Assembly: GCA_009768925.2 (NCBI GenBank)
Contig: VHIT02000018.1
Location: forward strand, 310,001-374,000
DNA length: 64,000 nucleotides
Source: Cryptosporidium bovis
Taxonomy: Eukaryota; Apicomplexa; Conoidasida; Eucoccidiorida; Cryptosporidiidae
Direction: 5' to 3'
This document shows, piece by piece, positions 1 through 64,000 of the stretch (its first letter is position 1; every line of letters begins with the position of its first letter). A program made the position numbers and the translations under genes. The notes beneath the pieces were generated by a model, which saw only the letters and a list, made by a program, of their open reading frames with translations, searched no databases and was not told the origin of the DNA.

Positions 1-374
1 CTATTGCGAACCTTGCTTTGAACTCTAAATAATTATAAATTATTAAACGTGGCGCCAAATCCAGAGACGCCTAGTTTGATTACTGAATTGTGGTAAAATG
101 TGATTAACCGCCTAGTCGTTGAGTTATAGAAAACAAAAACTATAAATATATTTTCATACTTTAAATAATAAATTATCAAAAGAAAAATAAGATTGTATCA
201 GGTATTTGCAATTGTTTCTGATTTTTTTGGAGCTATTTTTTATTTCAATAAGAATAATAAATAAATATTTCACTTATTTATTTCTATTCATTTGAATAAC
301 ATAGTATCGTTTCAACTTTATTTGTTCTTTTTAGATAGAAGAATTCGCACTTGTTACTATAACAATATACGAAA
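1..374. other. Upstream region of RPL4
   Basis: AT-rich, with no convincing ORF. It carries one GGCGCCAAA E2F-like site at 51-59, about 320 bases before the RPL4 ATG, and T-rich tracts nearer the start codon. Confidence 0.6.
51..59 (+). promoter_or_regulatory. E2F-like motif upstream of RPL4
   Basis: GGCGCCAAA stands out in AT-rich surroundings and matches the E2F/DP-like motif class reported upstream of Cryptosporidium genes. Function is inferred from motif and position only. Confidence 0.45.
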
Positions 375-2844
375 ATGACATTTGCAAGACCAATTGTTAG
401 CGTATTTCCAATAAATGACTCAACGAAGGCAGTTTCAACGATTCCATTACCAACTGTCTTTGTTTCTCCATTAAGACATGATCTCGTTCGCTACGTATTT
501 ACAAACATGTCAAAGAATAAAAGACAAGCTTATGGTGTTTCTACGAAAGCAGGTATGTTTTGGATTCCATAAAAGGTAATATTACTGCTTATGCCTCAAT
601 GGTATCATGATCTTGGAGAATTGGTGTTTGCGTTTGAATGTGGGAAAATATCTGATTTGTGATGAAAGCTATTTTGATAGGGACATCTGATTTTAACATT
701 AAAATATGATGTCTGAAATTAAGATTTCACAAGATAGTAGATTCTGATGTTATTTTCCCAATATTCTGTATATCTACATACGTATACATTTAAATGCATA
801 AAAGTCACCTTGAATATACTTAATACTGTTTTAATGTTAATTTTATACCATTGAATTGCACTATTACCTTTTTATATATTGATAAAATGATTTAATTTTA
901 ATTTGCTATTTCCAGGCCATCAACACTCCGCTGAATCATGGGGTACTGGTAGAGCTGTTGCTCGTATTCCACGTGTTTCTGCATCCGGTACCAGTAGATC
1001 AGGTATGTTTTACACCCAAATTACAGATATTTATGGAGTGGCGTATATGTAATAATCAGAATTGGTTCTATTATTGAAATGATGTGATCTGTACCGTCAT
1101 TATATTAAGATAATGTTATGTTTTGAAACGCAAACAATTAATGATGTATAATAAGTCGTGCACCACACTGAATTTGAAATTAATGTTAATTTCTTTATGT
1201 GGATAAACCGATTATTTGCTATTCAATAACGATTTTGTTCTTGGATAGTCTGAAGTGTTTTATTGTTTCTAAATATTGACATTATTTTCTTTATAACATC
1301 AATATATTTTGTTAAATAAAATGCAAACACTGGCATTTTATTTAAGTATGTTCGGTGTTATGGAGATTATATTATCAATGTATAATGAGGTTCGGTTATG
1401 CCATAACAACGGATCTATGCATGCGAAGTTGTGACTCAGAATATTGTTTTAATAATACGGGCTAATTAAACACCAAGATTTCATTCTCCATAAATTATCT
1501 TCCTTTCACATTCTTTGGTCAAATTACTAACTTTGAAATTATCGATTGTTTCGACTTACAGGCCAGGGTGCTTTTGGTAACATGTGTCGTGGTGGTCATA
1601 TGTTCAGTCCAAACAAGACTTACAGAAGATTTCACAGGAAGATTAATACAACTGAGAAGCGTCATGCTGTTGCTTCTGCCATTGCAGCAACAGGATGCCC
1701 GGCTTTGGTTATGGCACGTGGTCATCGCATTGATAATATACCTGAATTACCATTGGTTGTTTCCAGTGATATTCAAAATATTAAGAAGACCAGTGCAGCA
1801 ATCGAATTCTTCAAAAGTTTCGGTAAGTTTTGTTTGTGGAAGGAGATGATTTTATTCGGTTTTGAGTTGTATTTGCAATTTTACGTAGTAACAAGAAATG
1901 GATATTACAATGTAATACTATAATGTATGCATTATGTATTCAATGTATTTGGGATGATTCTGGAAGTTACCCAGCTCATACTGAATTCAGTAATATGTTG
2001 AGCATGCTTCCTTTTTGATTATATCTGAGATACATTAAAAACAATTTATTGTGATATCTGTGACTCTTTCTTACTACGCCACCAAGTTGCCAATATGTAT
2101 AACCCAAACAATCTCGATATCATTACTTTCCATCAATATATAAATTATAAACAATGTCTAACTAATAATCAACTTACTTCGATAATATTAGGCCTCGAAG
2201 ATGAAATGAAGCGTATTGAATCTTCTGTTGCAATTAGATGTGGTAAGGGTAAAATGAGAAACAGAAGAAGAGTATGTGCAGTTGGTCCACTAATTGTATA
2301 TGCTGAGGATAACGGGATTGTAAAGGCTATGAGAAACATTAAGGGCGTCTCTACATGTTCAGTTGAACGTTTGAATTTACTTAGACTCGCTCCTGGTGGT
2401 ACCTTTGGTAGATTAACAATCTACACAAAAGATGCAATTAAAAGACTCCAGGAAATTTATGGTAGTTATACCAATGGTTCTTCATCTAAAGTTGGATATA
2501 CTTTACCACGTGCAGCAATGACAAATGCCGATATTGGTCGCATTATTAACTCAACTGAAGTTCAATCTGTATTAAGACCATTACGTGGTTTCAGGTGCAT
2601 GATGTCAATGAATAGGTCAAAGACTAAGAAAAACAATTTAACCAACTTATCAATTAGAGCTCGTCTGAACCCAGCTTACACAAGGCTTAGAAGAAATGCA
2701 AGACTAGAACAGATCCCAGGTACAAGAGCTCATGGAACCAAGAAACTCCAAAAGGCAGCAAATCGTGCATTGAAGAAATCAATCAAACAAAAATCCGACA
2801 TTGCAATTGCAGCAAGGGCTCTTTCTGGTCACAACCAAAACTGA
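375..2844 (+). CDS. RPL4: 60S ribosomal protein L4 (uL4), four exons
   Basis: Large-subunit ribosomal protein uL4, which lines the peptide exit tunnel. Exons are 375-552, 916-1002, 1562-1822 and 2192-2844, which join to a 392-residue protein, normal for the family. All three introns interrupt a glycine codon in phase 1 (G|GC), start GTATG or GTAAG and end AG. The spliced protein contains recognisable uL4 stretches such as the glycine-rich loop [12 protein letters not shown] and APGGTFGRL. The introns are 363, 559 and 369 bases, far longer than the 50-90 base introns elsewhere in this window, and each holds a box C/D snoRNA candidate. Reading frame is kept across every junction, so the model is secure. 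Confidence 0.95.
641..760 (+). ncRNA. Box C/D snoRNA candidate in RPL4 intron 1
   Basis: A perfect 10-bp terminal stem (641-650 with 751-760) encloses box C GTGATGA (659-665), D' CTGA (687-690), C' ATGATGT (706-712) and D CTGA (744-747). The D' antisense element (676-685) is complementary to UGUCCCUAUC. The D antisense element (732-742) is complementary to AUCUACUAUCU. These two targets overlap by three bases and together read UGUCCCUAUCUACUAUCU, a highly conserved LSU rRNA segment as I recall the yeast sequence. By the D+5 rule the predicted sites are the first C of CCC (D') and the U of AUCU (D). The stem-to-C spacing (8 bases) is somewhat long. No homology search was possible. Confidence 0.85.
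1132..1268 (+). ncRNA. Box C/D snoRNA candidate in RPL4 intron 2
   Basis: A 7-bp terminal stem (AAACAAT 1132-1138 with ATTGTTT 1262-1268) encloses box C ATGATGT (1141-1147), D' CTGA (1168-1171), a weak C' ATGTGGA (1197-1203) and D CTGA (1250-1253). The D' antisense element (1157-1166) can pair with the SSU rRNA segment GUGGUGCAUG, with one G-U pair. The fifth base upstream of D' faces the G that precedes UGCAUGG. From memory this is the site methylated in yeast (Gm1271, snR40) and human (Gm1328, U32). The D-side guide has no target I recognise. The C box deviates at one base and the molecule is long, so confidence is moderate. Confidence 0.6.
1312..1345 (+). repeat. Perfect 13-bp hairpin in RPL4 intron 2
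   Basis: Positions 1312-1324 are the exact reverse complement of 1333-1345, with an 8-base loop. The stem has no internal loop, so it does not look like an H/ACA guide hairpin. Function unknown. Confidence 0.6.
1942..2036 (+). ncRNA. Box C/D snoRNA candidate in RPL4 intron 3
   Basis: A perfect 7-bp terminal stem (AATGTAT 1942-1948 with ATACATT 2030-2036) encloses a degenerate C box ATGATTC (1954-1960), D' CTGA (1981-1984), C' ATGTTGA (1995-2001) and D CTGA (2025-2028). The D' antisense element (1969-1978) is a perfect 10-base complement of UGAGCUGGGU, a conserved LSU rRNA segment. The fifth base upstream of D' faces the A of UGAGC, which from memory corresponds to yeast 25S Am2946 (snR71). 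The D side shows no recognised target. The weak C box is the main reservation. Confidence 0.7.
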
Positions 2845-3125
2845 ACTAAATGAATGACAACTTGAGTGAATTGCCAAGTTTTTACTTTTAATATTAGTGT
2901 TGATACACGACAATGTCAATTTTCTTCTTAGTTTTATCCCCTCGTACATAAACTTTAATAATTTGGATAGGTTTTTATGTGAAGTTGACTTTTTTTTAAT
3001 TGTCACGAAGAGGTGATGAAATACAAACATGTACTGATTCTAAAAGTAATTAATTTATTTCCTTGGTTGGTCCTAGTAAAAAGTAAATTTAAATTGTATT
3101 TCTTGTTACTTTGATCTATTTCTCA

Positions 3126-4793
3126 CTAAAAATTTCTTTTTTCATTTTCATTTGTCTTGTTTTGCCACTGTTTTTTTGAGTTTTCCAGTGACAGTATGTT
3201 CGTATTTGGATTTGCTTGTATTAACTTTTTCCCCAGTTTTTCGGTAAAATCTATTAATTTGTTTATTAGAACTTGTCTGTTTAAATGTAATAATTCAATC
3301 GAATTAAAATAATAATATACAACTATAAATTCAAACTTACCTATTAACATCACTTTTGGAATTATGTGTACTTTTAAATAATAATATATTGTTTAATTTA
3401 TTCTTTTTTTCGTACAGTGATTCTTCTCTATTACTTAATTCTCTTTGTTTTTCAAGCAACTCAGAGTTTAGTTTTTTTGCATTTGTTATTTCCTCACATA
3501 TCTCCTTTTGAATTTTCCTAATTTCAGATATATTTTCATCTTTTTCCAGTAATTTTTTTTTCATACTATCCAGCTCTTGAACCAAATTTGATATTTCAAG
3601 AATAATATTTTCATTATTAATATCTATATTTTCATTTTTATCGCTATTCACATAGTAAGCCTTAGCCTCTGAAATTATTGATTCATCATTGAATATATTT
3701 GATAAATCAAATTCCCTATTTGTTTTAAACAAGTAGGATATTAATTTATTCTTTTCTTGTTGTTTTTCTATTTGCCTTTTTATCGCACTTAATGTATTGT
3801 TGATATCTTTTATATTTAATTCATTTAGTGTTAATTTACTTTTCATTTGTTTCAACACTTGATTCATACTTTTTATATTTTCATTTAATTCATTTTTTTT
3901 CTCTCTTATTTGAAGTATTGCTTTTCTATTACTTGCTATTTTTTTAATTAAAATATCTAATTTTTGTTTATTTTCTTTGATGTCTTTATTTATTCTATCA
4001 CTATTATTTTCATATTCATCCAATAATTTTTGTTTATAATTATTCATCCCTGCGTACTCAGCCTTCAAAGTTAGTATTCCAGTATTTTCCAGTGATATCA
4101 TCCCCAACATACACCTTGTATTGTCCTCCACACTTTTTAAATTATCCTCCAATTGAATTAATTGTTTATTTTTAACATAATAACAAGATTCTAGAGACAA
4201 TATAGATAACTTTAATATGTTTAATTCTTTGTTTAATTTTTCTTTTTTCTCTAATTCAATATCTATTTCTTTTTCTTCATTTTTTTTTAAATTTACTTTT
4301 TCTGCATATACTTTCTCTTTCACCTGAAACTGGCTTAATATGTCATTATATTCCTTGTCCTCATTTGCCAACAATTCTTTATTCTTTTCCTCATCTATAG
4401 ATATTTTATTCAGATCAGTCAAGTATTTCTCTATTCTACTTTTTATTTCATAATATTCAAATTTTACTCTTGAATATTCACTGCTCTTTCTTTCTATTGA
4501 TTTAATTATGTTGAATATTCCGTCTTGTTCTGTTGTGTACTCTCTATGAATTTTCTCGCTTTTTTCTATAATCTAACGGTGTGTAAGTTGAATATATTTC
4601 AAAACAATGAATGTAATTATAATTTTTTCTAACAAGAAGGTATATTTAATATAAATTAACTTACTTTTTTAACATTCTCATTGTTAGTTATTATCTTTTC
4701 GAATTTATGATACAACAATTTTGCTTCACTTGAAGTCGTTCCTTTTTTATTTATATAATCATAAACATATTTTGATATTTTTGAATTGAACAT
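3126..4793 (-). CDS. Coiled-coil protein, three exons, unrecognised
   Basis: Exons on the minus strand are 4793-4665, 4572-3341 and 3276-3126, which give a 503-residue protein. The introns are 91 and 64 bases with GTAAG donors and TTAG/ACAG acceptors, and both junctions keep the frame. The first exon supplies the ATG (MFNSKISKYVYDYI). The protein is almost entirely charged heptad-rich sequence with long runs of K, E, N and I, so a long coiled coil is predicted from about residue 60 onward. There is no signal peptide, membrane segment or catalytic motif. A centrosomal, kinetochore or tethering role would fit but is not shown. It is divergent from the small ORF at 5086 and shares a 290-base intergenic region with it. 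Confidence 0.75.
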
Positions 4794-5085
4794 TTTACTT
4801 TAATTTAAATTCATTACTCTTTCACTCTATTATACTTTTCTTGATTCTTCTCAAGGTTAACAACCAAAATAATACTGCTATTGTTATTATACTCCTCTAA
4901 TTAATTTATTACTCCTATTGCAGTATTAAACTACCTATTTAAAATACACTAATTGCAATCCTAAGTTCATAATTCAATTTAAAGATTTGTTCAGTATAAC
5001 AAATTTAAGCGCAGATTAATTTTAGCAATATTAAAGTGCTAAACAATTTAAATATTTAAAGAATTTGTGTGATGTAATTTTTTAC

Positions 5086-5289
5086 ATGTTGATTGTTTGC
5101 ATTCTTTTAGTACCGGTATTTGCATGCCTGCATGTGGATATATCATTTTGCACTGAAATAAGCGCTAAATCCATGCAATTTGATTATAAAATACAACTCG
5201 TAACGAACAAAAAAATCTACACGCGTTCATTATTAAGGGAAAATAATGTTAAAATTAAGTGTTTAAACGATCACATTGAAAAAGAGTAA
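5086..5289 (+). CDS. Small possible secreted protein, 67 aa
   Basis: This short ORF begins with the ATG at 5086. The first ~20 residues are strongly hydrophobic (MLIVCILLVPVFACL), like a signal peptide, followed by a mixed polar segment with two further cysteines. It sits between two minus-strand genes, 65 bases from the end of DDX52. No family is recognised. Length and composition are compatible with a small secreted parasite protein, but a chance ORF is equally possible because transcription cannot be judged here. Confidence 0.35.
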   Translation: MLIVCILLVPVFACLHVDISFCTEISAKSMQFDYKIQLVTNKKIYTRSLLRENNVKIKCLNDHIEKE

Positions 5290-5353
5290 CAGTGTATGTT
5301 TAATTTCTCAGTAGTAATATGTAGTGATTCTTTTGAAATTATAGAGAAATGTA

Positions 5354-6844
5354 TTATTTTTTATAGAAACGAGACTTCCTAATATTATTAAGTTTAATTT
5401 TAAGCATCCAGGAAGGAACTGTTGCCCCAGAAGATTTAATAACTTTTGCAATTGATTTAATTTTTGGTATATCATTTAGTGTAAAGAATGTGATTGCATA
5501 TCCAGTTCTACCACCTCTTCCACAACGCCCAACTCGGTGAATGTAATTATTGGGTGAGTGTGGAAAGTCGTAATTAACTACACAAGAAACGTTTTTAAAG
5601 TCAACGCCTCTTGCCATTAAGTCAGTACAAATAAGAATCCATATTTTTCCTGCTCTAAATCTTTGAATAATATTGTCCCTTTTTATTTTTGACATTTCAG
5701 AATGAATAACCTCAACAATAAGACTTTCATACAGTAATTTGTTGTATAGTCTTTGTGCATCTTGCTTACTATTTGTAAATACAAGAGTCGGTAATATTAT
5801 TTTTCCTTGTCTTATAAGTTGTCTAAATGACTCCATTTTAGCATCATTTTTCGTTACGCATACAAGTTCTTGAATAATTGTACTGGAAGCAGCTAATTTG
5901 TGACCAAGAGTGACTTTAACAGGTGATTTCATAATTGTGTCTGCCAGATTGACCACATTTTGTGGTAGAGTAGCAGAAAAAGCAACAATCTGAACTTTTT
6001 TTCCCTTTGAAATGTTTGAATATGAAAGTATTTCGTCTATTTGTGGTGCAAAACCGAGATCAAGAAGTTTATCTACCTCATCAAGTACTATCACCTTACA
6101 ATTTTCCAGGGTAACAATACCATTTTTACATATATCAGCAAATCTATATGGTGTGGATACGGCTATATCTAATCTTTTTGTTTTTTTCTCTTGTTCTTTA
6201 TTTATTCTACCACTTATATACCTGCAACGATATTTCTTACCGTGAGTATCTAGTATAACTTTAACTTCTCTAACTATTTGCTGAGCAAGCTCTCTTGTTG
6301 GACTTAGTATCAAATTTGAGCAATAAATTTTCTCATTTTGAAGTCCAGACAAGATTGGAATTATATAACAAAGTGTTTTACCTGACCCTGTAGGTGATTG
6401 CACGAGTAGGTCTGTGTCTGAAAACATAAGTGGTATAACTTGAGATTGAATGGGAGTCGGATTTGCGTATTTTAGTATGTTTGTGATGTTATGAATCACC
6501 CATTCTGGAACGTTGCCATTTTCTTTGATTTCACCAAAAGTAAAAAGAGGTTTTGTTTTGTTGTCACCATCTACGACTATATTATATTTATTCCTCATAT
6601 CCAATATCTGCTCCTCAGAACAGTTATTCTTATCTATTTCCTCGTTCTCATTATACAACTCTGTATTTGATTTATTTGTTGTGAAATACCCACCCACTCC
6701 AGACATTTCGTTCGATATTTTTTCCCATAGTTCTTTAGATTTTCTTCCATTTGTAAATGAGGTACCGGAAGCTAATATAGAAAATGATGACTTTCTACTT
6801 TCAATATTACCTTTTTTATTACCTGCGTATAACAATTCTTTCAT
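5354..6844 (-). CDS. DDX52: DEAD-box RNA helicase, ROK1/DDX52 family
   Basis: ATP-dependent RNA helicase of the nucleolar ROK1/DDX52 family, needed for early 18S rRNA processing. The 496-residue protein has the Q motif PTPIQ (129-133), motif I SPTGSGKT (150-157), Ia PTRELA, motif II DEVD (255-258), motif III SAT (290-292) and motif VI HRVGRCGRGG. Family assignment rests on the N-terminal SFSILASGTSF segment, IGHKLAA, and the C-terminal stretch around IKSSGATVPSWM, which match ROK1/DDX52 rather than other helicases. Motif II reads DEVD instead of DEAD; human DDX52 also departs here (DESD, from memory). The start is the first ATG of an uninterrupted frame. TTTGGCGCCA lies about 255 bases upstream. 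Confidence 0.92.
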   Translation of the reverse strand: MKELLYAGNKKGNIESRKSSFSILASGTSFTNGRKSKELWEKISNEMSGVGGYFTTNKSNTELYNENEEIDKNNCSEEQILDMRNKYNIVVDGDNKTKPLFTFGEIKENGNVPEWVIHNITNILKYANPTPIQSQVIPLMFSDTDLLVQSPTGSGKTLCYIIPILSGLQNEKIYCSNLILSPTRELAQQIVREVKVILDTHGKKYRCRYISGRINKEQEKKTKRLDIAVSTPYRFADICKNGIVTLENCKVIVLDEVDKLLDLGFAPQIDEILSYSNISKGKKVQIVAFSATLPQNVVNLADTIMKSPVKVTLGHKLAASSTIIQELVCVTKNDAKMESFRQLIRQGKIILPTLVFTNSKQDAQRLYNKLLYESLIVEVIHSEMSKIKRDNIIQRFRAGKIWILICTDLMARGVDFKNVSCVVNYDFPHSPNNYIHRVGRCGRGGRTGYAITFFTLNDIPKIKSIAKVIKSSGATVPSWMLKIKLNNIRKSRFYKK

Positions 6845-7097
6845 TGTTTAGTGCCTATGTACAGGTCAACTCCTGAATTTAATGAAAATGTACTCAAAGT
6901 CGAATATAACTAAATATGTTCACATTCAGGTATAGTGAACTTGGTTTTAATGTTTAAATTATTTTATGGAAAATTTGTACAACCAGAACCAAAATTTAAT
7001 ATTTGTACTATAAATGTCAAATCAATTTACTTGGCAGCCTTTACTACCGCAACTCCAAATAAACAGCAAAAATAACTCATTACGAGATTTAAACACC

Positions 7098-7107
7098 TTT
7101 GGCGCCA
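7098..7107 (-). promoter_or_regulatory. E2F-like motif upstream of DDX52
   Basis: TTTGGCGCCA lies about 255 bases before the DDX52 start. It is a palindromic E2F-like core in AT-rich context. Confidence 0.45.
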
Positions 7108-7358
7108 TATGTGATAATTGAGAAGAGCAAGACTATAATGGTAAAAAAAAAGTCAAAGAACAAACTCGAATGTACAAATTGAATCGATTAGCATCGCGAT
7201 ACTTGAATAATAAATTCAGAACTAATCACCACGGTAGGTGGCGGCCAGCCCAGGGAGAGTCACACAACTTATGTCGAGGAGGCACAGTACACAAAGTAGC
7301 ATAGATAACCGTTAAAGTTGTAAAATTAATCAAGTATTAAATGTAAATTTACTGGATA

Positions 7359-7441
7359 GGCAATTATCAGTTTAAGTTTAATTTCACAGTTACAAAACTC
7401 AGTCCTAACATGTATCAATTTTAAAGCATCATTTAATTGCC
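7359..7441 (-). ncRNA. Box C/D snoRNA candidate downstream of Rab1
   Basis: On the minus strand a perfect 8-bp terminal stem (GGCAATTA 7441-7434 with TAATTGCC 7366-7359) directly brackets box C ATGATGC (7432-7426) and box D CTGA (7370-7367). An internal D' CTGA lies at 7402-7399. Stem, C and D spacing (1 and 0 bases) is textbook. The C box differs from RUGAUGA only in the last base. I recognise no rRNA target for either guide, so it is an orphan candidate. It lies in the same region and strand as the candidate at 8096-8185. Confidence 0.6.
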
Positions 7442-7590
7442 CGACTCTCCAATAAAGTACATGCCTAATAAAAAGAACAATCAATATATGGGATACGCAA
7501 TGGTTAATGTTTACTTATCACGAAATAATACTTAAGATACAGCAATTAGGAATAACATCAAATCCCAATTTAAGTTGCGTATTATACTAT

Positions 7591-7625
7591 TGTATATGTA
7601 TATGTATATATATATACATATATAA
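7591..7625. repeat. TA/TATG microsatellite
   Basis: Simple run of alternating TA and TATG units. Confidence 0.8.
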
Positions 7626-8095
7626 ATTGGAACTGCCCAGTCGATTAAATATAATATCATAGGCTAGTCAGGGTGACACAACACACCTCAATTAAGTATG
7701 GTTTTGTTACAGATATAAATCTAAAATAAATCCACTTATTGGTTTCATGTCCCACATTTATACATATTAGTACATTGCTTCGTTATTATCTATTACAAGT
7801 GGTGTAGTAACGGTTGAGATGATGAAGCCTGCATAAATTAATGATTGTAGTAAACAAATGGATGATATTTTCTCATTTTGAATAAAGAAAAAAGGAACCA
7901 TATACCATGTAAAAAAAAGTAAAGCATTATATTAAAAAGAATGTATGAAAATAGTAGTTATTCCGTTGTAATCCGAATATAATAAACAAATCGAAAGATG
8001 TCATTATTCGATTACGGCGCGAACTGTTTAATATAGTCAAAATCAATGCTGACAAAAACGAAATTATTTAACCAACCACTATTAGTCTTTATAAA

Positions 8096-8185
8096 GGTCA
8101 CTTCAGAAACTCGAGCGAAGATTCTTGTTTTCAAACATCTAGAAGATAATTTCAATAGGGGAATCTTTGTTTCATCATCAGAGAC
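8096..8185 (-). ncRNA. Box C/D snoRNA candidate with LSU rRNA guide
   Basis: Minus strand: a terminal stem GGTCTCT / AGTGACC (six of seven pairs, one T-T mismatch) encloses box C ATGATGA (8178-8172) and box D CTGA (8106-8103), a typical C-to-D length of 76 bases. An antisense element just before a degenerate D' (TTGA) is complementary over ten bases to AGGGGAAUCU, part of a conserved LSU rRNA segment as recalled from yeast. The D-side guide has no target I recognise. Confidence 0.62.
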
Positions 8186-8990
8186 CAAAAACATACCGAA
8201 AATGACTCACAGCTAACTAATCCACAATCAAGTCATATTAACTTGTTAATTATTGATATAAATGAGTAATAATAGTATAACAACGATAATGGTAACAATA
8301 CAGTGATAACAGTAATAACAATACCAAATAAATAGAATAACTCCTTGTCATCAGAATTAGAATGGTGGCAATGTCTTGGAATTTATAACAAAAACGGAAA
8401 TAAGGTATGATATATAGCCAATATAGAGCAACATAATGTTGTAAAACAATGAACTGGGTAAAATGGAATTGTAAAGCTTTCAGCATCCACAATTTTTATG
8501 TGAATTCCAAATATTCAAGACAAATAACTGCTGTTGTCATTATTACCAACAGAACCGTGTGTAATCAATAATGACCGATTACTACTTCTACTATATAAGT
8601 ACAAAGCGAGTAATAAACTCATTTTCTCACAAATACAATGTATTACTTTTCATTATAATTACTGTAATCAATAATGTTATTACATTCACCTCACTGCCGT
8701 ATACAAAATGAAAAGCCCGAGATATAATGCAATTAATCTACTCTATACCACTGGTTGTATGGATAATAAAGTGGATGTTTCCATTAACAGTGCTCACGTA
8801 TCAGAATCATAAACCATATTATTGATTTAAAGTTTTGGGATTTAGAAAGCGAAAGTAAGAGTCGTTTATGAAAAAACAACAATAGTAGTAATAACGATAA
8901 TATATATCTCTCTTGTTTGATGCTTCATATCTTGTCCTACCTACTTCATTTATTTACTCTTATTTTCTTTTTAATCTACACTGTAAACGA

Positions 8991-9602
8991 TTATGAACAA
9001 CATCCTCCTTGTCTAATTGGTTGGGCACCTGCAAGTTTAGGACCTTGTTGAGTAGAACCCTTGCTGCTTTGATTGTTTACTTGAACTCTTTTTTTAATCT
9101 CCCCAGCCATGGTGTGGAAAGCCTGTTCAACATTATAGGCATTTTTAGCAGAAGTCTCTATAAACTTAATTCCATGAGAGTCAGCAAGCTCTCTCCCTTC
9201 ATCAGAAGTAACCACCCTTTTACTAACAAGATCGCACTTATTTCCAACCAACAGTTTGTTTACATTTTCCATGGCATAGCGATCTATCTCCTGTATCCAC
9301 TGTTTAACATTATCAAACGAATCCCTATCAGTCACGTCATAAACAATGATGATTCCGTGAGCTCCTCTGTAATAGCTTGAAGTTATCGTTCTAAATCTTT
9401 CTTGTCCAGCCGTATCCCAGATCTGGAGTTTTACGGTCTTGTTTTCAAGGTTTATAGTTCTAATCTTAAAGTCAACGCCTATAGTTGAAATGTAGCTATC
9501 TGTATAGGTATCATCTGCAAAACGTAACAAAAGGCATGATTTACCCACTCCACTATCACCTATAAGTAAAAGTTTAAACAAATAATCGTACTCTGGATTC
9601 AT
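8991..9602 (-). CDS. RAB1: Rab1/YPT1 small GTPase
   Basis: Small GTPase that controls ER-to-Golgi vesicle transport, membrane-bound through C-terminal prenylation. The 203 residues carry the P-loop GDSGVGKS (15-22), switch I threonine in [12 protein letters not shown], switch [26 protein letters not shown] and ETSAK guanine-binding motifs, and a terminal GGCCS with two prenylatable cysteines. The segments [12 protein letters not shown] and [16 protein letters not shown] are diagnostic of the Rab1 subfamily. It is a single exon. The promoter to the right contains AGGCGGGAAA at 9821 and a CCGCC at 9845. Its 3' side opens into the long non-coding region with snoRNA candidates. Confidence 0.95.
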
Positions 9603-9820
9603 CTAGGTTCAAATTTCGCCCCAAAACAACCTGATAAAATGTGCCAAGCTTCAGTACTACCTAAGGCCTCACTCTACCCAATACTATCTTTACATAAAGC
9701 TGAATAAACAAGGTCTTCTAGCAACTTCTATCAGCGCTGAAGACGCCAGTAATTTATCTACACCTGAATTTATTTTATCCCTCATATTTGTTGTGCCAAC
9801 ATTATTAATGGGGAATTAAT

Positions 9821-9849
9821 AGGCGGGAAAAATCATGTGTTGTGCCGCC
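9821..9849 (-). promoter_or_regulatory. E2F-like motif pair upstream of Rab1
   Basis: AGGCGGGAAA at 9821-9830, the classical E2F form, is followed by GTGCCGCCA 15 bases on. Both lie about 220-245 bases before the Rab1 ATG. Confidence 0.45.
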
Positions 9850-10171
9850 ATTTGATTTAATTATATACTAAAATTGCATAAATGAAAGAACATTTAGTTA
9901 ATATCTAAATAAAACAAAGCTTAAGTTGGTTTACATGTAGATGCTAAATAAATCCATACTTGGTATTTGATTTTTGAATCAATCAAACTGTAATGTCCTT
10001 AGTTTTTCACATTTTTTTGGGTGCATCTCCTAACTATTTTTGAAGACAAAGCGGTTTAAAGAGTAGATCTTATTTCGCAAATAAATTAATTAGTCGATAC
10101 TAATTGTTGGTGAAGGCTGCCTTTGTTTTACATATTTGTAATATTTTTGATTAGGGGTTTATTTGCGTGAA

Positions 10172-10191
10172 CCCCCCCCCCCCCCCCCCNN
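10172..10191. other. C18 homopolymer and two unknown bases (assembly gap)
   Basis: Eighteen C followed by nn. In an AT-rich genome this is almost certainly a scaffold join or sequencing artefact. Confidence 0.85.
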
Positions 10192-10250
10192 ACAAAGGCG
10201 TAAACTTCATTCCAAACGAATTTTTAGAGCTATCTAAGTTGGACATTCTT
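10192..10250 (+). pseudogene. Duplicated fragment of the PIG-T gene at a gap edge
   Basis: Positions 10192-10244 (53 bases) are identical to the coding strand of PIG-T at 14868-14816, and the match continues to 10250 with one mismatch. It then diverges fully. It encodes the segment KGVNFIPNEFLELSKLD. Because it begins exactly at the unknown-base gap, a misjoined contig is more likely than a true duplication. Confidence 0.75.
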
Positions 10251-10611
10251 GTATTTAGTTGTCTATTCCACCCAGGCCGTTTTGTGAATAAAGGTTTGTA
10301 GCTTGAAATTACCAAAGTGAAGGCCTTTTAGCTCATTTCTATTTGTTTTATATCATTAAAGAGTTAGAATCGTATGCAGGTGAAACAGAAACCAATGCTA
10401 AGTACATAAGTAAAATAGATATTAAAATGTAACCCTCTATATGAACTAAATAACTACATACACTCCGAACCGATCTTCAATTAATATTAAAATGGATAAA
10501 AATGTTACTATTGTGAAAAGAAATAATTGGATATTGTATTCCATCATTTACAACTTACAAATGAAATTTAGAATATATATATATGTATATATTCAAAGCA
10601 AAGTAATAAAA

Positions 10612-12609
10612 TTAATTGTATTTAAAATTTGCTTTTTTATTTGAAACTTGCATATCTTCAACATTATTATCTGAAGATGACCTGATTTCCTTTTGAAGTC
10701 TAAAAAAAGCTCTATCTCTTTTACCGGGCTTATTTCTCGGTTTCTTAATGTTGCTCTCTCTAATATTTGAAGAACCTATATCAGTATTAAAATCTCTTTT
10801 TCTAACTGTTTTTTTCCTTTTATCTGAATCATTTTCATCTGAGGAAATGTTATTATTGCCTTCATTATTATCTAATTGAGAATTATCGTAGTCATCTATT
10901 ACATTGGTGAGATCATGAGTCCATTTTTCTTTTCCCCATGTTTTAATATATTTATTAGATTTATTTCTATCCTTTTTAGCAAGAGTCGGTATATCATTAG
11001 ACACCTTTTTAAGCTTAGCAATGAAAAAACCATCCATATTATTTAAGTGAGGATATATTCTCCTAGTATATATTGATATGGTTGGATTGAATCTGTATTC
11101 TCTAAATTTAGATATACCATTCGAACCTATCTCTATCCCAAGTGGTACTAATTTAACATTTCTTGTTTTCAATATATAATCCATAACCATTTCATTTTCC
11201 TCAATTGAAACGGAACATGTTGAGTATACAATATACCCACCAGTTTTGCTATTTGCATCTACCATATCTATAGCTGCCTTCAATAGCTCTTTTTGAAGAA
11301 GAGAGTGTTGCGACAATTCCTTCACGCTTCTCTTAACTTTAACCGATGGATCCCTTGCTATAATGCCTAAACCTGTGCAAGGAGCATCTAATAATACACG
11401 ATCTAATTTTGGTAAGAAAGGAGCCAATTCTCTTCCATCCATACTTGTAACAATACTATTATTTATTCCCATTCTGTGTAAATTTGCTATTAATGCTGTA
11501 CATCTGTCTTTTCTTAAGTCATTTGCATAAAGAACCCCCATGTTTTTCATGAGTTGGCCTATATATGTTGTTTTTCCCCCTGGAGCTGCTGCCATATCCA
11601 GTATTTTCTCACCTGGTTGAGGTGCTAATGCCATTACTGGAATTAGACTTGATGCACTTTGAATCATATAATGCCCTGCTAAATATTCTGGTGTAGCTCC
11701 TATTGGAACACTACTTGAATATACTGTCAATCCAACTTTGCTCCATTCACCTATTGGATCTACATTTGCCCCTCTTGATATCAGTCTTTGGGCCAAGTCT
11801 CTTCTTCTACTTTTTAACATATTTGTTCTAATTGTTAATGGTCTTTTTGTTTCGTTTGCTTCAAAAAATTGTAATGCTTCTTTTGGTGAAAATAAATTTA
11901 ATATATAATGTGTTAGCTCTAAATTATAGCCATATAACAATGATATATCATCTACCAATTTTAACATTAATTCACTCCTAGAAGTTAGCCTTTTTCCTCC
12001 AGCTCCTCTTATATCTAGTATCATATTTCCTTGTTTCGAGTCTAAATAATCTATTATCGTTTCAACTCTAGATTTTATTGTTTCTAGATCTTCACCTGTA
12101 ACTCTTAAACCAAATGGACCTACTGTGCCATTTTCACCTCCTTTTATGTTCAAATCTATATCGTCCCTCATTTCACCCTCCTCCATTTCTTCTTCCTCTT
12201 CGCCAATTTCCCCATCTTCCATTTCGTCATTATCGTCATCGTTCATTTCTCCGTCCTCATATTCCGAATCATCCTCATCACCATATATTTCATCGGCGTC
12301 GTTAATTTCTTTATCTTTCTCACTGTAACCGTTCCCTTCCAGTTCGCTATAAATTTCACTTTCAGATAATTTTACATTGCTTACTTTTTTATTTTTTTTA
12401 ATCACTTCCTTGCTTTTTATTCCTTTTTCTTTTTTTGGATTCATGGATTTTATCTCCGGGTCAATAAAAGACCCTGAATTCATGTCTAATTCCAGCTCAT
12501 CTAATTCTGAATCTGATCCAGAATCAATTAGGAAGCCATCTTCTGATTCCAATTCATTATTTTCAGAGTCACTGGACAACAATACACTCCTTCCTTTCAT
12601 TTTTTTCAT
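10612..12609 (-). CDS. NOP2: rRNA cytosine-C5 methyltransferase NOP2/NSUN1
   Basis: Nucleolar S-adenosylmethionine-dependent methyltransferase that makes m5C in 25S/28S rRNA and is needed for 60S assembly. The start is taken at the ATG at 12609; the frame extends upstream only to a TTG. The 665-residue protein has a long acidic N-terminus (runs of D and E), then the Rossmann SAM-binding loop DMAAAPGGKT, DAPCTGLG with one catalytic cysteine (about residue 410) and YSTCSVS with the second (about 465). The C-terminus is basic and low in complexity, as in the family. TTGGCGCC (12975) and CCCGCC (12884) lie upstream. Confidence 0.94.
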   Translation of the reverse strand: MKKMKGRSVLLSSDSENNELESEDGFLIDSGSDSELDELELDMNSGSFIDPEIKSMNPKKEKGIKSKEVIKKNKKVSNVKLSESEIYSELEGNGYSEKDKEINDADEIYGDEDDSEYEDGEMNDDDNDEMEDGEIGEEEEEMEEGEMRDDIDLNIKGGENGTVGPFGLRVTGEDLETIKSRVETIIDYLDSKQGNMILDIRGAGGKRLTSRSELMLKLVDDISLLYGYNLELTHYILNLFSPKEALQFFEANETKRPLTIRTNMLKSRRRDLAQRLISRGANVDPIGEWSKVGLTVYSSSVPIGATPEYLAGHYMIQSASSLIPVMALAPQPGEKILDMAAAPGGKTTYIGQLMKNMGVLYANDLRKDRCTALIANLHRMGINNSIVTSMDGRELAPFLPKLDRVLLDAPCTGLGIIARDPSVKVKRSVKELSQHSLLQKELLKAAIDMVDANSKTGGYIVYSTCSVSIEENEMVMDYILKTRNVKLVPLGIEIGSNGISKFREYRFNPTISIYTRRIYPHLNNMDGFFIAKLKKVSNDIPTLAKKDRNKSNKYIKTWGKEKWTHDLTNVIDDYDNSQLDNNEGNNNISSDENDSDKRKKTVRKRDFNTDIGSSNIRESNIKKPRNKPGKRDRAFFRLQKEIRSSSDNNVEDMQVSNKKANFKYN

Positions 12610-13129
12610 CGTGGAAGAAACTACTTGCAATGAGGCCTTGCTTGTTTATAATAGTGATCAATGCTACAGTATAATGTAATCTTCTTTCGTAGAAACAATA
12701 TTTTGAAAAATTAACTGCACTGTTCGGCTCTTATATGTAAAATTAATTATAAATGTTTTCATTAATAAAATATTTTTAAACCGGGTTTTTCTTATTCTAA
12801 TTAATTAATTAATTAATCTTTTAAATCTTATTTTATTGTATAATTTTAATTTATCATATATATTTAAATGTATTGTTAAACTACCCGCCTTAATGCTAAA
12901 TCACTTTTTGACCATTTACAAACAAATTATCTTTTTTTTTGTAGAAATTAACTTCAAGTCGATACTGAACAATATTGGCGCCTTTTTTCTTAATTTGGAT
13001 AGTGAAAGGGTAATCAACAAGTGGCTCAAAACTGACAATTATTTTTGACATCTGAATTTTATGTTTACATGTTAAAGCGAAAAAGAAAAAAATTTTTAAG
13101 ATAAAGGAAAAAGGGTGTAGATTTATTAA
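12610..13129. other. NOP2 upstream / PIG-T downstream spacer
   Basis: AT-rich, with an ATTA tandem run at 12799-12817 and E2F-like cores at 12884 and 12975. The frame 12836-13048 starts with TTG and overlaps these motifs, so it is not taken as coding. Confidence 0.6.
12975..12986 (-). promoter_or_regulatory. E2F-like motif upstream of NOP2
   Basis: TTGGCGCCTTTT, about 370 bases before the NOP2 ATG. A second core, CCCGCC, lies near 12884. Confidence 0.42.
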
Positions 13130-15085
13130 TTAGGTTACATTTTTTTCATTTAGTTGAATAAATTTTGTAGTAGTTATAAATCCAAATATAATGAATGCAG
13201 ATGTAGTTGCAATTACATTAAATGCCATCGTATGATCAGCTAGGATTGTTGGAATAATGTGGATTTTGTGGAATATTGTATGGGTCTGAGAATCATCATT
13301 ATTCACATTCCAGAAAGTAACAGATGGAGGAGTTATTTGCCCTCTTTGTGACTTTGCTCCGTAATAATTTAAAGGGAGAAATAATTTATGAAAGTAAAAA
13401 ATAACAACTAGATTCATTTTAGGGGGTAGCTCTGTACAAAAGTTTATTACAGTGTTTTTTCCTGAGTTATTTATGTCTAAACCAATATATTTCATTGCCT
13501 TATTTGAATATAATACTACAACATCTTCGTTCTTAATATCTTCATAAATGTCGGTTATTTCCTTTTTGTTAGAATACAAAATTTTTGTCTTGTGAAACCA
13601 CAAATTTATAAATTTTGGAATTTTTTCCCAATGACAAAGTGTTATGTTTTTGTTAGATGTTTGATTGTTAATGTTATTATTCATATATATCACTAAGCTT
13701 CCTTGTGTCCAAATAGAATTAATCTCTCCTAATTCATTTATTGCATTTGTATATGATCTCCTCATGTCAACTTCACGTATATATTCGTGTTTTCTGGTGT
13801 TAAGGAATCTAATGTTATTTACATCACCATGAAGCTTGAATCTTTTAATGCTATTTACATAAGCAGGATAAATTAACGAGGAAATATCTTTGAATATGGA
13901 TATATTACAATATTTTTGAAAAAAGTCTAAATTAAAAGAATTGGTATTATTGTCTATAAATATTTTATTTATATCTATCTCTAGGTATGACAAATAATTA
14001 TTACCATTATTAGCATTCATTTCAATAAATTCACCTTCTTTTAATGGATACTTGTTTAAATAGACATTTCTACACAACAGGTTTTTATTATCACCATTTA
14101 AAGTTTCATTTTTAGAGTTAATACGACTTTCCACAAAAAAATATAGTTTAGATTCACCTATTGCTGGACACGGTTTTTTTATTTCACTGGAACACTCGAG
14201 TTTGTGAAAACACCACAAGTTAAATTCATCTTTGTTTATATTTTGAATAGATAAAACAGGGATTCTATCTTCACCATTCAACACTGTCTCTAAAAATAAA
14301 GTGAATACTGTTTTTGACTCGCCATAAGTTAATGAACTGTTTTTGTTTTTTGAATCACTTATTCTTTTCATTCTAAATCCGATTGATTTATAAGAAGAAG
14401 TAATAAAAGAATCTAGCGGAAGTTTCCCTAGAATTCCATTTTGATCTATATACCTAGAGAGACCGAATGAAAAACAAGGGAGCATTCTTTTCCAACAAAC
14501 TAGTGTATCCATACAAAGAGTATCATCGTGGTTAGTACATATGACTTTTTTTGTATCGTAGTTAACATTCACATTAACACAGTTTTTTTCTATATACAAT
14601 TCATTTTTAAATACATCAAGAGAACTACATAAAAAGTTAGAAAGACAGTTCAATATATAATTCCAAATGCCTTTTGCAATGACTGGGTGTTTGCTTGAAT
14701 CTTTATATCTAAAGTCAAACGTTAATCCCGTTGGATAAATGTTTATTGGTGGCTCCCCCCAATTTTCGTCTCTCCAAACTCCCTGAACAGATATAACAAA
14801 TAAATCTTCAAGAAAGTCCAACTTAGATAGCTCTAAAAATTCGTTTGGAATGAAGTTTACGCCTTTGTGCTTATGTATTTTTCCGTTTTGATCTATGCCC
14901 ACTTCCATATTAATGTTATATCTAAAAAGGTATCTGTTTTTGTGTGGTAATCTATGTATCACATATTTATCATTAATGTTACTGTCTTCTATATGAATAT
15001 CTTTTTCATTCAATAAACCTGAACATGGATTTTTGTCTAGTAATAATATAAAAACTGATATTACTTTTATAAAAATTAAAATCAT
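13130..15085 (-). CDS. PIGT: GPI transamidase component PIG-T/GPI16
   Basis: Subunit of the ER GPI-transamidase complex, which attaches GPI anchors to proteins. The 651-residue protein starts with a hydrophobic signal segment (residues ~1-17), has a long lumenal domain and ends with one membrane helix (AFNVIATTSAFIIFGFI). Family landmarks in order: GVWRDENWGEPP, CWKRMLPC, KPCPAIGES and the MAFNVI start of the C-terminal helix, all of which align with PIG-T. Asparagine-rich stretches interrupt the middle. It shares the upstream spacer with the divergent gene at 15492, where GTGGCGGCAA lies at 15251. A fragment of this gene recurs at 10192. Confidence 0.88.
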   Translation of the reverse strand: MILIFIKVISVFILLLDKNPCSGLLNEKDIHIEDSNINDKYVIHRLPHKNRYLFRYNINMEVGIDQNGKIHKHKGVNFIPNEFLELSKLDFLEDLFVISVQGVWRDENWGEPPINIYPTGLTFDFRYKDSSKHPVIAKGIWNYILNCLSNFLCSSLDVFKNELYIEKNCVNVNVNYDTKKVICTNHDDTLCMDTLVCWKRMLPCFSFGLSRYIDQNGILGKLPLDSFITSSYKSIGFRMKRISDSKNKNSSLTYGESKTVFTLFLETVLNGEDRIPVLSIQNINKDEFNLWCFHKLECSSEIKKPCPAIGESKLYFFVESRINSKNETLNGDNKNLLCRNVYLNKYPLKEGEFIEMNANNGNNYLSYLEIDINKIFIDNNTNSFNLDFFQKYCNISIFKDISSLIYPAYVNSIKRFKLHGDVNNIRFLNTRKHEYIREVDMRRSYTNAINELGEINSIWTQGSLVIYMNNNINNQTSNKNITLCHWEKIPKFINLWFHKTKILYSNKKEITDIYEDIKNEDVVVLYSNKAMKYIGLDINNSGKNTVINFCTELPPKMNLVVIFYFHKLFLPLNYYGAKSQRGQITPPSVTFWNVNNDDSQTHTIFHKIHIIPTILADHTMAFNVIATTSAFIIFGFITTTKFIQLNEKNVT

Positions 15086-15491
15086 AACTCTGTATTCAGG
15101 AGAAAGAAAGAGCTAAAAGTAGAATATTACATTAATAATTACAGCTAACAAATAAAATATCTTTTTTTGTTGAATTAAAGCCTTAAAATAAACAGAGATG
15201 AAATTTTACAATTTTATCAATGCCTAAATGGCATTATTAACATGAAACTTGTGGCGGCAATTTAGAATATATTTTATTTGTTAAACAGTATATGGCTTTA
15301 TATAAGTGATTATATGTAAGAACGGCAAATGTATAATATTCTCGGAAAACCTAGTGATATTTTATAAGAAATCGTCTCTCTTTCTTGCCACACTCAAATA
15401 CTGACGATTTATTCGGGGTAAACTTGAATTATTTTCGACATTCAAATTTTGTGTTCTTTCAAACAGGTTAACTGAAAATATATTAAGCAAA
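15086..15491. other. Divergent promoter region
   Basis: About 400 bases between the divergent PIG-T and the 15492 gene. The only GC-rich element is GTGGCGGCAA at 15251-15260, an E2F-like core. No ORF is seen. Confidence 0.5.
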
Positions 15492-16166
15492 ATGCACACA
15501 TATCAAATGTGTTTAAATAGAATGGAGAAATCGAGTGAAAATACTCTGAGGGTAATAGAGTCGGCAAACAGGTCTTTAGAAACACATAGGAAAAAATTTG
15601 GAATGTCTCCATCTAAAGATAGAGATAAATTTGAAGAGATAGTGTCGAAAAGAAATAAGAATATTCCGGGTTTAAGAAAATTGGAAGAAAAATCACACAA
15701 TAAACTAAATCAATCTGCTCCTAAATCAAAGGTAGTTCAAGAAAATATTCTGAATGATTTTCAAAATGAATCCCTTTCTATATCTGAGAAAAAAGTTATT
15801 GAATTAGAAAATCGTATTTCAAACATTTTAGAATATTCGTTACAATTGGAGAAAACAATCAAAACCTATTTGGATGATACTAAGTTAAATACTAATATCA
15901 GCAATAACTCAAATATGAATAATCGTTGCTGTTGCAACAGTATTAATGAATCAAAAATAGCTTCTATTGTAGAAAAAACAGTATTTTCTATATCAAACAA
16001 ATTAAATAACATTAAAAGTCCACACAAACCAAGAATAAATTTATCCCATTTGGATTTAGAAAGATTATCCGATCAAATACTAGATATTTGTTTTGACGAG
16101 GTAATAAAGAATATAGATGGGGTATTAGAAAAGGTTTCGAAAAAATTACTCAAAACAATTTTTTAA
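15492..16166 (+). CDS. Coiled-coil protein, 224 aa, unrecognised
   Basis: Single-exon ORF starting at the ATG at 15492; a second in-frame ATG follows ten codons later. The sequence is hydrophilic, with a helical N-terminal half and a coiled-coil segment near residues 90-130 (KKVIELENRISNILEYSL). A cluster of three cysteines (NRCCCN) sits in a spacer, and a C-terminal helix follows with leucine-rich SHLDLERLSDQILDICF. There is no signal peptide, membrane helix or enzyme motif. A basic N-terminal segment around HRKKFGMSPSKDRDKF may be functional, but I do not recognise it. It is divergent from PIG-T. Confidence 0.7.
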   Translation: MHTYQMCLNRMEKSSENTLRVIESANRSLETHRKKFGMSPSKDRDKFEEIVSKRNKNIPGLRKLEEKSHNKLNQSAPKSKVVQENILNDFQNESLSISEKKVIELENRISNILEYSLQLEKTIKTYLDDTKLNTNISNNSNMNNRCCCNSINESKIASIVEKTVFSISNKLNNIKSPHKPRINLSHLDLERLSDQILDICFDEVIKNIDGVLEKVSKKLLKTIF

Positions 16167-16669
16167 TTGCTATTTATTGCTTCTCCTTTATCAACATTTT
16201 TTTGATTATTTCCTTCAATAAAATATTACACTAAAAAGATAGTGGTGCTATATATATTATTGAAACCCTGTACACAGCCACACACAAGCAAATAAACTCG
16301 CAGCTCTTATTTGAAATTTATACCAAATAAAAAATGAAATAATGTTATTTCTTGCCGTTTTAATCTCTTCAGTACACTTCGGTAATTTATAATTTTTTGT
16401 TCCAATAAGATCGATTTATTTTAATTATGGTACCGCCACTTGGCGGGAAGTCGCATATTTGTTGTCCTTTGAGCTTTATGTTCACAAGGGTAAAACATCG
16501 CAGTATTTATTGAGGAAAAAACTAATATTGTAATTTATCGTAATTTTAGTTTGAAGTATATATCTAAGATAAATTTAACATAAGGTTTGCTATCAAGTAT
16601 ATACATTTTTTTATAAGAAGAGAAAATAATTCAAGTTTGTAAGGTCTAGGGAAAGTTGTAACTCTGAAG
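16167..16669. other. Intergenic spacer
   Basis: AT-rich spacer between two plus-strand genes. It contains the paired CCGCC/GGCGGGAAG element at 16432-16454. No ORF is seen. Confidence 0.55.
16432..16454 (+). promoter_or_regulatory. Inverted CCGCC / GGCGGGAAG element
   Basis: ACCGCCACTTGGCGGGAAG forms an inverted pair: CCGCC, four spacer bases, GGCGG, with the right arm reading as a classical E2F site. It lies about 220-240 bases before the small membrane protein gene at 16670. Confidence 0.45.
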
Positions 16670-16993
16670 ATGACAAAATATATTTTTGGGTTGTTACATA
16701 TTTTGTTTTATATTTTGTATTCATTTTGTTTAGTTGATGTAAGTTTAATACAATTAAACCGTTAAAATGGATTTACTTTGAATATTTTATTCAATTACTA
16801 TTGTTTTTATTTGCTTCAGGCCCAAACGGTATCTATGGACTCAACAAGTATACAAATAACTCTTTGGTTAAGTTTTTCATTGGTTGCGATTTTAGCTACA
16901 TTTCTATACTTTATGATTAGCACATCACCAAATACAGGACGAGATCCCTTGTTAAATATGAGAATCAAATCAGAATCGGATAAAACCAAGTGA
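16670..16993 (+). CDS. Small membrane protein, ATP6AP2 C-terminus-like, two exons
   Basis: Exons 16670-16738 and 16820-16993 are joined across an 81-base GTAAGT...TTCAG intron in phase 0, giving 80 residues. Exon 1 encodes a signal peptide-like segment (MTKYIFGLLHILFYILYSF). Exon 2 encodes a single membrane helix (ITLWLSFSLVAILATFLYFM) followed by a short tail, GRDPLLNMRIKSE. The order ITLW, helix, then D-P-x-x-x-R resembles the C-terminal fragment of the renin receptor/V-ATPase accessory protein ATP6AP2 (DPG.DS..YRM, from memory). A V-ATPase assembly role is therefore inferred. The lack of a large lumenal domain suggests a reduced, M8.9-like form. Confidence 0.55.
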
Positions 16994-17724
16994 TTTTGTT
17001 CTTTGAAAAACTATCGACTGCTATTTCTGTTTCAAAGTTAGAATTAATATTTAGCTTCACCCTTATTTTTACTAAACTATATTATTTTATTACTGGACTT
17101 TATCTGCATTTTAACACTGTAATTCCAACATAAGTTACCGTATCTTGTTGTATATTCACCAGAGGCAACTTCATATCTTGTAATATTGCTGTATATAAAT
17201 GTTATATATTCAATTTTTAGCATTAAACACATTTGGATGCGTCAAGACTGAAAAAGCATCTGCCTTGACTGTATCAAACTGCAGAGACATTCTTTCTGCA
17301 AGAATTCGCTAAATATACCAAATTTCATGATTTTCACCGCACTTGTAACTTAATTCGTTCTCTAAATTCTGTATTAATACTCTTACTAGTAATTTAAGTT
17401 CACCTGACCCAAATATGCCCAAAATGACATGCTGGCGCCAAATTTTGTTTACCGTGTATAGTAATTAAAAAAATGAGTGAATAAAAAAAGTATATGAACA
17501 TATGTATAAAGAAAATTGGGACTGAATAACTAAGGTAACGCGCATATATATCACACATTTCGATGATAATTTCTTGTATATTTTACATTTATTCGTCATA
17601 AACTTACATTTTTGTTTTTTTCCTTTATCTGAGTATTTAAGTACACAGTGGGTTATACAAGACACATGCAGTTGGAAAAGTGAACGTGGAAAATAGATAA
17701 ATTAATAAAGTATAAATCAAGATT
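16994..17724. other. Intergenic spacer with nested hairpins and E2F-like site
   Basis: Contains short perfect inverted repeats at 17236-17300 (GATGC/GCATC, GTCAAG/CTTGAC, TGCAGA/TCTGCA) and TGGCGCCAAATTTT at 17433. No convincing ORF. The hairpins could belong to a structured RNA or to the upstream gene's 3' end. Confidence 0.5.
17433..17446 (+). promoter_or_regulatory. E2F-like motif upstream of the BRCT gene
   Basis: TGGCGCCAAATTTT, about 290 bases before the ATG at 17725. It is the same form as the RPL4 site. Confidence 0.48.
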
Positions 17725-20430
17725 ATGGATAAGTCAAAACGTTCAACCTGTATCCATATTAGCACTGCAAAAAAGTTTCTAACTAGTTACGTAAAACTAT
17801 CGGAAGAAAATTTCTGTAGTGAGTATGATATATGTTACAACAAGCAGTGCAATAATGGGATAATAAAAGAGAGGAGTAGTTATGGAATCCCCAGAAAAAA
17901 GTGCGATACACCGATAGGATTTGTTGGAGTTGGTTTAAAACAGTCAAGTCGCATACCTTTGGAAATGCGAAAGGTATTTATAAATAGCTCTTACAGTGAC
18001 GGATTTGCGAGTGATGACAATGATAGAGAATTAAGCTTAGATGATGAGCTTGGTAATGTTGGTGAACCTACTTACAGAGAGATAGATATCAGTGATGAAA
18101 AAAAGAGAAATACAGTGAAAAATATATTTAACAAAAATATTTCTATGAAAATAGATCTAGAATGTAAAAATATAAATGATAATAAAAATAATATACTGGA
18201 ATGGTATAGATTGAATTGCCCAGTGTGGAATGAGAGCGGCCATATGGTAATGAGTGGTATATTTAAGTCAACCCCAGATTGGAAAAGACTTGTTTATTAC
18301 AAGAACAAATTAAGTTGCGAGTGGGGATCTGCAATTGTTGTACTATTAATACAGTTTTGGCAAACATCTCTCTCATACACTGACTTAATTGTTAACAATA
18401 AGGATTTATCTATAGTGGAATACGTGGGTGGCAGCGAAGAGAGTTGCATACCTTTGAGGATATTAGTAAAGTTCGAGAGAAAGAATTCAAATGTTAGTTC
18501 TAACACTAGCACTGAACTTACCGTGAAACCAAACGAAAATTCTAAAAAAACAAATGTGTATAGACCATTTGAAAGTTTTAGAGAAGACCAAGATGAAGAA
18601 TATAAAGAGGAAATAAAGAATACAAGGGTGTATTCTTACAGTAAAAATATTTTAAGATATTTAGAAATGGTGAAGTACATCAACTTAAAAGATTTGTCAA
18701 GCGAGTTTAGGCATTTAGAAGGTAAATTTAATAACGACTTTGATAAAGATATTTGCCAATTATATATGGATCATCCAAACGATTTCCAACTAAAATTTCA
18801 AAGCAAATATGATAAAGACGTAATTAAATTGATAAAAAGTTGTATAAAGGGAAGAAAATATGACAATGAAAAGAAGTTGTGGGTTTTTCCTATTGAAACT
18901 ATTTATGAGTCTGTAAGAATGGTAGACTTTTTAGGTGGAAAGATTAATGGCATAGTATTATCACTTCTAGTGAATGGTAACAAAGCAAAATATTTGAGCA
19001 ATAGTGAAAACGGCGTGAATTACGTTGAGTTTGATGATTTATTTTGTTCAGAGTATGAATTGGTTGAAAAATGGAAAAATTATCTCCCAAAAGCTTCTAA
19101 AAATGCGTGGTTCAGGTACAAAATACGTTTTCATATTGAAAATATATTCAACATTGATAACAAAATTAAAATAGAATCTACAAACAATGACATGAGCAGA
19201 ATAAGGGATAGCAATATATTTTACTACTATTTAGAGTTAATTGGTGAAAGCAATGCTGACAATTATCAAAAAGATGAAATACTTAAAGTTTTGAGAAACA
19301 ATGATATTGATATTAAATGGGACGAGAAATTAAAGCGTTGGAAATTGAAAATAGAACAATTTACTAAAGTTATTTCTATATTAAGAGAAAATCTTGAATA
19401 TCACTTTTCAAATGTATTGGATGAAATTATTTACAAGAGGCTAAGAAAAAGTACCAAAAATATGAATATCCAGATAGAATCAATTGGAATTGAGGAAAAA
19501 AAATCAGAATTATCTCCATCTATTATTTGCAAATTAAGAAGAGCATCATTAAGAAAAAGTAAAATGAACGTCAATAATTATGATAATGAAGAAAATGATT
19601 ATTCGGAAAACTATATAACTGAGACTTTAAATAAAACAAGTAATGTTAAAAAGTTGAAAATTGAAGATAGCAGTGACAGTGATTTATATGAAGATGACAT
19701 TAACGATGATTATTCTAATATAAGGAAACAAGTAATAATATTGTCTTGTCTAGGTAAAGATGAATACGATAATATAAGACTTAAAAACAAAATAGAGAAA
19801 ATGATAAATGAAATAAGAATTCCTGAACACCTTGATGGCATTGAATTTATGATGTGGCCAAAACATTATAAAGAATGGGAATTAATTTCATTTTTAATAA
19901 TATCTAAAGATCTAAAATTAAATAACTATCATCCTAAACTCTTATTATCACTTATAAGTAATGTAATGGTAGTAAAAGAAAACATGATTGATTACATTAT
20001 TCAGAAAAACACCTGGCCAGACGATTCATTTGAAACCAGATTTGAAATAATAAATGGCATCCCTTCACTGGAATCAAGATTGTATATAAGCGAAGGAATT
20101 TTCTGTAAAACAAAACTTTTCATTGCGGGAGACCCGAATTGCAATCATTTTAAATTGTGTACAAGGCTTGCAACTCTTGGAAACGCATCATTTGTCCAAA
20201 ATCCTCTTTTAGCTGATTACATTGTAATATGTGATGAAAAAGATAAAACTGCTATTGAAATTAAAAAGTCTGTCCCTAAAAAACAAGCTACAAAAGTACA
20301 AAACACACATGGTGAAACGCATTCAATTCAAGTTACGCCAAAGTGGGTTTATGATGTTATTCTCGATTTCTCTATTATAAAGCCAACTTCAAAGAGAAAT
20401 CACAAGGCATGGGTTTCCGAACGCAACTAA
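17725..20430 (+). CDS. HARP-like and BRCT-domain protein, 901 aa
   Basis: Likely nuclear DNA-repair or replication-associated protein. The middle holds a segment like the HARP domain of SMARCAL1 (residues ~353-400: FQSKYDKDVIKLIKSCIKGR, then LWVFPIE), and a second weaker copy near 525-545 (IKWDEKLKRWKLKI). The C-terminal quarter reads as two BRCT repeats: one from about residue 667 (QVIILSCLG, W near its end) and one from about 792 (KTKLFIAG...TPKWVYDVI). Between them are acidic, serine-rich linkers. No helicase motifs are present, so it is not SMARCAL1 itself. The combination is an inference from pattern. BRCT is better supported than HARP. Confidence 0.65.
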   Translation: MDKSKRSTCIHISTAKKFLTSYVKLSEENFCSEYDICYNKQCNNGIIKERSSYGIPRKKCDTPIGFVGVGLKQSSRIPLEMRKVFINSSYSDGFASDDNDRELSLDDELGNVGEPTYREIDISDEKKRNTVKNIFNKNISMKIDLECKNINDNKNNILEWYRLNCPVWNESGHMVMSGIFKSTPDWKRLVYYKNKLSCEWGSAIVVLLIQFWQTSLSYTDLIVNNKDLSIVEYVGGSEESCIPLRILVKFERKNSNVSSNTSTELTVKPNENSKKTNVYRPFESFREDQDEEYKEEIKNTRVYSYSKNILRYLEMVKYINLKDLSSEFRHLEGKFNNDFDKDICQLYMDHPNDFQLKFQSKYDKDVIKLIKSCIKGRKYDNEKKLWVFPIETIYESVRMVDFLGGKINGIVLSLLVNGNKAKYLSNSENGVNYVEFDDLFCSEYELVEKWKNYLPKASKNAWFRYKIRFHIENIFNIDNKIKIESTNNDMSRIRDSNIFYYYLELIGESNADNYQKDEILKVLRNNDIDIKWDEKLKRWKLKIEQFTKVISILRENLEYHFSNVLDEIIYKRLRKSTKNMNIQIESIGIEEKKSELSPSIICKLRRASLRKSKMNVNNYDNEENDYSENYITETLNKTSNVKKLKIEDSSDSDLYEDDINDDYSNIRKQVIILSCLGKDEYDNIRLKNKIEKMINEIRIPEHLDGIEFMMWPKHYKEWELISFLIISKDLKLNNYHPKLLLSLISNVMVVKENMIDYIIQKNTWPDDSFETRFEIINGIPSLESRLYISEGIFCKTKLFIAGDPNCNHFKLCTRLATLGNASFVQNPLLADYIVICDEKDKTAIEIKKSVPKKQATKVQNTHGETHSIQVTPKWVYDVILDFSIIKPTSKRNHKAWVSERN

Positions 20431-20915
20431 GTAAAAAAAAGATTGAATAAGTCCAGAAAATTTTAGCAACGAGTTATTTATTAGTACTATTGCAAAGTTT
20501 TTGTTATGTTCAACTACAATTATAATTTGTGTATCGATTTCAAGTAAACAAATCACGTTTATTTGCAATCAAAATACATATTTTTTCAGTGCGTTTATTT
20601 AATACAAAGAGCGCCGAATTATAGCCGCCTCTTTTCTTTTTGTTTATATTTGGGGGCTATTTTTGTGAGGTCTGTATTAACGAATATAAATATCTTCTAT
20701 TGGTAAAGTATTTATTAGTAAAGGAACAAAATTGGACGATTTAATTTTTTTTCTTCGATTCTTTCTTCAATTTTTTGTTTTGTCATATTCTCTACCTGAG
20801 GTACGGGAATTTTTTTGGGAATAATTGTGATTGTAGGGCACAAATAACTGATAAGTTATTATTACCTTTATGCAAACATAAATAAGAAATAATTTTAGAG
20901 AGGAAAAAATAAAGC
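20431..20915. other. RPN11 upstream spacer
   Basis: AT-rich, with GCGCCGAATTATAGCCGCC at 20611-20629 as the only GC-rich element. No ORF supported on either strand. Confidence 0.5.
20611..20629 (+). promoter_or_regulatory. GCGCC / GCCGCC element upstream of RPN11
   Basis: Two GC cores 10 bases apart, about 290-305 bases before the RPN11 start. The position matches that of E2F-like sites at other genes here. Confidence 0.4.
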
Positions 20916-21863
20916 ATGTCAGGATTTTCATCAAATTTAAGGAGTATGTTGGGGAACCTTCATGGTTTTGGGGGTTTAATGGCTCAGGATCCCGATTCCC
21001 CAATACCAGACACATCAGAACAAGTATATATATCCTCACTAGCGCTCTTGAAAATGCTTAAACACGGAAGAGCAGGAGTTCCGATGGAAGTAATGGGTCT
21101 TTTATTGGGTGAATTTATAGATGACTATACAGTTCGTGTAGTGGATGTGTTTTCAATGCCACAATCTGGAAATAGTGTAAGTGTAGAAGCTGTTGACCCA
21201 GTCTACCAGACAGATATGTTGGAAATGCTGAAAAGAGTAGGAAGGTCTGAATTGGTAGTTGGTTGGTATCACTCTCATCCTGGATTTGGATGCTGGTTTT
21301 CGGGAACTGATGTAAGCACTCAACAAAGTTTTGAACAATTAAATCCAAGAGCTGTAGGCATAGTTGTAGATCCAATACAATCTGTAAAAGGAAAAGTAGT
21401 CATAGATTGTTTCAGGTTAATAAGCCCACAATCTGTAATTGCAGGGCAAGAACCAAGACAAACAACATCAAATATTGGTCATCTTAACAAACCTTCAATT
21501 ACGGCTCTTGTTCATGGGCTCAATAGAAATTACTATTCTATTGCTATTAAATACAAAAAGAATATATTAGAACAAAAAATGCTAATGAATTTACACAAGC
21601 CCAGTTGGAGTGAACCACTTCGTTGTATAGAAAAGGAAAAGCTTAATGAAATTACAAGCAAGCATATTAAGCAAATATGCGATACTAGCAAACAGTACTA
21701 TGAATCAGTTAAATCAGAACTTACAAAATCCCAAAAGGAGCTCGAACTTGAGAATGTCGGAAAAATAGACCCTAAAAAAAGGCTTAATTCACACTTAGAA
21801 ACGGTTCTTACTGAGAATATATTACAACTACTCAAATCCAATGTAGTCTCATCTCTGATATAA
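20916..21863 (+). CDS. RPN11: 26S proteasome regulatory subunit RPN11 (deubiquitinase)
   Basis: JAMM/MPN+ metalloprotease of the 19S proteasome lid that removes ubiquitin chains during degradation. The 315-residue length is normal. The zinc site is intact: Glu58 in MEVMGLLLG, His119 and His121 in [10 protein letters not shown], and Asp132 in FSGTD. The Cys in GFGCW and the segments [16 protein letters not shown] and [20 protein letters not shown] are diagnostic of RPN11 rather than CSN5. Single exon, ATG at 20916. GC-rich promoter elements lie about 300 bases upstream. Confidence 0.97.
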
Positions 21864-23205
21864 AGCAAAGAGTACCATAGCCTTATAAATGAACTTCTAC
21901 AAAGTAAATATTTTTAGTTACTGTGATTTTTCCTTTCGAAACACACTACTATCGCAAAAAATATTATACTCCCCTTAATAATTATAATCAATAATATCAT
22001 ATGTATAGTATAGATAATTAATGTATTTTATCTGTATTACACTGACTTGTTTCTCATAATAATGCTTTATTATAATTGTTTTTGATTGTTATATTAAGAT
22101 GTGCACATGACTTTTGCTAGAGAAAGATGCCGATAAAGTTACAGGGTGTTGTAGATTAGTTTTTGTTGAACCGTGCATTCACACTATGTAATTTTAGTAC
22201 TAAACAGTGTATTTGGTGTCATATGAATGCTATATTATAATAGCCAAATTAGGATTCGAGTGATAATGTTCATTTTGCCTTCAAATTGTTGGAAATTAAC
22301 AGGTTAGAGGAAAATTAAACTAAAAATGAAGGAATTTATTTATTAACACGATAAATATTCTGATAGAAGTAGGTAATTTCGTAAACTTATATATAATAAG
22401 TATATTAATTTATTTGAATTTTATCTTTAATATTCAATAATGCTCGTAAAAATGTATAAGCCTTTTTTTACGATATATTACCCCTCACAAAAAAATAGGG
22501 CAGGATAGATAAAACTAATATTAGAGGTTGTGTTGGTAATATATAGATGCAAACATACATATAGTACATATATATATATATATATATATGTACATATATA
22601 CATATATATACATGTATACACATATATTTTCTTATTTTCACATATATTATGAAATTATTGCATGTTAAAAGTAGAAATAAACCAAAGCAGTTTGTGATTG
22701 TTGCCTATTTTACAATTCTGCAATAGAAACAGTTGTAAATTCAATATTTAAATTTAACTTACCTGTAAGTCTGGGAGAAGCGCAGTACAATACACTAAAA
22801 AAGGTTTAAAGGTGAGGAAGGATAGGCATTTAATAGTGTTCAGAATTCGGGGTTTTAAACATTCTTTTCTATTATTGTGAATAAGCAATTAATTTAAGAA
22901 TTTGTACATGATAAATCACTATATTAACAGAAGTTGAGAATACTTTGAAAGAATTGATATTAATAAAGTAAAATAAAGTTCATAAAAGGCGAGTTTACTG
23001 AGCAGAATAGAAGTGTGAAATAATTTTACTTTTTTAGTAATTGGAATCAAAGAGTTGCATTTAAAAAATAATATTTTAGCATACAGAAGGCTTCATATTT
23101 ATTTATTTTTGTAGAAAATAAATTTTAGGAAGAGTGAAAATACTGCTACTTAAGAGTTAAAATTGAGATTATAAAACAGATATTATATTTATTAATGAAA
23201 TTGAA
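21864..23205. other. 1.3 kb spacer between RPN11 and branching enzyme
   Basis: Very AT-rich, with a TA microsatellite at 22566-22627 and no supported ORF. CT|GTAAGTC at about 22763 looks like a splice donor and could mark a 5' UTR intron of the branching-enzyme gene, ending near a TTTGTAG at 23115. This is not demonstrable from sequence alone. Confidence 0.5.
22566..22627. repeat. TA / TACATA microsatellite
   Basis: About 60 bases of TA repeats mixed with TACATA and CATG units. Confidence 0.85.
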
Positions 23206-26142
23206 ATGTTAACAAAGGATAAATTGAGCAATTGTAATATGAAGGGATTTATGAATCAAAAAAACAAGGCAGAGGAAATAAATATTGAAAAAAAGATATT
23301 AACAAATAAGGATATAAACTACAAAATCCATAGCCAGGAGAGATTAGATTCAGCGTCTAATCTGGAACTTGCAATAGACTCGCAGAATAGAAATAATAAA
23401 ATGAGCAATAACATCAATAATAATTCTAATTCTAGTTACGTTCCAACAGCAGCAAACAGCCCGACTTCATATTCAAGTTCATTAACATCAATACCTGATG
23501 ATAGAGGAGACGTTTACGAAGTACTAGAAAGTGTCCCTAATGATGGAAGAATAATGGACCATGATTTGCATCTACTAAATAAAGCAATACATCCAGAACC
23601 ATTTAGCATATTGGGATATCAGAAATTTGGTGAGGACTCTGAATACGAGTATTATGTGGTAAGAGCATGGATTAGAAATGCAAAGAATGTAAAAATAAAA
23701 GCACTAGATAATTCATTTTCTTCAATAGGTTTAGATAACACGCCTGTTGAGATGGAGAATAGATATATCAATGGAAATAATACATGGCTTTTTGAGAAGG
23801 CTTTTAGAACTCTCAAAGATAGGATACCAACAGCTAGAACTCATTTTTGCGGGTATGACAGTAATAACTATAATAAAAATGACCTAAAAGAAAATTTGCA
23901 AGGAGAGAATATTAGAACGAGAACAAATCAAGAACAAAGTGAGAATAATAACAATAATGGTGACAACAATCCGCCATATACTCAAAAAAAGGGCAAATTA
24001 ACTTTCGAGAATACAACATGCAGTACAGATGTAGCATGCAATTATTATATTCATGATAATTTAGATTCCAATAACTGTTTAAGAAAATTGTATTACGAGT
24101 ACCTGGTTGAGTATATAAATGATAACTCTGGAAAAGAGTACAAAATTAGAGACACATATTCATTTGGTCTGTTATTGTCTGATGATGACATTAAACTGTT
24201 TCAATCTGGTAGTTGTTGGCATGTAGATAATATATTTGGTTCTCACATAATCGAGTATAATGGGGTTAAAGGTGTTAGATTCACAGTATGGGCTCCAAAT
24301 GCTAAATTTGTAAGGGTCGTAGGTGACTGGAACAGCTGGGATGGGAGAGCCAATCCAATGCGTTTGAGATACGGAGTTGGAATTTGGGAGTTGTTTATAC
24401 CACATTTAGGGCCTGGAGAAAAATATGGATATGAGATCCATTCAAATTTGAACGATATATTTGTTAAAATAGATCCATATTCGCAAGAATATGAGATACC
24501 ACCTAAATATGCCTCCATAATAAGCAGCTGCGACGATTCTTATAAGAACAAGGATGACCGCTTTAAGTGGGAGGATGAAGATTGGATGAAAAGAAGGAAA
24601 GAAATGGGGATTAAAGGAGAATTAAGAAGGCAACCAATATCAATTTACGAAGTTCATTTGCCAAGTTGGATGAGAAAGGAAAACGGTGATTACCTAAGTT
24701 ACAGAGAGATAGCAAAACGTTTGGTTGATCACGTCAAAAATTTAAATTTTACATATGTTGAATTTCTCCCGTTAGCACAACATCCGTTTGAAGGAAGTTG
24801 GGGATACCAAGTAACTGGTCAATATGCACCGTATAGTCGTTTGGGAACTCCTGACGACTTCAAATATCTCATAAATGAGTTGCATAAAGCTAATATTGGT
24901 GTCTTCATGGATTTTGTTCCTGCTCATTTCTGTAAAGACTCATGGGGTCTTGTTTACTATGATGGAACACCTACATATGAATATGGAGACCCAAGAGAGG
25001 GTGAGCACAAACAATGGGGGACTGCTGTGTTTAATTTTAGAAGAAACGAAGTTAGATCATTTTTACTAGGTGCTGCTTATCACTGGTTAAGACGTTACCA
25101 TATCGACGGTTTGAGAATAGATGCGGTTAGTTCAATGCTTTATAGAAATTACTTAAGACCTAATGGTGAATGGATTCCTAATGAATTTGGTGGGGATGCT
25201 AATCTAGAGGCAGTTAGTCTACTTCAAGAACTAAACTGGGTAATTCACAAAGAATTTCCTGGAGTTTTTACGATGGCAGAAGAAAGTACAGCCTGGCAAG
25301 GAGTTACCAAAAAAGATGGTGGATTAGGATTCGATGCAAAGTGGGATTTGGGGTGGATGAATGATACATTAAGTTACCTGTACACCCCACCAGACAAAAA
25401 AAGCAGTAAACACAACAAATTGACATTTAGGGGATTATACATGTCACACGAGAGTTGGGTTCTTCCATTAAGTCATGACGAAGTGGTTAATGGTAAGGGC
25501 AGTTTGCTAGACAAATGTGGTTTTACTGGAGCACCGTATATGGACAGAATAAGGACATTAAAAGCTCTTTTTGGTTATCAAATTGGGATCCCGGGGAGAC
25601 CGCTCTTATTCCAAGGTGCTGAGATTGCTCAAGGCAGGGAGTGGAAGGAAAACAGATCAGTTGATTGGCACGAAGGCGAAGAGGATATAAGAAAAAAGGT
25701 TTGCATTTTTTTAAGTGATTTATTGGGAATATACAGATCTAATTTAAGCTTACATGCTGGTGATGATGAGTCTTGGAATTTCCAGTGGGTAGATTGCGAA
25801 AATTCCCAGGATTGCATTATTGCTTTTTTAAGAAAATACAAGGAATGGTATAATGATATAGTAGTTATTTGTAATTTTAGTTCCAGAAGGTATCAAAATT
25901 ATCCTATTGGCGTTCCTCATGGAAAAGAGTGGAAAGTATTGATTAATTCCGACGACTGGAAATATGGTGGAGCCATGTTTGGCCCTGGTAATAACTCTAC
26001 TGTTACCGCATCCCATGGAGGGAGAGTCGGGTGGGACTATTGTCTATGGGTAGATATTCCAGAATTTTCTTGTATGTATTTTAAACCCAATTATATTGTT
26101 CCTGAAGTAAACAACGATCAAACAAAAAAAGAAGGTAATTAG
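23206..26142 (+). CDS. GBE1: 1,4-alpha-glucan branching enzyme
   Basis: Transfers alpha-1,4 glucan segments to alpha-1,6 positions, making the branched storage polymer (amylopectin in coccidian relatives). The 978-residue protein is longer than the ~700 usual. It has a ~100-residue asparagine/serine-rich N-terminal extension, and an N-rich insert (about 225-275) splits the N-terminal carbohydrate-binding domain. The GH13 core is intact: FVPAHFCKDS, DGLRIDAVSSM with the nucleophile Asp (about 639), MAEEST with the acid Glu (about 692) and LPLSHDEV. The typical all-beta C-terminal domain follows. A long 1.3 kb upstream spacer precedes it. It converges with RPC1. Confidence 0.96.
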   Translation: MLTKDKLSNCNMKGFMNQKNKAEEINIEKKILTNKDINYKIHSQERLDSASNLELAIDSQNRNNKMSNNINNNSNSSYVPTAANSPTSYSSSLTSIPDDRGDVYEVLESVPNDGRIMDHDLHLLNKAIHPEPFSILGYQKFGEDSEYEYYVVRAWIRNAKNVKIKALDNSFSSIGLDNTPVEMENRYINGNNTWLFEKAFRTLKDRIPTARTHFCGYDSNNYNKNDLKENLQGENIRTRTNQEQSENNNNNGDNNPPYTQKKGKLTFENTTCSTDVACNYYIHDNLDSNNCLRKLYYEYLVEYINDNSGKEYKIRDTYSFGLLLSDDDIKLFQSGSCWHVDNIFGSHIIEYNGVKGVRFTVWAPNAKFVRVVGDWNSWDGRANPMRLRYGVGIWELFIPHLGPGEKYGYEIHSNLNDIFVKIDPYSQEYEIPPKYASIISSCDDSYKNKDDRFKWEDEDWMKRRKEMGIKGELRRQPISIYEVHLPSWMRKENGDYLSYREIAKRLVDHVKNLNFTYVEFLPLAQHPFEGSWGYQVTGQYAPYSRLGTPDDFKYLINELHKANIGVFMDFVPAHFCKDSWGLVYYDGTPTYEYGDPREGEHKQWGTAVFNFRRNEVRSFLLGAAYHWLRRYHIDGLRIDAVSSMLYRNYLRPNGEWIPNEFGGDANLEAVSLLQELNWVIHKEFPGVFTMAEESTAWQGVTKKDGGLGFDAKWDLGWMNDTLSYLYTPPDKKSSKHNKLTFRGLYMSHESWVLPLSHDEVVNGKGSLLDKCGFTGAPYMDRIRTLKALFGYQIGIPGRPLLFQGAEIAQGREWKENRSVDWHEGEEDIRKKVCIFLSDLLGIYRSNLSLHAGDDESWNFQWVDCENSQDCIIAFLRKYKEWYNDIVVICNFSSRRYQNYPIGVPHGKEWKVLINSDDWKYGGAMFGPGNNSTVTASHGGRVGWDYCLWVDIPEFSCMYFKPNYIVPEVNNDQTKKEGN

Positions 26143-26829
26143 TATTTCACACCCTTCTGTTACTTAATCATATAATATTACAAATTCACTTTTTATTCAA
26201 GAATAAATTTATACTATATTATTCAATCGTTTACTAATTATCATTTAATATTAGAAATTTGAAGCATACTCGTTTATTCGTTTATTTAATTTCTTTCGTA
26301 ACGTTCAATCTAAGCTTACTTGAATGGTTGGAGTTCACAGAGGCATTATAGTTGCATATTACATATGTGTGATTTGATAAATATCCTATTTTTTAATTAC
26401 TAGTCCTATTGATGCTGTCTATTCTTATTAAAAAAGAATAATCATTTTCGAAGGAGGTTGTGAACATATTTATCTCACAATACAATGTGGTTGTTAGTAA
26501 TATATATAAACAAAATATGGGGAAGGGGGAATGATAAGTGCTAATTCTAATGCATATATATAATATTACTATTGTTTATATTTAGATAAAATCACGTGCA
26601 TTAATTATTCATATTAATGCACTTCCGTCTATATCGATAGTTTACCTTTTTTCATTTTATTTTCAGATAAATTGAGAATTTCTTATCTTATATTGTGTCC
26701 AGCATGTTTGGGTATTCATACATGTATTTCCTTTATCCTTATTGAGCTATAAATTGATTTTAATTAAAATAAATTAATTTCTACTGTATCAATTTAGAAT
26801 TCACACAGAGCCGAGCCTTTTTGGCGAAT
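26143..26829. other. Convergent 3' spacer between GBE1 and RPC1
   Basis: AT-rich 3' flanks of two converging genes. I see no ORF, RNA gene or repeat. Confidence 0.6.
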
Positions 26830-29800
26830 TTAATCCCTTTTGAGTTTACTTAAATAACGTGAAAGTTTGGCCACAGAATCTTTCTTGTTATTAATATAAA
26901 GAGGACTGCTATCGCAATTCGGCGAATTGTAAAGGATATCGAAGGAGCCAGTACCTATTTTAATAGGTTTACCCATAATTACGCATTCACTAACACCAGA
27001 GACTGGGTCAACTCTATTTTGAAATGCAGCCTCAAAAAGATGTTCGTTTGTTTCTTCAAAAGAAGCAAGCATAAGAGTAGAAGTTCTCATTTTTTGTATG
27101 CCGAATCTCGATATACCTAGAACATCGCCCCTAAAAGTCATGATATCCGATAAAAGTTGAATATGCCTCAAGTCTATATCCATACTATAGGCATCCATAC
27201 ACTTGAGAACTTCTTGTATAATAACTTGCCTAGCCGCTTCAATTCCAAGAACTTCTTTAGTTTCTATGACGTGATTGGATATTGTACTTGTACCAACTAT
27301 GCCATTAATTCCCATTAATTTTAACAAGCCATATCCTTCAACAGCAAGACTATAACACTTCTTTTTGATGCCAGTTTTTTCATCTATTCGGTCATCCTGT
27401 CTAATAATGCTTCTTCTAACTCCAGGAATTCCATTTACAATAACCCCTTGAAGTCCCTTTTTTAAAAGTTGTGTTTGAAAGTAAACATTAACATTGCCTC
27501 CATTTGTTGAAGAACCATTTCCTTGGACAATCCCTCCTCCAATGTTAATGGAAATTCTCCAAGTATCCAATATATGAATATCTTCAGGTTTAAGCTTGAT
27601 TTTACTTATTGGTCCGTGACTTATTATTGAATCCTTTACAGAATAAGCATTTATATCCAAATAAAGACCTCTTATTGCCTTCTCTGAGAGAGTTATATTT
27701 ATAAAAACCCCATTTTGTGAATAAACCTCTTCTAGATTAGTAATAACCTCACCCAAAGTGGTCTTAACAATAGTTCCCTTAACTATTTGAGCAAATTTAT
27801 AGTCAGAATCATTTTCCAGCTTTGCTTCTATAATAGGCGTCAGTATTTTTGTCGCTGCATTTATTATTTCTTTTATCCTTGGAACTCCCAATGTTACATT
27901 CATACTGGCAACACCTGCAAAATGAAATGTTTTTAATGTCATCTGGGTACCTGGTTCACCGATTGACTGTGCTGCAATTGCTCCAACTGCCTCCCCAGGC
28001 TCAACTATTGATTTCATGTACTTTATCCAACTTATCCTCATAAATTCATACATTTGTCTCACTGTTATAGAAAACTCCTTATTAAAACGAACAAAATTTT
28101 TATTGTCTAACATTAAATTATTAACCTTATCTTCAATACTATATTCGCTTTCGTCTCCATCTATTATCCTCCTTTTCGAAGATCTAGCTGAAACAGCACA
28201 GTATTGAGTGGTATTTGATCTTTTTTTACTTTTAGGGCTTAATTCCTCCAATTTTATATCACTACTATCTTCTAAGTCACCACAATTATTGCTATTACCA
28301 TTGTTACTACTATTCGACTCTACTGAGTAAAATCTTCTTGCATATACCATGAATCCTTCCAAAAATTGTCTCTCTTCTTCCTCATTTCCACAAACTTTCT
28401 TTGTAAATTCTAATATTCTAGCAAAATCTTTATCTTTCTTACTTACATTATTAATCCAATATGAATCAATTTTTGAATCCTTATTATACTCTTTTACTAT
28501 TTCCTCGTATTCACTTACAATAACCCCCAATTTTTCTCCTTGGGATTTTCTATACTCTGTTATTCTCTCAATATATTTAATCAAAAAATCTCTTAAATTG
28601 TTTGAGAATATATTTACCTGTTTGGTTTTTTCTTGATGCGTTGGCTTTTCTAATAGAGAAACTTTTTGATGCATTAATAGTGAACTTGGAATCAACTCTC
28701 TCGTCATTTTAATCAAAAAGTCCAACCATTCCAACATTTCAAATGGGAGTAATGGTACATTCACATCCAATTTTGGCAAGTGTCTATGTATTATGTAATA
28801 TGTCAATACACTATCTCTCATACATATGCATGTTTCATTACTCCTACACCACTCTAAACTGTATCTAGAGTACCATACTTTTAGCGTTTCCAGCTTATCT
28901 GTTATGTACTTTGGCAATTCTTTGTTTTCTTTTCCAAAAAAGAGATAATCAAAGTTGAATTCACCTTCAAAATTTCGATCAGCCGTTATTTTGTTATCAT
29001 TATTTTCATTCTCAGCCTCAATATACAAAGAGTTTCTCCTTGTCCTTTTTGTTTTGTCACATTTTTTAATTGAATCATCTACATCCATTTTCACATTAAC
29101 ATCATCCTTTTTGTGTTTTTTCACGGCTATATGTGTTCCATTACTAACATTGTCAACTTCTCCACAAATCGACACCAATCTATGATTATCCATACACATT
29201 CTTTCTCTCTTACTTTCATACTCTTCTTTAACCAACCTATCCAGTTCATCAAATAGTACAGTCTTACTTTCTACTGTGTTATTATCTTGTAATACATCCG
29301 TACCTCTAGATGTATCAAATGTGATAAATAGTTCCGGTGTTAACCCAGAATCTATTTTTTTATTATTAATCAAATAGTATTCGAAGTGCTGAGTAAGATG
29401 ATTAGTTATATAACTTGTTGGTGGCAATATCTTAGCATCTTTATTGGAATAAAAGTGACTTTTCGTAGTGTATTTAATAGTATTTTTAGTCGAGTTTCGT
29501 ACTTTATCAAGAATAATGTTTTTGAATAAGTAAAATAGATTAGAATGAACTTTAGTGAACGAGTAAATATGCTTGAATAATTTTTCAAAGTTAATAAGTG
29601 CTAGTTTGTCCTCCATAAGCATTGGATTTAGCCCATCATCGCCATAAACGAACTGTATAATTTGTCCGTCACTAGTCCTTACAGTTTGGTCATATTTAAT
29701 ACACAAATCTTCCAATGCTTTAACAAGTCTTCTTTGCATATATCCCGTTTCCGCAGTCTTAACTGCAGTATCAACTAGACCCTCTCTTCCAGACATTGTG

Positions 29801-32337
29801 TGGAAAAAAAACTCATCAGGCTGTAGTCCAGAAAAAAAGCTATTTCCTACAAATCCCCTGCTTCTTCCATCTACACAGTTCATCTTAAAGTGTGGAAGAG
29901 TTCTATTTGTGAATCCATTTTGTATTCTTTGACCAGCAACATTTTGTTGACCTACACAAGCAACCATTTGAGCTATATTAATCAGCTGTCCTTTTGCTCC
30001 AGATAAGTACATCAATAAAGGTTTATTATTTGGAGGGAGACTTTGATGTGAAGCTCTACCTGCTTCATTTCTAATCTCATCCAGTATTTTCTTAACTTTA
30101 AGCTCAAGAGTATCTTCAAGAGTTAAACCGGGATGGGGGACTAATTTTCCTCTCTCAAACAAGTTAATCTCATCTTGTACTCTCTGATAACCATCTTCTA
30201 GCAATTTTCTTTTGGCTACGAGTAATTCATTATTTGGCGTAACATCGTCTATTCCAATAGTCATTCCTTTATTAGCTAAAAATCTAGATACAAATCTCGA
30301 GATTCTTCCCATGCATTCTGAACTCTTTTTATTGCTATTTTCTCTTAATATATAAAAGAATAGACCTTCTTTAGACCCACCACCCAGTACTTTTTTTCCT
30401 ATCGCCCCTGCCAATAATTCTGAGTGTCTGACTATGACATAACCTTCATTCGGACATAGGTCTCTAAGATCGCTTCTTGAGTCGTAATCCCTTTCTTTCA
30501 GTTCAAAAGATACATCTATTCTTTCTTTTTCGTTTGAATTGGGTCTTAATATCATATTAAATACTTGTTTTCCAGTCCAAAGTTCAACAGGTTTTAATAC
30601 TGTTGGAGGAGGGAGTTCCATCGAAATAAGTCCATTTGAAAAGTAACAGCAATATTGAGAAAACTGATCCCTAGTTAGAAATATATCCCTACTAGTTAAC
30701 ATGTACATTCCCAATAAAAAATCTTGTGTAGCTGCTATTAATGGTTCACCATTTCTAGGGGTAACTAAATTATTAACTAATCCCATTAAATGTTTAGACT
30801 CTGATCTAGCTAATTCATTTTGTGGCATGTGTAGATTCATTTCGTCGCCGTCGAAATCAGCGTTATATGGGGCGCAAGCACATTCATTAAATCTAAATGT
30901 TCTCCACGGCATAACTACAACTTTATGTGACATAATACTTAGTCTATGCAAACTTGGCTGTCTATTAAATAAAACAATATCTCCTGTTTTCATATGCCTT
31001 TCAACAATGTCTCCAATTTCTAAACGCTCCGACACCACTCTTTTATTAGCATATCTCAAACTTGACTTACTTCCATTACTTTTATATACATAACATGCTC
31101 CTGGCCAAATATCATGACCATTTAACACTGCTTCTCTCAACGAATCAATATTAATTGCATTTACTCTTTCCGGGTAGGTTAACTTTTTTGCTATGATTAC
31201 GGGTACAACCACTTCGTCTACATCTATATTAGGATCTGGAGATATAACTGTCCTTCCACTAAAATCGACTCTTTTTCCACTTAAGTTACCTCTAAAACGC
31301 CCTTCCTTTCCTTTTAAGCGTTGGCATATTCCTCTTCCTGCTTTTGGAATGTTTTTGCTTGCTAATAATTGATTTACTCCAGGTGCTTCTGCATTTATAA
31401 GTCTCGTGCATTGTAATTGAAGAAATTCCCAATTACCCAATAATTGAAATGTTTGAAAACCTGATTTCATCTGTGATTTTATTATATTATTCAAGTCAGT
31501 TATCTCTGATAATATTACTGTTAGATCGTCTTCGTTACTTCCAGATTCTCCCATTGTAACTGATGGTCTTATACAATTAGGTGGTACGGGAAGTCGTGAA
31601 ATTAGTAAATTTTCTGGTTTAAATATTTCCATAATATCTAAATCCTGATATGGAGTTCTTTTTAATAATGTTTGAACATATGCTGGTGTCAAATCTTCTA
31701 CATATTCCCTCCCATCGATTTTTACTGTATGTGTTAATTTCATAAATTGATCTAATGTAGGTTTTATGGTCCTTCTTAATTGTCCCTGTTGTGAGTGGCA
31801 TCTTGGACATGTCTTTACTTTCTTACATCTGTCTACCAATTTTCTAAATTGGAGTCTATATGAATGAGCTATTGAATATGACTGACGGAGTTTAGTTAAA
31901 TGTTGCTTTTTTTCTTCACCTGTTATTAGAAAGGAACCACAATTTTTGCATATACAACAAAGTATTCCGTATAAGTGTTTAAAATAACCTACATGGAACA
32001 CTGGTTGCTGTAGATCTATATAACCCCAATGCCCCCCACATGTCCTTAAACTGCCACCGCAGCTGGAACATTGTGCATCTGCTCTATTCGCTCCCAATTT
32101 TAAATCCAAAACTCCTCCCTGAAGAGGTATATTTGTCATTGGTTTATATATCTCTCTGTGCACCACTTCCATATGTGCTGAACGTGCTATTTCATCACTT
32201 CCCAAAGCTGAAAATTCCACTGCTTCTATATCTCTTCTTCTAGAAACATTTAATACACTTTCCTTAGGTTTATTTATACCTTCTGAAATTTCTAACTCAA
32301 AGTTACCCATTTTCAACTTTGCTCTAATTTCTGACAT
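26830..32337 (-). CDS. RPC1: DNA-directed RNA polymerase III largest subunit
   Basis: Catalytic subunit of RNA polymerase III, which transcribes tRNA, 5S rRNA and other small RNAs. Recognisable parts in order: N-terminal zinc-binding CSSCGGSLRTCGGHWGY, second zinc site, RLKGKEGRFRGNLSGKRVDF, the magnesium loop YNADFDGDEMN (about residue 490), GLQPDEFFFHTMSGREG bridge/trigger region, then QSIGEPGTQMTLKTFH and the C-terminal SGVSECVIMGKPIKIGTGSF. The last block and the short N-terminus assign it to Pol III rather than Pol I or II, and there is no heptad tail. At 1835 residues it is about 400 longer than usual, because a charged, serine- and asparagine-rich insert lies roughly between residues 930 and 1420. 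Confidence 0.95.
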   Translation of the reverse strand: MSEIRAKLKMGNFELEISEGINKPKESVLNVSRRRDIEAVEFSALGSDEIARSAHMEVVHREIYKPMTNIPLQGGVLDLKLGANRADAQCSSCGGSLRTCGGHWGYIDLQQPVFHVGYFKHLYGILCCICKNCGSFLITGEEKKQHLTKLRQSYSIAHSYRLQFRKLVDRCKKVKTCPRCHSQQGQLRRTIKPTLDQFMKLTHTVKIDGREYVEDLTPAYVQTLLKRTPYQDLDIMEIFKPENLLISRLPVPPNCIRPSVTMGESGSNEDDLTVILSEITDLNNIIKSQMKSGFQTFQLLGNWEFLQLQCTRLINAEAPGVNQLLASKNIPKAGRGICQRLKGKEGRFRGNLSGKRVDFSGRTVISPDPNIDVDEVVVPVIIAKKLTYPERVNAINIDSLREAVLNGHDIWPGACYVYKSNGSKSSLRYANKRVVSERLEIGDIVERHMKTGDIVLFNRQPSLHRLSIMSHKVVVMPWRTFRFNECACAPYNADFDGDEMNLHMPQNELARSESKHLMGLVNNLVTPRNGEPLIAATQDFLLGMYMLTSRDIFLTRDQFSQYCCYFSNGLISMELPPPTVLKPVELWTGKQVFNMILRPNSNEKERIDVSFELKERDYDSRSDLRDLCPNEGYVIVRHSELLAGAIGKKVLGGGSKEGLFFYILRENSNKKSSECMGRISRFVSRFLANKGMTIGIDDVTPNNELLVAKRKLLEDGYQRVQDEINLFERGKLVPHPGLTLEDTLELKVKKILDEIRNEAGRASHQSLPPNNKPLLMYLSGAKGQLINIAQMVACVGQQNVAGQRIQNGFTNRTLPHFKMNCVDGRSRGFVGNSFFSGLQPDEFFFHTMSGREGLVDTAVKTAETGYMQRRLVKALEDLCIKYDQTVRTSDGQIIQFVYGDDGLNPMLMEDKLALINFEKLFKHIYSFTKVHSNLFYLFKNIILDKVRNSTKNTIKYTTKSHFYSNKDAKILPPTSYITNHLTQHFEYYLINNKKIDSGLTPELFITFDTSRGTDVLQDNNTVESKTVLFDELDRLVKEEYESKRERMCMDNHRLVSICGEVDNVSNGTHIAVKKHKKDDVNVKMDVDDSIKKCDKTKRTRRNSLYIEAENENNDNKITADRNFEGEFNFDYLFFGKENKELPKYITDKLETLKVWYSRYSLEWCRSNETCICMRDSVLTYYIIHRHLPKLDVNVPLLPFEMLEWLDFLIKMTRELIPSSLLMHQKVSLLEKPTHQEKTKQVNIFSNNLRDFLIKYIERITEYRKSQGEKLGVIVSEYEEIVKEYNKDSKIDSYWINNVSKKDKDFARILEFTKKVCGNEEEERQFLEGFMVYARRFYSVESNSSNNGNSNNCGDLEDSSDIKLEELSPKSKKRSNTTQYCAVSARSSKRRIIDGDESEYSIEDKVNNLMLDNKNFVRFNKEFSITVRQMYEFMRISWIKYMKSIVEPGEAVGAIAAQSIGEPGTQMTLKTFHFAGVASMNVTLGVPRIKEIINAATKILTPIIEAKLENDSDYKFAQIVKGTIVKTTLGEVITNLEEVYSQNGVFINITLSEKAIRGLYLDINAYSVKDSIISHGPISKIKLKPEDIHILDTWRISINIGGGIVQGNGSSTNGGNVNVYFQTQLLKKGLQGVIVNGIPGVRRSIIRQDDRIDEKTGIKKKCYSLAVEGYGLLKLMGINGIVGTSTISNHVIETKEVLGIEAARQVIIQEVLKCMDAYSMDIDLRHIQLLSDIMTFRGDVLGISRFGIQKMRTSTLMLASFEETNEHLFEAAFQNRVDPVSGVSECVIMGKPIKIGTGSFDILYNSPNCDSSPLYINNKKDSVAKLSRYLSKLKRD

Positions 32338-33174
32338 TTTTGTTTGTAATTAATGTGTATTGAAATGTTAGTCCTTAAGTTGAGCTGTATATTAGAGGCA
32401 ATAGTTGCTATTGTTTCTGTTTATAAACTTTTTTGCCAAACCTAAAATACTATATTCTTATAAAAATTAATATTTATCCCTTTCCGTATCCCCGACTTTG
32501 TATGCTATCCTGATACAAAAAATATTTGCTTGACTACAGTATTACATAACCTGTCTCATTAATTTATTTTGCAAGACATATCTTCATAAACACTGTTACA
32601 TGCTGCCAGTTAAATCATTGTCCATACAAGAATATGCTCGCCTTGAAATCAGACTGAAAAAGAGATAAAAAGTAACTAATTTTTATTATAACCACATTAA
32701 TAAACATAGGTTTAAATTGGTTTGCTTTTAATTATAAACATACCGCCACTTTGCGGCAGTAATTTACCAGTCAAGTATGGTCAAAGGTAACCGGATCTTG
32801 AAATTAAGATTTTATAAGTTGCAAAAAGAAGCTATTATAAAGACGATTTTGTAAAAATATCATGGGTAGATAAAATAATATAAATACACAACATAAATAA
32901 TTATTCGAGTATAAGTTATGAACAACAAAAGTATGAATAAACAAAAGTAACAACTGGAGATTCTACAATAATCGATTATGAATTGTATTACATAAACAGT
33001 AGTTCAGAAAAATTGAGTGCATCACCCACAAGTTTCTAACATAGGTGCACTTAGCCACTCCTTACTTCCATAACAATTATATCAATTTCTTACTTTTAGT
33101 CATCGTTCTAAGAAAGTACGTCCCTTCCGTCTTCCAAGTCCAAGTCCAATTCAATTTCATTTTTTGTTTCGTCT
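32338..33174. other. RPC1 upstream / CWC24 downstream spacer
   Basis: AT-rich. ACCGCCACTTTGCGGCAG at 32742-32759 is an inverted CCGCC/GCGG pair about 400 bases before RPC1. No gene seen. Confidence 0.55.
32742..32759 (-). promoter_or_regulatory. Inverted CCGC / GCGG element upstream of RPC1
   Basis: ACCGCCACTTTGCGGCAG is nearly the same as the element at 16432 (ACCGCCACTTGGCGGGAA), which suggests a shared binding site. Confidence 0.42.
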
Positions 33175-34125
33175 TCACTCCCGCTCCTGCTCGCTCTCAC
33201 TTTTGTCTTCATATTCACCATCTTCAGAATCTTGCTCAAAATCAAATATGCCAGATTTTATTGCAGCTAAAACATTCTCGGCGGTATTAAATGTACCGCG
33301 TGTCGGAGTGTTGCATTGAAAGCATCTAGAACTTTTTGTATATTGACTAAAAGCACATTTTTCACAAAAGTAATGTTTGCATAACGTAACAACAGGATTG
33401 CAATTTTCGTTGTAAACCCACTTTTTTTTACAAATAAAACAATATGAAGGCAATTTATCATTGTCATTTTCTTGCTCATTATTGCTATTATCACACAAAT
33501 TCGAACCAGAGTTCAATTTTAACTTTTTTTTCACTTGTTCATTCCACTCTCTATCTAGTTTCCAACCACTGGTGAAATCACTCCTGTCATGCAAGAATTT
33601 ACACGTATCACCAAAGCCACAATATCCTGTTTCTTTGTAGTCCTTACAAATATCATGTTGGTAATCAATCACTAATGTTTGTTTAATATTAGAATTTCTA
33701 GATTCTATAGTATCAAAACTACGTCTTGTATAAATATTTTTATTATACTTATTTTTTGTATTGTCACTGTCAGTGTACTCATCAAAGTTACTTATAGTCA
33801 TATCACGGTTATTTAATATATTATAATTGTCCTTGCTAAACTTTATATTACTTTTTTGCGATATTAAAGTGGCTTTTTCATTTTCAGTTTTGTTTTTAAT
33901 TTGATCATCAATTGAATTTTCTGATGAGAAATTTAGAAGATGACCCTTTAAATTATTTATATCTGTTATCAAATGTGCTTTCTCCTCTTTTTTTTTAAAC
34001 TTAATATTTGTATGATCACTGTTAAAACTATCTTTAATTCCATTTATATCTATACCAACCTCTTCACCCTTGACATCGTGTACAGAACGTGTTTTATCTT
34101 TATTCACATTTCTCTTTCTAAACAT
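33175..34125 (-). CDS. CWC24: Splicing factor CWC24/RNF113 (CCCH plus RING)
   Basis: Spliceosome-associated factor that acts around step-one activation. The 316-residue protein has a poorly conserved charged N-terminal half. A CCCH zinc finger follows (Cys160, Cys169, Cys175, His179, within DICKDYKETGYCGFGDTCKF). A C3HC4 RING finger comes next (Cys229, Cys232, Cys249, His251, Cys254, Cys257, Cys268, Cys271). CCCH followed by RING, with SGWKLDREWNEQ between them, is the family signature. The C-terminus is acidic. It is divergent from the PUB-domain gene. TCTCCCGCCGAAG at 34406 lies between them. Confidence 0.92.
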   Translation of the reverse strand: MFRKRNVNKDKTRSVHDVKGEEVGIDINGIKDSFNSDHTNIKFKKKEEKAHLITDINNLKGHLLNFSSENSIDDQIKNKTENEKATLISQKSNIKFSKDNYNILNNRDMTISNFDEYTDSDNTKNKYNKNIYTRRSFDTIESRNSNIKQTLVIDYQHDICKDYKETGYCGFGDTCKFLHDRSDFTSGWKLDREWNEQVKKKLKLNSGSNLCDNSNNEQENDNDKLPSYCFICKKKWVYNENCNPVVTLCKHYFCEKCAFSQYTKSSRCFQCNTPTRGTFNTAENVLAAIKSGIFDFEQDSEDGEYEDKSESEQERE

Positions 34126-34551
34126 CCCGTATACTTTTACTCGTTATTGTTTTTTGAATAGTTGTTATCGCTATTTTACAAAGCTACAATTTTGTACTTA
34201 AGAGTAAATAATGTAATTTGTGCAGAAACAAAAGAAAACAAATTCTTTACATTTCAGTATTACTATTTTTAAATTACAGCAACTTATATTATTGTTATTT
34301 TTCTCGTTCTGGTGGAAAAACAGTTCCAAATCCCTTATTTTTTACCATTAAATGTATGTAATCTTTTTGACCATTAGATTTCATATTTAATTATTAGCAA
34401 AAAAATCTCCCGCCGAAGATTCACTTTAAATATACCAGACACCGAAAGCAAATTTAAAATAGGTTAGCTAATTAACGATAATATGTGTGTTTTCTGTGTG
34501 AACAGGGTTTTATAGAGTAGTTTTCTTGATTCTGTTTCCTTAATATATAAA
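34126..34551. other. Divergent promoter region
   Basis: Spacer between divergent CWC24 and the PUB-domain gene. It contains TCTCCCGCCGAAG at 34406-34418 and no ORF. Confidence 0.5.
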
Positions 34552-36012
34552 ATGACTGAGACGCAAAAAACACTAAATATGCTTGAAGGTCAGTTTACAT
34601 AAACAGGTACCGAGATAATATTAAAAAAATTAGTAAATATGCTTAATAAGAAGGATAAACTTTATATTTTAAATAAATAAATATTTATATGATCGGTGAA
34701 AATGACTAATTCTTGTCCGTTAATTTTTCCATTACATTAGAGGTGGAGTTTATTGTAGGTGAATTGCTTGAGCTAAACAAGGGTGATATTTCAAAAGGAC
34801 TGGATGATTATATTTCATTAAGAAATAAAATGGACTTTCTTATGAGAAAAACAAGGAAATATGGGAAATTTTTATCTATTAAAGATCCAAACAGGCAAAT
34901 ATATGGACCAAAGATGTTAGACAAGATGAGAAATATGTGTCAGAGATTTGAAATAATAGATCAGATATTTGAGGAACAACTTAATCCAATATTCGAATCG
35001 ATAGAAGCTGAGTACAGAAGGAAGTTGTTGGAGCTAGACGCTAATGAAAGGAAAAAGAAAGAAGAAGAATTAAAAAAGAGAATAGAAGAAGGGGTTCAAG
35101 AGACTTATTTGGAAGAGAAGGCAAGACGAATGAGACTCAAAGAAAAAGAGGATGAGGAACTTAGAAAAAAAAATGAGTTAGACCGTTTAACACAAGAGGA
35201 AATAAGCAAGCAAAATAGAATAAATGATGTTGTTAATAACCTGGTTACATATGTAAATGAATTGGAATATGAATATGGTAAATTAGTAAATGTAAATGAA
35301 TTAGAATACACTCTGAATAATTATATTAAAGATGGAGTAGTAAGACTTTTATTCGAGTGTGAAACACTGTTAAATTTTTATCTTAGTCTAGAAAAAGTAT
35401 CAGACCTAATTGGATGTATACTGAGGTAAGTTACGCATTTAAAACAGTGAACAAAAATTATATTGGTTTGCCAACCTATTAAATAAATTTATCCAATTTA
35501 AAAAAACTTTAAAGAGATCCATCAGACATTAAATTTCGTTTGATAAGATTAAGTAATGAATCTTTTTTTCAGTCATTTGGAGAAAGAAAAAGTTCGTTTT
35601 TAATTTTTTTTGGAATAGGGTTTAGGTTAATTACTCAAAAAGAAAAAAAGGAGTATTATGAGATTCTTTCTTCAAAAGACCTAAATTTAAATATTAGCCG
35701 TTTAAATACCGGTGATTCTTACATAATACTGAGGGAACCAGATCCTGTAGATCAATATGAAATGTGGATATTTTGGATGAGCAAACTTGATTTAATAAAC
35801 AATATAATAGTAAGTTTACATAACTACGATATACAAGAATTTATTTGTTAAATAAATAACTAAAATCGAAGAAGGAGATCATTAAATTGAAATACGATAA
35901 GGATTTGAGTAAGGAGTCTATATCTAAAGTAGTAGAAAACATAGTAATAGAGTTTAAAAGTAACTACGAATGCAAAATAAATGAGGGGGATGATGAAAAA
36001 GTAAGCATTTAA
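34552..36012 (+). CDS. PUB-domain protein, four exons (p97/CDC48 cofactor-like)
   Basis: Exons 34552-34588, 34741-35425, 35515-35809 and 35872-36012 give 385 residues. The introns are 152, 89 and 62 bases, and all junctions preserve frame. Residues ~110-175 form a highly charged helix rich in E, K and R. The C-terminal part, from about residue 180, reads as a PUB domain, with the core segment DPSDIKFRLIRLSNESF and, 14 residues later, FFGIGFRLI, as in PNGase and UBXD1-type proteins that bind the tail of the AAA ATPase p97/CDC48. No UBX or transglutaminase part follows. A link to ubiquitin-dependent degradation is inferred. The 3' end could instead splice once more, because AAA|GTAAGC occurs just before the stop. 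Confidence 0.7.
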
Positions 36013-36219
36013 CTGGTAGCCATCTGTTATTTTACATTTATATACGATACGTAGCTAATAGAATTTAAAGATTTATGTTATGTAAATTACTTAATATTTA
36101 ATAAACAAAACTTCAAAGAAAAATAACCCCAACTCACTTAAAATCTCTGTTTAAATGTTAAAATACATTCATTTTTAATACTAAATACACAACTTCCAAA
36201 AAGGTATTGAAACTTTTAA

Positions 36220-39200
36220 TCACATGTATGAAGATCCATCATAATTTTGATTACGATTGTGACCAATGTTATTATTTATGTATCTTGGTTTAGCACCATT
36301 TTCACTGTAAATTCCATAATTCCTATTATGTAAATCATAATCTATGTAACCATTATTCCCCCCTCCCACATTGATAAATGATTTGTGTTTATTAGTACCA
36401 ACAATAATATTTAGCAGTAAAACTGATGTTAATGAGACAATTAAACATAGAACTAATAATGTAGGACCAAATTTATCATTATATGAAATAGGTTCTTTAT
36501 TTTCAAGTGCTTTATTTCTCTTAATGTAGATGTAATAAGAGTAGCCAATGAAGAATATGCCTACTGGTGCCATAATAAGACCACATATTTGCCCTATTTG
36601 AGTGCCAAAACTCAATAATGATATTGAAATAGTAGCAAGTAATACAGACATATTCATCCACTGTAAAAGTGTTCGCTCATTTGCAAAGAATGTTTTCGGT
36701 TCAACACGTACTGTTGAAGACGTAACATTCATTTTTTTTGAGATCAATGTGTTTTTTCTCTCTCTACTTGCAAAACCTTCAATACTGCAGTTATTATTAC
36801 CAAAATTTAGGCATTCTCTTCTTCTAAACTGTCCAAAAATCCTTGAATTACTAACGTAATTACAAATTCTTCCTATAAGAGTGTGATTGTTATTTATACT
36901 GATACTAATGTTTTCTCTGTTTACTTGTTCTCCATTTAAAAGTGATATACTAAGAGAATGTGGATGAATCTCTGTTTTTTCAACAGAAAAATTGTTATTG
37001 TGGTCATTATTAATCCGAATGTTGTTAATGCCTTTATGTGTAATGTTACTTTCAAGGGAAGAAAGAATAGGGCTATTTTGAAATTCACCACCAATTAGTA
37101 AATTTGCTTCCCTTTGTGCAGTTGCTTCCTGATCATGTATTATTCTTGAATTATTTCCAGTATGAAGTACATCAATTTTGGAAGTACCCAATACATTATT
37201 GTTTAAATTAACAGAGTTAGATGAAAAATTTTTGTTATAATCAATTTGAGTATTTAATTTGTTGCGATAATCCTCATTTAAAGATGATTTATTGAATGAT
37301 TTGTTACAGGAAACGTCTGATAGTGACTGTGAATCTGAATTTGAGTCCTTAACGGCACTATTGTTATTATTTGGTTCCTGCTGATTATCAGAATCAAGTA
37401 TTATATAGTTAAACCAGTGTGGAACTTCTTTGAGCTTGTGACTAAATAAAAGAGCTGTGCAAGTCTCAATGTTTGAAAAACCAGTAACTTCTGAAACTGA
37501 TACCAATCCAAATATATCTTTCAGTGCTTCTCTTGGATCATCCTTTAATACGGTACGTTCACTAATGATACTACTGCTAGTATTGCTATTATTATTAATG
37601 ATGTTTGGGTTAATTATGCTTACACTCATAATAGCATGAGGTATAGTTTTGATGTTTTCTGAAACCATTGCTTCTGTCTGTGAATAAACAATATATGTAT
37701 TATACATAGTGGACTGTCTTATACTAGAGCTTAAATTTGATACTCCAATTTCATGGTCATAAATTTCACTATCTTTAATAAGCTCATTCAAATCTTCAGA
37801 GCAGTCTTTATTAACGCTGTTCTCGTTAATTAATGTATTTTCATCCATTTCTGGAACTATTTTCCAGTTGTTATCTATATGAACGTATATTCCCATGTTA
37901 GTGTTAACAAAACTGGTTCTCTCAAACCATAAATGAATAAAAGGTCCTAATCTTCTATGTTTTATAAAATCAACAAAACAACTTATTAATAATATTTGAT
38001 CTTGTGTTAATTTTCTCCCAAAAGAGTCATTTAAATACGATTTTATGTCAAATTTATTCGATGTAATCGAGTTTTTACTTGCCCTTTTTAAATTACCATA
38101 TGTTTTAATTATATGGTAAACGTCTTTTTGTTGTATTAACATTGTTTTACTACTCAAATTATTTAACTTGCTTGAAAATTTAATCCCATCGTTCCCAGTG
38201 TTGATATTATTACTTAAACTATTCTTGCCTGATTCATCTATAGAAACAACTTTTGGGTCGAACCATTCAACCATTGAACAACATGGTTCAGTCGGATGTA
38301 CCCAATCTAAATTTAACCACTGTTCCGGGTTACCATCATTATCGCCATACCATCTCAATCTAAAGGTATAGTCCTGATACTTTTTTGGAACTAATTCCTC
38401 GTCTATATTTGAATAAGCCGAAATATGCTTATTTAATTGTATGCTATCATCCTCAAAATTAGTATTGTTATTGTCTAAATTGCAAGTGGATGAACTAAAT
38501 GAAAGTGATGAAAATCTTTTTCTTATATTTCTTATTCTGTGGTATTCACTGTACTCCTCGTTATCAAAATACAAATATGATATTGTAGTTGTTTGCAATG
38601 TTATATATGAAGATGTTTGGTTACTTACTGAAGAGTGTATTTGGGAAGAAGCTAAACTTGATTTTGGAGATGATGAGTATGGGAGGGAGAAGGAAACTGG
38701 AAAATGAGGAAGTGATGGAGGGCAGATATTGCTTTCATTCGCATTCCCTAATAAGGTGGGTAACAAATTTGATTGAGTATTGCCAGAAGACATTAATAAA
38801 GGATGTGATGTTTTTAAATTGCTCTTTTCTTTCTCAGCTTCTTTAATCGTAACAACTCCCTTTCCATACGTTTTAGACAAATAATGTGCTTTTAGCAATC
38901 CTATTGAAAATAGAGGAACAGTCTTTAAAAGCAAAACTTTTACCTTCATTATATCATCAGGTAAAATAAGATGTTTAGAATGTAATTCAAATGAGGATGA
39001 TAACGAAAACGATGTATTTGATTCGTATTCTTTTTTTATTTTTTTGCCGACCCTCATCTTTAGTTCTTCTATCTTTTCGTAACAAAATGATAAATACCCA
39101 AGAAGCATGTCCAGATTCATATTCATAAATGGTTCTCTTGCAAGTCTGGCTAAATACCACGATGAAGACGATGATTTATTTATCTTATCGTATTTTCTCG

Positions 39201-39714
39201 TTATTTTTCTGAATCCAGTATAGTTCAACCTTTGGTAGCTCTCCAAGAATATTATTTCATCACTTTTTTTATCAAGTTGTTCAATTATTGGGGAAATTAT
39301 ATCCTCCAATAATTCGAATGTTATTGTTTCCTTGAATATGTTACCTATATTATCTCCACTATTTACTTCTGGAAGTTTACATTTTTCATCAACAGATCCA
39401 CTGTTCAATTGATTTAAGTATTCTTGTATATTTATAAGGGAATCCTTAATTTCATTGAACATTATCTTACTAAATGAATTGATTTTATCCAATTCATGGT
39501 TTAATAAATCCATAAATCTACTTTCTGCCGGCCTATAAATGGAACCTGATAGTGCTTTTGTATTACCAAAATTGTTAGTTACTTCATTTATTGTATAACT
39601 AGATGTATCCGACCCTGTTATTAATTTTATCGCCTTTTTAAGTTCTCTGTATGATAAATAATGTTGACTATATTTTTGATTTATATAATGTTGTAATTTT
39701 TTGCTAAATCTCAT
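36220..39714 (-). CDS. SPX/VTC-family protein (VTC2/3-like), 1164 aa
   Basis: Subunit-like member of the vacuolar transporter chaperone complex, which makes polyphosphate and moves it into acidic organelles. The N-terminus is an SPX domain (MRFSKKLQHYINQKY; KKAIKLI), the inositol pyrophosphate sensor. The middle aligns with the VTC catalytic tunnel fold (RLRWYGDND; PFIHLWFERTSF), but is broken by long S/N-rich inserts. The C-terminus is a DUF202 unit with three membrane helices, entered by EPKTFFANERTLLQWMNMS. In active VTC4 the motif AVLEVKL carries a catalytic Glu and Lys; here it reads AIMSVSI, so the domain is probably inactive, as in regulatory VTC subunits. Confidence 0.82.
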   Translation of the reverse strand: MRFSKKLQHYINQKYSQHYLSYRELKKAIKLITGSDTSSYTINEVTNNFGNTKALSGSIYRPAESRFMDLLNHELDKINSFSKIMFNEIKDSLINIQEYLNQLNSGSVDEKCKLPEVNSGDNIGNIFKETITFELLEDIISPIIEQLDKKSDEIIFLESYQRLNYTGFRKITRKYDKINKSSSSSWYLARLAREPFMNMNLDMLLGYLSFCYEKIEELKMRVGKKIKKEYESNTSFSLSSSFELHSKHLILPDDIMKVKVLLLKTVPLFSIGLLKAHYLSKTYGKGVVTIKEAEKEKSNLKTSHPLLMSSGNTQSNLLPTLLGNANESNICPPSLPHFPVSFSLPYSSSPKSSLASSQIHSSVSNQTSSYITLQTTTISYLYFDNEEYSEYHRIRNIRKRFSSLSFSSSTCNLDNNNTNFEDDSIQLNKHISAYSNIDEELVPKKYQDYTFRLRWYGDNDGNPEQWLNLDWVHPTEPCCSMVEWFDPKVVSIDESGKNSLSNNINTGNDGIKFSSKLNNLSSKTMLIQQKDVYHIIKTYGNLKRASKNSITSNKFDIKSYLNDSFGRKLTQDQILLISCFVDFIKHRRLGPFIHLWFERTSFVNTNMGIYVHIDNNWKIVPEMDENTLINENSVNKDCSEDLNELIKDSEIYDHEIGVSNLSSSIRQSTMYNTYIVYSQTEAMVSENIKTIPHAIMSVSIINPNIINNNSNTSSSIISERTVLKDDPREALKDIFGLVSVSEVTGFSNIETCTALLFSHKLKEVPHWFNYIILDSDNQQEPNNNNSAVKDSNSDSQSLSDVSCNKSFNKSSLNEDYRNKLNTQIDYNKNFSSNSVNLNNNVLGTSKIDVLHTGNNSRIIHDQEATAQREANLLIGGEFQNSPILSSLESNITHKGINNIRINNDHNNNFSVEKTEIHPHSLSISLLNGEQVNRENISISINNNHTLIGRICNYVSNSRIFGQFRRRECLNFGNNNCSIEGFASRERKNTLISKKMNVTSSTVRVEPKTFFANERTLLQWMNMSVLLATISISLLSFGTQIGQICGLIMAPVGIFFIGYSYYIYIKRNKALENKEPISYNDKFGPTLLVLCLIVSLTSVLLLNIIVGTNKHKSFINVGGGNNGYIDYDLHNRNYGIYSENGAKPRYINNNIGHNRNQNYDGSSYM

Positions 39715-40623
39715 TTTCTATTAAAAAAATTATACTCTAGACACTCTATTTTATTTATAATTCTATACTTAAAATAATATACTTCAATTTACAAATATAT
39801 ATTTTGAAATATAATTTACATTGTGTTAATATAGCTTTATTTTCTGTTAATTTTTCAATTATTGTATTTTTATTCGCATTTTATTTTGTAATAATAATCT
39901 TATATATAGTATTACTTATTCTAATACTTCGTAATTAACAATGAATTCAAAATACAAATAGATGTTATAGTTTTGTTATATGGCTTAGAATTTATGGTGT
40001 TGATATTTTAAACGTAAATAAATAATATCAATTTAAATGCATGTATTTATTAATATTGCTTTTATTATTATATTAGTTTGTTTTCTCACAAAAATAAATT
40101 TATATGTTTATAAATATAAGTATTTTCATTGTGTCCTTAATTTATAAGGTTAAGTTATTTCTTAATTTAAATATTAATATTCCGAGTCAGGGGAGATTTT
40201 AAAATTGAAAAAAATAAACATCAACGTAATTATTTCGAACTTATTCAATATAGTTTGTTACAAAAAAATGAATATTATGATAGTTAAGAAACAATGAGCA
40301 ACAATTCTCTAGACAAGTTGCACAAAAACAAATTGCGAACATCTACCGAACTTTATTAAGACGCTGATATCAGCACGAAACAAGTACATATACATTAGAA
40401 ATTCAATAAAATCACAAAAAGTGCAGTAACTGCACATCTACGATTCAGAACAAGGAAGGGACGAATAGTAGTAGAAAACCAAATGCAAGTTGAATCAATG
40501 AAAACAAGTCACAAGTTGATTAGCTACATAAAAAAAAGATGAGAGAAATTTTAACCTATTATTCAAAAATAATACTTATTTATAATTGAAAATTAAGTAA
40601 TAATCAGATTGTTTGAATCTAAA
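39715..40623. other. 0.9 kb AT-rich spacer
   Basis: Between the VTC-like gene start and the RPL32 stop. It holds short palindromes GCTGATATCAGC (about 40363) and GTGCAGTAACTGCAC (40421) but no ORF or RNA gene that I can support. Confidence 0.55.
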
Positions 40624-41037
40624 TTACTCGTCTTCTTCAATTGCAAGTCTCGCATTTTTATTTAAAACAGTTAGATTTAACTGTTCTGCTCTTTCTAATA
40701 TTTCTCTTCTCTTCCTGCTACTCACTCCAGAGGCTATTTCTACACAAAATGTCTTGTTGTGCATCAATAACATGTGAACTTCTTGTGGATTTGAAACAGT
40801 GAATTTATACAAACCATTTGGAAGCATTTTTCTGGTTTTTGAATTACTTCCATATCCTATCTTTGGCATCAAATAATTACCCTTGAATTTCCTTCTTACA
40901 CGACAATCGATACCTTTAGGTTTTCTCCAGTTTGGCTTTACTCTCAAGAAACGATCCGATTGAAAACGTGTAAAACGCTTCGTTCGTTTCTTAACTATTT
41001 TCTTCTTTGGTTTGCTCTTAAAAGTAGATAACACCAT
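40624..41037 (-). CDS. RPL32: 60S ribosomal protein L32 (eL32)
   Basis: Structural protein of the large ribosomal subunit. It has 137 residues, the usual length, in a single exon. The basic N-terminus ([20 protein letters not shown]) and the blocks [18 protein letters not shown] and [13 protein letters not shown] match eL32. The C-terminus ends in an acidic EEDE. Unlike RPL4 in this window it carries no intron in its coding region. Confidence 0.96.
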
Positions 41038-41598
41038 TTTCTTTATCTAATATCGACAATGACCTTTTCTGACAAATAGTTTTTCTTACTTTTATTGTAA
41101 TTTTTGTCCGTAAAGTCAAATATTTACCGAAAATTATAAATAACCTTCTCAACTAATTGCAGTAACTATTTATATTTACAGTCACTTCAGTAGATCGAAC
41201 TACAGTCCAAAAGTCAAGTTCCTGGATATTTATAAATATATTCTCAACAAACTCCTATAGAATTTGGTTTTATTGAAGGAAATATAAGTAAATTCGAAAA
41301 AAACCCGGTTTTTTAATTACAATTCTTTTCTCATATAAAATATATGTATGCTTTTTTTGCTCTAAATATTTTGAGACATATATTTTCTTGTAATTAAATA
41401 ATTTATTGTCTCAACTTTAACTTGTTTTAATACACTTGTATTTATAATTAAATGTAATTTAATTTATAACCCATTATAATAATATTTAATGGAAAACTGT
41501 CTCATAAAAATTGTTAAGGTACTTATATGTGTAGGCGGCAACATGTCGCCGCCTAAATTTTTCAAAATTAAAAATAGCATTTGTAAATAAAGAAAAAA
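41038..41598. other. Divergent spacer with a GC-rich palindrome
   Basis: Between divergent RPL32 and the GT34-like gene. It contains GGCGGCAACATGTCGCCGCC at 41534-41553. No ORF beyond the proposed first exon of the next gene. Confidence 0.5.
41534..41553 (+). promoter_or_regulatory. Inverted GGCGGC / GCCGCC element
   Basis: GGCGGCAACATGTCGCCGCC is a near-perfect palindrome, the most GC-rich site in its spacer, about 50 bases before the proposed start of the glycosyltransferase gene. The central ACATGT also contains an ATG that opens only a 15-codon frame. Confidence 0.45.
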
Positions 41599-43324
41599 AT
41601 GACCAATTTTGCATGTGAAAGGTATAATAGAAACGATAAATAAAATAAATAAATATTGGGAGAAAAAGCTATAGAGCAAAGATAGTAGTGAAAACAGATA
41701 AAGGTAGAATAGAAATAAAAGACTCCATTAAAAATGTTGTGAGAAAAAAGGTTATTGCAGTATTGATATTGGGGTTTATACTGGAGACAATAATAAAGCT
41801 TTATACATCACAAGTTGTATTATGTTTTGATTACAATGAAAAAATAGTGAAATCGTGGCTTCCTGATTGGGGAAATCTTGATAACTATAAATTAATAAGA
41901 ATATATACTCCAAATAACAATGAAATAGTAAACTGTGACTTTATTATATTAACAAGTGGTGATAAGTTATACAAAGAAAATGAGTGGTTACTAACAAATA
42001 GAATAAACTATGCAAAAAAGCATGAATATTGTTATTTACACTTAGATTGTGTAAATAAGGTTAAATGTCTATATCCACATTATTGGAGATATTTAGGCAT
42101 AATCAAAATTTATTATGAATTAATTGATACAAATGATGATATGAGAGGCCATAAAGAAAAATATTTGCTTTATTTAGACACAGATACAATGATTACAAAC
42201 TTTGATATTAAAATTGATTATTATTTAAACAAGGCAATAAGTGAAAGCGGACGTGATTTTTTCTTATGCATTTCAGTAGATGACAACTGTGATTATAAAA
42301 ACTATATCATAAATACAGGGGTAATGATATTATCACTAACTAAATTGGAGACATTGTTGTTTTCTTTGGAAGTTATAACATTGCAAAAAACTCAGTCCAT
42401 ATTGTCATACGTGCCTGAATGGAGTATAACGGGGTTAAATGATCAAAACATTGTTATATTACTGCTAAATGAAACAAATAGACTTAATATTGACTTAATA
42501 TATGAATATTGTAAGAAAAGAAAGTATTTATTGGAAGTGGGAAATAAAAATGAATTGTATAAGCATGACTATTTTAGGAACATTAATGTTAATGAAAACA
42601 AAAGCAATATTGAAGCTTCTTTTATAGATGGGGTGAATGTATTTCCAAATAAGTACTTTAACAACATAATTAGATTGAAAAGTGATATTTTAAAAACTAA
42701 CGACATTGAATTTGTATATAGGGATTCATGGATTGTACATTTAAGTGGCTCGAATTATATGGAACAAAGATATTTGATTTATAAAATATGTGTTGGTATA
42801 ACCGGTAGTTATATATTCAAAAGGGTAGATATTAAAAATAATATCACTAACAATATAGAGCGTGAATGCCCGTACTTATTAGATGAAATTATTTCAAAAA
42901 AAGAGATTAAAATGATTTATGAGTTATTTGAACACAAACAAGGTTTTGAAGTTGATCAAAGCAACTATATTGGACAAAATGTGAATTATTGGATGCAAAA
43001 TATAAAAAATATAGAGCATGGAATTACTGTTTTATTTAACAAGTATTCAAAACTAACAAAAAGGTAAGTAAATATATTTTATTTGTCGAATAAATCAAAT
43101 ATTGCATATTTATCATTATAATTTTAAATAATTTTCATAGAATCTTTAAATATTTAAGTGAATCGAAGGTAAAAGTATTCACTATTGAATCAAAAAGGTT
43201 ATTTATTGGTTCAGTATTTCAATTTATAGATAATTCAAGTAAATTTTTAACATTATTTAATGAATTACTTATTTTGGGAAATGTAGGTTTCATTTATAAA
43301 TATATGGAACAAAAAGTTTATTAA
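41599..43324 (+). CDS. GT34-like glycosyltransferase, three exons
   Basis: Golgi-type II membrane glycosyltransferase resembling the GMA12/MNN10 galactosyl/mannosyltransferase family. Proposed exons are 41599-41621, 41675-43063 and 43141-43324 (531 residues). The main exon has no in-frame ATG near its beginning, so a small first exon with a GTATAA donor is inferred; it restores MTNFACER in phase. The last intron has a clear GTAAG donor and CATAG acceptor. A single N-terminal membrane helix (VIAVLILGFILETIIKL) is followed by the DxD motif in YLLYLDTDTMI, NTGVMIL, LNDQNIV and SWIVHLSG, the expected order for the family. The first exon is the least certain part. Confidence 0.72.
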
Positions 43325-43691
43325 TTGAAAACATTAATCTTTCTTTTTCTTTTTTTTCAGAAAAACAGAAAAACAATAAAAACCCAAGTTAAAAGTGGTA
43401 TTAATTCACACCATATATTTGAATTTTTCTCTGTAATTTGCAATAAGTGTCCTATTATAAACAATAATAACAATGAAATATGTGTTGTGTTTTGACATAT
43501 TGCCATTTAACATTGATTTATTATTAAAGTAGTGAGGCCTAGTCCAAAGATATTACAAATCACAATATTTTAGGTAGAATTTAGATTAAACGCTATCAAT
43601 GTAATTATATATTTAAAAATAATACTCATTATTAGTTAATATCAAGGAATTTCCACCGTTAATTTGGTAAATTATTGATTATAAACAACAT
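43325..43691. other. Convergent 3' spacer
   Basis: AT-rich sequence between two converging genes. I see nothing else in it. Confidence 0.6.
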
Positions 43692-44865
43692 TTACCAGCA
43701 AATAAGTCCTCTTAGGTAGTAAATAAAATTTTCAACGCAGTTCAGAAGTTGGCGATTGCTAAAGATATCCGTCGAATTTTCTATAATCAAAGATGGATTA
43801 TAGTCATTTTGTATTCCCATTGAGAGTGTTCTTAATGTAAAATAATTCAGGCTGTAGGGATTACTGTGGTTATTGTTACTGTTGAGCAGAGGCTTTTCAA
43901 ATCCATAATTGTTAGTCAATTCCTTTACCCTTTGCTCCAACTTAAAACATCTCACTCTAAGCCCATCATTCTCAATTTTAAACTTCTCCATCAAACTTGT
44001 AGACTCACTAGCAATACTCTTAAAATTGTCACTCTCCATTTTAACTCTCTTGTATGTATCAATGATATCTTTAGACTGATTATAGTCGTCTTGTAAGCTT
44101 CTAATATGCGATTCACTATTCAATTTAAATGAGTAAAAGTATTGCATTAATTTTAAATATTTATTTGAAAAACAACGCAACCAAACTTACAGTATAGATA
44201 TGTTGGATATTTGTTGATTTATTTGAGACTTTAAGTTTGAGTTTTCAGTTTCTAGTTGTCTGTTTTTTTGGTTCCATCTTTGTATTCCGGCTATTCACAA
44301 GTTAATCAAAACAAATAAATAATAATAGTTTAAAATGATAAAAAACTAACCATGACTTTCATATAATAGACTTTGTACTCCTTCGCAGTTTTTAACATCA
44401 CATATACTTTTCCACAAATCCTGAAGCGATATTATTTCCTCCAGAGTAGTAATGAAATACTTGCACTTTGATATTATTTGAAGTTGCTCTTCCAAACCCA
44501 TTTTTAAATTAGTATTAATCTGGTTCTTCACCTCCAATTCTTCTATCAACATAGAGTTGGTTTCATTTTGTAACTTTAACAAACAATCATAGCAAATTAT
44601 TTTATCATTAAATTTGAAGTTGCTTTTTTCTTCGAATTCATTTTTGTTTTCTATCCCACATAATATACAATATTCTATTTCACTATTTATTATTGTATCA
44701 AGGGTATCAGAGTTGTGCTTTATTGCTTTCACGGAATTTTCTCTTTAAAAAGTTAATAAGTAAATGTTTTTTCGTACTCTAATACTATCCATACTTTACA
44801 CTAACTTACGCATATAAATATTCAGTTTCAGTGTCATTATCTGTTCTATCACCAAATTTAATCAT
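43692..44865 (-). CDS. Zinc-knuckle and coiled-coil protein, four exons, unrecognised
   Basis: Minus-strand exons 44865-44810, 44742-44351, 44290-44191 and 44115-43692 give 323 residues. The three introns are 60-75 bases with GTAAG/GTTAG donors, and all junctions are in frame. The first exon provides the only suitable ATG (MIKFGDRTDND). Near residue 40 a CILCG and 26 residues later a CYDC form a possible four-cysteine zinc site. The rest is predicted coiled coil (KVKMESDNF...FKLEQRVKELTNN) and a tail rich in N. I do not recognise the family. It diverges from WDR12. Confidence 0.7.
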
Positions 44866-45363
44866 CAAAGGAAGATATTCCTCCAAATAAAAAATACTCT
44901 TGAAGAATAGGAAAAACGTATCTTGAAAATAATCTTAGTGCAATTTTGTGCACGTGATTAATAAAAACACACGTGGTATTGTTTCATATTATACTAATCA
45001 TAATTTGCGCCGGTATATAATTAGAATAGTGCGGGTACCGACGTTTATACAATAACCGCATACAAACTCGCCATAAAAAGTAACAAATAAATCAAATAAA
45101 AAAGAAAACAAGCAACAGGTCAGAATTTGACACTAGACGTTTGTGGTTTAAAAATCCTGTGATTTGTATAATTCCATTAGTTTTATCTCCTCTCCGATAC
45201 ATTCACTGGAGATTTGCCTTTGTTACCTTTGTAGATATTTGAATATATAAAATTAGTTAAATATATACAAAGGTGATAAAAAAAGGAAGAAGTTCTACTT
45301 TGATATCATATTTTTATTTTTCTAAATTAAAATAAGACGAGTGGTAGTAGTGAGTATATAAAA
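44866..45363. other. Divergent spacer with CACGTG and GCGCC elements
   Basis: Between the divergent zinc/coiled-coil gene and WDR12. It contains the palindrome CACGTG at 44951-44956, an ACGTGG 20 bases on, and TTGCGCCGG at 45005. No ORF. Confidence 0.5.
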
Positions 45364-46836
45364 ATGGACAATGTTAACGATGGCACCAATAGTCCACTAG
45401 AGAATGAAGATTCTGAAGTGGAGGTATTTTTTTGGACAAAATTGAAAGATGATAAATTAAATAAATTACCGGATGGTACATTTATGATTCAAAAAAACTC
45501 AACAAGAAGAGAATTGTCACAATTATTGAATCAACTTTTGGGTACGAACAATATTTCATTTGATTTTCTTATAGAAGAAATGTTTTTGAGAACAACAATA
45601 TCCGAGTACATGAAAATAAATAATAAGACGAGCGAATCGAAATTAAGTATTGAGTATGTTTTAACAATAAATAAGCCTTTTTTAGATATTGCAGACAAGA
45701 ATAAGGATTGGATTAGAAGTGTTTGCTCTTCAATTAAAACAGATAATCCCATGGTCATCACTGGATGTTACGACGGTGTTATCAGGTTTTATGATATTTT
45801 ATCACACAATAATGTTCATGTGGAACATAAGAAGCATAAAAGTGAATCTGAAGATAACGACACTGGTAGATCTTCCCTTGAGTTAAATATTAATGAATTA
45901 TTATCTATTGAAGAACAAGATACATCTGTACTAAAAGTACATTCACAACAATTAAACGATTCAGTGTATTCAAAAGTTTGGGTATCAACTATGAATGGAT
46001 GTATCGCTGGAATTGACTATTCTATAAGTAGTAATAACAGTTGTAAATTTAATGTTAAGGACATCATTAGAAAAGCATCCTTCTTCCCTATTGAATCACT
46101 CTGCACATTCGGAAAATGCGAAAATATTATATCTGCTGGAGACGCTAATGGAAATATATATGTTTTCTCTGAAAGTGTGGATGTTAAAGACGAGTCTGAG
46201 AACAAAGGAATTGGTGCTCGTAATTCAGGTAAGAGTAATTATAAACTTGAAAATGTAAACAAATTATCTTTATTAAATAAGAACAAACAACATTCATCAA
46301 ATGTTACGGACTTAATGTCAAATGGTGAATATTTACTGTCTGCTAGCTTAGATGGCAATATAAAAGTTACAAATATATACACAGGTGAATCAGTTTGTGG
46401 TTGGAACTCAAAATTTCCAATATTCTCAATTTCATCACAGTACTCCTCATCTGGTAATGTTATTTGCACTTCACATGACGATGGAAAAGTCAGAATATGG
46501 GATATTAGGTCTGGTAATACTAGTCAAATCGACTTGAATATATCAAAGGGTATAAGTTATAGTGGCTTTTTTGACAGAAACACAAGGTTAATACATAGAT
46601 GTAGAATATTTGCGCATAAAGAGGTCATTCCATGTGCTCAATGGAACCCCTTTAGTGACTTTATTATAGGATCAGTTTCCCACGATAAATATATTAAAAT
46701 TCTCGATATAAGATCTACAAGTATGCCTCTCCAAGTTGCCAAAACAGACTCTAAGCTCCTCAGTCTTTGTTGGGTAAGCGACACAGCTATATATACTGGA
46801 GGATCATCTGGGGAATTAATAGTTTGCACATTTTAG
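45364..46836 (+). CDS. WDR12: WD-repeat ribosome biogenesis protein WDR12/YTM1
   Basis: Component of the PeBoW (NOP7-ERB1-YTM1) complex needed for 60S maturation and removed by the AAA ATPase MDN1. The N-terminal ~105 residues form the ubiquitin-like domain characteristic of YTM1 (FDFLIEEMFLRTTISEYM, then LSIEYVL). The rest is a seven-bladed WD40 propeller with clear blades ending in VRIWDIR and IKILDIR. Total 490 residues, slightly longer than yeast because of N/S-rich loops. Single exon from the ATG at 45364. It fits the other ribosome-assembly genes in this window. Confidence 0.9.
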   Translation: MDNVNDGTNSPLENEDSEVEVFFWTKLKDDKLNKLPDGTFMIQKNSTRRELSQLLNQLLGTNNISFDFLIEEMFLRTTISEYMKINNKTSESKLSIEYVLTINKPFLDIADKNKDWIRSVCSSIKTDNPMVITGCYDGVIRFYDILSHNNVHVEHKKHKSESEDNDTGRSSLELNINELLSIEEQDTSVLKVHSQQLNDSVYSKVWVSTMNGCIAGIDYSISSNNSCKFNVKDIIRKASFFPIESLCTFGKCENIISAGDANGNIYVFSESVDVKDESENKGIGARNSGKSNYKLENVNKLSLLNKNKQHSSNVTDLMSNGEYLLSASLDGNIKVTNIYTGESVCGWNSKFPIFSISSQYSSSGNVICTSHDDGKVRIWDIRSGNTSQIDLNISKGISYSGFFDRNTRLIHRCRIFAHKEVIPCAQWNPFSDFIIGSVSHDKYIKILDIRSTSMPLQVAKTDSKLLSLCWVSDTAIYTGGSSGELIVCTF

Positions 46837-47191
46837 TATCGTTTTAAATTATAAATATCTAGTTTATTAAGTGTATTATTGACAATGTTGTTATTCTTGA
46901 ATTATAACTCTACACCAAAACGACGTGATACTATTGTTTTTGTTGAATAGTTACAAATACCGTTCAAAAGAGGAGATAAATCATTTTAATTTTCTCCTGT
47001 TTGTTCACTTAATTATAACATTCTTTCCTAATTTCTCTTTGTATGACAGATTACAAAGTTTTCAAATAAAACAAAAATTCCACTTTTTAAATATGATTGA
47101 ACTGATCTACCTACTCTCCTGGAAATTTAATTGAGTAAATATATTTAACAGCTGTTTTTTGCCATTCATTTAAAGAAAAAAAACGATTAAG
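46837..47191. other. Convergent 3' spacer
   Basis: 3' flanks of WDR12 and eRF1. AT-rich, nothing else recognised. Confidence 0.6.
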
Positions 47192-48481
47192 TTAAATGAA
47201 TTCATCAAGATCATCCTCTACAACAGCATAGTCTTGGAAGTCAACTTTGTACCTTAAAATACCCCCAAAGCCACCGAAACCTTTTTGAAATTGGTTCCCT
47301 TCCTGAGACTTATTGGTTACGAATTCTAATTGAGCACCGAAATTTTGATAAGTATTAACAAGCCACTCAGTTAATGGTAGTACTTCAATTACGTCCAACT
47401 CACAACCGCTTTCCGGATCCTTAAATGTTGCCTCATTTTGCTGATCTAAATTCACATCAATTAAAACCTTTTCCTCGCCAGTTGATGGATTTTTAACGAC
47501 TATTCTTTTTGTTTCCAGGTTTTCCCATACAATTAATAACTCTATTGCACCCATTTCTAGTGCGTGTAATGTTTCGTTTATACCATAAACATATTTTCCA
47601 GTATCTTGTGCAACCTCGTCAAAAAATTTTGTAATTAACTTCTTTTCTTGAACAAACTTAACATTTTGTAAAGCATCAGCTGAAAGTTCTATTGCCTGGT
47701 TAAAACCGTTATCACCTCCGTAAGAAACGTCCACTATTTTCAATATTTTACTTGCAAGTCTTTGATCAAATATGTCACTTTGTGCAAGCTCATTCTTAAA
47801 ATCTGCACTTCCTGCTAATATCAACGCCGCCACATTAACTTGATCATTGGTTATAAATATTGACGTTGCAGTTTCTGCTACCTTCCTTAAGTAGTTATGC
47901 CTTTTTTCCATTCTTAGCCTCGCGAAACGTAAAGCAGATTGACCACCACGACCATGTTTTTTTGGTAAATCAACATTAAATCTCAATAATACCTCTCTCG
48001 CACTGCCTTGAACTACACCGTATAAAGCACCATTACCGTCAACTACAATAAATCCAAATTTGTCGTCAGTTTCCAACAATTCTTTTAACGCGTCTACATG
48101 AAATTTATTATCACATAGATATAAAGATGTATTTATTGGTTTGAATGGTTCAAAATCTATATTTACTTTCTTTTCTTTGCCGTCTTCTGTTATTAACGTG
48201 CCACAATACACAACCAGACCATTCGGAGGTGTTCTATTGTAGAGTTTTAGACGCTGTTGGGTACTTGTAATCGCCGACAATACAGATAATCTATTTACTC
48301 TACTCTTTATATTTGATGCGGTACCGTATTCATCTGCGAGCATTTTTGCTATTCTTGATATTTCGTCTTTTGGCTTAATTACCAAAGATATCATAGATGT
48401 ACCATTTCCTCTTGCTGCCTCCAATGTTGATATCAGTCTTCTCACCTTCCATTGTTTAACATTTGTATCATTGTCACCCAT
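47192..48481 (-). CDS. ETF1: Eukaryotic translation termination factor eRF1
   Basis: Recognises all three stop codons and triggers peptide release. The 429-residue protein is close to the usual 437. The stop-codon-reading elements are intact: NIKS (57-60) and the YxCxxxF motif as YLCDNKF (121-127). The catalytic GGQ is at 179-181 in [15 protein letters not shown]. The acidic C-terminus that binds eRF3 is present ([10 protein letters not shown]). With standard NIKS and YxCxxxF elements, no stop-codon reassignment is suggested. TTGGCGCTCCGG lies about 210 bases upstream. Confidence 0.97.
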
Positions 48482-48688
48482 TTTTTATGCCGTTATTATT
48501 CCAAACCTTTGATTTAGTATTACCAATTTATATCACAACTAATCCCGGTGACTTGGTAGTTCATAATAACCTTAAAGTCTTTTCTTTAAAGGGTGCTTCC
48601 CCAGAATTTTTTCGCAAACTAGCGAATATATCCCAATTAGAATTTCAGTTCTAAATTAAATTAATTTTTCCGCCTCAATAGTTGAAAT

Positions 48689-48701
48689 ATTGGCGCTCCG
48701 G
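48689..48701 (-). promoter_or_regulatory. E2F-like motif upstream of eRF1
   Basis: ATTGGCGCTCCGG, with a CCGCC 20 bases nearer the gene, about 190-220 bases before the eRF1 start. Confidence 0.42.
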
Positions 48702-49220
48702 TCTCAATTACAAATTCCGCTTTTAGTTGTTAAATAAATGAAAGAACCTAGCTAGAAATAATTAAGTACTAAAAATTACTGACTGTATTAATTCCAAAAA
48801 ATATTAACCTGTTGGTTATTTAGTTTACGTGCACAAACAATTGCATTTATGCATACAACCTCTTCTTTTACTCACATGCTAATACCGGTATGTACAATTG
48901 AATTTACACGTGTTTACATGCAATAATTTGTACTGTTAAACTTATATTTTCCATTATGTGTTAATAATTGCTATAAGAAGCTTAAACAGACAATCATTTA
49001 ATAGAAAAATTTTTCAGAAAAATATTATTTATTAATAGATTCTTTTTTTAGATAAAACTATTAGGTATTATTTCGTGGTTTGGATAAGCTAGAACAAAGA
49101 ATAGATATATTGAAACTCTTCTATAGACCCAAACTAATAGCAACATAGTTCTTAAGTTATAATTAGAACGTAAATAATAAACACAGTTTGGGAAATGAAT
49201 TTTTTGCCCTAAGTGAATGT

Positions 49221-49242
49221 GGGGGGGGGGGGGGGGGGGGNN
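49221..49242. other. G20 homopolymer and two unknown bases (assembly gap)
   Basis: Twenty G followed by nn, the mirror image of the C18 gap at 10172. Confidence 0.85.
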
Positions 49243-49628
49243 TCAAATAACTTAACTAATCTTGATGGAGGAATATACAGGAAAAACAAAAAGAATAAAT
49301 AAATTGGTAAAAATAATAACAATGCAAAATTAAATATAGTGGTATCATACTAAATAAAGAAGTCAAATGGGATTAAAGTTTTTTTCTTGCAAATGTTATA
49401 GATATTAGCAAGATAACACGAGTACATTATAATAACCAATAATAGAGCTTTAAAGAAAATATATGGTGACATATAAATATAAAGGGTGGGTATATTATGA
49501 ATGTTAATGGAGTGATGGTGGTTGGTGAGTGTATATTTGAGATAATATAAAATTATATACTCTTTATTTTTCATTTTTAAGATAGTAATTAGATGTTATT
49601 CAATTAGAAACAAACTGTATTTAGTTAA

Positions 49629-52600
49629 ATGCCAACAACAATGAAAAACAGAAATTGCTATTATTGGAACTATAAAGGAAAGGAGCTATTACTGAATTTA
49701 TTGGATTCCAATGAAAATAAAAATGAAGAAAATTCAATAAATTCATTAATTGAGTGTTTATCTGAGAAAATAAGAGTATGTGAACGTAAAAGCAAAGAAT
49801 ATGGTGATGCCTTGGGAAAAAACAATTCATTCAATTTAACTTCTTCAATATTTCCGAATAAAAGTAATTTTAGAATTAAACAACAGACTGTAAACTCTGG
49901 TTCAATTCCATTGAAACTTAAGTTGGAAAGCTTAATATTTGAACAAGAAACTTCTTTAAGTGATTTAATTTCACTTTTGGGTAAAAGCCAAATAAATCCA
50001 TTGTTTAAATGTTTACACTTAGTGCTTTTAAATTACAAACCACCGGAAATAAGTGAATTATTATCAGTCGGAAAATTTAAGGACTCAATAATATGCGTTT
50101 ATTTTATAATGTATATTTCATTCACGATGGTATTTTATGAAAATGTTACTGACAATAATGATATTAACAATGATATATGCTCGATACAAAATGATTGGTT
50201 TGATCATTTTATTAAACAAATAGATTGCGTAATAGAGTACTTCGAAAATGAAAGTTATTCGGATTTTCAAGGTGGAAAAACTAATAGGGATTGTCTTCTA
50301 TTAATATTTGCTTTGATATTTTATATGATAATTTTAATGAGGGAAAATGAGGATAAATGTGCCAAACAAAATTACAAAAGAATAACGTATAGATTGTTAA
50401 AGTTAAATGTAGATTATGCATTATTTGATTATTGGTATTTTAAAATAATTGTTAACATAATTGGAAAAGCAGGATTTGATAATGATGTTAATGAAATGCT
50501 AGAAGTTGTAATTAGATATAGGAAAGCAATAAGTAAACAAAATCATACATTTAATTACGACAGAATTAACTATTATTATGGAATAAATGATTTTGAAATA
50601 GATGTTGTCATTTATTCTTGTAAAAAACTAATAAACAATGAAACATGTCTTAAGAAGCAATTAGTATCACTGATTGTTAACTATATGAAGCAAGAAAATT
50701 ACTATAATTACGAGTGCCTACCTAATAATATACTTAAAAAAATGGGTAATTATCATAAAATAAATCCAATAAACGCAATATTCATTAATTTAGTGCAAAT
50801 ATTCTCACTTGAATTTGGTGTTTCAATTAAAAATTTTAAAATGGATAAAAACACAAATAAGTTAATAAAGGAGTATTGTACAAGCGGAGAATTAACGTTA
50901 CTTGATTTTTTGTATGAATTATTACTAAATGATCGCTCTGATGATTTAAACAATGAAATAGTGTTTATTTCATTAAGAGTTATGGTTTGTGTATTAACTA
51001 ATATAATCAATAAAGATAACTTTACGAGCGAAAATTATGATTCTAATAGTGACATATTTCAAGATGACATCATAATTAGCTCTGAAAAATATAGTCTGCT
51101 AATAATTAACAACAAATGTCAGGATTTAGTAGAGAAATTACTTTTAATTATAAGAAATTTGATAATATATTATAAAACAGACGAAAAATCAACAACTGGT
51201 TCAATTCATACAATATCTTCAGTCTCGGAGTGTTCAAATTTAGTCTCGACAACAGTCGATATAACACTGTTTTTACTTATTTGGGAGAATTATATGTCAT
51301 TGTATAACAGTAAACTAATAATAAATGACTGTAAACCATTGCACAATTTAATACAATTGTGTTTTGTTTATTTGGTAAATAAAAAATATAAACTGGATGT
51401 ACTTTGTTTAATTACATTTGCTATAAACAATCAAATAGATAGGTTGCCAATATTGCTAGATAATAAGTATAATTCAGCAAAAGAATTGTTGATTATTTTA
51501 TGGAAGTTATATTTAGATGAGAATCCAAAATTACTTGATATTTATAATGATAATCTTGAAAACATTTATACCGTACCAAATATTAATCATTTTTTTGAAT
51601 ATTTAGATATATTAGATAAAATTATAGCCAAGTGTGTTAATTCAAATCAATCTGAAAAAGATAAATTAGTAATTAGAAAAGAAGACAAAAATGAAGTTTT
51701 GGCTTTGGAATTAGCAAGTATTGTATCAAGTGTGATTATTTCTCATAAAATAAGTAATATATCGAATAAACATAGTATATTAATGGCAATACTATCCGCG
51801 TCAGTAAATACGAAAATAACAACAAATTATATCTGTAAACAAGTTTCAACATCACTGGAAATCAATGGTACATATATATACAATTGTTTCAAATTTTTCA
51901 GAGATAGGTGGAATACAAATATAAAAATTCAATTGTTTTCATCTTTATCTGATTTATATTTATTGCTGTTAAAACCAAGTCTATTTCAATTCGTTCAATG
52001 TTTTTTAAGCAACTTTATAGATGAAGGGGGAATTTTTGAAAAAAGTTTTTCATTATATAAAATAAGAAGCATGAGAAATGTAATATTAGATGAAGATTAT
52101 GAGATTCTTCAATTGAAATTAACAGATTTGAATTCTTATTCAAATTCAAATAATGGTGATTCTCCTTCCCAAATGAAAAATGAGATATTTTTCGGCTGCT
52201 ATTCAATAGATTTATATTACGCAATAAATAATATACAAAAAGGTTGTGAGAGCCCTTCAATATCAATTTCACAATCATCGGTGAATTTTATTAAAAAAAG
52301 GAAGCATTCTTCTCTAATATTAACAGACTGTGATGACGTTTATGCATTGATAAATAAATTTAATCCCTTATTTGGGAAGTTAAAAAATGATATGGAGTAT
52401 TTAAAATTATTTATAAATACGGTTGGTGAATTAATTAATTATTACTTCATTTTTATTTTTGATAACGACAATCATATTACTGAAAACATCCTTAGAGAAA
52501 AGATTGAATCTTTTCTAACAATATTTGATATAAATTTATTTGATGAAAATGTATTGGCATGCATAAATATTGAAGATGAGTTATTAAAAGGTATTTGTAA

Positions 52601-55600
52601 TGAAGAAAAATTTAATATACTGAACAAAGATGCAGTTACAAAGAGATTTGACTACAAATTTTATTCCCAAATAATATTGAGGATGATTTATATATGTGTA
52701 TGGTTAATTTCAGAGAACGAAAATGAAAACTATTTGATGTTGTCGGAACATTGTATAGATATTGTATTTAAAAGTTTATTTGGTTTTTTGGATTTAGATT
52801 TTGGCTATTTAAGAAATGACAAATATAAATATGATTGTTATTTACCAGATTATTATGTATTAGAGCATTATACAAAGTATATCTGTATTATTTGGTCGAT
52901 GATATCATCATTAAGTCAAGAGTCAATATTAAAAAATTATATCAAATTGTTTGAAATAACTAATTTGAAATATTATCAATTATATTTACTTTTAACATTT
53001 ATTGTAGAAAGTTCGCGATGGTTTATAATTCATGATTATTTTAAATACATCAATTTAAATGTATTGTTGAGACAAATAGAGTTAATAACCAAATTATCCG
53101 TATACAATTTAGATAATAAATGCATAAATAATGGTGAAAATATGTTCACAGACGATACATCATCATCACTACACATAAATGTATTATTTGTTTATATAAT
53201 ATTAGAATCAGTTAAGACAGAAAAAAAAACCAAGACAAATAATTTGGAATATAACACTATAAAATCAAAAAGTTTTTTTGATAATGATGGAATATTGAAA
53301 ATAAACAATTTTTCAAGTAAATGGAAACAAAAAGATGCATATATTAATGGGGGTAGATCTATAATAAATGATAATATATTCCTTTCAAATTGTTTATTAC
53401 CGTATGTTTGGTCACTTTATGAAAAATATCCAACATACAAGGATTTGTATGCAGGATTGTTGGAATCAAGGGTTCAATTGACGACATTTATCTATAATAT
53501 ATGCGTTAAATTATATGACAAAAAGTATTGGCAAGGAATAATGAAAAATTTCAGTAATTCATATCCAGACTTGTCAAATGAATTATATAACAATACCTTG
53601 TTAAATTACAATCAATATATTGTAATAGAGTATGTATGGGAGTATTATATAAACAACAATACTATGTATTTTATTGAAAGGTACATTTCTAGTGTAATAT
53701 ATTCAATATATAGTACAAAGAGAATAAATTTCTTTAATAGTTGGTTACTGTTATCATTTTGGAAAAGATATCCAAGTAAATTTTACAAGCATATAATGAA
53801 ATTAAATATAACATGGATAGTCAGTTATATAATTGATCATTTATTCCATTATTCGCTGATAATTAGAAATAAATATTTTGATAATTCGTCTTTTCAAGAT
53901 TTGTTAGTATTTCAAAATATGGATTTCGAAAATTTATTCTCATTTTTGCTATATCACTTTCACCCACAACATTATCATGATAGAATGAGTAGTAAATATT
54001 TTTGGTATAATGCAAATAGTGAGCAAGGTTACTTAAATAAAATAAGCACTCACAATACAGAGATAAAGTGTTTATTGGTTCCAAGTAAATATATTATTGA
54101 CAATACTGCATCGCTACAGTTTCACGATTACTTCCATTATATCGGTCATATGCTCCCATTTTCAACAATAATATATTTATTAAGTAATCAATTTTCATCT
54201 GAAAAAAAGAAATTCATGTCGAATTCGCATCATTTTCACAATTATTTTCATCACAGTTTATATACGAGTACAGTGGTTATTTGGAGTTGCGTTAAATCGT
54301 TATTATCTATAGAGGAATCATATTGGGAATTATTATTGTTACAGTATATTGAAATTATAAAGAGTAACAAAAGAAACAACAGCATAATATTAACTTGTTT
54401 ATTAGATATGGCATTAATAAACAAAGAGTTTTCGCAAATACTATGCATTTATGTAAATAATCCGAATTCAGCTATTTTATCATTATTGCAAAAGTGTTTG
54501 CTTGCTGAATGCGATTTACTTACGGGATATAGAAATAGAAATATTAAAAATATTAGTAAACATGTTTTAAAAGAATGCGATAACGAAAAAAGTGGGGAGG
54601 AATCAGTAAAAGTAATAAATGAATTAAGAACAGTAAAAGACAGCATGGAAAGTTTAACACTAAGATTGTCGTGTATAAGCACAATAACGAGTAACAATAA
54701 ACATGGTTTTAGGTTAGATAAGAAAAAAAATGACAGTATTAACAGTAATAATAACAATAAACATTCATTAACAAATATACAATTCTCATTTTTATATATA
54801 TTGTGCCAATTGGGTGAACTAGTTAAATATAGATATAAAAAAGAGGATATTAATTTTAAAAAAATGGAGGATCCATCATTGATTATTAATCGCTTAAATT
54901 CTCGTGAAATGGCCTTATTAAAATCAGATATAGCTTGTGAATTATTAGAAATGATAGAAAGTATAATAAATAGGAAAGAATATAAAGACATTGCTTTTTT
55001 AAATATAAATATGTTAAAATCATCTTACTTATCTAAACAATTATTTTCAATAAAGCATGTATATAAATTAAAGATATTGCAAAGTGCCAAAAACATACCT
55101 TACTTATTATCTCTTGCATTGGAAAACAATAATAACAAAGAATTATTAGTTAATTTTATTGTGAAATGCGATGATGATTGCAGGCAGGATGTGATTACAA
55201 TGCAGTATATTCACGTATTTAGAAAAATATTTGAATTGTACAATATACCAGTTTGGTTATATCCCTATAGAGTATTGCCCATGATGTTTAAAGATATAAC
55301 AGGAACAATTGTATACGGAGGGATAATTGAATTCATAGAGAAAAGTATATCTTTGCACGAAATACATGAAAAACATCCAGAAGGTGGTTTGAAGTCGTAT
55401 TTTAATGCAACGTTCAAAAAGAAAGAGGAATTCACGGAATTGGATAAAATAAATGGAGAGACTAGTTACGAACAAGCAGTATATAATTTTATATCGAGTT
55501 TAGCAGGTTATTCAATAGCTTGCTACGTACTACAAATAAAAGATAGGCACAATGGCAATATATTAGTTACAAGTAGTGGTCACATAATACATATTGACTA

Positions 55601-55967
55601 TGGTTTTATTTTTGACATATCTCCAGGTAACAATCTTCATTTCGAGAGAGCAGCGTTTAAGGTTACTCAAGAAATGTTAGACTTAATGGATGACAAGGTT
55701 GACTTATTTGATGACTTGTGTTTATCTGGATTTTTAGCTGTTAGAGAACATTCTGATTTACTTCTCTCGCTAACGCAATTATTGTTAAATAGTGGAATTT
55801 CTTGTTTTAGAGGCGAAACTATAAAAAAACTGAAGGAAAGATTATTATTAAATTTTCCACAACAACAGGCTTCCAATATATTCTCAAAGAAAATACATTC
55901 TGCACATAATCACTTTACAACTAAAGGGTATGATTTCGTGCAATTTATTCAACAAGGAATTAAATGA
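49629..55967 (+). CDS. PI4KA: Phosphatidylinositol 4-kinase III alpha (STT4/PI4KA)
   Basis: Makes PI4P, mainly at the plasma membrane. The 2112-residue protein has a very long divergent helical N-terminal part and a C-terminal PI3/4-kinase domain (from about residue 1800). The kinase shows KCDDDCRQD (about 1845), PYRVLPMM, the catalytic loop KDRHNGNI (about 1972) and the metal-binding HIDYGFIFDISPG (about 1988). The type III alpha assignment rests on the FIFDISPGNNLHFE and FKVTQEMLDLM blocks and the large size. HIDYGF replaces the usual HIDFGF, a mild change. It is the alpha, not the beta enzyme that is the known target of Cryptosporidium PI4K inhibitors. Confidence 0.93.
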   Translation: MPTTMKNRNCYYWNYKGKELLLNLLDSNENKNEENSINSLIECLSEKIRVCERKSKEYGDALGKNNSFNLTSSIFPNKSNFRIKQQTVNSGSIPLKLKLESLIFEQETSLSDLISLLGKSQINPLFKCLHLVLLNYKPPEISELLSVGKFKDSIICVYFIMYISFTMVFYENVTDNNDINNDICSIQNDWFDHFIKQIDCVIEYFENESYSDFQGGKTNRDCLLLIFALIFYMIILMRENEDKCAKQNYKRITYRLLKLNVDYALFDYWYFKIIVNIIGKAGFDNDVNEMLEVVIRYRKAISKQNHTFNYDRINYYYGINDFEIDVVIYSCKKLINNETCLKKQLVSLIVNYMKQENYYNYECLPNNILKKMGNYHKINPINAIFINLVQIFSLEFGVSIKNFKMDKNTNKLIKEYCTSGELTLLDFLYELLLNDRSDDLNNEIVFISLRVMVCVLTNIINKDNFTSENYDSNSDIFQDDIIISSEKYSLLIINNKCQDLVEKLLLIIRNLIIYYKTDEKSTTGSIHTISSVSECSNLVSTTVDITLFLLIWENYMSLYNSKLIINDCKPLHNLIQLCFVYLVNKKYKLDVLCLITFAINNQIDRLPILLDNKYNSAKELLIILWKLYLDENPKLLDIYNDNLENIYTVPNINHFFEYLDILDKIIAKCVNSNQSEKDKLVIRKEDKNEVLALELASIVSSVIISHKISNISNKHSILMAILSASVNTKITTNYICKQVSTSLEINGTYIYNCFKFFRDRWNTNIKIQLFSSLSDLYLLLLKPSLFQFVQCFLSNFIDEGGIFEKSFSLYKIRSMRNVILDEDYEILQLKLTDLNSYSNSNNGDSPSQMKNEIFFGCYSIDLYYAINNIQKGCESPSISISQSSVNFIKKRKHSSLILTDCDDVYALINKFNPLFGKLKNDMEYLKLFINTVGELINYYFIFIFDNDNHITENILREKIESFLTIFDINLFDENVLACINIEDELLKGICNEEKFNILNKDAVTKRFDYKFYSQIILRMIYICVWLISENENENYLMLSEHCIDIVFKSLFGFLDLDFGYLRNDKYKYDCYLPDYYVLEHYTKYICIIWSMISSLSQESILKNYIKLFEITNLKYYQLYLLLTFIVESSRWFIIHDYFKYINLNVLLRQIELITKLSVYNLDNKCINNGENMFTDDTSSSLHINVLFVYIILESVKTEKKTKTNNLEYNTIKSKSFFDNDGILKINNFSSKWKQKDAYINGGRSIINDNIFLSNCLLPYVWSLYEKYPTYKDLYAGLLESRVQLTTFIYNICVKLYDKKYWQGIMKNFSNSYPDLSNELYNNTLLNYNQYIVIEYVWEYYINNNTMYFIERYISSVIYSIYSTKRINFFNSWLLLSFWKRYPSKFYKHIMKLNITWIVSYIIDHLFHYSLIIRNKYFDNSSFQDLLVFQNMDFENLFSFLLYHFHPQHYHDRMSSKYFWYNANSEQGYLNKISTHNTEIKCLLVPSKYIIDNTASLQFHDYFHYIGHMLPFSTIIYLLSNQFSSEKKKFMSNSHHFHNYFHHSLYTSTVVIWSCVKSLLSIEESYWELLLLQYIEIIKSNKRNNSIILTCLLDMALINKEFSQILCIYVNNPNSAILSLLQKCLLAECDLLTGYRNRNIKNISKHVLKECDNEKSGEESVKVINELRTVKDSMESLTLRLSCISTITSNNKHGFRLDKKKNDSINSNNNNKHSLTNIQFSFLYILCQLGELVKYRYKKEDINFKKMEDPSLIINRLNSREMALLKSDIACELLEMIESIINRKEYKDIAFLNINMLKSSYLSKQLFSIKHVYKLKILQSAKNIPYLLSLALENNNNKELLVNFIVKCDDDCRQDVITMQYIHVFRKIFELYNIPVWLYPYRVLPMMFKDITGTIVYGGIIEFIEKSISLHEIHEKHPEGGLKSYFNATFKKKEEFTELDKINGETSYEQAVYNFISSLAGYSIACYVLQIKDRHNGNILVTSSGHIIHIDYGFIFDISPGNNLHFERAAFKVTQEMLDLMDDKVDLFDDLCLSGFLAVREHSDLLLSLTQLLLNSGISCFRGETIKKLKERLLLNFPQQQASNIFSKKIHSAHNHFTTKGYDFVQFIQQGIK

Positions 55968-56465
55968 TAGCAATTTATTATTCCTTAAAAAATACAATGC
56001 AACTCTAGTATTTAGTGTACCATAGTATTTAGTATGAAATTCAAATGCAATAAAGTTTAGTTTATCTATTTCCAAAAATGACTATCATTTTTTTTACTTA
56101 CATGTAATTAATAGAGTATCGAATTTTAAGATCAGGACGGCGCCGCCTTTCGGCGCCACGATTAGTTATAACAAAAAGGACCAGAGAAAAGGATAATTAG
56201 TAGCAGCGAATAGGAAAAATACAAATAGTTAAAAATCACAGTTGTAATTAGTTGTTGATACAACAAACGCAGGATATTTAACACGAACAAAAGTGCAACA
56301 TTAGGAAACGACACAATAGAAAATAATTTGAAGCATGAAATAGTGTGTAGTTGAAAAAGGCAATAAAAATAAAATATAAAAACAGTAATAAAGGGAACAT
56401 CAAGTTGGAAAATCGACTATAAGCAATTGATAAACTAAAAATAATTAATAGAAAAAGAAGACTTA
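55968..56465. other. Spacer upstream of the CAMK-type kinase
   Basis: AT-rich except for the GGCGCCGCCTTTCGGCGCC element at 56139-56157. No ORF supported. Confidence 0.55.
56139..56157 (+). promoter_or_regulatory. Paired GGCGCC E2F-like element
   Basis: GGCGCCGCCTTTCGGCGCC carries two full palindromic GGCGCC cores 7 bases apart, about 310 bases before the kinase ATG. It is the most GC-rich cluster in the window. Confidence 0.5.
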
Positions 56466-59400
56466 ATGTTGGATCCAAACGATGTTAAAAATGGTTACCC
56501 AAGTACGTTTATAGGTCAATCAGGAATAGGATATAAAATATGTGATAGATTAGGAGCAGGAAGTGCATCAATAGTATTTAGATGTTATACGGTTGGTATA
56601 AAAAGAGAGGATGGAATAATGATACCAACTGAAGAGAAATATTATGCAGTTAAGATAATTGATATGAAATCATTATATTTGGCTCCTGATTACAAGGAAA
56701 AGAAGGGTAAACTACTAGAAGAAGTTGTGATATTACAAAAATTGAGACATCCAAATATAGTGAGCTTGATTGACTATTCTGACTCTGGAGACGTATTTTT
56801 TTTGGTAATGGACTTAGTAGAAGGTGGTGAATTATTTTACAAAATAGTAGAATCAGGTTCATTGTCAGAATCAAGTGCGAGATATATAATGAAACAAATA
56901 GCCGATTCACTAATATATATGCATAAAAAAGATATAATACATCGTGATTTAAAACCTGAAAACATACTTATAGACAAAATACGCCCAGGAAATTATTTTG
57001 ATATAAAAGTAGCAGATTTCGGGGTAGCGAAGTTTTTAAGACATGGATTTACGCAAGCTAGAACATTAGTAGGCACTCCTCAGTATTGGGCACCTGAGGT
57101 AATCTATGCATCAAAAACAGGTGCGTCATATGGTCCAGAAGTAGATCTTTGGTCACTAGGTGTATTATTTTATGTAATGCTGGGGGGGGCGTTTCCGTTT
57201 GATGAAAGAAAAGGTAATTTAGAATACTTAATTAGAGAAGGCAACTATCATTTTAGGTATCCGCGTTTTAAAAGGGTAAGCGATCAGGCTAAAAAATTGA
57301 TACAAAGATTATTAACAGTAGATCCAAAAGAAAGGATGAGACTTGATGAGTTAGTTAATGATCCTTGGATGAATATAAAAGACGATAGTGCTCCAATAAG
57401 TAGCAATTCATTTATTGATAATCCCAATGAAACAATAGAGGGATACAATTTCGATAGAGAAGAATCTGTAGTATTTAACAATTTTAACAATAATTTGGCG
57501 TTTAAGGACGATGAATTTCACAAAGAAATGGGAAGTGAACATATAAATTCAAAGATAAACAGTAATGAAGTAAACAATAATTATAACGGCAAAAGAAGCA
57601 ATGATATTAATACTGGTAACTATGCTATTGGCTCAGAGATAACAATGGGAATGAGCAAGCCTACTAGTATAGTTAAGAATAACTTGGGGAATAACAATAA
57701 AACATCATCAATAATGGATTTAAATGGATTATTAGATTTACAGCTAAGTGTGGCATATAAACTTCATGGTATATACATAGCTTTTAGGCACAACTCTGCT
57801 ATATGTAGAGTATTGAAGCAGCATATACATAGATGGAGAATACTGCAACAGCAATCTTGTTTAACAATTGGAAGATTTAAACAGACATGCGAATCGGTGT
57901 TGGACGAGTTACCCGATTTTTTGCTTGCAGTGAATACAAATGAACCAAAACTCGCGATAGAACTTCTATCACATGTTAAAAAATCAGTAGATACAACACA
58001 AAATGACGTTGAATCAATTCAAAATGGTTATAATGATTTTCTGTTTGATCTTTCTATATTCGTAGAGTCAATTCGGGATATAAAAAGAATTACAGAGTTA
58101 AGCAATGGCAACAATTTATTTTTAAAAAATTCTGACATTGAGGGTTTAATAAATGGAGGGGGTGTGGATTTGCAATATAAAGGACCAGTAGGTGTGTCTA
58201 GGGGTGAAGTGAGTGCTTTGGCAAATATATCTTATTCAAGTGAATTAACAGTTAATGAAAGTGGTAAAAGTAAGGAGGATAGTAATTTGGTACTGGATGA
58301 AATAGATTCAAATTTAAGGCCAATATCTGATATAAAGACAAAATCAACTTTTGACGAAAAAATATTGCTGGATAACTTTAATAAATTAGATAAAATAAAA
58401 TCAAAGGGATTCGATCCAAGTATATTTATTGGATACAATTCAGCAAGAGAACGTGTAATAAGAAAAATAACCGATCTGTTTTCAAATACAGAAATAAAAA
58501 ATTTGTTACACTCAAAGGATGAATGTTTTATTGACTCTGATCATGATAAGAAAATAAGAGAGTCAGATTCATTTAATGTTGATCTGAGCAAGAGTAACAT
58601 TGATGATGTTAGAGATTGCAACCTTTTAAATGCAAATTCAGGCGAAAAAAATAACAATAAAATATTAAAATCAGACGGTTTGGATTCGACCTATATAACA
58701 ACATCATTAACAAACACAAGGGATTTGTTTTTGGATTTTCTATTTCTACCAGCAAGTATTTGCAATGTACCACCTTCTGGAGTAGAATCACTATTGCAAG
58801 AGAATATTGATTTTAGTGTTCCAAATATAAATAGTTTAGAAATTTCACAAGAAAAACTATCAGATGAATTATTATTTGAAGACGAACTTGGATTAAAAGA
58901 TAGCAAATGTCGTAGTGATGAATTTACATTAGGTTCCTCGAACAGAAATTATGATGAGCTAGATTATAATAAGGACAAATCAGGATCAGGCTATGAATTA
59001 TGTGATTACAATAAACAAGAAATTGGAAAATATGGTCAAAAGAGCGAAGTTAATAATGTTCAAAATGAATTTCAATTCCAAAAACGACAAAATTATTCTC
59101 GCGAACATCATTATTCATCATCGAAATTATCCTCCTCTCCCAAAACGCCCTTAACTAGTTCTTTTACTAATCACAGCTCGAATTTAAGTACCACAAGAGA
59201 TAATATGTACGAGTATAGTGAAAATAGTATTACCGATTCCAATCAGTTTGTGCCATCTTCAGTATCTATTTCAGCTCCAATATCTCCACTAAAAAGGATT
59301 AGGAGAAACGAAAATAAACTTAAAATATCATATATATTAGTTAGAGTCTTAGCTCAACTAAGAATGATAGAAACAATACTTGGAAGATGTGTCGCCTTTT

Positions 59401-59669
59401 GGGGTAATATGAATATTATGATAGATAAAATACTACAGCTTAGGCAAAATGCTGAAAAGCTGCTTGGTTTCACTGGTAACCCTGCTTTAAGAACCAGATT
59501 TGATGAAAGAGTCGAGTCATATGAATTATTTTGGAAAGAATTAAGGGACACCTGTGACTCTTATTTGAAATCGGTTCATGAAAAGCAGGTTATTTTAGAG
59601 GAACGAGTTCACGAATTATTAGATACTGCTTCAAAGGTGGATACGGTATTCAACATGAATTTTATCTAA
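56466..59669 (+). CDS. CAMK-group serine/threonine protein kinase, 1067 aa
   Basis: Active-looking protein kinase with a large unclassified tail. The kinase domain spans about residues 18-290: glycine loop GAGSAS, lysine in YAVKII (about 63), HRDLKPEN (about 158-165), DFGVAKF (about 184), GTPQYWAPEV (about 202) and a CAMK-style C-lobe ending WMNIKD. There are no EF-hands, so it is not a CDPK. A helical block follows at about 420-540 (SVAYKLHGIYIAFRHNSAIC), then a ~350-residue low-complexity linker, and a second helical block at the C-terminus (from about residue 950) with LAQLRMIETILGR and EERVHELLD. I do not recognise the tail domains. CHK2- or DAPK-like affinity is possible. Confidence 0.85.
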   Translation: MLDPNDVKNGYPSTFIGQSGIGYKICDRLGAGSASIVFRCYTVGIKREDGIMIPTEEKYYAVKIIDMKSLYLAPDYKEKKGKLLEEVVILQKLRHPNIVSLIDYSDSGDVFFLVMDLVEGGELFYKIVESGSLSESSARYIMKQIADSLIYMHKKDIIHRDLKPENILIDKIRPGNYFDIKVADFGVAKFLRHGFTQARTLVGTPQYWAPEVIYASKTGASYGPEVDLWSLGVLFYVMLGGAFPFDERKGNLEYLIREGNYHFRYPRFKRVSDQAKKLIQRLLTVDPKERMRLDELVNDPWMNIKDDSAPISSNSFIDNPNETIEGYNFDREESVVFNNFNNNLAFKDDEFHKEMGSEHINSKINSNEVNNNYNGKRSNDINTGNYAIGSEITMGMSKPTSIVKNNLGNNNKTSSIMDLNGLLDLQLSVAYKLHGIYIAFRHNSAICRVLKQHIHRWRILQQQSCLTIGRFKQTCESVLDELPDFLLAVNTNEPKLAIELLSHVKKSVDTTQNDVESIQNGYNDFLFDLSIFVESIRDIKRITELSNGNNLFLKNSDIEGLINGGGVDLQYKGPVGVSRGEVSALANISYSSELTVNESGKSKEDSNLVLDEIDSNLRPISDIKTKSTFDEKILLDNFNKLDKIKSKGFDPSIFIGYNSARERVIRKITDLFSNTEIKNLLHSKDECFIDSDHDKKIRESDSFNVDLSKSNIDDVRDCNLLNANSGEKNNNKILKSDGLDSTYITTSLTNTRDLFLDFLFLPASICNVPPSGVESLLQENIDFSVPNINSLEISQEKLSDELLFEDELGLKDSKCRSDEFTLGSSNRNYDELDYNKDKSGSGYELCDYNKQEIGKYGQKSEVNNVQNEFQFQKRQNYSREHHYSSSKLSSSPKTPLTSSFTNHSSNLSTTRDNMYEYSENSITDSNQFVPSSVSISAPISPLKRIRRNENKLKISYILVRVLAQLRMIETILGRCVAFWGNMNIMIDKILQLRQNAEKLLGFTGNPALRTRFDERVESYELFWKELRDTCDSYLKSVHEKQVILEERVHELLDTASKVDTVFNMNFI

Positions 59670-59944
59670 TCAAATCACGGTGAAAACATTATTTAGAATT
59701 AACATAAAATAGTGATTTGTAGTTATGTAAACAAACTAATTCTCCAATTATAGTTTATGCATCAACTCTTAAAACTTAATCATCTATTTACATTATCTGA
59801 CTTTAGGAAGGATAATCATTATTTAATTTCGGAACTTAATTGCGATATAATGCAAAATCAGTTTAACAAAATATAATAATAGTAAATATTATTAATTGCT
59901 CCTACTAGTTAATTTAAAGTTGTTCACCTTCATAATAAATACCC

Positions 59945-62900
59945 TTAGCAATTTGGATTGTTTTGCTTAACCTCACAAAGTAACAGTTTAAACAGGTCAA
60001 GTTGAAGCTGAATCGCTCCTAATTTATCACTTTCACTTGAAAACGGAGCAACATCCTGCATTTCAGTTATAAGCATATCTAGATTTTTAGAAATGAAATT
60101 AATACAATTTCTATAATTTTTGCTGCAAAGTTCCATTTCATCGTCAAAAGTGTATAAATTGCTGTCATTCTCATCATCACTTGAGCGATTGTAATATTCA
60201 CTCATATTTATATTAGTTAGCATTGCAGATGAAACTTTATAAATGTATAATCCGGTTTCTAAAAGTAGGTCTAAACAAAGATACAGATCTTGTGTTAATT
60301 TAGGTATTTGAGTATCACTTAAATCATTTGAACTATTACATAAATTTGGTGAAATAAAAAGTCCAAATTCAATCCCAGAAAGGTAATTATTATGAAGTAA
60401 TTTGATATCATTCAAATTAAAAGCTTTGGTATTGATACTTGTATTAAACTTTTCCCAAAGACTATTTATAGAATCAAAAACAATAATTCCTTTTATTGAA
60501 TCAATTGATAATATTATGTTTCTGATTAGACAGCTTGTGTATCTTAATATAATAAGTTTTTTTGGTATCATTTCAAACATGCTAAATTCACCATTATTCA
60601 TATTTTCATAGTAAACACTTTCATTCGATCTTGAGTTAAAAACTGAATTTATTTCATTGCATCTTAAATACCTTATTATTTTAATCCATATTGCGTTCAA
60701 TCTATAACTCACGGTATTTATTTTCCAAATAACTTTAAAAGCCCTTTCATATCTAGTTATATCTAGTGAACTTAATACAAAAGGTAGGCTTTTTGTAGGA
60801 AATTCATATTGTATGGAGAACGCTTCCCATCCCGTAGAGTCCGGAGGTACGGAATCGTGATTTGAAATATTGATCGATAAAATATCAACAATATTTAGTT
60901 CATTACCTGAATTATAAATCTTGTTCTTTTTAAAGGTAGATTCTAATACATTTTTAAACAAATCTTGTAAATTCTGTATTGAAACTTTATTTATAGGTTT
61001 GTTTAACTCTTCGGAAAGAGTATTATTTACAAGTTCCCAAAAGTCTCCTCTCAAGCAAAGAAATATATCACGTAATATTGATAGGTTAATTAATAGTGAG
61101 TCCTTCTTCATTATAATATCGAAAAGCTCATTGCTATAAAATGTTTGTATTTCCTTTAAAGTTTTGTTCAACACTGAGTTATTATTGTCAATAAGTATAT
61201 CCGGAGTGATTTCTTTAATTATCATTTTTGAATTTAGTGTATAATCACCTTTTGAGGAAAGTATTCCCAGTATTGTTCTTGTTTCGCATATTTTTAAAAC
61301 TATATTAGCAGATTCAATACTGATGAATACGGGAACCAGAGATTCTTGAAGATAAACAAGTCTGCCCTCTCGTTTATTAACTAAATTCTCACAAATAAAA
61401 AAATCTAAATTATTCAGTGATTCTTCCTCTCTCTTCGAGTTTTTAGAGTAAAAATTGTATTTGCTTGCTATTCCTTCTCTAATTACCATATTAAATTCCC
61501 TTAACCATACAGTTAAGCATCTTTGAAAAAGCTCGTTTATTATTGCTTTTTGGCTGCTATTGACACTATCGAGTTGCAAATAAAGGCCTGATAATATACA
61601 AGTGTTATTTAATCCATATAAGCCTTCTAAAATAGCAAATATTTTTTTTTTCTTATTTTTTTGTTCATTCATTATCTGCAATAACTTTCTTAATGTAAGT
61701 AATGGACGATCTGACATGATCAATTCCTTATTTGGATTTTTACCAGCATCAAGCCTTGATAAACGCGATATTGTCTCTTGAACATCGTTCTGAAGGCCTG
61801 ATACAAAGTTTAAATTTTCTTCTAATAATTCTTTTGAAAACTCCACAAGTACTCTTGTTAATGTAGATCTCTCTCTGAAATAAGGTGTGATTAATTGCGA
61901 GTCTATTTTTTTTAGTATCAAATTCATTCTTCTACACATTACGCCTAATTCACATATTTCTGATACCATTGTTCTGGTTGATATTGGTGAGTATACAGAT
62001 GGTAACAATGCATATTGATCTATAGAAATATCATATTTTATAAATTGACCATCAAATCCCTGCAGTACATACAATATATCATTAACAAGTGCCAATTCCT
62101 GTGTGGGACTAAGTAATATCTTTTCTAATACATTCAGTGGTACAGAGTAACAGTCGTCATTTTCGTACATTTGTATTTCAGTATCTTTTTTTTTCAATTC
62201 AAAATTAACAATATCTAAATTATGAGTATTAGAATGACCGTTTATGGTTTTTTTCAAAACCATTGACTCAGACCCTTTATCACCAACCAAATCTTTATTG
62301 GTATTGCCGTCTTCATCAGCTTCTGTGCATATTGCTTGTCTGTTACTCAAATCCCCCACCTCGTCAACTACTTTTTGTTCTCTAAAGCTTCCAAATATAT
62401 CGTAGTTCTTATCCATGTTCTCGCTAGTTACTGATTTGCTGTGTAATTGGTAGTTGCTAATTCTGTATTCAACATTATCTATGTATCTGCTATCGTAAAT
62501 ATTACGTAATCCACTTATGTTTTCATCTTTTAAAACCTCAAAATTTTGTGAAAGAAACGAATCACCACTATTATCAATTCCTGTATTGTACAATGGAATT
62601 AATAGTCTCAATATTTTATCCTCGAACTTATTCAAACGTATCGTTTCACCTCTATTTCTAATGCTGTTATTTATTTTTATATAGCTTAACTCTGGTATAG
62701 ACAAACTTAAGTTGGATATTTTATCATATAGTCTATTTAATTTGTGAATTTGTGTGGAGTTACCACTAGAAATGAGTAACTCCTGGGCATATTCGAGTGG
62801 ATTCTCACACTCTGATTCCTTTAAACCTGATACTATGTGAGACTTTATTAGTTTTAGAGAAGATAAATAACATTTTTGTGCTAGTTTGCTTTTCTCACTT

Positions 62901-63016
62901 ATTTTAGTATTCTTTGTATAATAATTTATCTCTATTTGTCTGTGTACAAGCTCTTTCAAAAGTTCTGGTATTATTATTGGCTTATGGTACGTTACATTAT
63001 TATTTTTTTCGTTCAT
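59945..63016 (-). CDS. GCP3: Gamma-tubulin complex component 3 (GCP3/SPC98)
   Basis: Part of the gamma-tubulin complex that nucleates microtubules at the centrosome or spindle plaque. The 1023-residue protein has the N-terminal GCP core (VNDILYVLQGFDGQFIKYD, then EICELGVMCRRM) and the C-terminal gamma-tubulin-binding region (LRDIFLCLRGDFWELVN; DSTGWEAFSIQYEF; ITRYERAFKVIWKIN). The phrase D-x-x-GW-x-x-F-S-x-x-Y in the second block is closest to GCP3. It is longer than human GCP3 (907) because of a charged, N-rich stretch at about 165-275. Single exon. The 5' flank contains an 11-bp hairpin at 63239-63276. Confidence 0.9.
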   Translation of the reverse strand: MNEKNNNVTYHKPIIIPELLKELVHRQIEINYYTKNTKISEKSKLAQKCYLSSLKLIKSHIVSGLKESECENPLEYAQELLISSGNSTQIHKLNRLYDKISNLSLSIPELSYIKINNSIRNRGETIRLNKFEDKILRLLIPLYNTGIDNSGDSFLSQNFEVLKDENISGLRNIYDSRYIDNVEYRISNYQLHSKSVTSENMDKNYDIFGSFREQKVVDEVGDLSNRQAICTEADEDGNTNKDLVGDKGSESMVLKKTINGHSNTHNLDIVNFELKKKDTEIQMYENDDCYSVPLNVLEKILLSPTQELALVNDILYVLQGFDGQFIKYDISIDQYALLPSVYSPISTRTMVSEICELGVMCRRMNLILKKIDSQLITPYFRERSTLTRVLVEFSKELLEENLNFVSGLQNDVQETISRLSRLDAGKNPNKELIMSDRPLLTLRKLLQIMNEQKNKKKKIFAILEGLYGLNNTCILSGLYLQLDSVNSSQKAIINELFQRCLTVWLREFNMVIREGIASKYNFYSKNSKREEESLNNLDFFICENLVNKREGRLVYLQESLVPVFISIESANIVLKICETRTILGILSSKGDYTLNSKMIIKEITPDILIDNNNSVLNKTLKEIQTFYSNELFDIIMKKDSLLINLSILRDIFLCLRGDFWELVNNTLSEELNKPINKVSIQNLQDLFKNVLESTFKKNKIYNSGNELNIVDILSINISNHDSVPPDSTGWEAFSIQYEFPTKSLPFVLSSLDITRYERAFKVIWKINTVSYRLNAIWIKIIRYLRCNEINSVFNSRSNESVYYENMNNGEFSMFEMIPKKLIILRYTSCLIRNIILSIDSIKGIIVFDSINSLWEKFNTSINTKAFNLNDIKLLHNNYLSGIEFGLFISPNLCNSSNDLSDTQIPKLTQDLYLCLDLLLETGLYIYKVSSAMLTNINMSEYYNRSSDDENDSNLYTFDDEMELCSKNYRNCINFISKNLDMLITEMQDVAPFSSESDKLGAIQLQLDLFKLLLCEVKQNNPNC

Positions 63017-63920
63017 TTCTTAAATTGAGTTTATTTATCTTTCCTGTGTGTGTATGTGTGGAGTATATCTAATGTGTATTATATATCCTAAATAATGAAA
63101 AATATAAATAAGGAAGTAACGACTTCCAGTTAAATGCTCCAGAGCAAGGCCACCCCTCCCATACAATACCGCACCTGCTACTTACAATGTTACTCCTCAA
63201 TTAACTTAAAGTAACTGCGTAAAGAGGTAAACAAAAGCTTATTTGATTTGGTCTTGCTTGAGCTTAAATCAAATAAAACAAGGGTAAAAATGAAAATAAA
63301 CTTAATCCATTACATTTAATCTAGTTTTATGCAGTATACAATTACCGCAACTTGCGCCTGTATTGTTTTATACTCTGTCTATTTTCCCCCTCTTTCATCA
63401 TGTGAGCTTTGTTATCTCATTCACACTTAATTTACTGAATTTCAAATGCATTTACCATTTTTCCTCCTCTTAAGAAACACACTCTCGTGAACACCATTTA
63501 CTCCAACCTATGCTAATGTATCACTGCACTTTTCCCAAACTTTCCTTGATATATTTTTAACATTTGTTCTATTATCATAATCAAAATGTGAGATTCCCGC
63601 TCAAATGCTTATTCTATAATACACATCTATCAGGTACCATATAAATATGTATGAGGTCTGACCAAAATAAAGTGTAGACTGCTATTTTGGCAATGGAAAG
63701 AACCGCCAAAAACAGTAATATGTGACAAGGAATATTAGTTCGGTAGAAAAAAAGGAATTGAGAGTAAAATAGAGGTTCGAGGGTTGTATTAGATTGAGGT
63801 GGTGTATGCCAGTGAACAAATATACACGGCCCAAATAGAAACAAGACTTTTCTTTTGCGAGTGAAATTGAGAAAAGGAGTGTGGTTTATTTAAGTAATAA
63901 GAAATACATATAAGGTGGGA
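63017..63920. other. Divergent spacer before the last gene
   Basis: Contains a GC-richer patch at 63138-63178, an 11-bp inverted repeat at 63239-63276, TTGCGCC at 63352 and AACCGCCAAAAA at 63701. The minus ORF 63614-63844 overlaps these and has no support. Confidence 0.5.
63701..63712 (+). promoter_or_regulatory. E2F-like motif upstream of the last gene
   Basis: AACCGCCAAAAA, about 210 bases before the ATG at 63921. Its placement is like that of other sites in the window. Confidence 0.38.
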
Positions 63921-64000
63921 ATGGACAAGAAAACAAATAGTTCAGCAAAGGGCTCAAGTGGAGGTAAGAGCGAGCTTGAGTTTGCAACTATACCAGCAGT
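63921..64000 (+). CDS. Start of a gene cut by the window end
   Basis: Open frame from ATG at 63921 to the edge (MDKKTNSSAKGSSGGKSELE...), lysine/serine/glycine-rich. It may be the first exon; GGAG|GTAAGAG at 63960-63969 resembles a splice donor. Too short to identify. Confidence 0.45.
   Translation, partial: MDKKTNSSAKGSSGGKSELEFATIPA

Follow-up and report, generated by a model that had tools for sequence, protein, structure and literature searches.

A predicted double-guide box C/D snoRNA in RPL4 intron 1 of Cryptosporidium bovis, directed at one conserved segment of LSU rRNA

The 64-kb stretch of Cryptosporidium bovis DNA analysed here (the window) belongs to an assembly of 9.06 Mb in 43 contigs and carries the RPL4 gene on its forward strand (375–2844). 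The coding sequence is divided into four exons (375–552, 916–1002, 1562–1822 and 2192–2844) with a product of 392 amino acids, and the three introns lie at 553–915, 1003–1561 and 1823–2191. Intron 1 has the form GTATGT...CAG, its splice sites being inferred from the open protein. A Pfam search found both Ribosomal_L4 and Ribos_L4_asso_C in the product. In an alignment to the C. bovis protein P0001, 392 of the 395 aligned positions were identical, i.e., all 392 residues encoded here; the remaining three are extra residues in P0001 at its annotated intron-3 donor. Translation, Pfam domains and the P0001 match bear out the sequence-only reading, which had placed a snoRNA in the first intron of RPL4.

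The element in this intron is a predicted C/D snoRNA precursor unit with an outer stem (641–760, forward strand), recognised from its boxes, its guides, a scan for the full arrangement and its fold. The 5′ arm of the stem, TGGGAAAATA (641–650), is the exact reverse complement of the 3′ arm, TATTTTCCCA (751–760), giving a perfect stem of 10 bp. Between the arms lie, in order, box C (GTGATGA, 659–665), an exact match to RUGAUGA; the D′ guide GATAGGGACA (676–685); box D′ (CTGA, 687–690); the C′/D′ loop TTTTAACATTAAAAT (691–705), in which sequence and predicted fold allow a short AT stem; box C′ (ATGATGT, 706–712), with one mismatch to RUGAUGA; the D guide AGATAGTAGAT (732–742); and box D (CTGA, 744–747). 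The four boxes inside a perfect stem had been described beforehand, and their letters and coordinates were confirmed. Because the stem stands 8 nt from the boxes on the 5′ side and 3 nt on the 3′ side, it is regarded as an outer flanking stem that would pair the two termini of the precursor. When the 25-nt flanks were shuffled base by base, only one of 5000 shuffles yielded a 10-bp stem. The mature RNA probably spans about 655–751. Among the features of a box C/D snoRNA, terminal C and D boxes, internal C′ and D′ boxes, a flanking stem, and guides at D′ and D to the LSU rRNA of another eukaryote were found, and the element is very probably a genuine box C/D guide RNA.

The targets of both guides lie in one conserved segment of LSU rRNA. 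The LSU reference was L002, a contig of another eukaryote rather than of C. bovis, which was the one match among GTDB genomes to a 22-mer of the target segment; the same 22-mer was without a match in IMG/VR. L002 scored as eukaryotic LSU rRNA (Rfam RF02543, 1778.7 bits). Reference pieces for the SSU and the 3′ part of the LSU were IMG/VR contigs (L003–L005), likewise from other eukaryotes. The D′ guide forms 10 Watson-Crick pairs to L002 2703–2712 and the D guide 11 to L002 2710–2720, in both cases with no mismatch or G-U pair and with pairing that begins at −2 from the box. The five-nucleotide rule puts the predicted sites at L002 C2706 and U2713. The earlier proposal of 10- and 11-base guides to overlapping parts of a single segment, with a C and a U seven bases apart as the predicted sites, is upheld on this reference. 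The rDNA of C. bovis went undetected in the 9.06-Mb assembly with an exact 18-mer, a 112-nt LSU query, an 802-nt LSU query and an SSU query, searches whose one positive control was that the window found itself in the assembly. A search for the 5.8S family, in which 39 of 244 candidates were scored and which had the same single control, gave no match in the assembly. The rDNA is undetected here, which does not mean that the match to the guides is missing.

To name the sites, L002 was mapped to yeast with an offset of 369. With this offset, the base was correct for all 11 of the yeast positions taken from PMC5199042, one of which (Gm2395) is marked absent in that source, as against 6 of 11 for the next best offset. 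The yeast equivalents are C2337 for the D′ guide and U2344 for the D guide. Cm2337 is listed as the site of yeast snR64 (PMC5199042), and the listing in PMC11542601 has the equivalent nucleotide methylated in yeast, human, Arabidopsis, tomato, tobacco, an alga and P. abyssi. The human counterpart is given as Cm3820, or as Cm3841 in another numbering. Yeast Cm2197 and human Cm3680, which had been placed in or beside the segment, were replaced by C2337 and Cm3820 and dropped as targets, since offset mapping places Cm2197 140 nt upstream of C2337. From the pairing, it is predicted with high confidence that the D′ guide directs methylation of the C2337 equivalent.

Comparison with known families points to the same site. 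Over the whole window, no Rfam family matched at its gathering score. The best match at the element was SNORD74 (RF00284), with 34.9 bits against a gathering score of 41 and an E-value of 2e-6 for a stretch of 401 bases or 3.3e-4 for 64 kb. The match spans 648–712 only, which leaves the D guide outside, and the SNORD74 consensus shares UAGGGACAUCUGA with the D′ guide and box of intron 1. The members snR64, U74 (SNORD74) and snoR44 of Rfam clan CL00069 have Cm2337 as their methylation site, which is the predicted site of the D′ guide. The element would work like these members but is not filed among them, as the RF00284 gathering score was not reached. For Plasmodium, the listing assigns the Cm2337 equivalent to PFS15 and PFS16, both in an intron of the gene for ribosomal protein S27a (RPS27a) (PMC2656528). 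They resemble the C. bovis element in being apicomplexan guides within a ribosomal-protein intron with the same site as its D′ guide. However, they occur as two copies in one intron with one listed site each, unlike the double guide described here, and TAGTAGAT was not found by eye in their printed sequences. Rfam matches to SCARNA7, sR2 and miRNA families were dropped as weak.

The closest likeness to both guides was found in TtnuCD23 of Tetrahymena (RF02299), although its score was low (24.2 bits against a gathering score of 70; E = 0.33 for 401 bases). In the alignment, read by eye, each of its guides is identical to that of the intron 1 element over 10 of 10 letters. Its layout is GAUAGGGACA-N-D′ and GAUAGUAGAU-N-D, with the same one-nucleotide spacing as in C. 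bovis; the box after its D′ guide is CAGA, unlike the CTGA found here. TtnuCD23 is not mentioned in the main text of the Tetrahymena paper PMC6315972. By sequence alone, descent cannot be told apart from convergence on a common target as the source of this likeness. The fungal family Afu_335 matched with 28.7 bits against a gathering score of 50 (E = 0.0044 for 401 bases and 0.7 for 64 kb). By our own reading, its consensus contains UAGUAGAU, whose complement is the LSU stretch that the D guide also addresses. Contact with this stretch is seen in a fungal, a ciliate and the C. bovis sequence, and guide spacing only in the latter two; by eye, PFS15 and PFS16 of Plasmodium lack such an element.

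Two nearby targets for one RNA had been called unusual, which proved overstated. Arabidopsis snoR44, with Am2316 and Cm2327 as its listed sites (PMC3511168), is like the C. bovis element a guide of the Cm2337 type that has a second site close by, although this second site, Am2316, lies upstream and is not U2344. In archaea, 262 of 489 sRNAs are predicted to be double guides (PMC4644070). With TtnuCD23, snoR44 and the archaeal sRNAs as precedents, the double aim is not new in kind, and because the C2337 site is also ancient, the surprise is modest. Yeast snR13, snR48, U18 and U24 address two nucleotides per target region in another way, via unusual C′/D′ motifs and not via two guides (PMC5389607). 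The target listed for a further yeast RNA, snR65, is Um/Psi-m2347 (PMC5199042), which falls within this LSU segment, 3 nt beyond U2344 in the 3′ direction. Um2347 was tried as the site of the D guide and dropped, the predicted site being 3 nt off.

For the D guide itself, the pairing and its position make methylation of the U2344 equivalent a reasonably likely prediction, held with less confidence than that for C2337. U2344 is absent from the methylation listings for yeast (PMC5199042), plants (PMC11542601) and Dictyostelium (PMC8817022); the human sites in PMC11542601 cover only those common to plants, and the absence there is not informative for human. In addition, the target stretches of the D′ and D guides overlap by three nucleotides (AUC), and as a consequence two full-length duplexes would be mutually exclusive on one rRNA. 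The missing listings and the overlap both favour an alternative with a single functional guide, in which D′ methylates C2337 and the D element serves to hold the snoRNA on the neighbouring rRNA or to aid folding, with no methylation of U2344. Extra base-pairing of this kind boosts methylation by yeast snR13, though it is without a role for U18 (PMC5389607). The Afu_335 motif UAGUAGAU also fits, as it contacts the same stretch at about 12 nt from box D, a non-guide spacing to which the five-nucleotide rule does not apply, unlike that of the D guide here. However, the D element lies exactly one nucleotide from box D both in C. bovis and in TtnuCD23, which is the spacing of a methylation guide, and the C′ and D′ boxes are well formed. 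The single-guide alternative is considered rather unlikely on this evidence, and two active guides are the preferred reading.

The argument that so many parts would not agree by chance stands for the full arrangement and fails for a single guide. The rRNA set for the chance tests comprised 4621 bases from several eukaryotes; it is incomplete and does not include that of C. bovis. A lone guide of at least 10 pairs beside CTGA is fairly common, occurring at 9 of 337 CTGA with the real rRNA, at 3 of 337 with the reversed rRNA and in 118 of 6740 tests with 20 shuffled rRNA sets. The full arrangement was defined as an exact box C with two CTGA boxes downstream of it, both of which carry guides of 10 or more pairs that lie no more than 20 nt apart in the rRNA. 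It occurred once in the window. It was absent from 1,888,822 bases of DNA from a viral collection, whose loci had been chosen for containing one of the two guides (322 C/D pairs, 28 of them with one guide), and from 3,839,999 shuffled bases (334 C/D pairs, seven with one guide). That the resemblance is accidental, or that the element serves the intron in some other way, for example by controlling RPL4 splicing through its strong stem, has some points in its favour. The region 636–765 folds better than most of its shuffles (z-score −3.04, with an equally good fold in 2 of 200), and intronic snoRNAs that act on the splicing of their host have been published (PMC10324135). In the predicted protein-free fold of this region, both guides are partly paired internally. 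The absence of any comparable arrangement from 5.7 Mb of controls and the SNORD74 match over the 401-base stretch speak against such an explanation, which is judged highly improbable.

It was also considered that a guide RNA may once have functioned here and that the element is now a decayed or unexpressed copy. That all Rfam gathering scores went unreached in the window would be in line with decay, whereas the four boxes (with the one mismatch in C′), both guides and the stem have all been retained. No other copy was found in the assembly by exact-pattern search: the pattern of D guide plus box D matches exactly at the intron 1 element and nowhere else in the genome, and the D′-guide pattern has one other match, TAGGGACANCTGA at C4, which is without a box C. 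With none found by these searches, no replacement copy is seen for a widely conserved site, and decay is very unlikely. The copy search extended to at least 205 IMG/VR loci (L010–L214) with one guide and a D box, 85 stretches coming from one search and at least 120 from another. No exact box C with two guides was present in L010–L214, and among 217 loci a D′ guide with an upstream box C or a downstream D guide occurred only in those of the window itself (L001, L216 and L217).

A functional snoRNA would be made and used as follows. The snoRNA would be released from the spliced RPL4 pre-mRNA by splicing and then debranching. The outer 10-bp stem would bring boxes C and D together, and the snoRNP proteins would assemble on the C/D and C′/D′ motifs. 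Exonucleases would trim the ends to about 655–751, as suggested by the maturation of intronic C/D snoRNAs. The D′ guide would then pair with UGUCCCUAUC of the LSU, leading to 2′-O-methylation at the equivalent of yeast C2337, and the D guide with the overlapping AUCUACUAUCU, leading to methylation at the equivalent of U2344. The overlapping sites might be served in turn, or one of the duplexes might be shortened. A genome search for core snoRNP genes found one fibrillarin and three Nop-domain matches above the cut-off, each of which may be Nop56, Nop58 or Prp31. The sequence and architecture of the element, its complementarity to conserved eukaryotic LSU rRNA and the fibrillarin and Nop-domain genes were directly observed, and from them we infer that the intron 1 snoRNA is expressed, assembled and active in methylation.

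The other two introns of RPL4 carry weaker C/D candidates, putatively for SSU Gm1271 and LSU Am2946. The candidate in intron 2 (1133–1253, forward strand) was recognised by Rfam and guide pairing. It has a box C-like ATGATGT (1141–1147), a guide (1155–1166) to the SSU at the equivalent of yeast G1271, a D′ box CTGA (1168–1171) and a tentative box D, CTGA (1250–1253). Its match to snoZ221/snoR21b reached 31.1 bits, below the gathering score of 44 (E = 1.1e-4 for the intron and 0.013 for the window). The guide forms 12 bp including two G-U pairs with the SSU, a score equalled by nine Watson-Crick pairs with LSU L002 2943–2951, and in the mapping to G1271, 3 of 3 bases agreed at a single offset that had been chosen. 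The candidate in intron 3 (1946–2033, forward strand), again from guide pairing and Rfam, is the weaker. It has a box C-like GGGATGA (1951–1957), a guide (1969–1979) to the LSU at the equivalent of yeast A2946, a D′ box CTGA (1981–1984) and a tentative box D, CTGA (2025–2028). Its SNORD29 match (16.3 bits, E = 1.5) is by itself not significant. The guide forms 10 Watson-Crick pairs and one G-U pair with L005, and the mapping to A2946, a listed site of U29 and snR71 (PMC8817022), agreed at 5 of 5 bases. In a relaxed scan of the window (box C with at most one mismatch, guide score of at least 9), nine places were found, four of them within the 1291 bases of the RPL4 introns; the other five, outside these introns, are taken as chance.

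For C. parvum, a 2025 review counts five identified C/D snoRNAs whose targets are without experimental confirmation (PMC12246861). Because as many as three candidates, each with a named target, come from a single gene, the guide set of Cryptosporidium is probably under-annotated, and methylation of the rRNA at the equivalents of C2337, U2344, G1271 and A2946 can now be tested directly. Overlapping guides within one RNA would show how a single snoRNP serves two mutually exclusive sites. A more speculative idea is that a coupled guide has been kept since the ancestor of ciliates and Apicomplexa. Its two guides would each read one half of an 18-nt LSU segment, the halves overlapping, and would have to act in turn, joining the ancient Cm2337 to an alveolate-specific Um2344, and this in a very compact genome and in an RPL4 gene whose introns would all carry guides for deeply conserved sites. 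This idea is offered tentatively, as one that may well not hold; the point most deserving of a test is Um2344.

The use of RPL4 as a host is shared with vertebrates, whose RPL4 gene likewise carries C/D snoRNAs (U16, U18) in its introns. The chicken gene is described as such a host in introns 1 and 3 and in introns 2, 5 and 6 (PMC2653536). The vertebrate snoRNAs U16 and U18 differ from those of C. bovis RPL4 in both identity and targets.

Two further introns of RPL4 also carry C/D snoRNA candidates. The second candidate in the gene, which is snoR21b-like, lies in intron 2 (window 1133-1253), and its guide is predicted to target the position in SSU rRNA that corresponds to Gm1271 of yeast. The third, in intron 3 (window 1946-2033), is a weaker candidate with a SNORD29-type guide, which may be directed to the counterpart of yeast Am2946 in LSU rRNA.

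In the public database entry for RPL4 of C. bovis, three additional residues (KFC) are present at the donor of intron 3 (window 1823-1831). These residues were absent from all five of the other RPL4 proteins compared, four of which are named as Cryptosporidium, and the GTAAGT donor used here is therefore favoured over the version in the public entry on the basis of this protein comparison.

Matches to microRNA families in Rfam were seen at a repeat-like, AT-rich stretch (window 22540-22626). All of them fell below the cut-off, and they are probably spurious.

No LSU, 5.8S or SSU rRNA was detected in a search of the C. bovis assembly that contains the window. The reference contig used for guide pairing, L002, is a eukaryotic LSU rRNA over positions 1-3101. 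It belongs to a GTDB Gammaproteobacteria MAG, where it is presumably a contaminant. Eukaryotic rRNA was also found within three IMG/VR 'viral' contigs (L003, 3632-4543; L004, 4059-4305; L005, 1-361).
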